IMG/VR virus record: IMGVR_UViG_3300020411_000846 | Location: 1-39,653 of that record | Strand: one strand, 5' to 3' | DNA: 39,653 nucleotides | Source of the DNA: a virus | Part shown: positions 1 through 39,653 of the stretch, piece by piece | Position numbering within the stretch: position 1 is the first letter of the stretch | Layout: each line of letters starts with the position of its first letter | Notes under the pieces: generated by a model | The model's input: the letters and a program-made list of their open reading frames with translations, nothing else | Database searches by the model: none | What the model was told of the DNA's origin: nothing | Made by a program: the position numbers and the translations under genes

Positions 1-95
1 TCTAGCATCTGCAACTATTGCCTTGGCGTGTTCATAATCTTCGGGTCTGAACTCTATTTGAATCGCTTTATACACGTTATTGGCTAGTGCGTCAG
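1..95. repeat. Terminal overlap of circular assembly, left copy
   Basis: These 95 bases recur at 39559-39653 with a single difference (T at 19, G at 39577). The match lies at the extreme ends of the window and the ParB-like gene reads through the join in frame, so this is best read as the overlap of a circular or circularly permuted contig. The mismatch falls in the third position of an alanine codon (GCA versus GCC) and is silent, which fits population variation better than random error. True short terminal repeats cannot be excluded. Confidence 0.9.
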
Positions 96-561
96 TTGGG
101 TCATCGAAGTCATCTAAAGAGCCGTAGTCAGGTTCGTCTGCAAACGTTGGAATATCGTCCCCCCAACCGAGTAGTGAAAGATCAAAACCAGTTTCTGACA
201 AAGTTTCTAATTCTTTTTTTAATAGGTCATCGTCCCAAGATGAGTTAAGCGCAAGTTGATTATCTGCAATTATGTACGCTTTGCGTTGCTCTTCTGTTAG
301 GTGAGAAAGGGTTATTGTTGGAACAGAATCCATTCCAATTTTTTTTGCCGCTGTAATCCTTCCATGACCCGCAATAACATTCCCGGTATCATCTATAAGT
401 ACTGGGTTTGTAAAGCCAAACTCTTTTAAAGAATTAACTAATCGTTCAATTTGTACATCGCTGTGAACTCGAGGATTATTTTTGTATAGGGTAAGATCAA
501 TTATTCTTGACTGTTTTATATGCTCAGGGGCTACGATTGGGTAACTTGGTGTTTGGGTCAT
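1..561 (-). CDS. ParB/Srx-fold protein, N-terminal part (continues at 39558)
   Basis: This is the first 187 codons of a protein of about 206 aa that crosses the contig join and ends at 39499. It shows the ParB N-terminal nuclease-like fold: 'RVHSDVQIERLVNSLKEFGF' (about 31-50), then 'VIAGHGR' (about 62-68), and the 'IIADNQLALNS' segment (about 97-107) typical of phage ParB-domain proteins that are often fused to DNA methylases. Here no methylase domain is attached. The start overlaps the stop of the upstream small gene (ATGA), and the stop overlaps the FkbM methyltransferase start. It sits in an operon with DNA-modification-type genes and the terminase. A role in DNA modification or segregation is inferred only from family and context. 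Confidence 0.88.
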   Translation of the reverse strand, partial: MTQTPSYPIVAPEHIKQSRIIDLTLYKNNPRVHSDVQIERLVNSLKEFGFTNPVLIDDTGNVIAGHGRITAAKKIGMDSVPTITLSHLTEEQRKAYIIADNQLALNSSWDDDLLKKELETLSETGFDLSLLGWGDDIPTFADEPDYGSLDDFDDPTDALANNVYKAIQIEFRPEDYEHAKAIVADAR

Positions 562-728
562 AAGTCGAGGTGTATCTGTTCTGAGTTTAACCCTTTTTTC
601 TTAGGATAAAACTCTACAGGTTTAGGCTGTAACCAAATACGCTTGCCGTTAAGTATTCGATAATTGCATCTTTGCAATGGGTCGTAGACAATGTAGTCTT
701 TAGAGTGTCGGTAAGATAGTCCTCGCAT
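558..728 (-). CDS. Small basic protein, 56 aa, unknown
   Basis: The frame runs from ATG at 728 to a TGA that overlaps the ParB-like start (ATGA). It encodes 56 residues beginning 'MRGLSYRHSKDYIVYD' and ending 'SEQIHLDL', rich in Arg, Lys and Tyr. Its start overlaps the end of the 157-aa gene by 29 bases. The tight coupling at both ends, and the absence of any other use for this stretch, support a real gene. No family is recognised. Confidence 0.6.
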   Translation of the reverse strand: MRGLSYRHSKDYIVYDPLQRCNYRILNGKRIWLQPKPVEFYPKKKGLNSEQIHLDL

Positions 729-1173
729 TTTTCAACTGTTCTTTTACTTTTTGGATTTCTTGGGGTAATTCTGATTTTTTATTTTTTAAGTTTTTCTGTA
801 TTAGCTTATTCATAAGATTGGCTGTTTCTTTCCAAGCCTTTTTTCTGAGATTATGTAATTCTCTAACTGTATCTTTATCAATATCAACCCCTACGTTGTT
901 TCTAATATCTCCATCGCCATTTCTGAATCCGTGAGAAACTAGCTTTGCATCTTCATCATAAACCGGGTAAACGGCTTCACAATAACAGATGATTGCAAGG
1001 TCAGACCCTGCCATACGTTTACCATTTTCCTGTTTGTCGTAATCAGGCAGATAATTATTTATAAGACCGTCAGCATTGTGAACTATCCCGGAATCATTGC
1101 AAGCGTAGCAGTTGTAGTTTGGGACTCTGAATGTAACATCACGATCAATCGCGGCTCTCTTGTATGGTTTCAT
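700..1173 (-). CDS. Hypothetical protein with cysteine pairs, 157 aa
   Basis: The N-terminal half carries 'CYACNDSG' (about 22-29) and 'CYC' (about 63-65), arranged like a small DnaJ-type zinc-binding element. The C-terminal third is a Lys/Glu-rich helix that probably forms a coiled coil. It lies 6 bases after the replication-type HTH protein and upstream of a 56-aa gene, so it is part of the same leftward operon. No specific function is recognised; a role in replication or DNA binding is a guess from the neighbour and the putative zinc site. Confidence 0.75.
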   Translation of the reverse strand: MKPYKRAAIDRDVTFRVPNYNCYACNDSGIVHNADGLINNYLPDYDKQENGKRMAGSDLAIICYCEAVYPVYDEDAKLVSHGFRNGDGDIRNNVGVDIDKDTVRELHNLRKKAWKETANLMNKLIQKNLKNKKSELPQEIQKVKEQLKNARTILPTL

Positions 1174-1179
1174 GGGGTG

Positions 1180-1947
1180 TTAAAAAGGTTGTTCATTGGT
1201 TTTATTTTTTAGCCAAGGTCTTAATTTTGATTGATTTTCTGGTTTCCGCAACTCTAAAAACTGTTCGTATTGGCCTTTGCTAATCCATCTATGGCAATCA
1301 GGAAACATTGGACACCATTCGTCATTTCTAAATTTTTTTATCCTTGCCTTTATATCGGCTTCTAAACACTCGGGTAGTTTTTCTTTAGTTTTTTTATCTA
1401 GTTTTTGCCATTCTGTAAAAGCGGGTTTTTTTGATTGGCTAATACTTTTTTCTGCGTGCATAGATTGGTACATATTCCAAAAAAATTCAAAATCTTTCGT
1501 ATATGCGCCCTTTTTTGTTTTTTGTTTTAGTTTAGTTTGTTTTACTTCAAGTTCATCTGGTGAACCACCCTTAGTTTGCGTGGTAGACCACCCTAGTTCA
1601 TCAGGTGTACTGGTTGCTGAGACAGACGTCGGTTCAATACTGGGTTGTTGAGGCGAAGGAACCCTGCACTCGTGCCAAACTGTAACACGATAAGCATTTG
1701 TTTTCTTTCCGTTTTCGTCTCTTCTATTAACTTTTTGTAACCACCCAAGACTACAAAGTTGTTCAACTGTTTGAATCACCTTAGTTCTGCACATACCGGC
1801 GTCTTTTGAAATTGTGCTATAACTAGGCCAAATGTTCGGGTAGTAGCTTTGCAGAACCCACAATACCGCTAACTGGTGTGGGTCGATTCTGCCCTTCAAG
1901 GCTGTGGGCAAAGATACGAACGGCGTATTTTCTGGAATGAAGCTCAT
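1180..1947 (-). CDS. Winged-helix replication-type protein, 255 aa
   Basis: Residues about 25-80 form a winged-helix domain ('LAVLWVLQSYYP', then 'PSYSTISKDAGMCRTKVIQT' and 'LCSLGWLQKV'), the arrangement found in phage replication initiators and HTH_36-type proteins. A charged linker follows (about 95-150). The C-terminal domain (about 150-240) has 'FWNMYQ', 'KPAFTEWQKL' and 'HRWISKGQYEQF', a pattern of phage replication accessory proteins. It probably recognises the origin or loads the host helicase; this is inferred. Its ATG at 1947 is one base from the divergent rusA start, leaving no intergenic space for a promoter. Confidence 0.8.
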   Translation of the reverse strand: MSFIPENTPFVSLPTALKGRIDPHQLAVLWVLQSYYPNIWPSYSTISKDAGMCRTKVIQTVEQLCSLGWLQKVNRRDENGKKTNAYRVTVWHECRVPSPQQPSIEPTSVSATSTPDELGWSTTQTKGGSPDELEVKQTKLKQKTKKGAYTKDFEFFWNMYQSMHAEKSISQSKKPAFTEWQKLDKKTKEKLPECLEADIKARIKKFRNDEWCPMFPDCHRWISKGQYEQFLELRKPENQSKLRPWLKNKTNEQPF

Positions 1948-1948
1948 T

Positions 1949-2422
1949 ATGTATTACTGTTTTATCGTTGAAGGTATTGAGGCCGCACCACAGGGTAGCA
2001 AAAGGCACGTTGGAAATGGACGTATGATTGAATCAAGTAAGAAAGTAAAACCATGGCGTGAGGCGGTTAGATTGGAGGCAAATAAAAATGTCGGCGAGAT
2101 TATACAAGAACCAGTACACGTTGAATTAGTATTTTGGTTTATGCGTCCGAAGTCTCATTTAAACGCTAAAGGAGAAACGCGGCAATCTGCGCCTAGATTT
2201 CCTACGTCAAAAAACAGGGGCGATATTGACAAGTTATGTAGGAGTACCTTAGATGCTTTAACATTATCAGCGTTTGCTGATGATTCGCAAGTGGTAAGTT
2301 TGCAAGCCCGAAAATATTATTGCGATAATAAAAAACCCGGTCCAAAAAAACCGGGGGCAATGATAACGATACAATCAACTGATCGAGTATATGAAACGAA
2401 TTTCTTGGGTACTTTGCCCTAA
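1949..2422 (+). CDS. rusA: RusA-type Holliday junction resolvase, 157 aa
   Basis: RusA enzymes are homodimeric, Mg-dependent nucleases that cut four-way junctions. Visible features are the N-terminal 'AAPQGSKR' (about 12-19), 'RPKSH' (about 66-70), the catalytic region 'NRGDIDKLCRSTLDAL' (Asp92, Asp94, Lys95, Asp102) and 'FADDSQV' (Asp111/112). Length is a little above the usual 120-140 aa. An in-frame ATG at 1937 is possible, but the ATG at 1949 minimises overlap with the opposite gene. Phages use RusA to resolve recombination intermediates before packaging, which fits the exonuclease/annealing module at 7.5-9.8 kb. Confidence 0.9.
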   Translation: MYYCFIVEGIEAAPQGSKRHVGNGRMIESSKKVKPWREAVRLEANKNVGEIIQEPVHVELVFWFMRPKSHLNAKGETRQSAPRFPTSKNRGDIDKLCRSTLDALTLSAFADDSQVVSLQARKYYCDNKKPGPKKPGAMITIQSTDRVYETNFLGTLP

Positions 2423-2603
2423 CTGCGAAATCTACACAATCCAAAAAGTTGTAAGCATAGTTGTAAACAAAGACTTTAAACAAATCAGGCGTAGAGTTTG
2501 TTTTGATTGCGGCCACAGGTGGTACACAATACAGAATCCAGAAAAAACTATTGATGATATAAAAGCAAAAAAATTATCTAAAGAGTTGCCGGGGGATAGA
2601 TAA
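2391..2603 (+). CDS. Zinc-ribbon protein, 70 aa
   Basis: This short protein has a four-cysteine zinc ribbon: 'CPNC' near the start (about 9-12) and 'RRRVCFDCGHRWYTIQ' (about 34-49). The second half resembles the ribbon of NrdR-type and phage Ogr-like regulators. It overlaps the 3' end of rusA by 32 bases and is probably translationally coupled to it. A transcriptional activator or nucleic-acid-binding role is plausible but not shown. Confidence 0.75.
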   Translation: MKRISWVLCPNCEIYTIQKVVSIVVNKDFKQIRRRVCFDCGHRWYTIQNPEKTIDDIKAKKLSKELPGDR

Positions 2604-2630
2604 GCCACCTCGCGTAGACCTCCCTGTCTT

Positions 2631-2654
2631 TTGCAGTTTGTATACTGCAATTTT
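2631..2654 (+). terminator. Putative weak intrinsic terminator
   Basis: A perfect 7-bp inverted repeat (TTGCAGT, TTGTAT loop, ACTGCAA) is followed by TTTTG. It lies 27 bases after the stop of the zinc-ribbon gene, in a convergent 3'-to-3' region, so it could terminate the rightward rusA transcript. The stem is AT-rich and the T-run short, so an operator-like dyad is an alternative. Confidence 0.4.
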
Positions 2655-2666
2655 GTTAGACTTTCA

Positions 2667-2688
2667 GACCCGCTTTGCAAAGGTCGTC
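2667..2688. repeat. Dyad GAC-N3-CTTTGCAAAG-N3-GTC
   Basis: A 10-bp perfect palindrome (CTTTGCAAAG) is flanked symmetrically by GAC and GTC, giving a 22-bp dyad just 16 bases past the first hairpin. It lacks a T-run. It may be a protein-binding site or part of a convergent termination region. Bases 2604-2699 otherwise hold no coding frame I can support. Confidence 0.3.
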
Positions 2689-2699
2689 AGGCTCCCCGG

Positions 2700-2864
2700 C
2701 TAAATTTTATTGAGCGCTTCCTCCAAAGAGTAACAAACCCGAGAGATCAAACCAGCGTCCAAACTCTCTGGATTATTTCCATGAGTATTAACCTTTGGAT
2801 TTCTGCGAAGAAATTCTCTTAAGGCGGCTCCATCATCGGCTCTAAGGTACATACAAATATTCAT
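2700..2864 (-). CDS. Possible small protein, 54 aa, start unclear
   Basis: The frame from ATG 2864 to TAG 2700 encodes a protein-like sequence ('MYLRADDGAALREFLRR', later 'LISRVCYSLEEAL'). The open frame continues upstream to about 2934 with equally protein-like residues ('CKRLHSTRYPNTY') but without an ATG, GTG or TTG. There is no clear ribosome-binding site at 2864. It may start at 2864 or 2852, be reached by frameshifting from the upstream 73-aa gene, or be the remnant of a longer gene. Confidence 0.4.
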   Translation of the reverse strand: MNICMYLRADDGAALREFLRRNPKVNTHGNNPESLDAGLISRVCYSLEEALNKI

Positions 2865-2917
2865 GTAGGTGTTTGGATAGCGAGTCGAATGTAATCTCTT
2901 ACAAACCGATAATAACC

Positions 2918-3139
2918 CTAAATCAATGGGTCATCGTATTCTGGAATGTTTTCATTGTAGATTTTGTCCTCAAGTTTTCTTATCTCGTTAATAATTGAAG
3001 TAGTTGCGGCAATGGCTACTTCAACCTCTTCAAGCGTTCTTTTTTCACGTAAATAGTGTTTCCATTTATGAAGCTCCATATAACAGAAATGCTGTTTAAA
3101 CTCATAAGAAAGTGATTTTTCAGTAGTCATTTTTTTCAA
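2918..3139 (-). CDS. Hypothetical helical protein, 73 aa
   Basis: This is a charged, mostly helical protein ('MELHKWKHYLREKRTLEEV', then 'INEIRKLEDKI') ending in the acidic tail 'YDDPLI'. It overlaps the 3' end of the cytosine methyltransferase gene by 20 bases and is the penultimate gene of the leftward early operon. No family is recognised. Placement next to the methyltransferase suggests, but does not show, a link to it. Confidence 0.65.
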   Translation of the reverse strand: MKKMTTEKSLSYEFKQHFCYMELHKWKHYLREKRTLEEVEVAIAATTSIINEIRKLEDKIYNENIPEYDDPLI

Positions 3140-4025
3140 GGTCTAGTATTCTTCCAAGTGGTATTGTTGCTACAGCCGGGACTATGCTGTTTCCGAGGGC
3201 GCGTAATCTGTCCACCCTATTGGATAACCCATCATTTCCTCTACGAACGGTGGGTTCAGATACGTACCCTTTCCAGTCTGGGTTGAGTAAGTGTGGTTGA
3301 GAACGCCAGATAATTTGCCTTTCTCCGCTATCTTTTTGAAGTTTAGATTTTCCCCGGCGTCCTTGTAATCCCTTGAACATGGGGTCGGTAGATTCTGTAA
3401 CTTGTTGAAAAGTTCTACTGTCTCTGGGTTTACTGCTTCCCTTAGATTCCCTAATTTTTTTCGACCCTTTCTGTGTGTCTGAGTCTGTTTTATCATTGAA
3501 TCCAATCCTCTCGGCGGTAAATAATCCATTGTGTTTGGGGTAGGCAATGATCCAGATTCTTTCTCTTTTATGACAAGCGCCTCTTTGTTCGGCTGATATA
3601 ACCGACCATTCACAATCGTACCCTGCTTCGGAAAGTTCCCCGAGAACAATGTCCATTCCGAAATTAAGCAACGCTGATACGTTTTCCAACAAGATGTACC
3701 GGGGTCGTACCAAGCGAATGATTCTGACAAGTTCAAAGAAAAGTCCAGAACGTGTCTCGGGCGTGATTCCTTGGCGTTGGCCTCCAACGGATAAATCTTG
3801 GCACGGAAAGCCCCCGCAGAGGACGTCAAACTGAAAAGGTTTTGCTGTGTATGTTTTGATGTCATCATGAATAGGTACGTTTGGCCAATGTTTTTTTAAA
3901 ATTTTTTGACAGTAAGGATTGTTTTCAACAAACTGTGTTGTTTCAAAACCCCCAACAAGACGTTCAGCGGCATAAGAGAAACCCCCTATACCGCTAAATG
4001 TATCTAAAATTGTTAGCTTTTTCAT
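3120..4025 (-). CDS. C5-cytosine DNA methyltransferase, 301 aa
   Basis: The enzyme transfers a methyl group from S-adenosylmethionine to carbon 5 of cytosine in DNA. All main motifs are present: motif I 'FSGIGGF' (10-16), motif IV 'GGFPCQDLS' with the catalytic Cys75, motif VI 'ENV' (114-116), motif VIII 'QRGACHKRER' (147-156) and motif X 'ALGNSIVP' (276-283). The segment at about 170-240, where a target-recognition domain should lie, is short and unusually Lys/Ser-rich. That segment coincides with the best-conserved-looking part of another frame (see 3182-3868). It probably protects phage DNA from host restriction. It may also supply 5-methylcytosine to the TET/JBP-like enzyme at 38.0 kb; this is inference. 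Confidence 0.95.
   Translation of the reverse strand: MKKLTILDTFSGIGGFSYAAERLVGGFETTQFVENNPYCQKILKKHWPNVPIHDDIKTYTAKPFQFDVLCGGFPCQDLSVGGQRQGITPETRSGLFFELVRIIRLVRPRYILLENVSALLNFGMDIVLGELSEAGYDCEWSVISAEQRGACHKRERIWIIAYPKHNGLFTAERIGFNDKTDSDTQKGSKKIRESKGSSKPRDSRTFQQVTESTDPMFKGLQGRRGKSKLQKDSGERQIIWRSQPHLLNPDWKGYVSEPTVRRGNDGLSNRVDRLRALGNSIVPAVATIPLGRILDLEKNDY
3182..3868 (-). CDS. Overprinted gene nested inside the C5-methyltransferase gene, 228 aa
   Basis: This 228-codon frame lies wholly inside the methyltransferase gene, on the same strand in a different frame. It does not look like random read-through. It has two 'LPTP' motifs (108-111 and 160-163), 'NTMDYLPPRG' (112-121), 'GNLREAV' (140-146), 'SGNFPKQGT' (76-84) and near the end 'LNPPFVEEMMGYPIGWTDY' (204-222). 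I recall these motifs from a family of phage and prophage proteins encoded beside or over dcm-like genes. It begins ATG-ATG with no strong ribosome-binding site, so translation would depend on reinitiation or weak initiation. Function is unknown; it could supply target recognition or partner the methyltransferase. The chief doubt is whether it is expressed. Confidence 0.65.
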   Translation of the reverse strand: MMTSKHTQQNLFSLTSSAGAFRAKIYPLEANAKESRPRHVLDFSLNLSESFAWYDPGTSCWKTYQRCLISEWTLFSGNFPKQGTIVNGRLYQPNKEALVIKEKESGSLPTPNTMDYLPPRGLDSMIKQTQTHRKGRKKLGNLREAVNPETVELFNKLQNLPTPCSRDYKDAGENLNFKKIAEKGKLSGVLNHTYSTQTGKGTYLNPPFVEEMMGYPIGWTDYAPSETA

Positions 4026-4226
4026 TCATTCTTGTCCATGGTGTTTTTCCAATTCTTTAATTGCTTGAGCAAGTTCTAATTGTTTTATAAAATTTTCTCT
4101 TAACCATTCAGCCATAGCAAATCTTACAATTTGTGATGCCGAGCAATCAAACTCAATCGCTAAAAAATGAATGGCCTCATAATCTTTATTAGAGGCCGCA
4201 CGAAAGTAAATTCTATCGCTATCCAT
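4026..4226 (-). CDS. Ribbon-helix-helix-like small protein, 66 aa
   Basis: The sequence begins with a short strand ('RIYFRAAS') followed by two helices ('KDYEAIHFLAIEFDCSASQI' and 'VRFAMAEWLRENFIKQL'). This matches the size and layout of Arc/CopG-type ribbon-helix-helix DNA-binding proteins. It directly precedes the methyltransferase gene (stop and start adjacent) and its ATG overlaps the stop of the gene upstream. It could be an autoregulator of the leftward early operon. The family call is by pattern only. Confidence 0.6.
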   Translation of the reverse strand: MDSDRIYFRAASNKDYEAIHFLAIEFDCSASQIVRFAMAEWLRENFIKQLELAQAIKELEKHHGQE

Positions 4227-4435
4227 TAGAAAGGGTTACTCCATGAATCGTATTGTTTATGAGTAATGAGATTGTCTTTGCAAAGTGCATCTGTGTAATC
4301 ATTCCACTCAGTTCTTTTTGCAATATCGTCTCCCCTTCTATAACCAAGTTGTATGGCTTTCACTTTGTAGATAAATCTAAAAAGTTGTATTGCTTCAGCC
4401 TTGGTCATTTTTTTATTTGAATCAGGGTCATACAT
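4226..4435 (-). CDS. Hypothetical protein, 69 aa
   Basis: I place the start at ATG 4435 rather than 4450, because GGAGG lies 8 bases upstream of 4435 and the 4450 ATG would sit on that ribosome-binding site. The product ('MYDPDSNKKMTKAEAIQLF...') is a small mixed-charge protein with no recognised domain. It overlaps the preceding 48-aa gene by 8 bases and the following gene by one. Confidence 0.65.
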   Translation of the reverse strand: MYDPDSNKKMTKAEAIQLFRFIYKVKAIQLGYRRGDDIAKRTEWNDYTDALCKDNLITHKQYDSWSNPF

Positions 4436-4574
4436 TTTTTGTACCTCCATTATTCAAATTTTTAATTTCTAGAAAAACATTTTTATGTTTCTTGTTTCTT
4501 TTTCTTTTTCTGGTCATTTGTACACCAGAATCGAATTGACTTTTATTTGTTGGAATTGGGTTGTATTCAAGCAT
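4428..4574 (-). CDS. Small basic protein, 48 aa
   Basis: A strong ribosome-binding site (AGGAGG) lies 8 bases before ATG 4574. The 48-aa product has a central run of basic residues ('TRKRKRNKKHKN', about 21-32), which suggests nucleic-acid binding. Its last codons overlap the next gene's start. Function unknown. Confidence 0.6.
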   Translation of the reverse strand: MLEYNPIPTNKSQFDSGVQMTRKRKRNKKHKNVFLEIKNLNNGGTKNV

Positions 4575-4588
4575 TAGTTTTACCTCCT

Positions 4589-4726
4589 TTAAAGTTCCGT
4601 AATAAATACAATTTTTTCATTCGCCTTAGTTTCTTTTTGAATCTTTTTTATAAATTCAATTTTGCTTTCTGCTTCGGCGGTGACACAAGCCCAAGGCTCA
4701 AGTTCTGCATAAAAAAGTTTTTTCAT
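4589..4726 (-). CDS. Hypothetical protein, 45 aa
   Basis: A 45-codon frame ('MKKLFYAELEPWACVTAEAE...') fills the gap between the 160-aa and 48-aa genes. It begins 2 bases after the stop at 4729, and its stop overlaps the ribosome-binding site of the next gene. This spacing is typical of a coupled operon. No family recognised. Confidence 0.6.
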   Translation of the reverse strand: MKKLFYAELEPWACVTAEAESKIEFIKKIQKETKANEKIVFITEL

Positions 4727-4728
4727 TA

Positions 4729-5211
4729 TTAGTCCTTGTAATAAATGTGGCCGTATTTCTGCTCAATATAAACTGTTGTCCAAGTGCCAACCATGTCGTC
4801 AAAGAAACCTAGCTTTTCTTGAATCTCTCTAGCTTCAGACCAAGTTTTTGGTTGTTTTTTGGCCAACTTTTCCCATAAATTATATTTTTTGACTAACTCT
4901 GCTTTTTCTTTGTATGACTCTTTTAGCTTGGTATATCCCATAGCCACCATGTCATTAATACATTGAATCTCGTATTTTCTGTAAAAGTCTTTTTGATTGT
5001 TGAGTATGTAATGATGCAACAACAAATAATGATCTGTGTTGTTCCAATCAACACTTTCACAACCGCCAATACCTTCTTGGTCTACAGCGGCTAAACAGGT
5101 TTTACCTTGTCTTAATTCACAGTTGTATGAAATCCAACCGTTTCTTGAAAGTCTTGTATTAACTTTGTAAACTGTGACTCGGCCAGTTTTTTTCTTTGTT
5201 AAAGTTTCCAT
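4729..5211 (-). CDS. Hypothetical protein, 160 aa
   Basis: The N-terminal part (about 1-60) looks like a beta-rich domain ('RVTVYKVNTRLSRNGWISYN'), and the rest is helical and aromatic-rich ('YLLLHHYILNNQKDFYRKY'). The C-terminus has 'MVGTWTTVYIEQKYGHIYY'. It is the second gene of the leftward early operon. I do not recognise the family. Confidence 0.75.
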   Translation of the reverse strand: METLTKKKTGRVTVYKVNTRLSRNGWISYNCELRQGKTCLAAVDQEGIGGCESVDWNNTDHYLLLHHYILNNQKDFYRKYEIQCINDMVAMGYTKLKESYKEKAELVKKYNLWEKLAKKQPKTWSEAREIQEKLGFFDDMVGTWTTVYIEQKYGHIYYKD

Positions 5212-5215
5212 TTTA

Positions 5216-5470
5216 TTAAGCTCCTAGTTTAGTAACGCCAACGATTTCCTCATCAAGGTCAAGAACCTTAACACCGTGATCGCCTTCTAAATCCATGGCT
5301 AAATCTTGAGCCAAATAATCACTACCGTTAATCTCAATAGCGGTAATGTTCCAACCAAACGTGTCGTCTAAAGCCTTTGCACCTTTTTCAGTAACAGCGG
5401 CGAAACGTATTTTGTCGTTTTCTATGAACTTTCTAGTAATATCGAAAGTTTGTGTTTGAGTGATTTTCAT
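5216..5470 (-). CDS. Hypothetical protein, 84 aa, first gene of leftward operon
   Basis: A small acidic protein ('MKITQTQTFDITRKFIEND...', later 'VKVLDLDEEIVGVTKLGA') with an alternating strand-helix pattern. It begins 34 bases downstream of the predicted transcript start from the promoter at 5511-5539, behind GAGG at a usable distance. No function recognised. Confidence 0.7.
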   Translation of the reverse strand: MKITQTQTFDITRKFIENDKIRFAAVTEKGAKALDDTFGWNITAIEINGSDYLAQDLAMDLEGDHGVKVLDLDEEIVGVTKLGA

Positions 5471-5488
5471 TGAAACCTCGCGAATGTG

Positions 5489-5502
5489 ACCCGCCTCCGG
5501 GT
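5489..5502 (-). other. 5' leader hairpin (ACCCG-CCTC-CGGGT)
   Basis: A 5-bp perfect GC-rich stem with a 4-base loop sits at the predicted extreme 5' end of the leftward early mRNA (start near 5504). Such a stem could protect the transcript from 5'-dependent decay. Similar ACCC...GGGT stems occur in other leaders of this genome (30502-30513 and 31283-31293). Confidence 0.45.
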
Positions 5503-5510
5503 ATGAATCA

Positions 5511-5539
5511 ATTATGAACTAATATCAGGAATATCGCAA
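5511..5539 (-). promoter_or_regulatory. Leftward sigma70-like promoter
   Basis: Read on the minus strand: -35 TTGCGA (5539-5534), a 17-base spacer, -10 CATAAT (5516-5511). It faces the leftward early operon in the 202-base divergent region 5471-5672. The -10 box is identical to that of the rightward promoter. Confidence 0.6.
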
Positions 5540-5597
5540 CCCTGAACATCTGTAACATTGAGTTTTATTATAATATTCTAACTTTATCTTATAGATG

Positions 5598-5626
5598 TTT
5601 ACAAATGGCTAAGAATGATTCATAAT
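5598..5626 (+). promoter_or_regulatory. Rightward sigma70-like promoter
   Basis: -35 TTTACA (5598-5603), a 17-base spacer, -10 CATAAT (5621-5626), with an AT-rich tract upstream (5563-5592) that could act as an UP element. A motif like ATGTTTACAAATG overlaps the -35; a similar motif in inverted orientation (ATGTTACAGATG) lies at about 5547-5558. The two copies may form an operator pair. The transcript would start near 5633 and carry a leader of about 40 bases. Confidence 0.65.
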
Positions 5627-5672
5627 AGAGGTATGGGAGAGATTCCCTTTACCACTCGCCCTTTTCCCGGTC

Positions 5673-5858
5673 ATGCCAATTACTTTCGACTTTAACGAAG
5701 AACAGCTAGAAAACCTTGAGGACATTCTACTTGAGGCTAAATACAATCTACCTGATGATGAAGAAGAGTTCCAAGAGGCTCATGAAGATAGCCCAGTCGG
5801 TACTATCCGTGAAGCACTTCTTCAGATCGCCGCACAAAAAACAACTGCGGGGGTTTGA
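5673..5858 (+). CDS. Small acidic protein, 61 aa
   Basis: The first gene of the rightward early operon. It is strongly acidic ('EEQLENLEDILLEAKY', 'DDEEEFQEAHEDSP') and helical, with no recognised family. Small acidic early phage proteins often bind and inhibit host DNA-binding proteins, but nothing here proves that. No good ribosome-binding site precedes the ATG. Confidence 0.65.
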   Translation: MPITFDFNEEQLENLEDILLEAKYNLPDDEEEFQEAHEDSPVGTIREALLQIAAQKTTAGV

Positions 5859-5864
5859 TTAAAG

Positions 5865-6113
5865 ATGTCTAAGAATGTTACCACATACGAATGTGAGAAA
5901 GGCACACTTTTAAAGTCTTACGATACATTTGTTGCTTTAAAAGGCAAAAATAGAGAAAACGACATGGTCACTTTAAAGTGGCATAGCAGAACAACTAGCC
6001 GTCACATCAACGAGTTTTTGGGCGGTAAAGAATATACAAACGATGCCGCAAAGGTTTCACAATCTTTGTTAGATAACTTGGGTAAATTTATTGAGGCTTA
6101 TCACAATGGCTGA
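5865..6113 (+). CDS. Hypothetical protein, DUF8033-like, 82 aa
   Basis: The segment 'SYDTFVALKG...' followed by 'RTTSRHINEFLGG' (about 41-54) resembles a small phage and bacterial family that I recall as DUF8033, in which a 'TTSKY..QFLG' motif is conserved. No biochemical role is known to me. It lies 6 bases after the previous gene and overlaps the next by 8. Confidence 0.65.
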   Translation: MSKNVTTYECEKGTLLKSYDTFVALKGKNRENDMVTLKWHSRTTSRHINEFLGGKEYTNDAAKVSQSLLDNLGKFIEAYHNG

Positions 6114-6591
6114 ATCAGAACAGCAAACACTTTGGGAAAAAAGAGAGGCATTTGTTAATGCTGATCGTGAGTATAAACAGCTTTGCGATAAAGTTGCTTC
6201 TATTCATAAAAATATAGATGCTACAAAATCTGCCGGACGCAATGCGTTGCAGAATATAAAAAGATTTCTTTTGTTAGAAGAACTAGCTACCAAACAATCT
6301 TATAAGTTTGAAGATGTTAACTGCGAAACTTCTTCAGAGCTAGAGGAACTAACAATGAACTGCAATGAGTGTTGGTTTTACGAGTTTAACAGCGCATCTG
6401 ATTTTGCACTTGAACAGGCTTTGGAGTATTCACAAGTACCCGCAGAAATGTTCAAAAAAATCAAAAAGTACGAGGGGGACTTAAGGATTGCCACCCAGTA
6501 CAAAGACGATCTTAGAAAACGTCTTATGGAATCATTCGATCTTGCATTAAAAGAATCAAATCAAAATCACAAAAAGGAGGAAACCAAGTGA
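6106..6591 (+). CDS. Hypothetical coiled-coil protein, 161 aa
   Basis: I choose ATG 6106 ('MAESEQQTLWEK...'), which overlaps the previous stop by 8 bases and has GAGG upstream; an ATG at 6091 also exists. The product is charged and largely helical, with a probable coiled coil at each end (about 5-40 and 120-150) and a cysteine pair in the middle. No family recognised. Confidence 0.7.
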   Translation: MAESEQQTLWEKREAFVNADREYKQLCDKVASIHKNIDATKSAGRNALQNIKRFLLLEELATKQSYKFEDVNCETSSELEELTMNCNECWFYEFNSASDFALEQALEYSQVPAEMFKKIKKYEGDLRIATQYKDDLRKRLMESFDLALKESNQNHKKEETK

Positions 6592-6719
6592 GAAATTTAT
6601 TTCTGATGATTGCTATGTCTGGGTTGTTTTATACAACCCTTTCTGGCACTTTATACGACATGACCGTTGCAGATTGCAATGCGGGTGTTATTGCGGCCTG
6701 TGAGGAAATCGCCAGATGA
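6588..6719 (+). CDS. Small exported or membrane protein, 43 aa, GTG start
   Basis: A GTG start at 6588 follows a strong AAGGAGG ribosome-binding site and overlaps the previous stop (GTGA). The product opens with a hydrophobic stretch ('NLFLMIAMSGLFYTTLSG') that could be a signal anchor. It ends with a short two-cysteine segment ('DCNAGVIAACEE'). The ribosome-binding site and the overlaps on both sides make this a convincing small gene. Function unknown. Confidence 0.65.
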   Translation: MRNLFLMIAMSGLFYTTLSGTLYDMTVADCNAGVIAACEEIAR

Positions 6720-6946
6720 AATTTGAAAGAAAGCCAGATATGACCGATAAAGAAGAATTTCTTTTTCAAGGTTTTTATCTTTTGTTTGCTTGTCCAACAA
6801 CAAAACATCAGGACGAAATGGTAAAGATTATTTGTGCTTTGCTAATGCACCCAGATATTTCCAAAGAAAAAGCGCAACAAGCAGTAGATAGAGCCATCGC
6901 CGCCCACATAAATGAAAAAAAATTGGAGGAAACTTTTAATGGCTGA
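6716..6946 (+). CDS. Hypothetical helical protein, 76 aa
   Basis: A small, mostly helical protein ('LFQGFYLLFACPTTKHQDEM', 'EKAQQAVDRAIAAHI'). It overlaps the neighbouring genes at both ends by a few bases. No recognised family. Confidence 0.65.
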   Translation: MKFERKPDMTDKEEFLFQGFYLLFACPTTKHQDEMVKIICALLMHPDISKEKAQQAVDRAIAAHINEKKLEETFNG

Positions 6947-7205
6947 TAAAACAATGGATATTAAAGTAGGCGATCTTATCGGCAGAACTTGTATTAGAGA
7001 TTGTGACCAAGAACACTTTGTCTTTTGCGGAATGATGCCACTAAAAGGGGAAAAAATACCTCGGATAATTCTTATGAGAAAGCTACCGGGGGAACTATCT
7101 CCGGCAATTTTTGTCGATTGGAACAGCTTTGGGGAAAATTATATTATTTCCACCGAGATACCAAAGGTAAAAGTTGCCTACAAAACAGCGAGAAGAAATG
7201 TATAA
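6939..7205 (+). CDS. Hypothetical beta-rich protein, 88 aa
   Basis: The start at ATG 6939 is chosen because GGAGG lies 9 bases upstream; the longer frame from 6912 would read through that site. The product ('MADKTMDIKVGDLIG...') looks beta-rich, with 'EHFVFCGMMPLKG' and 'PAIFVDWNSFG'. Function unknown. Confidence 0.6.
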   Translation: MADKTMDIKVGDLIGRTCIRDCDQEHFVFCGMMPLKGEKIPRIILMRKLPGELSPAIFVDWNSFGENYIISTEIPKVKVAYKTARRNV

Positions 7206-7290
7206 CTCATTTTGTCTTTCGCTACTGGTCATTGCATCTTATTTAAATTTGTACTTGACCATAAAAAAAACCCGCAGAGGCCACCCCTGA
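7198..7290 (+). CDS. Possible 30-aa membrane peptide
   Basis: An ATG overlapping the previous stop opens a 30-codon frame that is mainly one hydrophobic helix ('FCLSLLVIASYLNLYL') followed by a basic tail ('KKTRRGHP'). This is the topology of a small single-pass membrane peptide. It could be chance, as the region 7206-7343 otherwise looks like a leader. Confidence 0.35.
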   Translation: MYNSFCLSLLVIASYLNLYLTIKKTRRGHP

Positions 7291-7301
7291 CCTTTGCGAG
7301 T
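7270..7301. other. Leader hairpin before the recombination module
   Basis: ACCCGCAGAGG (7270-7280) pairs with CCTTTGCGAGT (7291-7301) with one mismatch and one wobble around a 10-base loop. Read on the minus strand it is followed by eight Ts, so it could terminate antisense transcription. On the plus strand it lies in the leader of the 67-aa gene and could affect translation or RNA decay. Confidence 0.35.
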
Positions 7302-7343
7302 TCTAACTCCAAGCCGCACCACAACGGCACTTCTATTCTAACC

Positions 7344-7547
7344 ATGAATACTAACGAACAGTTAAAAACATTAGAAACAGCCATATTGCATGGCGGTGGT
7401 TTCTATAGCAAACTGGCTCACGCCGCACTTTCAGCTGACCCAGACAATCGTGCTTTGATTTTCAAAACTTGGCCACAGCTAGAAACTGTCTATGGCCCTT
7501 TAGGACCTTTTCAACACAGTACTCCAGATTTGAGGTTAATTAAATGA
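7344..7547 (+). CDS. Small conserved-looking phage protein, 67 aa
   Basis: The start at ATG 7344 avoids the hairpin leader included in the longer frame from 7212. The sequence 'ILHGGGFYSKLAHAALSADP' (about 13-32) followed by 'WPQLETVYGPLGPF' resembles short proteins common in phage early regions, for which no function is known to me. It overlaps the exonuclease gene (ATGA). Confidence 0.65.
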   Translation: MNTNEQLKTLETAILHGGGFYSKLAHAALSADPDNRALIFKTWPQLETVYGPLGPFQHSTPDLRLIK

Positions 7548-8356
7548 TTATCCATGAGGTTAAACCAGTTTCAGTTGATTTTGCTAGTTATCAGGCAGAC
7601 CCCGCTTATAGCGCAACTGACTTGAAAAAATTGCTATCACAATGTCCAAAGGCTTTATGGCATAGCAAACACAATGAACTTGCACCGCCAAAGCTACCAA
7701 CACAAGCAATGAAACTGGGTAGCATGATTCACAAAAAAGTACTAGAGCCAGACGACTTTGACAAAGAGTACGTTGTACTTGAGGAAAAGCGCACCAAAGA
7801 AGGCAAAAAACTTGCCCTCGAATATGAGCAAAAAGGCTTGACTACTTACACCCCGGCGGACGCAAAACTTATTGACGATATGACTTTGGCAATTTGTCAG
7901 CATCCCGAAGCTCACGCACTTTTAGATAAAGGTCAATCTGAACAATCTTTCTGGTGGACGCATAGTTCAACAGGTCTTGATTGTAAATGTCGTTGCGACA
8001 AAATTCACAACGATACAATAGTTGATCTTAAAACTTGTGGCGAGGGTGGCGCTTCGCCAAAGGCTTTTACATCTTCAATTTTGAAGTTTATGTATCATGT
8101 CCAAGCCGCACATTATCTACAAGGTACTGGGGCTGACCGCTTCATCTTTGTAGCTATAGAAAAAGTATTTCCCTACAACATAGGAATATACGAATTAGAC
8201 AACGATTTTATTGATTTAGGTTATGAACTCCAAGAACAGGCGCTTCTTAAAATATCTGAAGCAACTAAAACTGGATTCTGGCGAGGCTACACCGATGAGT
8301 TCGCTAGCGGAATCCAAACCCTTTACCCACCACAATGGCTCCTCAACGATGACTAA
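7544..8356 (+). CDS. PD-(D/E)XK exonuclease, RecE/exonuclease VIII-like, 270 aa
   Basis: This family degrades duplex ends 5' to 3' to leave single strands for annealing. Visible elements are 'YSATDLKKLLSQCPKALW' (about 22-39), 'GSMIHKKVLEPDDF' with His63, and the nuclease core 'GLDCKCRCDKI' (Asp152) then 'IVDLKT' (Asp161, Lys163), followed by 'YHVQAAHY' (184-191). These form the D...DxK...Q motif. It matches the C-terminal nuclease part of RecE and the DUF3799-type enzymes. The partner annealing protein lies one gene downstream, so the pair forms a recombination system. Confidence 0.85.
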   Translation: MIIHEVKPVSVDFASYQADPAYSATDLKKLLSQCPKALWHSKHNELAPPKLPTQAMKLGSMIHKKVLEPDDFDKEYVVLEEKRTKEGKKLALEYEQKGLTTYTPADAKLIDDMTLAICQHPEAHALLDKGQSEQSFWWTHSSTGLDCKCRCDKIHNDTIVDLKTCGEGGASPKAFTSSILKFMYHVQAAHYLQGTGADRFIFVAIEKVFPYNIGIYELDNDFIDLGYELQEQALLKISEATKTGFWRGYTDEFASGIQTLYPPQWLLNDD

Positions 8357-9215
8357 ACCAGACTTCAAGGTTATGCAAATGACCCCAGAAAAAGCCAAAC
8401 AAATATTAGTGGCGAAAAATAGGAACAATCGTGGTATTAAAGCATCAAATCTAAAACGGTTGACCACAGCTATTGAAAACGGCGAGTGGAGAATAACAAA
8501 CCAAGGTATAGCATTTGATGACCAAGGCAACCTTATAGACGGTCAGCATAGACTAGCCGCTATTTTACAGACAGGAAAAACAGTCCCTATTCTTGTTGGA
8601 ACCAATTTAGACCCTAGAATATTTGACTGTGTAGATACCGGGACTGCTAGAACTGCCGGAGACGGTATTGATATTGCCGGAAGTAACCACGGAAAAACTA
8701 TTGCGGCGGCAATCAAGATTTATTATTTGTACAATAACTGGCCAAAACGTGCATGGTCTAGCACCGTTGCCCCAACATCAGCCCAGATATTGAAAATATA
8801 CGAATCAAAAAAAGACACAATAGAGGCGGTTTACTCCGTTATTGCCAAAAAACATAAGAACTACAAATGTTTTCCTAAAAGTATTGGTTTGTGTTTTACA
8901 TTGATTTGTTTAGATGCCGGTTGGTCAGACATACAAATGTATGAGTTTTGGGACGCGGTAACGCTAGGTGCAAATTTACAGGCAGACAGCGCAGTACTTT
9001 CTTTCAGAAACCAGTTAAGCAATGTTGAATATCGCAAGCGCGGTTGGTTTTCACAAAGATTTATTCTTAATGCTTTTATTGTTTGTTTTAACAAGCATAC
9101 TCAAAACATTCCTACCATCAGGTTTATAGCGCCAAGACCTGATACAAATATGTACAAGGTAGAAAAACCCGCGCAAAAAGAAACATCAATCTTGGAGGTT
9201 ATTAAAGCATCGTGA
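8349..9215 (+). CDS. ParB-like DGQHR-domain protein, 288 aa
   Basis: The start is ATG 8349, overlapping the exonuclease stop by 8 bases. The N-terminal domain has 'NRGIKASNLKRLTTAIENGE' (about 25-44) and 'DGQHRLAAI' (about 64-72), the signature of a ParB/sulfiredoxin-related fold seen in phage proteins and in DndB/DpdB-type DNA-modification proteins. The helical C-terminal two thirds is unlike any domain I know. Its position between the exonuclease and the annealing protein suggests action on DNA, but the role is unknown. Confidence 0.75.
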   Translation: MTKPDFKVMQMTPEKAKQILVAKNRNNRGIKASNLKRLTTAIENGEWRITNQGIAFDDQGNLIDGQHRLAAILQTGKTVPILVGTNLDPRIFDCVDTGTARTAGDGIDIAGSNHGKTIAAAIKIYYLYNNWPKRAWSSTVAPTSAQILKIYESKKDTIEAVYSVIAKKHKNYKCFPKSIGLCFTLICLDAGWSDIQMYEFWDAVTLGANLQADSAVLSFRNQLSNVEYRKRGWFSQRFILNAFIVCFNKHTQNIPTIRFIAPRPDTNMYKVEKPAQKETSILEVIKAS

Positions 9216-9829
9216 AAAAACCAAACTTAAAAGGCGTCATACAGCCCGAGGACGTCTATAAAAAAGGAAAATACAGTTATGTCTCATGGGCTAGGACTTC
9301 TGAATATCTTAATGAACTCGCGCCGGGGTGGGACTTTCATCTTGAATTACCACCAACTGTTGAGTCAACTGGGGTTGTTTGGGCGGCTCCAAACGGCTCA
9401 GGTTATCTTATGGGATATTTCACAGACCCAGAGGGTAAGAAAGGTGCTGTTTATCCGTATTCAATCATGGATAACAGAAACGAACCAATACCACTTGCAA
9501 AAATATCAGCAAGGGACGTAACAGACTCACACCGCCGCGGTTTTTGTTTTTGTGCGGCCAAAGAATTTAACCTTGGCTCAGAACTTTGGACAGGTAATGA
9601 AATTATCAAGGCTAAAGATTCAGCACCTACAAAACGTGGTGGCGCAGAACCCAAACAGAACATAGCCGTACTTGCGCGTGACGCTATCGTAAAGTCAACA
9701 ACTGACCAACAGTTGAATAATCACTCAGAAACCTTGAGAGAGCGTTTTTCTGAGGGGAAAATAACACAAGATCAATATAATAAACTTATAGACTTAATCA
9801 ACGCTAGGAGGAAAGCTTTAACAGCATGA
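9212..9829 (+). CDS. Single-strand annealing protein, DUF1071 (Sak3)-like, 205 aa
   Basis: Annealing proteins of this Rad52-like group pair complementary single strands made by the exonuclease. The N-terminus has 'YSYVSWARTSEYLNELAPGW' (about 21-40), like the 'SYLSWAWA' block of the family. The core 'YSIMDNRNEPI' followed by 'ISARDVTDSHRRGFCFCAA' and 'FNLGSELWTGNE' matches the conserved 'MD.RN...IN...RC..KA.A...G' pattern. A GTG start at 9212 overlaps the previous stop. The C-terminus is a charged helix. Confidence 0.8.
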   Translation: MKKPNLKGVIQPEDVYKKGKYSYVSWARTSEYLNELAPGWDFHLELPPTVESTGVVWAAPNGSGYLMGYFTDPEGKKGAVYPYSIMDNRNEPIPLAKISARDVTDSHRRGFCFCAAKEFNLGSELWTGNEIIKAKDSAPTKRGGAEPKQNIAVLARDAIVKSTTDQQLNNHSETLRERFSEGKITQDQYNKLIDLINARRKALTA

Positions 9830-10050
9830 ACACCACCGAGACTCAATTTCTAACCACCGAGCAAGTAGCGGAAAGATATGGGCTAAGTCCCGCCACTATT
9901 AAAGATTGGAGGGCAAAAAAATTCGGTCCACCCTACTACACACTTGAAAGATATGCGGTATCGTGGGGTTCCCCTCGCGTACGCTATGACCTTCACAAAC
10001 TTCTCGCATGGGAAGAAGCAAACAACATCACCCCTATTCAAAGTTTTTAA
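9826..10050 (+). CDS. MerR-type helix-turn-helix protein, 74 aa
   Basis: 'LTTEQVAERYGLSPATIKDW' (about 9-28) is a clear helix-turn-helix of the AlpA/excisionase class, followed by a wing ('GSPRVRYDLHKLLAWEE'). Such proteins are excisionases or small regulators. No integrase is present, so a regulator is more likely. The ATG overlaps the annealing-protein stop. Confidence 0.75.
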   Translation: MNTTETQFLTTEQVAERYGLSPATIKDWRAKKFGPPYYTLERYAVSWGSPRVRYDLHKLLAWEEANNITPIQSF

Positions 10051-10055
10051 AAATT

Positions 10056-10385
10056 ATGTCTAACTCCGCTTTCTGCTTTCGTTTCCGCATAGTCGGTAAC
10101 AACAGCGCCAATCCAAACGCGCCAGAAAAAAACCTTATTATTGATTGTCCAGTAGAAGAGGCAAAAAAGTGTGCTATGTGGCTTATGCAACAAGTTGATA
10201 AGGTAGATGAAAAAGATTCAACAATCAGAATATATTCCGATAAAAAAAATTATGACGAGGTTCCCGGATTTTCTATCTGGGGCGGTATGTGGGGCAACTC
10301 TGGTAGGATTCAACCTCTAGATGAAGAAAATGCCCCCAAAAAACAATCTCGGTATACTGAGGATAAATCTGAAATACCTTTCTAA
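10056..10385 (+). CDS. Putative single-strand DNA-binding protein, 109 aa
   Basis: The start is ATG 10056, just after the HTH gene. The body is beta-rich with aromatic residues ('AFCFRFRIVGNN', 'GFSIWGGMWGN'). The protein ends in an acidic, disordered tail closing with 'EDKSEIPF'. That ending matches the 'DDIPF'-type tip by which bacterial SSB proteins recruit partner enzymes. Together with its place after the annealing protein it suggests a divergent phage SSB. I cannot confirm an OB fold by eye. Confidence 0.55.
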   Translation: MSNSAFCFRFRIVGNNSANPNAPEKNLIIDCPVEEAKKCAMWLMQQVDKVDEKDSTIRIYSDKKNYDEVPGFSIWGGMWGNSGRIQPLDEENAPKKQSRYTEDKSEIPF

Positions 10386-10546
10386 TGATAGAGCCAAGTT
10401 TTCCAAACAATCCTTATGAGGGTCAAATATTTTATGACCCTGATATTGGCAAAACTTTTGAATATCAACGTAGAGACATTTTAGACCGTATGATTAATCG
10501 GCATAAAAGTGACTCTTTTTGGTGTGACATTACGGACGATTATTAG
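10385..10546 (+). CDS. Small protein, 53 aa, last gene of early operon
   Basis: The ATG overlaps the previous stop (TAATG). The product includes 'NNPYEGQIFYDPDIGKTFEY' (about 8-27). This resembles the repeat seen in phage structural and fibre proteins that describe a short beta hairpin, although it sits in an early operon. The stop overlaps the stop of the convergent 95-aa gene. Function unknown. Confidence 0.6.
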   Translation: MIEPSFPNNPYEGQIFYDPDIGKTFEYQRRDILDRMINRHKSDSFWCDITDDY

Positions 10547-10830
10547 TCTTTTCCAAACAAAATATATTTAAGGCGCTTCATTAGGGGCGCTTTTTTTTTT
10601 ATGTTTCTGCGGCGATCATAATGTATCAACATTTCTTGTTGACAGCACATTATTTCCAAGGCACTTGCGATAAAGTCGGATTGTTTTGCATTTGTACGCA
10701 AAAGTTCCTCGGTCATTTTTTTTAATTCATCAATATTTTTTGATGAATGTACGTCTTTAACAAGGCTTTCAATGTAGAACTGACGTTCAAGACTTGGGCT
10801 TGATGTTAAGACGTTGATTAGACTTTTCAT
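10543..10830 (-). CDS. Hypothetical helical protein, 95 aa
   Basis: A mostly helical protein ('NIDELKKMTEELLRTNAKQS', 'ALEIMCCQQEMLIHYDRRR') ending in a basic segment ('KKKAPLMKRLKYILFGKD'). It overlaps the small gene upstream by 4 bases and is convergent with the early operon. It may be a membrane-associated accessory protein, but no family is recognised. Confidence 0.65.
   Translation of the reverse strand: MKSLINVLTSSPSLERQFYIESLVKDVHSSKNIDELKKMTEELLRTNAKQSDFIASALEIMCCQQEMLIHYDRRRNIKKKAPLMKRLKYILFGKD
10569..10600 (+). terminator. Intrinsic terminator of the rightward early operon
   Basis: The stem AAG-(G bulge)-CGC pairs with GCG-CTT around an 11-base loop and runs into ten consecutive Ts (10591-10600). 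It lies 23 bases after the last rightward stop, inside the 3' coding end of the convergent gene. Confidence 0.6.
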
Positions 10831-10991
10831 TGTTCTTTAGGCCATAAGTTAACCTCGATATATTCGACAATTTTGTCATCTATGGTATTGTCCGTAGATT
10901 TTACTAAAGCTTTTAAAAGATCAAGAATTAATTTTTTAACTGCATTAGTTTTGCAGAAAGTTAATAGAATTGGCTTTAAAATACGAATCAT
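10827..10991 (-). CDS. Small phage protein, 54 aa, near lysis-type genes
   Basis: I choose ATG 10991 ('MIRILKPILLTFCKTN...'); the longer frame would need a TTG. The sequence, with a hydrophobic helix and the ending 'TDNTIDDKIVEYIEVNLW', resembles small proteins that I recall beside lysis and membrane genes in marine cyanophages. Role unknown. Confidence 0.65.
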   Translation of the reverse strand: MIRILKPILLTFCKTNAVKKLILDLLKALVKSTDNTIDDKIVEYIEVNLWPKEQ

Positions 10992-11058
10992 GGTAATTAT
11001 GGCAGTACTTCCCAAACATATCGCTTTTTGCTAGATTTAGCCCATACCTCGCAAAACA

Positions 11059-11328
11059 ATGGAAGAACAAGAAGAAAAACAAGGGTTAGGATTTATTGGC
11101 AATGCAGTACAGCTTGTCATACTCGGGTGGGCGTTATCAGTTATTTCATATTCATATTTTGGTAATTCTACAAGACAAATAGATACCACCTTTGCCGCCG
11201 GGCTGTTAAGTGCTGTGATGTCCAACTATGGTCTAAATGTCAAAAAGGCTACTGACAAAAAGAAACTCAATGGTAATGTTAAGATAGTTGACAATTCTGA
11301 CTCCAAAGTAGGGGTGTCAAAAAAATGA
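11059..11328 (+). CDS. Small membrane protein, holin candidate, 89 aa
   Basis: After a charged N-terminus ('MEEQEEKQG') there is one clear hydrophobic helix (about 12-32, 'IGNAVQLVILGWALSVISYS'). A second, weaker one follows ('FAAGLLSAVMSNYG', about 45-58), then a basic tail. Size and topology suit a class II holin or a small membrane accessory. It overlaps the next gene by 4 bases. With no endolysin recognised nearby, the holin call stays tentative. Confidence 0.55.
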   Translation: MEEQEEKQGLGFIGNAVQLVILGWALSVISYSYFGNSTRQIDTTFAAGLLSAVMSNYGLNVKKATDKKKLNGNVKIVDNSDSKVGVSKK

Positions 11329-11810
11329 AAAAAACTCTAGCAATCTTTTTATTATTTTTACCTTCAGCGGCCTTTGCTGATATGACCTCAACAATTACCA
11401 GTTCGGTAAAAGTAGAGGTTATGAGTGCGGCAACAGCGGCTGACCGTGTAGGAAATAGTTATTCTGTCTCTGGTACAGGTGTTAATACAACTGACGGCAC
11501 CACCGCGGGTACTCTTGGCGGCCTTGGTTCTACAACCAACGGCGTTAATGCTTATACAAATATTACGGCAAGTCAGCTAACTAACGGCGAAAGTTTTCAA
11601 TACACAGTTTCATATTTAGAAGGGGACGCAGTACCCACCTCTGCGCCAACCACAGGGGCGGTTTCCAACTTTTCTGACCTTACATCTACAGCGGCCGGTG
11701 CAATAGGCTCAGGAGGTGCAACAATAGACAATCACGTTATTACGATAAGTGGTGGCGATCCCGGTTCTACAATTACTGGTCAATATGTAACTACTTTAAG
11801 TGTCGATTAA
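11325..11810 (+). CDS. Secreted cyanophage-type protein, 161 aa
   Basis: A classical signal peptide ('MKKTLAIFLLFLPSAAFA', cleavage after Ala18) precedes a Thr/Ser/Gly-rich beta domain beginning 'DMTSTITSSVKVEVM'. I recall similar secreted proteins in marine cyanophages and picocyanobacteria; function is unknown. It begins 4 bases inside the previous gene and is followed by a second secreted protein. Confidence 0.7.
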   Translation: MKKTLAIFLLFLPSAAFADMTSTITSSVKVEVMSAATAADRVGNSYSVSGTGVNTTDGTTAGTLGGLGSTTNGVNAYTNITASQLTNGESFQYTVSYLEGDAVPTSAPTTGAVSNFSDLTSTAAGAIGSGGATIDNHVITISGGDPGSTITGQYVTTLSVD

Positions 11811-11816
11811 TGACAA

Positions 11817-12248
11817 ATGAAAAAGTTTTGGTTATTAATATTTTTTTATGTTTTACCCGCGTATAGTCAGCCAGTTGTCCCTAACTTCGTTACCGGGACT
11901 ATGTCAAGCACCACGAATACAACTACAAGCATCACAGAAACTATTACATCGAAGGATTATAAAACTGGTTACGAATACACTGTCTCGGGTACAGGAATCA
12001 CAAATTCTGGCGGGGATATGTCGCCAAATGCTACAACGGTTAACGGTTCTTCGGGCGGGGTAACTTATACATGGACAGGCGCAGATTTAACAACCAAGCC
12101 GAACTGGACTCTAACCGATACGACTTCTGGGGCGGCCTTTCAGTTTTCAGAAAGTTACCATGGACCCGGTCTACAAAACGTTACCACAATTACCAGACAG
12201 ATAGAATCAGAAAGCGTTGTTACAAGTACCTCTGTGTTCTCGCAATAA
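11817..12248 (+). CDS. Secreted cyanophage-type protein, 143 aa
   Basis: It has a signal peptide ('MKKFWLLIFFYVLPAYS', about 1-17) and a mature part starting 'QPVVPNFVTGTMSS', rich in Thr, with an ending 'ESVVTSTSVFSQ'. This pattern matches a protein family that I associate with marine cyanophages. It would be exported to the host periplasm or envelope. Its role during infection is unknown. Confidence 0.7.
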   Translation: MKKFWLLIFFYVLPAYSQPVVPNFVTGTMSSTTNTTTSITETITSKDYKTGYEYTVSGTGITNSGGDMSPNATTVNGSSGGVTYTWTGADLTTKPNWTLTDTTSGAAFQFSESYHGPGLQNVTTITRQIESESVVTSTSVFSQ

Positions 12249-12877
12249 CATTAAATCCTAGTTCTGTTTTGGCAAATGCTGTAAGTCAAAGCAATAATGG
12301 CTCGGTCACGAATCAGGCAATACAAATGAACCAAGGCAACGTAATAACCAACCATTATGGTGGTGGGATTATTTGTCAGGGGCCACAGCTTGCAATCTCT
12401 CCCTTTACTACTTTTGGTGTTAACTACAGAAAACCTTTTAACCATACTTACGACACGCCAGTATATGACCCAACCGATCTAGTAGGTGACTTTGACGATA
12501 ATGGCAATGCTATCGGGGACGGTACGCCAGATAACCCCGGTAAAATTTTGTATTATCAACAAAACTATTCAGGTACAAATAAAGACAGCTATGCACTTAA
12601 TACAGGAATCAGCCTAACTTTTACAATCCCATTAGATAGACAGCTACAGAAAGAATGTAAAAACGCCGCCCAAACTCAGATAGCAATACAAGAACAGATA
12701 TTGAAGAACAAACAACTTGATTGGAATATAGCCCGGATAAAAGAATGTGGAAAATTGAAACAGGAGGGTATCTTAATATCAGCAGACAGCGCATTTTTTA
12801 ATATTTGCAAAGATGTCTATTTAGTGCCAAAGGCTAATCAGGTATTACCACACACCCACGAAATCAAGATTAAGTAG
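12071..12877 (+). CDS. Secreted cyanophage-type protein; true start near 12206
   Basis: The coding signal is convincing from about codon 46 onward. It begins with a signal-peptide-like stretch ('KYLCVLAITLNPSSVLANA'). Next comes 'NQAIQMNQGNVITNHYGGG' and 'ICQGPQLAISPF', which I recall from cyanophage proteins. A helical C-terminal segment contains several cysteines. The ATG at 12071 lies deep inside the preceding gene, and the residues read there look like shadow. No ATG, GTG or TTG lies just before the signal peptide; the codon in the right place is ATC (12206). Initiation at a rare codon or frameshifting from the preceding gene is possible. Confidence 0.65.
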   Translation: MDRRRFNNQAELDSNRYDFWGGLSVFRKLPWTRSTKRYHNYQTDRIRKRCYKYLCVLAITLNPSSVLANAVSQSNNGSVTNQAIQMNQGNVITNHYGGGIICQGPQLAISPFTTFGVNYRKPFNHTYDTPVYDPTDLVGDFDDNGNAIGDGTPDNPGKILYYQQNYSGTNKDSYALNTGISLTFTIPLDRQLQKECKNAAQTQIAIQEQILKNKQLDWNIARIKECGKLKQEGILISADSAFFNICKDVYLVPKANQVLPHTHEIKIK

Positions 12878-13520
12878 ACTTGTCTTTTTTCTTGGTTAAC
12901 TTTTTAAACAAATTTTTAACCAACGGTTTCACGAGGTTAAGTAGTAATGGACTACTGGCGGCAACCAAGCCAATAACAGCAGTAGATACAATAACAGAAA
13001 TTTCCGGAATGAATTGATCTTTGAATGGGACGTTTTCATAAAGGGTAATGCACTCAATCCCATCATCGCCTCTTTTATGGCCAATAACCCTTTCTAGCCT
13101 AGATTCGTTGCGAAAATCTTTAATTCTTTGATCTTTAGGGCCGGGACAATCTGGTATAACAATTTTTTCTTTTTCTTTTTTTGGTATCTTTGGCTGTTTT
13201 TGCTCCGGTGGTTTTGGCGTATCTGTATTAATTTTTTCTTCTTTTTTTTCTTCTACAATGGTCAGTTCTCGAGGGTTATAATCAATCGGCGTATAAGACG
13301 GTAACTCCCCAGTAGGACAGCTAAAATAAGCACCGCCGGGGTCATCTTCTATTATCGCTGTATTTTTTACTGAACTATCTCTGTGTGTTTTAACGCACCC
13401 CGGTAGGTTTATGTTTGGCAAAGGTACATTAAGTACTTGATATGGATTCCCCTCTATCGTGGGTATTGTTGGTAACTGGATTGTTTGGATTTGTGGTATT
13501 ACAATCTCAGGAACTTCCAT
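12870..13520 (-). CDS. Cyanophage-type membrane protein, 216 aa
   Basis: The protein has a Pro/Ile-rich N-terminus ('MEVPEIVIPQIQTIQLPTIP'), a Lys/Pro/Glu-rich linker (about 85-125), then 'IECITLYENVPFKDQFIP' and a C-terminal hydrophobic helix (about 175-200) with a basic tail ('KKLTKKKDK'). The order and motifs match a protein that I recall from many marine cyanophages; its function is not established. It is likely anchored in the membrane by its C-terminus. It follows the 72-aa gene directly and is convergent with the secreted-protein operon. Confidence 0.7.
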   Translation of the reverse strand: MEVPEIVIPQIQTIQLPTIPTIEGNPYQVLNVPLPNINLPGCVKTHRDSSVKNTAIIEDDPGGAYFSCPTGELPSYTPIDYNPRELTIVEEKKEEKINTDTPKPPEQKQPKIPKKEKEKIVIPDCPGPKDQRIKDFRNESRLERVIGHKRGDDGIECITLYENVPFKDQFIPEISVIVSTAVIGLVAASSPLLLNLVKPLVKNLFKKLTKKKDKST

Positions 13521-13739
13521 CTATTTTGTTGGCAAAGGGTATGGAGTAGTAGTTTTTGGCATAGTGTTTTCCAAAACATTTGGCAATAATCCTTGTACAT
13601 TACCTAATACTTCATTCATAACCCTAGTTTTAAACTGTTCTGATGTTACATACCTGTAACCGAAATACGCCGTTCCACTCATGAAAGCTACCATTATGAA
13701 AGAAACGATACTTAAAGCGTTTGCTATTTTTTGAAACAT
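13521..13739 (-). CDS. Cyanophage-type small membrane protein, 72 aa
   Basis: I start at ATG 13739 ('MFQKIANALSIVSFIMVAFM...'); the longer frame up to 13838 is antisense to a different small gene. There is one N-terminal transmembrane helix (about 6-28), then 'YVTSEQFKTRVMNEVLGNVQ' and a Pro/Thr tail. The pattern matches small proteins that I recall beside the 216-aa type in marine cyanophages. Its start codon shares the sequence CATG with the divergent gene at 13738. Confidence 0.7.
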   Translation of the reverse strand: MFQKIANALSIVSFIMVAFMSGTAYFGYRYVTSEQFKTRVMNEVLGNVQGLLPNVLENTMPKTTTPYPLPTK

Positions 13740-13866
13740 GATTAAAGATGCTTTTTTAAAGGCTCTAGTGCCTGTGACTATTATAACTTTTTGCGGAATC
13801 TGTGCATTAGCACCATTGTATTTGACCCTTGGGGTCATGACAAGGCAAATGGAAAAGGTTAATTAG
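13738..13866 (+). CDS. Single-helix membrane protein, 42 aa
   Basis: A 42-codon frame on the plus strand fills the gap between two leftward genes. It encodes one hydrophobic helix ('ALVPVTIITFCGICALAPLY', about 9-28) with a basic tail ('MTRQMEKVN'). Its ATG and the ATG of the leftward 72-aa gene are the two readings of one CATG. The stop overlaps the stop of the convergent 64-aa gene. It may act with the neighbouring small membrane proteins. Confidence 0.6.
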   Translation: MIKDAFLKALVPVTIITFCGICALAPLYLTLGVMTRQMEKVN

Positions 13867-14057
13867 TCAGCGGCTTCAGGGGTATTTCCCTCTGCTACCC
13901 ACGCAAGATACTTTTGATAGTCTGTGTTATCAGGGTCAAATGGAATAACTTTAAGATTAAAAGGCATAGTAGCTGAATCTTGTGTTTTTACTTGATCTAC
14001 CTGCCCTGTAAAAATGTTTTTTCCTAATTTATAAATTGGATTTGTTGGGTATGCCAT
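13863..14057 (-). CDS. Small fibre-associated protein, 64 aa
   Basis: The C-terminal part 'DNTDYQKYLAWVAEGNTPE' matches the ending of tail fibre assembly proteins and other small proteins encoded after phage fibres. It lies 3 bases after the 390-aa fibre gene, so it may help that fibre fold or attach. It is the last gene of the long leftward structural block. Confidence 0.6.
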   Translation of the reverse strand: MAYPTNPIYKLGKNIFTGQVDQVKTQDSATMPFNLKVIPFDPDNTDYQKYLAWVAEGNTPEAAD

Positions 14058-14060
14058 AGT

Positions 14061-15233
14061 TTAAAGCTCCGCATCAAAGGCTAATTTAGCCGCTGTATTA
14101 TTTAAGATAACGGCTCCCGCTTGCCCTGCTGTTCCGCTTCCTGAGTCACTATTATTAAATCCTCCACCGTATTTATTCATTCCATTTATTGAATTGAAAG
14201 CATTAATATCAACATAACTACTATTTCTATAAAATCTATAATAATTAGTTCCTGATGTATTATCAAGAGTCGGTGTTGTTCTCATTTCTTCTTCAAAGTT
14301 TACTTGTACAACAACACTATTCACATCGTAGTTATATGCTACAGCACCCATGTAACAAGCACCACCACTAGCATCTTGAAGTACTCTATAATATCTTTTA
14401 CACCTTCTTAATTCATCTGCATGGCTTAAAAATTCAAAGTCGGTGGCATGATCCCCAACTTCTAATTGAACTCCTGTAATTTCAAATGTTGCATCATTTG
14501 TTGTAAACCAAGAAGTTGCATCATCAGGTACTCTTGCAGTACCACTATAAGATTGCCAAGTATTAAGAGTAACTCCTGAAGCAGTATAATTTGTTCCTAT
14601 GTATGGCCAAATCAATATTTCTATACCTACACCATTATCATTATTAATAGTAATATTTGAATTTCCGGGAATTGTTTTAGTAACTTTTGTCCAAGTATCA
14701 GCAGTTAAAACCCCTGTTTCCATTGGGTATAAATAAGCTGATCCATCTGGTGTCTTAAAATAAAAATAATATGTTTTTGAAACGCTTGCTTTTACCCAAA
14801 AAGAGAAAGTAATATTGCTTGAACTAGAGGTATAGTTCCAACCAGAGTTAGCTATATTTTGTGCTTCTTGTGGAGTATAGATAGCTACATAACTCCCTGC
14901 CTGTGCGCCACTTGTTTGGTTTCCATTAGTTATTTTTAATGCTTTGCGAAACCCTAAAGAATAAGGTGTTGTGCCACTCGCAACATCTACTTGTGCATAA
15001 GTAGGAGATTCATCATTACTTGAGGCACTTGTATGAAATCTATCTAATAAATACGCATCAGAAGTTGATGACGTACCGCGTTGACTTATGGTCATTGCTC
15101 CATTAATCGTGAGCCGTCTATTACTTAGGTTATTGGTAATATTGGCAGTACACGACCCATCGGTATTGTTGACAGTAATAGCGGCAGTACTAGCTCCTAC
15201 ACCTTTAATTGAATTGACTTTAATTTCGCTCAT
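14061..15233 (-). CDS. Tail fibre / receptor-binding protein, 390 aa
   Basis: The N-terminus ('MSEIKVNSIKGVGASTAAIT') is the attachment-type segment seen in marine phage fibres. Then come 'NGAMTISQRGTSS' (about 45-57), a jelly-roll-like beta region with 'TFSFWVKASVSKTYYF' (probably carbohydrate-binding), 'FEITGVQLEVGDHATDFEF' (about 251-269) and 'RRCKRYYRVL'. It probably binds the host surface at the tail tip. It is the most distal of four fibre-like genes in the array and the one most likely to set host range. Confidence 0.8.
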   Translation of the reverse strand: MSEIKVNSIKGVGASTAAITVNNTDGSCTANITNNLSNRRLTINGAMTISQRGTSSTSDAYLLDRFHTSASSNDESPTYAQVDVASGTTPYSLGFRKALKITNGNQTSGAQAGSYVAIYTPQEAQNIANSGWNYTSSSSNITFSFWVKASVSKTYYFYFKTPDGSAYLYPMETGVLTADTWTKVTKTIPGNSNITINNDNGVGIEILIWPYIGTNYTASGVTLNTWQSYSGTARVPDDATSWFTTNDATFEITGVQLEVGDHATDFEFLSHADELRRCKRYYRVLQDASGGACYMGAVAYNYDVNSVVVQVNFEEEMRTTPTLDNTSGTNYYRFYRNSSYVDINAFNSINGMNKYGGGFNNSDSGSGTAGQAGAVILNNTAAKLAFDAEL

Positions 15234-15553
15234 GGCTTAGGGTTCGAGTCTTTTACTTTTTTTATGTGGGTAGCCCACGTTCCAGTTGTATCTAGTTTAC
15301 CTGCAAGCATATCTGCATACAACATATCAAGTTGATCTCCATAAGAAGCGTAAATAATTTCTCCGTTTGTTGTTCTATCGGTTTTGTACTTATTTTGTGC
15401 CGCCTCTGTGTTTAATTCTGTTCGTGCAGTATCTATTTTGCTTTGTTCAAGAGTTATAGACTTTCCATCTTTATCAAATGCACCTGTTCCATCATCAATA
15501 ACAACAGACTCCGGGTAGGCTTTGCGTATTGCTTCGTGATCTAAACTAGGCAT
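15230..15553 (-). CDS. Fibre-associated small protein, copy A, 107 aa
   Basis: This is clearly paralogous to the 98-aa protein at 16134-16430. Shared blocks are 'LDHEAI', 'GAFDKDGKS', 'TLEQSKID' and the C-terminal 'NPKP'; similarity is also evident in the DNA ('ctttgttcaagagtta'). These small proteins follow fibre-like genes and resemble tail-fibre assembly or XkdW-type proteins. It overlaps the next fibre gene by 4 bases. Confidence 0.65.
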   Translation of the reverse strand: MPSLDHEAIRKAYPESVVIDDGTGAFDKDGKSITLEQSKIDTARTELNTEAAQNKYKTDRTTNGEIIYASYGDQLDMLYADMLAGKLDTTGTWATHIKKVKDSNPKP

Positions 15554-16131
15554 TATGCACCCACCTCCATAAGAGTTAAATAACTGGCTGTAGTAAAATC
15601 ATCACTAACTGAATATCTGTTGATAATCATAGCGTTTCCATGCGTACTTATTTGTACTTTATAAGTTGTAGCACTTGTGGTATTTGGACTATCTAAAAAA
15701 TTAATGACGTTGCTATCTAAATATTGTGCGGTTGTGTATCTATGTATCATAGCGGGTCTTGTGCCAGATGAAGGAGAACCAATTTCTGTGCTACCTCTAA
15801 AAAGTTTCAGACTAAAAGCACCATTATTACCTCCAACAGTTAAAGCAACCATAACCAAAATTTTACTACTTGTTGAAGAAGGGGTGATGGCTAAAGAAAA
15901 ATTAGGAATATCACTATAATCATTATTACCGCTACTTTGAACTGAGGTAATATCTGTTTTTCCTATTTGTTTAACTTGAAGAATTTTTCCTAAAGACGCT
16001 GTACTTGTTAAAAGTGTTGCATCTGCTGAATCTGGTAATGTAAAAACTCTGTTATTACTAGATGATGAAGGTGCTTGTAAGCTGAAAGACCCACCCCCGG
16101 AAGCTGAATTTAGTTTAATCTTTGCTGTCAT
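15553..16131 (-). CDS. Fibre-like protein, 192 aa
   Basis: After an attachment-like N-terminus ('MTAKIKLNSASGGGSFSLQA') the protein has 'GKILQVKQIGKTDITS' and a Ser/Thr-rich beta region with 'SLAITPSSTSSKILVMVAL', ending 'SYLTLMEVGA'. The same plan is found in the 221-aa neighbour (ending 'TLTVMEVAA'), so these are diverged copies. It is probably a trimeric fibre or receptor-binding head. Confidence 0.7.
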   Translation of the reverse strand: MTAKIKLNSASGGGSFSLQAPSSSSNNRVFTLPDSADATLLTSTASLGKILQVKQIGKTDITSVQSSGNNDYSDIPNFSLAITPSSTSSKILVMVALTVGGNNGAFSLKLFRGSTEIGSPSSGTRPAMIHRYTTAQYLDSNVINFLDSPNTTSATTYKVQISTHGNAMIINRYSVSDDFTTASYLTLMEVGA

Positions 16132-16133
16132 AA

Positions 16134-16430
16134 TTAACTAGGTTTAGGGTTGTCAGTTTTTACCTTTTCACAGGCGGCGTAATATGCCTCTAGTTTAGTC
16201 GAATCTCCTTTGCTATTCCAGTACATTGCATCTGCAAAATCTTCCAAAGGTGGATACAATAATGTTCTTTCAATTCTATAATTTAATTTATTCAACTCAA
16301 CTCTTGCCGCATCTATTTTACTTTGTTCAAGAGTTACTGATTTACCATCTTTGTCGAACGCACCGCGGTCATCATCAATAGAAACAACTGTTGAATGACT
16401 TTTGTAAATAGCTTCGTGATCTAAAGACAT
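16134..16430 (-). CDS. Fibre-associated small protein, copy B, 98 aa
   Basis: The start is ATG 16430 ('MSLDHEAIYKSH...'), overlapping the stop of the upstream fibre gene (TAATG). A longer frame would read through that gene. It is the paralogue of the 107-aa protein at 15230-15553, sharing the central 'GAFDKDGKSVTLEQSKIDAA' block and the 'NPKP' ending. The middle third differs, so each copy may be matched to its own fibre. Confidence 0.65.
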   Translation of the reverse strand: MSLDHEAIYKSHSTVVSIDDDRGAFDKDGKSVTLEQSKIDAARVELNKLNYRIERTLLYPPLEDFADAMYWNSKGDSTKLEAYYAACEKVKTDNPKPS

Positions 16431-17095
16431 TATGCCGCCACCTCCATTACTGTTAGGGTTGAACAATGATAATTTGCTTCACCAGTAGTATTGCTATGAG
16501 CATTGCCTGCTCTGTTCAAATAAATATTTACTCCATAAGGAGATATAAATTGTAATTTATAAGTTACTGCTGTACTACCATCAGCACCATGGGTATCTAA
16601 AAAACCAAAATCCATGTTACCACCCATCAAATAAGTGGCATGAGTATTTAAAAATCCACCTCTAGAGTTATAGTAATTATTAGCATTATACTGATCACCG
16701 TTACCTATAGCTGTACTATCTCTTAGAAGTTGAATCCCTGCACTATAACCGGCGGCTACACCAACAATTACGTGATAAGTTACATAACATTTAGTGCCAG
16801 ATTCCGGTGTTAAGGTAACTGACATACCAGATATATCGGTATAAGATGTGCTAGTCGTGCTAGTTGTACTAGTTTTTGTCACTGACTTAAGCTGTTTCAT
16901 AGCACCGCCAACGCCAGTCCCAGTTACTCCGCTATTTGTAATCGACAACCTTTCAACACCGCCAGTTGAAAACTTAATGGTGTCAGCAGAAGGAAACGTT
17001 ATACCAGTATTACTATCCGTTCCAGTTAAAGCAGGGGCAGATACCGTTCCATCAACCCCAGAAATACCAGTAGTTCCGTTAATGTTCAATGCCAT
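16430..17095 (-). CDS. Fibre-like protein, 221 aa
   Basis: The N-terminus ('MALNINGTTGISGVDGTV') is followed by 'GGVERLSITNSGVTGTGVGG', a segment common in fibre shafts. A beta-rich head has 'YTDISGMSVTLTPESGTKCY' and ends 'STLTVMEVAA'. It shares this plan with the 192-aa gene and is followed by its own small partner gene. It is probably a receptor-binding subunit. Confidence 0.7.
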   Translation of the reverse strand: MALNINGTTGISGVDGTVSAPALTGTDSNTGITFPSADTIKFSTGGVERLSITNSGVTGTGVGGAMKQLKSVTKTSTTSTTSTSYTDISGMSVTLTPESGTKCYVTYHVIVGVAAGYSAGIQLLRDSTAIGNGDQYNANNYYNSRGGFLNTHATYLMGGNMDFGFLDTHGADGSTAVTYKLQFISPYGVNIYLNRAGNAHSNTTGEANYHCSTLTVMEVAA

Positions 17096-17097
17096 AA

Positions 17098-17682
17098 TTA
17101 CAAGATAACAAGTATTGCGCCACTTGGCACGGTCACGGTAACACCGCTGTTGATTGTTGGACTTACTGTATGAGCGTGTTTGTTGGCTGTCAAGGTATAA
17201 TCTGTAGTAACAGTTTGGTCGCTCTCAAAAAAGCACTCATCACTCCCGCCCCCGGTTGCTCCGGCTCCGCCACCAACGGCGGCGAAAGCAGAACCATTAT
17301 AAATTTCTGCTGAGCCTAAAGTACTGTTAAATCTAAGCTCTCCTGTAGCAGGGGAACCCGGTCTTTGTGCTGTAGTTCCAACAGGTATTTTTAAGGCTGT
17401 TGTGTAGTTATGAACAACGGCACCTGTAAATGTTGCGCCGGCTAAAGGTGCTAGTCCAAAGTTTGTTGTACCTACCGGGCCTACAGTTACGTAACCATTA
17501 TTACTTGCATTTCTAATTTTTAAATTTCCATCTGATGTATCTACGTGCCATTGGTAGGCGAAATTTGTTGTTAATGCACCAGAATTACTATTGTTAGAGG
17601 CAATCGCTTGCAGAACATTATTTATGTCGGCTCTCACCGCAGAGCCAGTTCCGTTATCAATTACAAAATCATGTTGGGCCAT
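17098..17682 (-). CDS. Tail fibre / baseplate-distal protein, 194 aa
   Basis: The first 30 residues ('MAQHDFVIDNGTGSAVRADI...') are a conserved marine-phage fibre N-terminus that probably attaches to the tail tip. Then come 'GTTAQRPGSPATGELRFNST' (a fibre repeat), a Gly-rich hinge (about 140-150) and a C-terminal 'FESDQTVTTDYTLTANKHAH' block with 'VTVPSGAILVIL'. It lies directly after the J-like gene, so it may be the connector fibre on which the others are mounted. Confidence 0.75.
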   Translation of the reverse strand: MAQHDFVIDNGTGSAVRADINNVLQAIASNNSNSGALTTNFAYQWHVDTSDGNLKIRNASNNGYVTVGPVGTTNFGLAPLAGATFTGAVVHNYTTALKIPVGTTAQRPGSPATGELRFNSTLGSAEIYNGSAFAAVGGGAGATGGGSDECFFESDQTVTTDYTLTANKHAHTVSPTINSGVTVTVPSGAILVIL

Positions 17683-17687
17683 GGCGT

Positions 17688-20600
17688 TTAGGTTCCTTTA
17701 CCAAATCCTACCGCTTGATAGTTGAAATTTCTATCTATACTAGCATTTGATGAATTTTTAAAGTGTACTGTAAAGCCTGTAGAGCTAATATTTGACAAAA
17801 CGAAATAATCTCCGGAAGCCATATTGCTTGCAGTTATTCCAACGCTTGGCAGACTACTATTATTTCCACCAAGAACCGAAGTACCTGTAAAAAATGGTGA
17901 GTCAAAAGTTACATTTTTTGCCCCGGCACCAGATGCTATCTCTGTATTGCTCTGTTCTGTTCTTCTTTGGAAAGATGCTGTATAACCTAACTGGGTTACT
18001 TTGATGTCTTGTGCGGGGTCATTTGAGTTCAAAACAGCGCGGAACTGGAAGCCTCTACCCTTAAATGTACCGTTGGCAAACTTTCTAAAATCTGTATAAG
18101 TTGGCGAACCCGAACTAGGATTATCGGAAGTGGTTCGTACAAATAGTTCTGCATTAACGTCTACGGCCTCTGTGCCATCGAAGTTTGTCCATGTATCAAG
18201 ATTTGCTGTTCTGGAATCGAAAAGGTCTGAGGGGTAGAAACCTTCAGTTAAAAAATGTCGTTTAAGATCAAGGCTAAATACAGCCCCAAGATCAAGTGTA
18301 TCTTTGAAATCATAAGTACCAGTTGGGACTATGCCACCGAAATCATCTAAAGAACCTACAAGGTCAAAGTTAGTAATCTGGTCAAAACTACCGCCCCCAA
18401 CTAGGTTTAAACTATTCGTAGTCGCGTCAAAGGCTACGTTGTTTAACGTACCTTGGTATTTAGGATTGTCTAAATCTTCTCTACGAGTCTGGCTTACTAA
18501 AACACCCTGAGTATCGGGTAGATCAACAATTACAGATGTTTCCCCTGTGCTAAAACGTCCCCCATCATCTTGAAATTTTAATATGTATTCTCCCTCAATT
18601 AATGGTACTACTGCTGAAGTTGTGTTGCCTGCTAATCCGGGTATCAAATCAACCGCATTTGTAAAAGTACCGTCACCATTGGTTAGTGTACTGTGACGTA
18701 CATAAACACGCCCGCCATGAATTACATCAATGTCTGTTGATAAATCCCAGTTTAATCGAATGTTTTTTGAATCTACTGGCTCGAAAGTTAAATTTTGCAC
18801 GTTGCCCGGTACAGCAGTTTTGCCAACAGCATTGAAAGTCGCATCGGTTGAGGTAGGACTAATTTCTAGCGCGGCATTGTAACTAAATACTTGTATTTCG
18901 TATGTACCCGCTTCAGTATTGAATATTTCATAATCAGGTCTTGAAACTGTCTGACTTGTATAGTTCCCATTATTGAAACGATAATTTACTTGATATTGAG
19001 TAACGCCAACTATCGGTTGCCAACTTATAATTAATTTTGCTACCGCCTGATTATTTATTTCTACAATTTTTTCAGCCACAGTAAGTGCATTAGGTGGGTC
19101 TGAGGGCAAGTTAAGAACAGAAACGGTACGATCTGGTAAGGTTATATTTTCTTCAATAAAGTCATATTTTTCATCAACATAAGAAAGTGCTGTGATTGTA
19201 TAGCTTATTCCGTCATTTTCCTGCACATCTACAACTCTAAATTTTTGTGCTAATACAGCTGTATTTTGAATTAACCAAACTGTATTTACGTTTGGGGTAG
19301 TTGTTAATGCGCTTTCTAAAGTAACAACAGCACCAGAAATACTGGTTACATTTTTGGTTTCAACTGTTCCATCAGGCATAATTATGCTCATTGTGGGACT
19401 ATTTGTTGTTGGTAAATCTGTAGCTGAAGTATCGTCTACAGTTATTTGGGTTGTAGTAGCGGCGTTAACCCTGCCTGATCTCCTCACCCCTGCTCTAACT
19501 GGGTCATTAATTTCTATTACGCTACCGGGTCGAACGATAATTCCAGAATCTATAGAGGTATTAAAGTTCACCACCTCACTCTCATTGTTTTCGCTGAAAA
19601 GTATTGCCCGCCCGAATCTGTTCGCCTGACCACGAGAAGTACAGGCAAATGCTCTAACTTGTTTAACAACTGTACCTATTTTGTTAATCAATGCGCTATC
19701 TTCCACTACTTCGTAATCAATATCCTGTGAATCCATGTTGTAATAGGCCACAGAAACTACACTATGTCTTGTTTTTAAACTACTGCCAGAATACTTAAAA
19801 CCTTCTTCGTCTACATTTGCCAAACTGAAAAGGTAACTTGCATCGGTTGGTTTATCTTGGGTAATTGTAATTGTCCCCGCAGACCAAATAGGCATACACC
19901 GCATAACACCGGCTAATTCATTGATGAGATCAAAAGCCTCGTTAGAGTTCTGAATATTTACATTGCAAGAAAATCTTGCTTCTTGTCCTCCCCTACCGTC
20001 ATTAACTAAAGTATTTGCAAACTTTGAAGCCTCTACGAAAGAAAATAAATCTAAATTACCGTCAACGATATGATCGCCAAAGCCATAACGTGTATTAGTG
20101 ATAAGGTCGAGTAAAATTAAGGCCGGGCAACTTGTCCATTGAGACGCGCCCATAGTGCCATTAAAAACGTAGTTGTCAGGATAAACAACCCTACCAGTAG
20201 CAAGGTCGATTGTCGGCGTGCCAGAGCCTCCTGCGCCCGCCCCCGGTATTCTTACTTTGATTCCTCTAAGCCTAAATTTTCGTCTTGGTACTGAACTGAA
20301 TTGTTGTGAATCCAATCTTAAAGAAAGATATGCAGAGTTAGCATAAACCTGTTTGTCGTCTATGATTTCAGCAAAGCTAGTCCATTGGAAAGCGTTAATT
20401 AAACTTGAACTTGTTGAGTCTGCTGTAACGCGAACAACTCTAATATCAACAGGAAAACTACCAGTTAAATTAATTCTGTATTCTTTTTGGTAAGCGTCTG
20501 CGGTGCGTCCGGTGATGGTATCTGAAATAATATCTGAAAATCCACCGCTGTTATATTGAACTTGAATTTTTAGATCAACGGTAGAACCAAGCAAATCACC

Positions 20601-21083
20601 TTTGTCTGTTGCCTCTTGAATCTGAGGAAAAGTTATAACAATTTTTGCCGCATCTACGTCACTATTCGTTAATGTTCTGGTAACAGGACTAGCGGCAGTA
20701 ACATTTACCCCAACAGCAGTTAGCGATTCGCTAGATTCAATCCCACTCATTGCAGTTTGATTAGAAGTTCCAAAACGTGCATCGAAACCTACATCTTGAA
20801 AATTGAAATCAGTTGTAGCGGGATTAGCTGAGTTTGCAGTTGATTTTAATATTGGGGTATCGTTTAAAAAAATATCTTTTTTGAAAGCATTATTGTAAGC
20901 GGCGGTTCCTTTTGTAAGACCTTCTTTAGAAGCACTAGCCGAACCCTCTATTTCTCCCTCAGAAACCAGATCAAGCAGTGTCGCAAACTGCTTGCTGTGC
21001 AATGTATCTGGTGTTCTTGTTGGCTGTGGTGGAATTGGCGGCGATGGTGGCCCCCCTGAGCCTCTAATAATTTTTTTTGTCAT
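17688..21083 (-). CDS. J: Tail tip host-specificity protein J-like, 1131 aa
   Basis: Lambda gpJ (1132 aa) forms the tail tip and central fibre. This protein has nearly the same length and begins with the typical 'DTLHSKQFATLLDLVSEGEI' block (about 27-46). A tail-hub domain follows with 'KRHSV'-like and 'CMPIWSAGTITITQDKPTDA' features, then fibronectin-like beta domains (about 670-870; 'KLIISWQPIVGVTQYQVNYR'). The last 250 residues are divergent. It sits after I, K and L as in lambda. It probably contacts the receptor together with the fibres that follow. Confidence 0.9.
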   Translation of the reverse strand: MTKKIIRGSGGPPSPPIPPQPTRTPDTLHSKQFATLLDLVSEGEIEGSASASKEGLTKGTAAYNNAFKKDIFLNDTPILKSTANSANPATTDFNFQDVGFDARFGTSNQTAMSGIESSESLTAVGVNVTAASPVTRTLTNSDVDAAKIVITFPQIQEATDKGDLLGSTVDLKIQVQYNSGGFSDIISDTITGRTADAYQKEYRINLTGSFPVDIRVVRVTADSTSSSLINAFQWTSFAEIIDDKQVYANSAYLSLRLDSQQFSSVPRRKFRLRGIKVRIPGAGAGGSGTPTIDLATGRVVYPDNYVFNGTMGASQWTSCPALILLDLITNTRYGFGDHIVDGNLDLFSFVEASKFANTLVNDGRGGQEARFSCNVNIQNSNEAFDLINELAGVMRCMPIWSAGTITITQDKPTDASYLFSLANVDEEGFKYSGSSLKTRHSVVSVAYYNMDSQDIDYEVVEDSALINKIGTVVKQVRAFACTSRGQANRFGRAILFSENNESEVVNFNTSIDSGIIVRPGSVIEINDPVRAGVRRSGRVNAATTTQITVDDTSATDLPTTNSPTMSIIMPDGTVETKNVTSISGAVVTLESALTTTPNVNTVWLIQNTAVLAQKFRVVDVQENDGISYTITALSYVDEKYDFIEENITLPDRTVSVLNLPSDPPNALTVAEKIVEINNQAVAKLIISWQPIVGVTQYQVNYRFNNGNYTSQTVSRPDYEIFNTEAGTYEIQVFSYNAALEISPTSTDATFNAVGKTAVPGNVQNLTFEPVDSKNIRLNWDLSTDIDVIHGGRVYVRHSTLTNGDGTFTNAVDLIPGLAGNTTSAVVPLIEGEYILKFQDDGGRFSTGETSVIVDLPDTQGVLVSQTRREDLDNPKYQGTLNNVAFDATTNSLNLVGGGSFDQITNFDLVGSLDDFGGIVPTGTYDFKDTLDLGAVFSLDLKRHFLTEGFYPSDLFDSRTANLDTWTNFDGTEAVDVNAELFVRTTSDNPSSGSPTYTDFRKFANGTFKGRGFQFRAVLNSNDPAQDIKVTQLGYTASFQRRTEQSNTEIASGAGAKNVTFDSPFFTGTSVLGGNNSSLPSVGITASNMASGDYFVLSNISSTGFTVHFKNSSNASIDRNFNYQAVGFGKGT

Positions 21084-21700
21084 GCTGAGATTTGGTGCGT
21101 ATCAACACCCGCTGAAATTACGACAGACCCGGTGAAAATCTCCCCATATACCAAAGGCACAGGAGTACCTGCCCTGCTAGTATTTTGAGTCCCACTAAAA
21201 CCAAACGAGATTCTAGGGTCATTGGGCGATGAAAAGTCTGGCATTTTTGGTTTAGGAAATAACATATCTGAAACGCCGCCAAGAACCATTGCGGCACCTA
21301 CAGCACTTGTCAAAGTACCAATACCAGTTAATATCCCACCCTTAACAGCGGCGGCACCGCCAAGACCGTACGTACCAAACATACCCGCACCCGGAAAGAG
21401 AAATGAAGCACCTATTAACGCGGCACCTGTTAAAATCCTCCCAAAGTTACCACCCGCACCAGTCACAACCGGAACTATATGTACAGTTGCTTGTCCTATC
21501 GGATCCATTATTTGTGTTTCGTCTATTTGATCTTCATTAATTAAAACCTTATAACTTTGCTTGGCCATGTGTTTTTCTAGCTCAGGAAAATTAGTTATAA
21601 GAAACCTCATTGTTTGACCAACACTATTAACGTGCGCCTCTAGCTCCTCATACCCTAGAAAATCTTTTAAAGGCCCATAAAATTTAATTTTCTTTAACAT
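21080..21700 (-). CDS. I: Tail assembly protein I-like, 206 aa
   Basis: The N-terminal half is a ubiquitin-like beta-grasp region ('[20 protein letters not shown]', then '[14 protein letters not shown]'), as in lambda gpI. A Gly/Ala-rich membrane-like middle and '[20 protein letters not shown]' at the end complete the family pattern. It helps assemble the tail tip. It overlaps J by 4 bases and K by 17. Confidence 0.88.
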
Positions 21701-22391
21701 AACGAAGCCTTTTACCTGTACATTTTAACAGCCATTCAGAATATGGCTCTCTTGAACTCAGCCTATCGGCCAAATGGTGTAAAACTTCTCCACCTAAAAA
21801 GATTGCAACATGATTTAATCCGGGGTGCAAGATGGACATAAACAACAAATCACCTTTCTCTAGTTTCTCGTCCGGCCTAAGTTCTCGAAAACCTGTGCGC
21901 CAAGCGCAACTTTCAAACATTGGATTTTCAAGAAACTCCTCTGGGGTAACAGGTCTTTCCCAGTCTCTAAGCTCAATATTTTTTTCTTCTTTATACCAAT
22001 CTCTCACAAGACTCCAACAATCAGTAACTCCCCAACACCAAGGACGACCAATCAAAGGTGCTTTATAACCAGTTGGCTCACAATATCCCCAAGTTTCTGT
22101 TTTGGGATTAACAATATGCCAAGGAATATTGCTATCTTCACAACTTATCTTATCGGCTTCGCTAGGCGTAGGGGGTGTACTTGGGTGTGAATGCACTATC
22201 GCAACGATTTCTCCGGCGTTGTCGGCCTTTACATAGTCAACAGGGTCTAAAATAAAACATTGGTGTTGCGTCATTGATAAATTTCCGCAAGGGAAATACG
22301 TTTTTTTGCCTTTTTTTATAACGATTAGCCCTACACTTTCTTTAGGGTCTTGCTCTTTTGCGTGTTCTAGTGCTTTAATTTTCCAATCCAT
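21684..22391 (-). CDS. K: Tail tip protein K-like: JAMM plus NlpC/P60 peptidase, 235 aa
   Basis: Lambda gpK-type proteins combine two peptidase domains. The first has the JAMM zinc site: Glu18, 'HSH' (67-69) and Asp80 in 'TPPTPSEAD'. The second is NlpC/P60: Cys125 in '[11 protein letters not shown]', His194 in 'NHVAIFLGG' and a further His at 205/206. The NlpC domain probably cuts peptidoglycan peptides during DNA entry. It is the only cell-wall hydrolase I recognise in the genome, so it may also matter for lysis. Confidence 0.9.
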
Positions 22392-23383
22392 TATCCAGTA
22401 ACTAATCCGATTGAGGGAAATTCAGCCCTTGTGCATTGACGTTTTGGCGCTCTTACTCCGGCCATATCGCTTGGTGCCGCTAATTCAAAACTTACAACTT
22501 CTCTGTTTTCTGTTGCTTTCCTGTCTATCTGAAATATTTCTCTAGGATATTCGGCTGTAGGGTCTGGTGTTCCTAGTGGATTAGTTTGTGTCGTGGTACT
22601 TGTAACAATCGTTTCAGTTGTAGTGTTTGGGTTATTCATTGTGATCGTATTACCCATAGCGTTACCGTGTACAGTGCAATAGTATCTCAAATCATTAGGT
22701 GCCGTTGGGTATCCCGGTTGATATGTAACTGTCGCTCCGGAACTCCCGGCAGTACCCGAGTTAGTAGTGAATTGTAAACCACCGGCATCTGATTTAATTC
22801 TTAAAGGGTGGCCACTATTAGAACTATCCTCTTGATTGAAAATATAAGTAGACCCACGTTTCATAGTTAAAGTAGGCTTATTTACACCATTTAAAAGAAA
22901 TATATTAATACCACCGACATTTGCAACCGTTACCGTATAAGTTATTGTTTCCGCGTCGGCAGGGTCGGCTATCGTTTGTGTTGATGTACTAGTGGTCGTA
23001 ACTGGTTTAAAGTTAACAGCGTCTAGAAATCTTGCCTGTGTTCTGATTCTTGTAAAAGTAGCCCCAGTTAAATCATTACCGACTGTGGTTCCGTTTACAT
23101 TTAAAAGTATTGCTGAAATAGTTCCCAAAGCGTTGCTGATTGTCACGGTAGGCCGTGGAATCTGGCCGCGCTTGTATGCAAACCCCTCCGCCTCAATCGG
23201 AAATCTTAAATACTCATTTCCGGCCCAAACTATTTTTCCATTTGCATCTAGATTAGAACCCGCGTGAAATCTGTAAGTTGTTGCAGAACCATGAAGCGTT
23301 GCGTCAGTCGTTATTGTAAACAATTCAATAACAGCACTTGGATTAACTTTCTGTAAATCGCTAACAATACCCGCTGTACTCAA
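22391..23383 (-). CDS. L: Minor tail protein L-like with inserted cupredoxin-like domain, 330 aa
   Basis: Residues 1-125 and 268-330 match lambda gpL ('[20 protein letters not shown]', 'ISAILLNVN', then '[20 protein letters not shown]'). Between them lies an extra domain (about 146-248) that looks like a cupredoxin: '[17 protein letters not shown]', a Gly/Ser loop, and '[11 protein letters not shown]'. Candidate copper ligands are His192, Cys236, His239 and Met243. The protein ends soon after 'KRQCTRAEF', so the cysteine-rich Fe-S C-terminus of lambda gpL is missing. TTG 23383 overlaps the M stop and has GGGAGG upstream. Confidence 0.85.
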
Positions 23384-23727
23384 GGCTCAAATACCTCCCT
23401 AAATGTTGTATTAATTCTTGCTCTGTTTAGATAAGTAATTGTTTTTGTCCAACTATCACAAACAAATTTCTGGCTTGATGATTCTCCCGGTGCTGTGAAA
23501 TCAAAACTTTCATTATCATTTGCCCTAGCGTCCAAGAAAGTTTCTATGGTGTCTGAATCTGTTTCGCTAACTTCAAAAATTAAAGTATAAATTTTGGGAT
23601 TTTTATGTTCTGCAAGACCAAAAGTAACCCTATGCTCGTAACCATCAGCAAAAGAAATAACCTTTTTTACAGGAGAACTGCGTTTAAGAACTCCGTAAAT
23701 TGGATTGATCGAGGGAAAAGTAGCCAT
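23380..23727 (-). CDS. M: Minor tail protein M-like, 115 aa
   Basis: The sequence has the lambda gpM pattern: 'VISFADGYEHRVTFGL' (about 23-38), 'WTKTITYLNRARINTTFREV' near the end and a length close to the lambda protein (109 aa). It forms part of the tail tip ring below the tape measure. It overlaps both the tape-measure gene (1 base) and L (4 bases). Confidence 0.85.
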   Translation of the reverse strand: MATFPSINPIYGVLKRSSPVKKVISFADGYEHRVTFGLAEHKNPKIYTLIFEVSETDSDTIETFLDARANDNESFDFTAPGESSSQKFVCDSWTKTITYLNRARINTTFREVFEP

Positions 23728-25790
23728 TATGCTAATAAGCCTCCGGGTCTTTGCTGTCTAATTAGTTCTGATTGTATAGCAGATGCTAGAACCCTGCCAA
23801 AGTCTCCGGCTTTTTGGTCGTCTCCTTGTACATTTGACCCGCTTGCATCTACGTTAACAACGATACTTGTACCACCTCCGATATTTGGGCTTATCATTCC
23901 GCTAGAACTTGGTGTAAATATTTCAGGGCCTCTTTCTCCAACTAAATAACTAGAACCTCTTAAAGCCGCTCCACCATTAGCGTTACGCCCACTTATACTA
24001 AAGAACTCCCCAATACCACCGCCTAAGCTCCCGAGGAACGCGTTAACACCATATTGAATCAAAGACCTCTGTATCTGTCCAAAGACTGCTGAGGCCACTT
24101 CTCCAAGCGTTCTAGTGCCATTTATTGCACCTTGTATCGCGTCTACCATTCCAGTTCTTATAGAAGTTCCAATATCTCCATATAATTTTGCTAGTTCAGA
24201 AACTTGATCGTATTCTGTTCCATTAGCGGCTAGTATTTGCTCCATTAGTGTTTTTCTTTCCTCTACTTCTTTGGTTATTTTTTCATTAGCCGCGCTTGAA
24301 CCTTCCTCAATCGCAAGTATTTCAGCCTCTTTTTCAGCAATTAATTTTTTGGTGTCTTGAATAAAAAATAATAATTGATTCAAGTCCCCTACATTTGCAG
24401 AATCGCTTTTGATTCTGCTTGCTTGTCTCTCTACTTTTGCAATTAAGGTTTCTACTTTTTCTAATTCTGCTATCGAGGTTGCATTTGAAATAGTTGGTGT
24501 AGCTAATTCAACTGCACTTTGTAAACGTCCAATACCTTGTTTTTCTAATCCAAAAGTTGTTAAATTTTCTTGGCCGATACCGAGTAAATCGTTTAAAGGA
24601 TTACTTATAGCGGCAAGTTTAGAAAAAGTTATGTCTGAACCGGCTTTAGCTAGCTCTTGATAAGACGCACCGACTTGTAAATCCCTCATAAGGGTAATAG
24701 CTTCAGATGCTTTTTGTACGATGTCATTCACCGTACCTAAAATACCTTTAAGCGCGGGGCCTAAAACTTCATCTAAGGCACGAACTAGATTACCTATTGT
24801 TCTTGTCAGGTTTGAAAACTGTTGAGACAAAGTACCCTGAAACTCATTCGTTGCATCTAGTGCCACACCCGAAGCATCACTTTGATTAATTAAGTTTTGA
24901 TTAAATTTGACAAGGTCATCATTAATTAAAGGAAATACAGCCTTCATAGCTTCCACACTTCCAAAAAGTTTTGCTAATTGGTCAGTAGTTGCGTTTGAAT
25001 TTGCAATATCTTCTAAAATTCCTCCAAAACCTTTCGATTCAAGTGCGGCCGCATTAAATTCAATCCCTAATTTTTTGGCTATTTTCTCAGCTTCCCCGGT
25101 AGGTTTTAAAATTGAAACTATTGCTTGGTTTAATCCTGTGAAAGTTTGTTCTACTGGTACACCTTGCGCAGTTATCGTTGCTATCGCCGCATTTAATTCG
25201 TCAATGCTTATACCGGCTGATTTCGCTGTAGGTGCGATTCTACCTATCTGCCTTGCATATTGGTCGACAATAATTTTACCGTCATTTTGTGTTTGTATAA
25301 ATCCATCTACAATTTTTGTGGCTTTATCTGCCTCCAAACCATAAGCGTTCAAAACACTCGTTACAGCGTCAGATACCGTCCCTAAATCTGACATACCACC
25401 AATAGCACCTTTAGCTGAAGCCTCTAAAACTTTTGTGGCATCTGCGGCATCTGTAAAACCCGCTGAGGCAACGTCATAACTAGCGGCTAATAATTCTGTC
25501 TGTGAAAATGCACCCTCCAAACTTCCACTAAGTTGTAATAAATTATTTGATAATTCTTTAACGTCAACCCCTAAAGTTTTTACCGCTACTGTTGCCCTTT
25601 CTGCTTCATTAAAACCTTTGAAATAATTTCTGACACTTCCCGCTATCAATAAACCGGCAGACAAAAACCCAAACGCCTGACGTAAACCGACAACCGATTT
25701 TGTTAATTGTTGTGATGCTCCTTGAGCCTGACGTAATCCACGAACTGCCTGTTGTGAATTGACTCTCAGGTCAATATTTGAAATAGCCAC
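23727..25790 (-). CDS. Tape measure protein, 687 aa
   Basis: The tape measure sets tail length and passes through the tail at DNA ejection. It has a coiled N-terminus ('SQQAVRGLRQAQGASQQLTK'), a hydrophobic helix ('AFGFLSAGLLIAGSVRNYF', about 39-57) and a TP901-type domain (about 60-300; 'AYDVASAGFTDAADATKVLE'-like segment). The C-terminus is Gly/Ser-rich. At 687 aa a relatively short tail is expected (about 0.15 nm per residue gives roughly 100 nm). The start is GTG 25790, 10 bases after the gpGT stop. Confidence 0.9.
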   Translation of the reverse strand: MAISNIDLRVNSQQAVRGLRQAQGASQQLTKSVVGLRQAFGFLSAGLLIAGSVRNYFKGFNEAERATVAVKTLGVDVKELSNNLLQLSGSLEGAFSQTELLAASYDVASAGFTDAADATKVLEASAKGAIGGMSDLGTVSDAVTSVLNAYGLEADKATKIVDGFIQTQNDGKIIVDQYARQIGRIAPTAKSAGISIDELNAAIATITAQGVPVEQTFTGLNQAIVSILKPTGEAEKIAKKLGIEFNAAALESKGFGGILEDIANSNATTDQLAKLFGSVEAMKAVFPLINDDLVKFNQNLINQSDASGVALDATNEFQGTLSQQFSNLTRTIGNLVRALDEVLGPALKGILGTVNDIVQKASEAITLMRDLQVGASYQELAKAGSDITFSKLAAISNPLNDLLGIGQENLTTFGLEKQGIGRLQSAVELATPTISNATSIAELEKVETLIAKVERQASRIKSDSANVGDLNQLLFFIQDTKKLIAEKEAEILAIEEGSSAANEKITKEVEERKTLMEQILAANGTEYDQVSELAKLYGDIGTSIRTGMVDAIQGAINGTRTLGEVASAVFGQIQRSLIQYGVNAFLGSLGGGIGEFFSISGRNANGGAALRGSSYLVGERGPEIFTPSSSGMISPNIGGGTSIVVNVDASGSNVQGDDQKAGDFGRVLASAIQSELIRQQRPGGLLA

Positions 25791-25799
25791 AAAGTTTTC

Positions 25800-26332
25800 C
25801 TATCGAGTGCGAGACTTTGATTCCTCAATGTACCGTTTTTCCCTTTCGGACTTCAATTCAAAATAAGCGGCATAGAACATAAATTCTTTGTCTGTTATTC
25901 GTTGTCGAAGTTCTCCTACGGTTATTCCTAGCTCGCAAGATAAGAAAAACTCAAAATTGAGCCAACTATCTTGCTCTAGGCGTTTTTTGCTTCGCCCAAC
26001 TCTGGGGCAGGGTCCATTCCGAACAAGAATAATTCAAGTTCGTTTAATACCTTTTCTGGTAGCTCGCGTTGTAGTTTTGGTGCATCGGCTAAAGCGAAAG
26101 CCTTTGACCCATCTTCCAACTCGGCCAACATACAAAGTATCCGGGTACTGATCGCTAACGCGTCTGTGCTATTGGTAGCTGAGTTTGCCGCGATTCTGTC
26201 TGACCTTGTAAGTGGTCTGAAATATAAGTCGATCACTTTTTTACCGGCTTCATTTTTCAATTCAAACTTTCGTCTTTCTTGAATATTGAACTCAGTAGTT
26301 AAAAGGTCAACGGTGCGAGGATTTGTAGACAT
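25800..26332 (-). CDS. Tail assembly chaperone gpGT, -1 frameshift product
   Basis: Ribosomes slipping back one base at A AAA AAC (25988-25982) continue in the -1 frame to TAG 25800. This adds 60 residues ('RLEQDSWLNFEFF...', with 'LRQRITDKEFMFYAAYFELK' and ending 'SKSRTR') to about 117 residues of gpG. The added part looks like a real protein, fills the gap before the tape-measure gene, and corresponds to lambda gpT. In lambda, G and GT in a fixed ratio coat the tape measure during tail assembly. Confidence 0.85.
25976..26332 (-). CDS. G: Tail assembly chaperone gpG-like, 118 aa
   Basis: This zero-frame product ends at TAG 25976. It has 'KFELKNEAGKKVIDLYFRPL' (about 22-41) and a helical rest, with the usual size for gpG (140 aa in lambda). 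It lies between the major tail protein and tape-measure genes, as expected. Its last codons hold the slippery heptamer used to make gpGT. Confidence 0.85.
   Translation of the reverse strand: MSTNPRTVDLLTTEFNIQERRKFELKNEAGKKVIDLYFRPLTRSDRIAANSATNSTDALAISTRILCMLAELEDGSKAFALADAPKLQRELPEKVLNELELFLFGMDPAPELGEAKNA
25982..25988 (-). promoter_or_regulatory. Slippery heptamer A AAA AAC (-1 frameshift site)
   Basis: In the gpG frame the codons are GCA AAA AAC GCC TAG, giving the canonical X XXY YYZ heptamer A AAA AAC two codons before the stop. The -1 frame is open for 60 codons. A short inverted repeat (CTCAA..TTGAG) follows about 20 bases downstream, but I see no strong stimulatory stem. Confidence 0.85.
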
Positions 26333-26335
26333 AAA

Positions 26336-26752
26336 TTAAACAGCAAGTGTAACAGCACCATTGGCGGTAAAGTTAACGGTAATAACTTCTAAATCGCCAA
26401 CAGCGGCGCCCATATCAGCAGAGGTAACAATACCAGAAAAAGTGACTTTTTTTGTGCCTGAAGTGTCGAGGAACAATTCAAACTGAGCGTCCCCGGCATC
26501 TTCTGCAACAATAACATCATCAATTAAATTTTCTGTTTCGTTGCCTGATGCGGCGGTATATAGAAGCTCAACGCTCCCGGTAGCGGAAATCAATCCACCA
26601 ACATATGCCCTAGAAGTGTCACCGTGATCGGTACATTCTAAGATTTCTTTGTTTATGGTAAGTGACCAGTTCCTAGTACTAACAATGGCTTCAGTTGTAC
26701 CTGAGCCATTTTTAAACTTAACTGATCCTTCTTCTCCACGGTAAAAAGCCAT
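26336..26752 (-). CDS. Major tail (tube) protein, 138 aa
   Basis: The protein builds the tail tube. The sequence is beta-rich and fits the phage tail-tube family: 'NWSLTINKEILECTDHGDTS' (about 27-46), 'SATGSVELLYTAA' and 'TFSGIVTSADMGAAVGDLEV' (about 103-122). It lies just before the chaperone pair, as in lambda. A strong hairpin ends the transcript region just upstream (26784-26806). Confidence 0.88.
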   Translation of the reverse strand: MAFYRGEEGSVKFKNGSGTTEAIVSTRNWSLTINKEILECTDHGDTSRAYVGGLISATGSVELLYTAASGNETENLIDDVIVAEDAGDAQFELFLDTSGTKKVTFSGIVTSADMGAAVGDLEVITVNFTANGAVTLAV

Positions 26753-26783
26753 GATTTTAAAAAAGGGGTTAGTTAGCTATATA

Positions 26784-26806
26784 TTAACTCTTGCTAGAAG
26801 AGTTAA
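26784..26806. repeat. Perfect 9-bp hairpin at the 3' end of a small gene
   Basis: TTAACTCTT (26784-26792), loop GCTAG, AAGAGTTAA (26798-26806). On the leftward transcript the stem includes the stop codon of the 49-aa gene and lies 32 bases before the major tail protein start. There is no T-run after it, so RNA processing, mRNA stabilisation or partial attenuation is more likely than termination. It could raise tail-tube mRNA relative to upstream genes. Confidence 0.6.
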
Positions 26807-26933
26807 CAGTAGCTGATTTCGTTTTTTGCTGTGATCGCTGATATGATTCACAGCGGGGGTCCCATAATGCGGGGTTACGCTTGCCTTTTACCTTTTCGAT
26901 AATGTCAAGCATTTCTTCAGTAATTTCGGTCAT
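26784..26933 (-). CDS. Small protein, 49 aa, between tail genes
   Basis: The ATG overlaps the stop of the tail terminator gene (ATGA). The 49-aa product begins 'MTEITEEMLDIIEKVKGKRN' and ends in a Ser/Lys-rich tail, with 'PALWDPRCESYQ' in the middle. The tight coupling supports a real gene. Small proteins at this position are known in several siphoviruses without assigned function. Confidence 0.6.
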   Translation of the reverse strand: MTEITEEMLDIIEKVKGKRNPALWDPRCESYQRSQQKTKSATVNSSSKS

Positions 26934-27355
26934 AAGTCCTCGTATGCTTCAAAGGTCATTCTAAGTTGTGTTTGGAAAAAACCTTCGGGTTCTGGGTTTG
27001 CAACTGGGGTGGGGCCGTTAACAGGGTCAAAGACCACACCCGAAACGACCTGTCGGTTGTACAAGTCGCGAATACGTTTTCCAATTACATAATTAGCTCC
27101 CGCGCCAACGCTTTGTCCAGTAAATATATTGATTGTAACAGCACCCACAACTTTGTTACTGCTATCGCTAGTACCGCCAAGACTTAGATATTCCCCCTCT
27201 CCAAAACTAAACAGACATTGCACAAAGGAATCTCCGGGCGTAGGCGTGTAACTTTGGTTATAAAAAACTACCGGGACGGCGGGGCTATTCGCAAGTTCTG
27301 TGTTTAGCCTTCCTTCTATAACGCTTCTAACTGTATTTAAATCTATTGCGGCCAT
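26930..27355 (-). CDS. Tail terminator (gpU)-like protein, 141 aa
   Basis: The start at ATG 27355 ('MAAIDLNTVRSVIEGRLNTE') has GAGGAG 7 bases upstream and overlaps the previous stop; the longer frame is not supported. The protein has the DUF4128/gpU-like layout: N-terminal helix, beta sheet with 'FVQCLFSFGEGEYLSLGG', 'VVGAVTINIFTG' and a C-terminal 'TQLRMTFEAYEDL'. It caps the tail tube at its upper end. Confidence 0.75.
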   Translation of the reverse strand: MAAIDLNTVRSVIEGRLNTELANSPAVPVVFYNQSYTPTPGDSFVQCLFSFGEGEYLSLGGTSDSSNKVVGAVTINIFTGQSVGAGANYVIGKRIRDLYNRQVVSGVVFDPVNGPTPVANPEPEGFFQTQLRMTFEAYEDL

Positions 27356-27804
27356 TAAGTTCTCCTCAATATTTTTTGGTATTCCTGTACCGACCAATCC
27401 TCAAGTTCTTTTGCAATCTTATCCACCCACGGCCCAGATTGTTGGTCACTACCTGTCCTCCCGATAGCCTTCCATGAAGCGGGTACGCCCTGACCAGTTC
27501 CAGAAAGAGCCTCAGCGTACGGTAAATTATTGTGTATGTGATAAACGTTCCCAATCTTTTCTGCAAACCCTGCGGGATAATTAGAACCTCTTGGGGGTAT
27601 ATCTCCTGTTCTAAAAGGCCCATCAATATTTGGCTTGCCGTCGGGTGCGTTCTCTCCAATTTGCCAATCAGATTTAAACCTACCAGTATCTACCGGGCTA
27701 CCTAGTTTTGCCCTTGCATCTGCCTCCAAAACAACAGCCCTGAGAAGTTGGTTTATTTGAAACTCCATGTGTCCACCTATTCTTTCTGGGGGTATAATCA
27801 TCAT
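27355..27804 (-). CDS. HK97 gp10-like neck/tail completion protein, 149 aa
   Basis: The body shows 'GSPVDTGRFKSDWQI' (about 37-51) and 'NLPYAEALSGTG' (about 94-105), which match the HK97-gp10/gpZ-like family that joins head and tail. A second ATG at 27768 is possible. It overlaps its neighbours at both ends, consistent with the connector gene cluster. Confidence 0.8.
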   Translation of the reverse strand: MMIIPPERIGGHMEFQINQLLRAVVLEADARAKLGSPVDTGRFKSDWQIGENAPDGKPNIDGPFRTGDIPPRGSNYPAGFAEKIGNVYHIHNNLPYAEALSGTGQGVPASWKAIGRTGSDQQSGPWVDKIAKELEDWSVQEYQKILRRT

Positions 27805-28166
27805 GTTCTTAAATAAAGCTCATAGGATAAAACACTAGCACCACTACGGTATGTCTTGATTCGGACGATTTGATGCACCTTGCTGTCTATTACAACACGA
27901 TCTTTCGTTGAAGGGGTGTAAGCCAAAGAGTCAGCCGCAACAGTACATTTTAGGTCTGCGGCTTGTACAAGGTCATTGACTTCTCTATCGTTTACATCTT
28001 GCAAAACGCCTTTTACAACAGTATCGGCGGTTGTTTCGCTAATAACTCCTGTGGAAGTGTTGTAACTCCCCGGTGTTACTCTTCTTACCGTCACGCTTGT
28101 ACCAACGCCCGGTATTTCCGCAACTTTGTCGATTACTTTTTGTATAGCTTTTGCAAATGACGGCAT
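27801..28166 (-). CDS. Head closure / head-tail joining protein, 121 aa
   Basis: The sequence 'IPGVGTSVTVRRVTPGSYNT' (about 18-37), followed by 'VKGVLQDVNDREVNDLVQAA' and a beta C-terminus ('DRVVIDSKVHQIVRIKTYRS'), fits the head-closure protein family (SPP1 gp16/lambda FII-like). It lies between the connector and neck genes. It plugs or adapts the portal for tail docking. Confidence 0.75.
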   Translation of the reverse strand: MPSFAKAIQKVIDKVAEIPGVGTSVTVRRVTPGSYNTSTGVISETTADTVVKGVLQDVNDREVNDLVQAADLKCTVAADSLAYTPSTKDRVVIDSKVHQIVRIKTYRSGASVLSYELYLRT

Positions 28167-28387
28167 TACACTAAATAAGCAATAACGGTTCCGCTGTCTA
28201 GCTTCACGCTAGTAATGATTCCCTCGATTGCTGTATTTGATTTGAACTGTAGCCCAGTTAAATCACCTGTGATGTTTTCAGCTACCAAAGTATTAATAAC
28301 TGAATCTTGCAATGCTTTGATGCAACCGAAACGGCCTGTGTGTGCGGCTGTATCGTTGATAATTTTGGCGGCGGGATAGTAGCCCAT
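28166..28387 (-). CDS. Small structural protein, 73 aa
   Basis: A 73-aa protein ('MGYYPAAKIINDTAAHTGRF...', later 'NTAIEGIITSVKLDSGTVIA') with a compact beta pattern. It lies between the connector genes and shares stop/start bases with the next gene. It may be a minor virion protein, similar to short proteins that I recall from marine phages. No assigned function. Confidence 0.65.
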   Translation of the reverse strand: MGYYPAAKIINDTAAHTGRFGCIKALQDSVINTLVAENITGDLTGLQFKSNTAIEGIITSVKLDSGTVIAYLV

Positions 28388-28391
28388 TAAA

Positions 28392-28952
28392 TTAACTCCT
28401 TTTTAGTGAAATGTTACCCGGTCCGCTGATTCGCAGACCAGTAAAGTACCGTTCAAAAAGCGGCGGCACTCTATCAGCGCCTACAGCGCCGTACTTATCT
28501 GGTTCAACGGCAACACCGCCTACACCAACTCTTTTATAATCCTCTAAACCTGACAATCCTAGACCGTCTTTGTTGTTATTAAGATATACCGCCAGTATCA
28601 CTTCTGCTCTTTTAACTTGATCTGGTATTTCTGTATCGGTGTAATAATCTGTTGTGACCCGGTAAGGGAAACCAGTTGTATAGGTGCTTGTAAAAGTGTC
28701 TGGCTTTCTAACTCCTGTTCTTGGCCATTGAAGCGCTTGTGTGTCTGAAGCTCTAGCGCCCAAAAATCTTTCGCGGTCAATCCGCTGTGTTGCTGTATAT
28801 AAAGCCCTATTTTTTTGATCTGTTGTAGCACTAGCCCAAGCCGCTACGTCATCATCTTCAACTAAACCGTCCACAATGGCTTGTGCATCAGCCAAAGTTA
28901 GATAGCTATTTGCTGACGCGCTTCCCGCTGTTGCTGTTATGCTTATTGCCAT
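28392..28952 (-). CDS. Head-tail connector (DnaT-like) adaptor, 186 aa
   Basis: The protein begins 'ATAGSASANSYLTLADAQAI' (about 7-26), then has 'RALYTATQRIDRERFLGARA' and 'ALQWPRTGV', and ends 'VPPLFERYFTGLRI'. This matches the DnaT-like family (PF20557 by recall) found after capsid genes in many siphoviruses, where it acts as a head-tail adaptor despite the name. It is coupled to a small basic gene upstream. Confidence 0.8.
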   Translation of the reverse strand: MAISITATAGSASANSYLTLADAQAIVDGLVEDDDVAAWASATTDQKNRALYTATQRIDRERFLGARASDTQALQWPRTGVRKPDTFTSTYTTGFPYRVTTDYYTDTEIPDQVKRAEVILAVYLNNNKDGLGLSGLEDYKRVGVGGVAVEPDKYGAVGADRVPPLFERYFTGLRISGPGNISLKRS

Positions 28953-29052
28953 TTACTTGTGATGATTTGATCTTTTTTTTGGGTTTTGGGGGAACTGAGG
29001 CCACTTTTGCGGCCTCCTGTTCTCTTAAACGCCTAAATGCGAATATTCCCAT
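28906..29052 (-). CDS. Small basic protein, 48 aa, after capsid decoration gene
   Basis: ATG 29052 overlaps the stop of the upstream gene (TAATG). The product opens 'MGIFAFRRLREQEAAKV', followed by a Lys/Pro segment ('PPKPKKKIKSS'). Short proteins with an 'FAFRR.RE' opening are frequent at this position in siphovirus genomes. It overlaps the connector gene by 47 bases in another frame. Function unknown. Confidence 0.6.
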   Translation of the reverse strand: MGIFAFRRLREQEAAKVASVPPKPKKKIKSSQVNGNKHNSNSGKRVSK

Positions 29053-29417
29053 TAACCGGCTTTTAGTATCTGGTAGTTTAGTACGATTGCCTCGCCTAAA
29101 GAACCCGCAGAAACATTAGCTACTGTGATCGCGAAAGACCCTGCGGCTATTGAGTTTGCTTGTACCAAATATGACCCGGCTGTACCGGCGCTTGCGTGGT
29201 TAACCACAACTACATCACTTGCAGTACATTCAGAGTTTGTAACTGTGAAAGATACTTCAGCGGCGGCGGCTAGTGCCGCGTCAGCCATTGTTATAACTCC
29301 TGCAACTTTGTTTAAAGTTACACCAGTTGCTTTGTTTGTGGCCTGAGTAACAGAACCTGTCTGGTCAGAACCTACACCGAGAGCAGACCCGGCTGTTGCT
29401 TCAAATACTGATGGCAT
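29052..29417 (-). CDS. Capsid decoration-type protein, 121 aa
   Basis: An Ala/Val/Thr-rich beta protein with 'GSVTQATNKATGVTLNKVAG' (about 21-40) and 'SFTVTNSECTASDVVVVNHA'. It lies 12 bases after the capsid gene and resembles small head proteins that decorate the shell or form fibres on it. High expression is likely because it shares the capsid promoter. Confidence 0.75.
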   Translation of the reverse strand: MPSVFEATAGSALGVGSDQTGSVTQATNKATGVTLNKVAGVITMADAALAAAAEVSFTVTNSECTASDVVVVNHASAGTAGSYLVQANSIAAGSFAITVANVSAGSLGEAIVLNYQILKAG

Positions 29418-29429
29418 AATTAGTTACCT

Positions 29430-30461
29430 CTAGTCTTGAGTAGATACGTTAGTAGCTCTAACGATACCGATGTTCTTTGTCTCGTAAACTTTCGACCAAT
29501 TAGCTACGGTTGCTAGAACTGTTCTATTTGGGTTTGTTGTTGTAACAGCCCATTTAGACCCTACTGGGTGGTAGCAGTAATGAAGGTCAACAGCCATTGC
29601 GTCAGACTTAGCCAAGATGTCTCTGTCTGTCTCAGTTGTTAGACCCGCTTGCTCGCCACTTGCTACAGCGCCGGGTGTAAAGAAATATGTTGAATACTCA
29701 GTAGATGCACCAGAGCCAGTTGTTGAAACATCATCTGACACGATCACGCGTAAACCGCAATAAGTTGGAACTGTATCGTTTCCACCACCGTATGCAGGGG
29801 CAATAGTACCACCAGATGCAGTTGCAGAACCGCCGTTTCCGTCACTTGCAAGAACATAGTCAACCATTTTTCTCTCAACGAGATCATAGTAGACCTTGCT
29901 ATGCATACAAACTACTGAAAGTTTGTCACCCTGATCTCCAAGGATTGATCTAGCTTTGGCAACGTGCTTTGGACTAAGTCCTGTTGGTGTGTCGCCACTC
30001 TCAGAGTCGATACATAGATCAAAGAAAGCTGAGTTAGAATCGTTTGCATTTATAGAACCAAATACACCGTCTAGACAAGCTAAAAGGTCTTTCTGTCTTT
30101 GGTTAGCAATATATGCACCGATCTTTTGACCAATCGCGGCCATTGGGTCGGAACCCGCCGCAAGTGCGGCTAAATCTCTTGATTCAAATGCACGGCCTCT
30201 ATGTAGGATTACCCCAACTTGCTTGTCAGTTGTAATCTTGCCGGGTGTTAAAGAACTTGAATCAGATAAAACCTCAAAATCTCCACTCAAGTTTGCAGAG
30301 AAGAAAGGCACATTTATTAGATCACCGCCCTCAGTAGCGTTTAATTCAGCCATCGGTTGAACAACACCGCTTGCAAGGAAAGAATCCCTTTGTGTGGTCT
30401 GTTCTATGACGTACGGCGTAAACACCTCTGGGATGATCATGTCACTACGGAGAGTAGCCAT
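29430..30461 (-). CDS. Major capsid protein, 343 aa
   Basis: The sequence starts 'MATLRSDMIIPEVFTPYVIE', with 'GDLINVPFFSANLSGDFEVL' (about 45-65), 'HRGRAFESRDLAALAAGSDP' and 'VVCMHSKVYYDLVERKMVDY'. This is typical of HK97-fold capsid proteins of marine siphoviruses. There is no N-terminal protease domain, and a separate scaffold gene lies upstream. A probable promoter and a hairpin leader precede it. Confidence 0.9.
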   Translation of the reverse strand: MATLRSDMIIPEVFTPYVIEQTTQRDSFLASGVVQPMAELNATEGGDLINVPFFSANLSGDFEVLSDSSSLTPGKITTDKQVGVILHRGRAFESRDLAALAAGSDPMAAIGQKIGAYIANQRQKDLLACLDGVFGSINANDSNSAFFDLCIDSESGDTPTGLSPKHVAKARSILGDQGDKLSVVCMHSKVYYDLVERKMVDYVLASDGNGGSATASGGTIAPAYGGGNDTVPTYCGLRVIVSDDVSTTGSGASTEYSTYFFTPGAVASGEQAGLTTETDRDILAKSDAMAVDLHYCYHPVGSKWAVTTTNPNRTVLATVANWSKVYETKNIGIVRATNVSTQD

Positions 30462-30501
30462 TGAAAATCTTGTGATAAAGTGTACGATTTTTGCGGGCGC
30501 A

Positions 30502-30513
30502 ACCCTACAGGGT
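30502..30513 (-). other. Hairpin in the capsid mRNA leader
   Basis: ACCCT-AC-AGGGT forms a 5-bp stem, flanked by two GCGC segments that can extend it. The 9-bp direct repeat GGCGCAACC also occurs twice here (about 30497-30505 and 30516-30524). It lies between the predicted transcript start and the capsid ATG, so it may stabilise the mRNA. Confidence 0.4.
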
Positions 30514-30540
30514 CCGGCGCAACCTTTCCCTAGTTACGAT

Positions 30541-30569
30541 CTATAATAACCAAAAATCTACAAAATCAA
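30541..30569 (-). promoter_or_regulatory. Putative leftward promoter for the capsid gene
   Basis: On the minus strand: -35 TTGATT (30569-30564), a 17-base spacer, -10 TTATAG (30546-30541), or TATAGA with an 18-base spacer. It lies in the 111-base gap between scaffold and capsid genes, the largest gap in the structural block. It would let capsid be made in excess over upstream genes. Confidence 0.45.
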
Positions 30570-30572
30570 CAA

Positions 30573-31280
30573 CTAATTTTTAGCCGCCGCCTTTAATTGG
30601 TCATAAAGTGGCCTGTTTGTTTTATACAATCGCATCTGTTCTGTAAGGTTTCCACCGTTTTCAAATGGGTTTTTGTCCATTCCAATAGGCAAGTTACCTG
30701 ATGTTTTTCTGCCAATAGGTGCGCCCGAGCCTCTTGCCGGGTCAGATTTCTTTAACCAATCTGGTAAGCTCTCAGCCCACTTGGCAACTGGGGTTTCCTC
30801 ATATCCATCAACAACAACAACCGTCCCATCTTCGCGCCTTTTGATTTGATCCGGGCTAAGTTTTGTTTTCAATACCATATCAGGGTCATGGACAATATCA
30901 GCCAAAGCAGAAACCGTAGGCGTAATTAATTCCAACTCTTTTACTCTTTGTTCTAATTTTTTTATCTGTTCATCTTTTGTTGCACTTGCTTCTCTAAACT
31001 GCTGATCTCGAGCCTGTAACGCCTCTGAATACTTTCCTTTGGCCTCTAGTTCCGCTTGCTCGGCTTTTTGTTTAAACTCCAGTAGTTTTTGTACGTCCGT
31101 ACCATCTGGCATTGTAGAAAGCGTTTGTTCTAGCTTTTGAAACTTTTTCTTTTCGTCTAGTAATTCTTTGTTTTTTGCGTCCATTGCTTGAACGCGACTT
31201 TCGAGAGCCTTTATTTGTGAAAGTAGCTCTTCGTTGTTGTTACCAGTTGGCGCAACCTCTTGGTTAGTTTCTTCTGACAT
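30573..31280 (-). CDS. Capsid scaffolding protein, 235 aa
   Basis: The protein is almost wholly a charged coiled coil (about 15-120; 'EELLSQIKALESRVQAMDAK', 'LEQRVKELELI'). It has a Pro/Gly-rich region near 'DPARGSGAPIGR' and a helical basic C-terminus ('MRLYKTNRPLYDQLKAAAKN'), as expected for a phage scaffold that guides capsid assembly. Its position directly before the capsid gene agrees. Confidence 0.85.
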   Translation of the reverse strand: MSEETNQEVAPTGNNNEELLSQIKALESRVQAMDAKNKELLDEKKKFQKLEQTLSTMPDGTDVQKLLEFKQKAEQAELEAKGKYSEALQARDQQFREASATKDEQIKKLEQRVKELELITPTVSALADIVHDPDMVLKTKLSPDQIKRREDGTVVVVDGYEETPVAKWAESLPDWLKKSDPARGSGAPIGRKTSGNLPIGMDKNPFENGGNLTEQMRLYKTNRPLYDQLKAAAKN

Positions 31281-31282
31281 AA

Positions 31283-31293
31283 ACCCGCAGGGT
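31283..31293 (-). other. Leader hairpin ACCC-TGC-GGGT before scaffold
   Basis: A 4-bp GC stem with a 3-base loop lies 2 bases before the scaffold ATG in the 28-base gap. It resembles the other ACCC...GGGT stems in leaders of this genome. It may affect ribosome binding. Evidence is sequence only. Confidence 0.3.
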
Positions 31294-31308
31294 AAATTTG
31301 TTTTTATA

Positions 31309-31590
31309 TTAACTCCACTTTACACGATTGGCCCAATATGCCGCACTTGTCTTGCCTTTTGCAATATTTTTTGCGTGTCTGGCCTTAAAACTTTTGCGTT
31401 TTGCCTTGTCTGCCTCTGATTCTCCTTTTCTGGGTGGTTTTGTACTAGCCCCTTGCGCTCCAAATCGAATCAATCGCTGTTTACCACCATCGTTTATAAC
31501 AACGGCATGAGACTTTCCCGAACTATGACCCGGTGTTCTTATGGGTTTGTCGACCCCTTCAAAAGTATGGCCACCTTTTTTTATTGCCAT
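31309..31590 (-). CDS. DUF6321-type basic phage protein, 93 aa
   Basis: The sequence 'KQRLIRFGAQGASTKPPRKG' (about 37-56), then 'RKSFKARHAKNIAKGKTSAA' and 'YWANRVKWS', is a conserved small phage protein family near head genes. I recall it as DUF6321. The strongly basic composition suggests binding to DNA or to the capsid interior. Function unknown. Confidence 0.75.
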   Translation of the reverse strand: MAIKKGGHTFEGVDKPIRTPGHSSGKSHAVVINDGGKQRLIRFGAQGASTKPPRKGESEADKAKRKSFKARHAKNIAKGKTSAAYWANRVKWS

Positions 31591-31847
31591 TATCTTCTTT
31601 TGTTATATCTTGCGTATATCGCAGAGTCGGCTGTTCTGGCTTTATCTCCTCTCATGTAGCTATTTACCCTGCCCATCGCCCAAGCACCCATTGGTACGTT
31701 TCTGCTACCCGATGAAAGATATGCGCCTTGACCTTTTCTATAAACCTCTGCAAGTTCGCCGTAAAAAAACTTTGTACCCTCAGCTTTTTTCTTGAGGCTA
31801 CTTTTTATTGCGCCGCTTAGGGGTTTTCTTCTTGCTTTTTGTGACAT
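31590..31847 (-). CDS. DUF5824-like basic phage protein, 85 aa
   Basis: I choose ATG 31847 ('MSQKARRKPLSGAIKSSL...'); an ATG at 31880 would add 11 residues inside the upstream gene. The pattern 'GELAEVYRKGQGAYLSSGSR' with 'GAWAMGRVNSYM' matches small phage proteins found beside the DUF6321 type. It is coupled to its neighbours by overlap. Function unknown. Confidence 0.7.
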   Translation of the reverse strand: MSQKARRKPLSGAIKSSLKKKAEGTKFFYGELAEVYRKGQGAYLSSGSRNVPMGAWAMGRVNSYMRGDKARTADSAIYARYNKRR

Positions 31848-32022
31848 CTTGTTTAGTGCGTGAACGTGATACTGCGGCAATGTCTATAAACTCGCCACGT
31901 TTATAGGCTTCAGCGGTACGCTTGATCTCTCTTGCTTTTGCCGCTTTATTTCTGGCTCCCGATAGATATTTCTTTGGTAGCCCGGTCTTTTTATCTTTTG
32001 CTGTGCGCCTTAATTTAGGCAT
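31798..32022 (-). CDS. Small basic phage protein, 74 aa
   Basis: 'KDKKTGLPKKYLSGARNKAA' (about 9-28) followed by 'KAREIKRTAEAYKRGE' is a common phage pattern in head-gene clusters. The C-terminus is a very basic tail ('SKKKTPKRRNKK'). It overlaps the next gene by 50 bases in a different frame. It may bind DNA in the head. Confidence 0.7.
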   Translation of the reverse strand: MPKLRRTAKDKKTGLPKKYLSGARNKAAKAREIKRTAEAYKRGEFIDIAAVSRSRTKQDVTKSKKKTPKRRNKK

Positions 32023-32212
32023 TGACAGCTTCCTCGATTATCGCCACTAGCTTCTTATGAGTTAGTCGCTTATCAAGTTCAATACCAATAGTACGCCCAA
32101 ACTGTTCTAACTGCGCCTTTGTCATGCTTCCAAAGTCAGGCTTTGTAGGCATAGGACAAACTGGCTCAGGTTCGGGGTAAGCACCGTCAACAGAAAAAGT
32201 TAATGGGGTCAT
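32015..32212 (-). CDS. HeH/LEM-like small protein, 65 aa
   Basis: The C-terminal half ('MTKAQLEQFGRTIGIELDKR', about 30-49, then 'LTHKKLVAIIEEA') forms a helix-extended loop-helix like the SAP/HeH/LEM motif used for DNA or protein contact. The N-terminus is Pro-rich. It overlaps its neighbours by a few bases. Confidence 0.7.
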   Translation of the reverse strand: MTPLTFSVDGAYPEPEPVCPMPTKPDFGSMTKAQLEQFGRTIGIELDKRLTHKKLVAIIEEAVNA

Positions 32213-32274
32213 CTTTTTTTACCCCCTTTTTTCTTTTTCTTTTTCATACCCATTTTTCCGTAGTGTGAAGGCAT
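32209..32274 (-). CDS. Lysine-rich micropeptide, 21 aa
   Basis: ATG 32274 overlaps the stop of the 100-aa gene (TAATG), and its TGA overlaps the next ATG. The product 'MPSHYGKMGMKKKKKKGGKK' plus Arg is almost all Lys, Gly and Met. Similar tiny Lys-rich products occur in the head-gene region of other phages. Perfect coupling on both sides supports it, though chance remains possible. Confidence 0.5.
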   Translation of the reverse strand: MPSHYGKMGMKKKKKKGGKKR

Positions 32275-32576
32275 TAGGAAACTCCAGTTTTTTCTATTAT
32301 ACCTAATTCTTTGTCATCAGCTTTTATTTGCTCTTGGCCTTCTAAAATCTCTACATTTTTGGCATCAAAAAGATCAACCATAAATATATACAAATCCATT
32401 GCAAAACAACTAGCCAGATTAAATTTATGGCCAACAGAATTATAAGCAAACTGTGATTCAAACTCAATGTCTTTTCTGATTTCTTCACTACCTGAGAAAG
32501 AAACAAGACCGGGGGACGTACGCAAAGATACCGTTGCATTTTCTGTACCTTCTGTGATTCGTAGTTTGACAGCCAT
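32274..32576 (-). CDS. Hypothetical virion-region protein, 100 aa
   Basis: A mixed beta-helical protein with 'TENATVSLRTSPGLVSF' and 'FNLASCFAMDLYIFMVDLFD' (about 52-71). It follows the MuF-type gene with overlapping stop and start, so it is probably co-translated. It may be a minor head component. No recognised family. Confidence 0.65.
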   Translation of the reverse strand: MAVKLRITEGTENATVSLRTSPGLVSFSGSEEIRKDIEFESQFAYNSVGHKFNLASCFAMDLYIFMVDLFDAKNVEILEGQEQIKADDKELGIIEKTGVS

Positions 32577-34885
32577 TAATAAACAGTTCTGGTAAGGGAC
32601 AAGATCATGTAAAAATGCTCCGGGTCTGCTTGGTATAAACGAAACATAGACTCGGGATCACTAAAATGCTCTACCCCCATACTAATAACTTCTGTAGCAG
32701 AGTCATATTCTTGCCCCGGTTTTAAACCTTTTGGCATCTGGTTTGCCGGTGTTCTGGTTGCTGATGTTCTTTGCTTGTATGGTCGTCCAACATAAGGCGC
32801 AATGAAAGTATCTCTTAAAACTGCCTCCCTAGATGCGTAGCCGTCCATTATTGTACCTTTCAGTTTTTTCGGACTTACAGGAAAGTCACTTTTTATCCTT
32901 TTTGTTCTAAAAGCTACTGCCAAATCTAAGTTTTTCTCTTCAAAGCCCTCTAAACTATGGCCGATTTCGTGAAATAGAGTTGCTTTAGCGTCATTCTCTC
33001 CAAAATATCCTTCGCTAGTTGCAGGAACTTTGATCTTACTGAACTCAGTTCCTCGAAACTCAGGTTCATTATGCGCCCTACCTTTTCTAACCTGTACTGT
33101 TTTGATTTGATTTGAACGACCTTTTATAAACCTACCTTTCTTTGTTATACCCGCACCGTTAAACATCAAGCCAAACTCTTCCATTTCGCCCTTTATTCTT
33201 TCCCTTGTTGCTTTCACGTCCCCGGTAAAATCAATCTGGTCTAGTGCGTTCTTAAGTTCTTTTCTTGTAACCGCTGAGTTTGCTATGGCTTCTTTTCTAA
33301 TATCAAACATTTGTAACGTACCCTGTCTTTCTACGGCTCTAATCTTTGCCCTTTGGTCAGTTAGTCGAGCAACAACTTTGTCGTATTCAACCCTAGCGTC
33401 AATACGTTCTTTCATGTCAAATGAATTATTGATCTTATCTACCAAACGCTTTCTTTCTATCCTTAAATCTGAATGTTCCCGAAGTAGCTTTTTGTAGTCT
33501 TTTCTGAAACCGTCTAGCTTTTGTAGTCTGCCTCCTACAATATCCTTGCCCCTTGAAACTGCAATCTTTGGCTGTTTTGTGGGTGCATAAGTTCCAAGTG
33601 CCGGTTTTCTTTTGACAGGCTTGGCCGTTACTGGGCGTGGCTGTGGCCCTATCGGGATATTCTCAGGTTTGCCGTATCTGTTTTTTAACTCCACTAGAGA
33701 AACTCTACTTCCATCTGCCCTGACAAATTTAGATAGCGCCTTTCTGGTGCTTTTTTCTTTGCCTACCAATCTGTCAAAATATCTGAAAGCACCTTCATAT
33801 TTGTTTGTGACCGGGTTTAGTTTACCTCCAAGTATTCTTGCCTTAACTGCCTGTGGCTGTAGAAATAACCACTTTGAATAATCCATATTTGCAGATACCG
33901 GGCCGTCTGCTGAAGCACGCTTTCTACCTGTGGGTGGTGGGTCGAAAGGTAAGTTGTCATAGTCGATCTCAGGAATAATTGTTGATCTACAGTTAAAGTG
34001 CTGAGGTGGCATTGGCCCCTGCTCATATTCAAATACCCTTCCATCTAAAGCGCCACAAACAGCCGTTGTTCTGCTATCAAGTGTTGCCGTGTACCTGTAT
34101 TTTTTGGTTATATCGCTGTTAGCCCGGTAAACAGAAAGTGCCGCATTATTAGAAACTTGGTTAATGCTAGTTCTGACAAGGGTTCTTACTTGGTTGATGG
34201 GTGGGGTCGTCATTATCCCGCCTTTCTGTGCCATCTGCAAAATATTGGCGTTATCCCCTTCTCTGCTATTACCAAGCAATCGGCGTGTAATCTGGGGCGT
34301 TGTTTCCCCGGTCAATAATCCATCTTGAACTGTTCGCCTAAATAGTTGAACAGAATCATCGGCAATCTTATCAAAGGCTTGCTGTACTATATTTCCGTTA
34401 GGTAATGTCATTATCGCACCGAGATTATCTGATAACTCCGACTCTCCTAAAAATGCCGCCAACTGTTTTCCTACTGCCCTCGATCTAATTTTTGTGGGGT
34501 CTACGCTTACAACTGACTCTGCAAACTTTGGCGATATTTCAATACCATTAACTTGTATGTTTTGCCTCAGACCTCTTGGTATGACTTGCGTTAGCTGTTT
34601 TTCAATAAACCCTGCCTGTACCCCGGCTAATCCTTGCAACTCCCTTATTACGTTTGTATTGGCAAATTTTTTCCAATTACTAAGACTTTTTTCTAACTGC
34701 GCCACTATAGAACGTAATCGTGCCGCCCGGTAACTATCGCCCAAGCCTTTGCGGTCTAGCTCGGCCAGTTGTCTAACCGATTGAACACAAATATCTACAA
34801 ACCTTTTTGAAACATCAGTTGAAACTTTATTTCCAAATCTATTAAGGTCAATAGCATTTCTATAAATGGCATCGGGCAAAGCCAT
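32576..34885 (-). CDS. MuF-type head morphogenesis protein with C-terminal zincin domain, 769 aa
   Basis: The middle part (about 225-315) is the Mu F/SPP1 gp7 domain: 'RTSINQVSNNAALSVYRANS', 'TAVCGALDGRVFEYEQGP' and 'HFNCRST'. The C-terminal third carries a zinc-protease motif HEIGH (639-643) with a likely third ligand Glu732 in 'SATEVISMG'. MuF proteins are packaged in the head and can be injected, and many carry variable toxin or enzyme tails. Here the tail would be a metallopeptidase-like effector. About 440-560 is coiled. It follows the portal gene, as usual. Confidence 0.85.
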   Translation of the reverse strand: MALPDAIYRNAIDLNRFGNKVSTDVSKRFVDICVQSVRQLAELDRKGLGDSYRAARLRSIVAQLEKSLSNWKKFANTNVIRELQGLAGVQAGFIEKQLTQVIPRGLRQNIQVNGIEISPKFAESVVSVDPTKIRSRAVGKQLAAFLGESELSDNLGAIMTLPNGNIVQQAFDKIADDSVQLFRRTVQDGLLTGETTPQITRRLLGNSREGDNANILQMAQKGGIMTTPPINQVRTLVRTSINQVSNNAALSVYRANSDITKKYRYTATLDSRTTAVCGALDGRVFEYEQGPMPPQHFNCRSTIIPEIDYDNLPFDPPPTGRKRASADGPVSANMDYSKWLFLQPQAVKARILGGKLNPVTNKYEGAFRYFDRLVGKEKSTRKALSKFVRADGSRVSLVELKNRYGKPENIPIGPQPRPVTAKPVKRKPALGTYAPTKQPKIAVSRGKDIVGGRLQKLDGFRKDYKKLLREHSDLRIERKRLVDKINNSFDMKERIDARVEYDKVVARLTDQRAKIRAVERQGTLQMFDIRKEAIANSAVTRKELKNALDQIDFTGDVKATRERIKGEMEEFGLMFNGAGITKKGRFIKGRSNQIKTVQVRKGRAHNEPEFRGTEFSKIKVPATSEGYFGENDAKATLFHEIGHSLEGFEEKNLDLAVAFRTKRIKSDFPVSPKKLKGTIMDGYASREAVLRDTFIAPYVGRPYKQRTSATRTPANQMPKGLKPGQEYDSATEVISMGVEHFSDPESMFRLYQADPEHFYMILSLTRTVY

Positions 34886-34888
34886 ACG

Positions 34889-36319
34889 TTAAGCCGCCTC
34901 TGGTTCGTCCTCTTCGTCCTCTGGCTCCTCTTCGTCCTCTGGCTCAGGTGGTTGCATTTCTGTTAACCCACCAGTTTGTGTAGCCTCTATCTCCTCTTCA
35001 ACGTCAAACTCGTCTCCTAGTACCTCCCCTTGTGTAAGTTGATCCAATAATGTTTTCTGTGTAATTGTTCCGGCTGTATAAAGCTGTAACAATGATTGTA
35101 TTTCTTGTGGTTCTAGTCTGGTGCTTAGGAAATCACGATTAACAAAACTGCTACCGATCTCTGAAGTATTCAAGTATTGGGCGTGATAAGTCAAACAGTT
35201 GTCGATCAAATCTTGCATCTGTTGCGCTACTACCATCATGGTTGAATCACCTTGACTTCGGTCTATCCTTTTGGCCTCTGCTGTTTCTGCGCTTAACTTC
35301 TGCCCTAATACAGCCGCCAAACCAAGTTCATTAATCTGTTGTGCAAGTTGATCTAGCCTTTGAAACTGGGAATCAAACGACCTACCAGTTGGTTCAATGT
35401 ATTCGGCTCTACCATCTGCGGGAAATGCAATCGCCTCTCCCGGTCCCGCGCTTACCTCTTCAGAACTCTGTGGAAACCCAAAGAAACCTAATAATGGTAC
35501 AGCGGATATGTGTAGCTGATTGTCGAGGTCACTTTGTACTTGGTAAGCCTTGATGTTTAGCTCTGCAATATCTTCTAGTGGTGGCCTAGACTCCATGAGA
35601 CTTACGCGGTTTGAATAAGCAACTGCAAATGGTATTTCTGTTGTACTGGTATTACCTTCATCAAAAACTGTATACTTACCATCATCGTTTTTTCTGTGTA
35701 TTTCGTAGCGCCCCGGATATAACACTCTCACTTGTTCAATTAATTTTTCTCCATAATCGCCATCAGGCTCATAAACCTTTTCAATCAGCCTAAGTTGAGT
35801 AAAAGTTGTTTTACCGTCTTTTATTTCTGTTCGATAGCCTAGGATTTCCCTTGGTGTGTAGGCTACCCAATATGGACGGCCATTACCTTCAGCCGGGGTG
35901 TCAACAAGTACTCCAACGTGACCGTAACGTATCATTTTTCTAGCTGTTTCATAAGTCCAGATATTTAAGTCATTACCTTGTAGGTCAACGTCAAAAAGCT
36001 GTTCTCTGATTGTATCGCTTACATCTTGTAGCCTTACAGGTTTTCTTGTGAGCATACCCGCAAGCATACGTTCAAGCCTTTGAAAGTAGGGCGGGCAAGT
36101 GCTTCTAGCTAATCTGTTTTCATATGAATCGTCTTGCTCTCTTGGTTCTTGGGGCAAGTAACGCCTGTGCTTCATGCGTATCGAATATGTCCCCCCGGCT
36201 AAATCCTCTATAAGTAGCCAATGCGGTTCTTGATTAAACCAAGTTGAACTAGGGTCGTTAACATCAGTTGTTACCCCGGTGTTTCCCCTGCTGTATTGTC
36301 TGCCGTAACCGCTATACAC
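34889..36319 (-). CDS. Portal protein, DUF4055-type, 476 aa
   Basis: The portal forms the DNA entry ring of the head. 'CPPYFQRLERMLAGMLTRKP' (about 74-93), 'RYGHVGVLVDTPAEGNGRPY' and 'GFFGFPQSSEEVSAGPGEAI' are typical of DUF4055 portals. The C-terminus is strongly acidic ('EDEEEPEDEEDEPEAA'). The start is GTG 36319 with GGGAGA 6 bases upstream. It lies between terminase and the MuF-type gene as expected. Confidence 0.88.
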   Translation of the reverse strand: MYSGYGRQYSRGNTGVTTDVNDPSSTWFNQEPHWLLIEDLAGGTYSIRMKHRRYLPQEPREQDDSYENRLARSTCPPYFQRLERMLAGMLTRKPVRLQDVSDTIREQLFDVDLQGNDLNIWTYETARKMIRYGHVGVLVDTPAEGNGRPYWVAYTPREILGYRTEIKDGKTTFTQLRLIEKVYEPDGDYGEKLIEQVRVLYPGRYEIHRKNDDGKYTVFDEGNTSTTEIPFAVAYSNRVSLMESRPPLEDIAELNIKAYQVQSDLDNQLHISAVPLLGFFGFPQSSEEVSAGPGEAIAFPADGRAEYIEPTGRSFDSQFQRLDQLAQQINELGLAAVLGQKLSAETAEAKRIDRSQGDSTMMVVAQQMQDLIDNCLTYHAQYLNTSEIGSSFVNRDFLSTRLEPQEIQSLLQLYTAGTITQKTLLDQLTQGEVLGDEFDVEEEIEATQTGGLTEMQPPEPEDEEEPEDEEDEPEAA

Positions 36320-36355
36320 AATAAGTCTCCCTAGTTTTAATTACATAGTAGTTCA

Positions 36356-37699
36356 TTAATACAATCGAACACCAGTTCCACGACCAGAACGTGCATGAAG
36401 TGGGTTGAACTCCCGCCAGATTAGATAACCTAGCGCGTCATTCATGTGATCGTACCCGGCCTCCTTGTCTGGCTCGCCTTTTTCAGTATATGATTGCAAC
36501 TCTAAACATTCAATCATACGTTTGCAACTGGCATTGATTTGTAAACGTACTTTCCCTTTTCCGTTACATAACAAACCCTGTACGGCTGTGACTCTATCGC
36601 GTATCGGCGGGTTGCTTTTTGCTGATAGATTAGTGAAGCCATAGGTTTCAAGAATCTGTATATCTGTTTTGCTTGCATTTGTAGAACGATTCCCTCCGCT
36701 TGCGTCAGGATAAACATAAATCTTACTGGTAGGGTATCGGCGTTTGATTTCTTGAGCAAGTGCATCTGTATCATGTGCTGATACAATCTCATCAATTATT
36801 AACAATTCATCATTTAATTTAACTCCGATAACGGCGCTCATGTTTCCAATATTAAAGTCCACCCCGATTCTCAAAGGCTCCCGCGAATAATCAGGAATTG
36901 AGTTAACTATATTATCGGCTCTAACAAAACGGTCATAAACTTGCCCGGTTGTGAGATTCGTAAACTCCCCATTAAGGTAGGCTTGCAACATACTAGGGTC
37001 GTAGTTGCTTTGCATTCTTTCAATAAAATCGTCTGGTAAGTGTGGGTTATCTTGTGTTTTCATTCGTATTAGCTTTCTGTCGTCCCTTTCTTTAGCTTCG
37101 TCAGAGCCGAAAGTATTCCACATCCATCTAAAACCCTCTGGGGTGCTTGCGGCGCAAAACTGTCTTACGTTACCGGCTCTCAACCTACCGAGTATTTTGG
37201 GAAAGGCTCTATCACAAACCGTTGGGGCTACTGTGTCTATTTCATCTGCCAACACGAAAGCTAGATTTAATCCGATTATTCGTGACCAGTTTTCAAAACT
37301 TCTACACAATATCTTGGTATCTCCTCCCGGTAAGTGCAGTATGTATTCGGGTAATGGACTGGCTCTAAATGTGTAAGGTATCTCATAATGCTCCAAAAAT
37401 TGTTCAAAGTCTGTTTGCCATATATCACGGATTAATGGCCCTGTTGGTTCCATAACAGCCCCGGTAAATCCTACGTTAAGTGCGGCCAGTTTTACACACG
37501 CCGCGCATAATGCCCTAGTTTTCCCCGCACCATAACCGGCTGATAATCCTAAGATTTCTGTAGAGTTATCATCAAAAAAAGCCTTTTGTGGCTCATGTAG
37601 GTCGTTTCTTATCCTTTCTAGCAAAACATCTATATCAACAGAAATACCGGCGCTACCGGGGCGATCTAGTACTGAACCCTCCTTAGAAAGTATGCTCAT
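36356..37699 (-). CDS. terL: Terminase large subunit, 447 aa
   Basis: TerL is the packaging motor: an ATPase followed by an RNase H-like nuclease. Walker A is 'GYGAGKT' (55-61) and Walker B 'FVLADEID' (148-155). The nuclease has Asp281 ('GVDFNIGN'), Glu304 ('IIDE'), Asp332 ('YPDASGG') and 'YDHMNDALGYLIW' (416-428). All are intact. It overlaps the small subunit gene by 4 bases. The packaging mode (cos or headful) cannot be read from this alone. Confidence 0.95.
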   Translation of the reverse strand: MSILSKEGSVLDRPGSAGISVDIDVLLERIRNDLHEPQKAFFDDNSTEILGLSAGYGAGKTRALCAACVKLAALNVGFTGAVMEPTGPLIRDIWQTDFEQFLEHYEIPYTFRASPLPEYILHLPGGDTKILCRSFENWSRIIGLNLAFVLADEIDTVAPTVCDRAFPKILGRLRAGNVRQFCAASTPEGFRWMWNTFGSDEAKERDDRKLIRMKTQDNPHLPDDFIERMQSNYDPSMLQAYLNGEFTNLTTGQVYDRFVRADNIVNSIPDYSREPLRIGVDFNIGNMSAVIGVKLNDELLIIDEIVSAHDTDALAQEIKRRYPTSKIYVYPDASGGNRSTNASKTDIQILETYGFTNLSAKSNPPIRDRVTAVQGLLCNGKGKVRLQINASCKRMIECLELQSYTEKGEPDKEAGYDHMNDALGYLIWREFNPLHARSGRGTGVRLY

Positions 37700-38019
37700 G
37701 TTGTAATTTGGGCAATTTTGGCCATTGCATTAATACACCCCAAAGCTACGTGTAATTGGTTGTTGTTTCTGGCCTCTTTTTGTAGCGTTGAAAGTTGACT
37801 TAAAATGTCCGCGGTAAATTGCCTTCTGTCAATGTCAAAATCTTTCTTGAGAACGATACGCGCATCTTGGATATACTGTTCTGTCTGTCTTAACTTCAAC
37901 CCCCACTCAGCCGCGGTATATTTTATGATTTCTGACCGTGTTACACCACGCGCAAGTAGCGCGGCAATTCTGTAAGTTCGATAATCTTTTTCTGATTGGG
38001 TGGCTTTCTTTTTTTCCAC
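37696..38019 (-). CDS. terS: Terminase small subunit-like, 107 aa
   Basis: The protein has an N-terminal helix-turn-helix ('ALLARGVTRSEIIKYTAAEW', about 19-38) and a helical body ('SQLSTLQKEARNNNQLHVAL'), the layout of small terminases that recognise the packaging site. The start is GTG 38019, overlapping the stop of the dioxygenase gene (TAGTG). Its position directly before TerL supports the call. Confidence 0.75.
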   Translation of the reverse strand: MEKKKATQSEKDYRTYRIAALLARGVTRSEIIKYTAAEWGLKLRQTEQYIQDARIVLKKDFDIDRRQFTADILSQLSTLQKEARNNNQLHVALGCINAMAKIAQITT

Positions 38020-38801
38020 TAGGTTAGTTTGTTAAAAGAGTCGAGGGCGTACCAAACATGAGAGTTACGGTAGCCGCCTTGATAGGTAGGAATAATCGGG
38101 GTAACTCCATGACGATTACGCCAAGCCGGGTAAACCAATAGAGAATTATCAGTTTGGTCAAAGGTAGCGTTGTAATCAGGTACATGAAGATTACCCCCTT
38201 TGCTGTTACGCCTTTTAGTAATTATCATATTTATAGCACCTTTTACGTTGGCGTGGTCTTGATGAACTGGTGCGGAAATATTGCAATTAGAAATAGTAGA
38301 TGAAAAATTATCAGCAAAACGCCATTGCTCTGGTATCCTTTCGCGTATTTTCATAAGGTGTGCATCTGCTACGGTTGGGATAAATTTTTTAACAAGTTCA
38401 AAGGATTTTATGCCGGCAACGTGCATGGCCTTTGCAAAGATATTGGCGCTTTTGACCGCGTGAACAGATGACCGGGTTGCGTATGGCCTTCTCATATGTG
38501 GTTTTGGGGGGCAAGAACCCAAGATTGTTGAATACTGTTTTACCTCTGATTCCTCATCATGTAAACCACTAGAACGGCGCATATCAGATTTAGGAACTCT
38601 TTTTGTTTGTATCTCCCGGTCTGCAATATTAACTAGGTTCTGCAAATCATCAGGCAAAGTTTTTATGAATAAACCTACTGGGGTTCCATCAGGGTCGATT
38701 AAAACACAATCATCAAATACGTTAGGCTCAAAACCTCCTACGGAATCGCCGATCTTTAGGGGCGATGTTACAGGTTTCAGGATTAGTTCAGGTAGTTTCA
38801 T
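38019..38801 (-). CDS. TET/JBP-like Fe(II)/2-oxoglutarate dioxygenase, 260 aa
   Basis: Members oxidise modified bases in DNA, for example 5-methylcytosine to 5-hydroxymethylcytosine. The C-terminal domain has the iron site 'HQDHANV' (His180, Asp182), a 'KGGNLHVPDYNATF' segment, and the distal His231 in 'RHGVTPI'. Arg245 ('GGYRNSHVWYAL') could bind 2-oxoglutarate. This spacing (HxD, GG.L..P.Y, HGV.P, R) is that of the TET/JBP group. ATG 38801 overlaps the FkbM stop (ATGA). The first 150 residues are unfamiliar. The substrate is inferred from the phage's own C5-methyltransferase. Confidence 0.75.
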   Translation of the reverse strand: MKLPELILKPVTSPLKIGDSVGGFEPNVFDDCVLIDPDGTPVGLFIKTLPDDLQNLVNIADREIQTKRVPKSDMRRSSGLHDEESEVKQYSTILGSCPPKPHMRRPYATRSSVHAVKSANIFAKAMHVAGIKSFELVKKFIPTVADAHLMKIRERIPEQWRFADNFSSTISNCNISAPVHQDHANVKGAINMIITKRRNSKGGNLHVPDYNATFDQTDNSLLVYPAWRNRHGVTPIIPTYQGGYRNSHVWYALDSFNKLT

Positions 38802-39502
38802 AATGCAAAACAATAAACCATAGAGTTTTTAGGAAACCAAGTAGCACCCCAGAACGTAACGTCCCTTTCAACATAGTGCAGAGACTTATATTCTGCTTCT
38901 ACTCGGTAATCAGCTTTTTGTTTGTCGATCACATTCCAAAGTTTTGGTATGTATGGGTCATAATCGAAACTCCATTCATAAACAAGTTTTTCAAAGGTGG
39001 CCATACTATGCGTCAGAATTGGTATTTCTGCGCCTTCGATGTCCATTTTACAGTTGTCGGCTAGATTAGCTTGCGTATCAAAATTTAGACAGGGTACTTT
39101 AATGCCTTTTTTTCTAATTCCTTTGTGCATTATCGAGTTACGCCAAACCCCGCCGTTAGGCCCGATAGTCAAAATTGTAGACTTTCTTTCATCATGGACT
39201 AGGGCGGCTTCTTTTATTTCTACTGCATTTTCAAAACCATTTAATTTAAGGTTTTTTTCTATCATTTCGCAGTTATAAGGGTCAGGCTCATAACAAACAG
39301 TCGATGCACCTTTAGAGGCCGCTAATAGTGAGAAAGCACCTACATTACCACCACAATCAAGCCACGATTCGTTGGCCTTTATGGTCATTCCTTTTTTTTG
39401 GTAACAATCCTGTTTAAGTACTTCTATAAAAGTTTTGGCATCAGAAAAACCCTCCCGGTAAAAAAAATTAATACCGTTTATTTCTCCTTTGGATAACTTC
39501 AT
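38798..39502 (-). CDS. FkbM-family SAM methyltransferase, 234 aa
   Basis: FkbM enzymes methylate hydroxyl groups on small molecules or sugars. The SAM site is 'LDCGGNVGAFSLLAASKG' (about 48-65) with 'YEPDPYNCEMIEKNLKLNG' after it, and 'KMDIEGAEIPIL' (about 152-163) is the second family signature. It lies between the ParB-like and TET/JBP-like genes, coupled to both by 4-base overlaps. It could methylate the hydroxyl made by the dioxygenase, which would give a new modified base; this is a hypothesis. Confidence 0.85.
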   Translation of the reverse strand: MKLSKGEINGINFFYREGFSDAKTFIEVLKQDCYQKKGMTIKANESWLDCGGNVGAFSLLAASKGASTVCYEPDPYNCEMIEKNLKLNGFENAVEIKEAALVHDERKSTILTIGPNGGVWRNSIMHKGIRKKGIKVPCLNFDTQANLADNCKMDIEGAEIPILTHSMATFEKLVYEWSFDYDPYIPKLWNVIDKQKADYRVEAEYKSLHYVERDVTFWGATWFPKNSMVYCFAL

Positions 39503-39653
39503 TTAATGATTTGTTCTAATGCTTTTACTAGCTCTTCGCCTACATAGATTCCTTTTTTTCTAGCATCTGCAACTATGGCCTTGGCGTGTTCATAATCTTC
39601 GGGTCTGAACTCTATTTGAATCGCTTTATACACGTTATTGGCTAGTGCGTCAG
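39499..39653 (-). CDS. ParB/Srx-fold protein, C-terminal part
   Basis: This is the 3' end of the ParB-like gene that starts at 561 and crosses the contig join. The 95 bases 39559-39653 duplicate 1-95; the unique part (39499-39558) adds 'KKGIYVGEELVKALEQIIK' and the TGA, which overlaps the FkbM start (ATGA). The C-terminus is helical and basic. Confidence 0.85.
   Translation of the reverse strand, partial: DALANNVYKAIQIEFRPEDYEHAKAIVADARKKGIYVGEELVKALEQIIK
39559..39653. repeat. Terminal overlap of circular assembly, right copy
   Basis: This is identical to 1-95 except at 39577 (G instead of T at 19), a silent change in the ParB-like gene. Joining the ends keeps that frame open, which supports circularity or circular permutation. 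Confidence 0.9.

Follow-up and report, generated by a model that had tools for sequence, protein, structure and literature searches.

The window, a 39.65-kb IMG/VR virus contig taken over its whole length of 39,653 nucleotides, contains two overlapping open reading frames on the minus strand. The shorter frame, here called beta (3868..3182, 228 aa), lies entirely within the longer one, alpha (4025..3120, 301 aa), in the +1 register. The overlap is about 690 bp on the same strand, and the coordinates agree exactly with those of a preliminary description that had reported a 228-codon frame inside a 301-codon methyltransferase gene. The features of the locus, all on the minus strand, are as follows.

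3120..4025 (-): alpha, predicted catalytic subunit of a C5-cytosine DNA methyltransferase, 301 aa, with motifs I-VIII and X and without IX (Pfam, phrog_363 and M.HhaI profile match)
3798..3815 (-): alpha motif IV, GGFPCQ, with the catalytic Cys75 (P74 and C75 invariant in 51 sequences)
3678..3686 (-): alpha motif VI, ENV (E114, N115 and V116 invariant in alpha alignment A2)
3552..3587 (-): alpha motif VIII, QRGACHKRERIW (H152, R154 and R156 invariant in alignment A2)
3216..3530 (-): alpha linker rich in Lys and Ser, residues 166-270, for which no fold is predicted, facing the beta recognition modules (pLDDT and substitution periodicity)
3177..3209 (-): alpha motif X, RLRALGNSIVP, residues 273-283 (R273, G278 and N279 invariant; C-terminal helix)
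3182..3868 (-): beta, nested +1 frame, 228 aa, with a conserved N-terminal block, two putative LPTP recognition modules and motif IX (phrog_1008; 118/119 loci; selection tests)
3863..3868 (-): beta start, two adjacent ATG codons over the alpha His-Asp codons (ATG present in 89/89 loci)
3593..3724 (-): beta N-terminal block, residues 49-92 (ESFAWYDPGTSCWKT...FPKQGTIVNGRLYQ), double-coding with alpha motifs V-VIII (slowing of alpha third positions)
3536..3547 (-): first LPTP of beta, residues 108-111, opening the first recognition module (near-invariant in beta alignment A1, 57 sequences)
3380..3391 (-): second LPTP of beta, residues 160-163, opening the second recognition module (near-invariant in alignment A1)
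3206..3256 (-): beta motif IX, NPPFVEEMMGYPIGWTD, residues 205-221 (F208-Y215 invariant in 57 sequences)

The small neighbours of the methyltransferase gene, at 4026-4226 and 2918-3139, match phrog_28298 and phrog_35960, both of unknown function. Elsewhere in the window, an ORF at 8223-9215 (+) overlaps the exonuclease VIII-like ORF at 7544-8356 by 134 bases; its true start probably lies further downstream, since the family match begins only at residue 41.

The alpha protein matches the DNA_methylase family in Pfam (1.8e-42, residues 5-208) and phrog_363, labelled "DNA methyltransferase", in PHROG (3.9e-71). Motifs I, IV (PCQ), VI (ENV), VIII and X follow each other in this order and coincide with invariant columns of alignment A2, which identifies alpha as a C5-cytosine DNA methyltransferase. 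In M.HhaI and M.HaeIII, the large domain contains most of the conserved motifs, and the small domain contains the variable region and motif IX (PMC3404938). The alpha profile aligns to residues 11-179 of M.HhaI and, weakly at motif X, to residues 299-311, while the recognition domain and motif IX are skipped. The preliminary description had placed motifs I-X in the methyltransferase frame, which holds for motifs I-VIII and X; motif IX is absent from the alpha frame, in the window gene as well as in its type-A (nested) relatives, and sits in the nested frame. The structure predicted by AlphaFold has high confidence for residues 1-165 and a pLDDT under 50 for residues 166-278, followed by a good C-terminal motif X helix (pLDDT block means of 81-89 for residues 281-300). 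The ordered part of the model matches M.HhaI with a Z-score of 24 over 192 residues at 2.3 A. The unfolded stretch is the Lys/Ser-rich region opposite the LPTP modules of beta, and it is mostly the passenger of beta. This composition had been noticed before and is real, and it is located where the nested frame dominates; the recognition domain that had been expected there corresponds to no conserved or predicted fold in alpha. The combination that defines a single-chain C5 methyltransferase, i.e. motif IX and a folded recognition domain between motifs VIII and X in one frame, is not found in alpha.

The beta protein matches phrog_1008 over residues 4-224 (6.2e-19). Modelled alone in AlphaFold it gives a poor model (pLDDT 51, pTM 0.21), and its profile has only chance-level matches among PDB sequences. 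The motifs that had been quoted for the nested frame, two LPTP, NTMDYLPPRG and MGYPIGWTD, are all present. An alignment of 57 beta sequences shows a conserved N-terminal block, the near-invariant LPTP motifs and an invariant FVEEMMGY, which in the window is followed by PIGWTD and corresponds to motif IX (FVEEMMGYPIGW). This motif was overlooked in the preliminary description, as was the precedent of M.EcoHK31I. It aligns with the in-frame motif IX of the phages Spartoi, Fancypants, Blue7 and Vash, whose complete or split methyltransferases made up the profile of the target-recognition domain (TRD) and motif IX against which beta was compared with hhalign (96.4% probability, E 1.4e-9). Two observations would suit a beta that is a separate DNA-binding or regulatory protein, overlapping by chance an alpha that works alone: no family was found for it in Pfam or NCBIfam, and its long conserved N-terminal block has no counterpart seen in single-chain methyltransferases. 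We consider such a chance overlap improbable, because alpha lacks both motif IX and a folded recognition region, beta matches the TRD and motif IX half of complete methyltransferases, and a recognisable motif IX occurs only in beta in the complete loci.

The start of beta coincides with the His-Asp(Asn)-Asp codons of alpha. There, CAT-GAY or CAY-GAT creates a +1-frame ATG at either of two neighbouring positions, and CAC-GAC creates none. At least one beta ATG is present in 89/89 alignable loci, through alternative codon choices. Among 37 representatives that are under 75% identical, the ATG-less combination CAC-GAC was seen in 0 cases as compared with 7.2 expected (Fisher p=5e-7). At the sequence level, the codon pattern is as expected if initiation at this site is selected. 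There is no clear Shine-Dalgarno sequence ahead of the beta ATG in the window; a GGAG precedes it in some of the relatives.

Constraint on both frames, which had been claimed from the appearance of the sequence, is borne out quantitatively by shuffling and by substitution periodicity. In 300 synonymous-codon shuffles of alpha, which keep its amino acids and codon usage, the longest open stretch in the +1 frame had a mean of 88 codons and a maximum of 169 codons, compared with 237 codons observed. Across 97 loci the median open stretch was 267 codons in the +1 frame and 51 in the +2 frame, in which the same genes mostly have 15-39 stops. The periodicity was obtained from pairwise comparisons in a codon alignment of 97 alphas, built in the alpha frame, in which position 1 of alpha is position 3 of beta; since the pairs are not independent, the z-scores overstate the significance. 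For pairs with 50-65% identity, alpha positions 1/2/3 differ by 0.234, 0.142 and 0.529 in the non-overlapping N-terminus, which is the usual pattern, and by 0.521, 0.356 and 0.365 in the second half of the overlap, where position 1 is the fastest. Likewise, the divergence at four-fold sites of alpha drops from 0.595 in the non-overlapping N-terminus to 0.247 in that second half. In codons 161-220 of the window gene, the periodicity has switched completely to that of beta. The third positions of alpha are slow at codons 101-140 (0.31-0.38, versus 0.55 at codons 1-20 and 81-100), and therefore the N-terminus of beta is selected too. At codons 261-280, where motif IX of beta faces the approach to motif X in alpha, all three positions are slow (0.18-0.37).

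A null model with selection on alpha only, made from synonymous shuffles of 19 sequences under 65% identical, was exceeded 1.26-2.65-fold by the identity of beta inside the overlap and 1.08-1.14-fold outside it, the latter excess being leftover shared ancestry. The identity of alpha is likewise above a beta-only null, and the +2 frame, too, has elevated identity within the overlap, as is expected of any doubly constrained stretch. A nested frame that merely shadows the conservation and codon usage of the methyltransferase would account for some of the similarity, as this null alone gives a beta identity of about 19-27% and part of the N-terminus of beta is constrained by conserved motifs of alpha. 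It explains neither the switch in periodicity nor the complementary codon choices at the start, nor the excess of beta identity, as much as 2.65-fold over the null, at places where alpha is poorly conserved, and the single-chain controls (SPR, KP15 and Pyei1) have no long +1 ORF. We reject this explanation, and the substitution patterns indicate that the alpha and beta frames are both under protein-level selection.

The arrangement is widespread. In IMG/VR loci retrieved with beta as the query, the nested frame was located in the same register inside an alpha relative in 80/80 cases. To avoid circularity, a second set of 119 viral loci was retrieved by alpha alone, and 118/119 contained a beta homolog in the +1 frame; the sole exception (L132) comes from the end of a contig and retains 67 codons of alpha. 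These counts are not numbers of independent events, as some contigs overlap or are near-identical. In 101/109 loci with a complete alpha, beta alone has a recognisable motif IX and alpha alone has motif X. The remaining eight mostly have degenerate or unrecognised motifs, and they include a frameshifted locus (L116) and a single-chain locus (L131), in which the in-frame motif IX was missed by the motif pattern used. The alpha of L116 (1320-2389) looks frameshifted, with motif X on another fragment than motifs I-VIII, through either a sequencing error or natural variation. Named phages with the nested pair include Synechococcus phage S-H1, Cylindrospermopsis phage Cr-LKS3, Acinetobacter phage ABMM1, Salmonella phage S9-5, Paenibacillus phages Harrison and Xenia, Lacticaseibacillus phage R9.1 and Bacteroides phage BKO1-TP3. 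In the public annotation of one locus (L138, KT997847, 1498-2334), the nested beta is named as the methyltransferase gene and the real alpha is shortened to 80 aa.

Beyond viruses, the pair occurs in Bacteroidota chromosomal contigs, in one Planctomycetota MAG and in Euryarchaeota MAG contigs. In Prevotella bivia (L151, 1974-3551), the two frames, 526 and 495 codons long, share nearly their whole length, about 1.5 kb, and contain many LPTP-like modules. Among the neighbours of three Bacteroidota copies only one gene had a Pfam match, an N6 methylase beside the Pedobacter copy. The suggestion that overprinting of this pair is widespread, and that the second protein has a part in choosing targets or in regulation, thus stands with respect to its spread in viral, bacterial and archaeal loci and, through the match of beta to an in-frame TRD and motif IX half and the swapped modules described below, with respect to target choice; no evidence was found for a role in regulation. 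Two of the outcomes that had been named in advance as speaking against the suggestion were not seen: the nested frame is free of stops in close relatives, and sequence homologous to it occurs where no dcm frame overlaps it, being in frame in both Spartoi and Fancypants.

The number of LPTP-like repeats varies from 0-5 per beta and correlates with the length of beta (r=0.82). Conservation along the pair was compared for 228 pairs of loci with at least 80% identity over residues 4-159 of alpha and beta middles of similar length. The median identities were 0.87 for alpha, 0.82 for the N-terminal block of beta, 0.555 for the middle of beta and 0.83 for motif IX. The clearest swap was seen between the loci L020 and L048, with identities of 94% for alpha, 92% for the N-terminus of beta, 32% for its middle and 78% for motif IX. 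The middle of beta diverges while both flanks are kept, which is the expected signature of exchanged recognition modules, and the comparison indicates that these modules are exchanged among close relatives, as recognition domains do. Modules that are gained, lost and swapped while alpha is nearly unchanged would also fit an alpha that is active alone with relaxed specificity, together with an optional beta by which target sites are added or altered. We regard an optional beta as very improbable, given the organising role that motif IX has in the small domain of known C5 methyltransferases, the presence of beta in 118/119 loci with a truncated contig end as the exception, and the report on M.EcoHK31I, which, judging by its title, describes a need for two proteins in vitro.

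The relatives of the pair also occur in other frame-states. In the type B relatives Blue7 (L133, 1483-2482) and Vash (L008, 1784-2861), alpha ends after motif VIII and the +1 frame contains the LPTP modules as well as motifs IX and X. In Spartoi (L006) and Fancypants (L007), the alpha frame itself holds LPTP, IX and X. The +1 frame of Fancypants (1866-2441) retains a beta-like N-terminal block with LPTP even though the alpha frame has the TRD and motifs IX and X; this block may be a relic of re-fusion. Streptococcus phage MM1 (L134, 1592-2074) and the locus L131 (1700-2197) have a complete single-chain alpha, yet a +1 ORF covers motifs IV-VIII. This ORF contains a DILE...KYFLS segment, which SPR (L136) has in frame, and may represent a second type of overprinting among C5 methyltransferases. 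The m5C methyltransferase of Paracoccus phage Pyei1, which has cloned relatives that are active with relaxed specificity, was considered as evidence for activity. It gives none for the nested type because it is a single-chain enzyme, in which motif IX is in frame and the +1 frame is interrupted by 18 stops.

In Blue7 and Vash, a frameshift after motif VIII would yield a complete enzyme with motifs I-X, and by analogy the locus in the window could encode one fused chain, in which motifs I-VIII are joined to the TRD and motif IX of beta without a separate initiation of beta. The shifted product of the window type would however lack motif X, and no common slippery run is apparent by eye at the motif VIII junction. 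Moreover, beta is selected far upstream of motif VIII, in its N-terminal block, and its start codon is conserved. We therefore disfavour the fused chain, for which there is a small probability, and retain two separately initiated proteins as the preferred reading. The variety of frame-states suggests repeated frame moves. We tentatively propose that the TRD and motif IX half of phage C5 methyltransferases has moved between the frames of one locus, so that the single-chain, AquI-like split and nested forms would be frame-states of the same DNA. The nested form might then gain specificities by overprinted module exchange, with the catalytic frame tolerating the by-product as a disordered linker.

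Taken together, the locus likely encodes an obligate alpha/beta C5 methyltransferase of the M.EcoHK31I kind, in which the recognition domain would be located in the overprinted subunit. Alpha would form the large catalytic domain, which would bind SAM and contribute Cys75, and whose fold would be closed by the motif X helix. Translation of beta would begin in the +1 frame, at a separate ATG within the alpha gene, and beta would supply most of the small domain, i.e. the LPTP-delimited target-recognition modules together with motif IX, behind a conserved N-terminal block of its own. On DNA, the two chains would be expected to come together as a heterodimer, in which beta would choose the sequence and position it over the active site of alpha. 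We infer that beta is translated, that it binds alpha, that each subunit needs the other for methylation, and that the phage evades host restriction by means of the mark. The immediate neighbours of the pair, mostly genes of unknown function, include no recognised nuclease partner, and therefore an orphan, anti-restriction role is likely.

This reading implies that many phage and some bacterial "dcm" genes probably hide a recognition subunit in another frame, and that annotations often miss this subunit or wrongly call it a second methyltransferase. Recoding the methyltransferase frame for cloning would silently destroy beta and thereby give an inactive enzyme. The long same-strand overlap, with constraint measurable in both frames, is good material for studies of overprinted gene evolution, and the results suggest that recognition modules can be exchanged within an overprinted frame.

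M.EcoHK31I is a two-polypeptide C5 methyltransferase with the recognition site YGGCCR, to which M.EaeI is related, and the gene of its small subunit lies within that of the large subunit, in a different reading frame. The principle of such a two-subunit enzyme is said to have been already known from a 1995 paper on M.EcoHK31I in NAR. To our knowledge, the production of the two halves of one enzyme from overlapping frames is rare, and the studied precedent is one E. coli enzyme. A divergent match on an Enterobacter plasmid (L244) was considered as a possible M.EcoHK31I and rejected, as it has no restriction gene annotated alongside. The nested small subunit is shared with the window and 118/119 of its relatives. 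Unlike M.EcoHK31I, the pair in the window is located on a phage contig without a recognised adjacent nuclease, and the likeness between the two is one of motif layout.

Among other systems, M.AquI (CYCGRG) is similar to the window in that the catalytic and recognition parts are on two polypeptides. Its beta subunit holds motifs IX and X, whereas in the window alpha keeps motif X and beta is wholly nested; Blue7 and Vash resemble the M.AquI split, but with overlapping genes. The label of phrog_1008, "DNA methyltransferase", is silent on its being an overlapping recognition half. The same nested layout, with both frames annotated in public records, is found in another phage lineage, in the Paenibacillus phages Shelly (gp55/gp56) and Jacopo (gp56/gp57). 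The record of Shelly gp56 contains the note "g55 internal gene", and gp56 and gp57 of Jacopo are both named methyltransferase; neither record gives a mechanism for the pair. A text search of open-access papers found no description of a phage-wide class of this nested pair or of overprinted module swapping. The methylase gene of phage ShiLan also has a second protein in another frame, but this is an out-of-frame HNH endonuclease, a homing insertion unrelated to methylation (PMC11855218), whereas beta in the window overlaps the catalytic motifs and is predicted to complete the enzyme. The closest likeness in motif division is to M.EcoHK31I, in which the larger subunit has motifs I-VIII and X and the smaller subunit motif IX, as do alpha and beta, respectively; the predicted target-recognition domain of M.EcoHK31I was, however, placed in the large subunit (PMC3404938), while the recognition modules in the window are in beta and alpha has no folded or conserved counterpart. 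The architecture has a studied precedent, and the placement of the recognition domain in beta departs from the published description of M.EcoHK31I.
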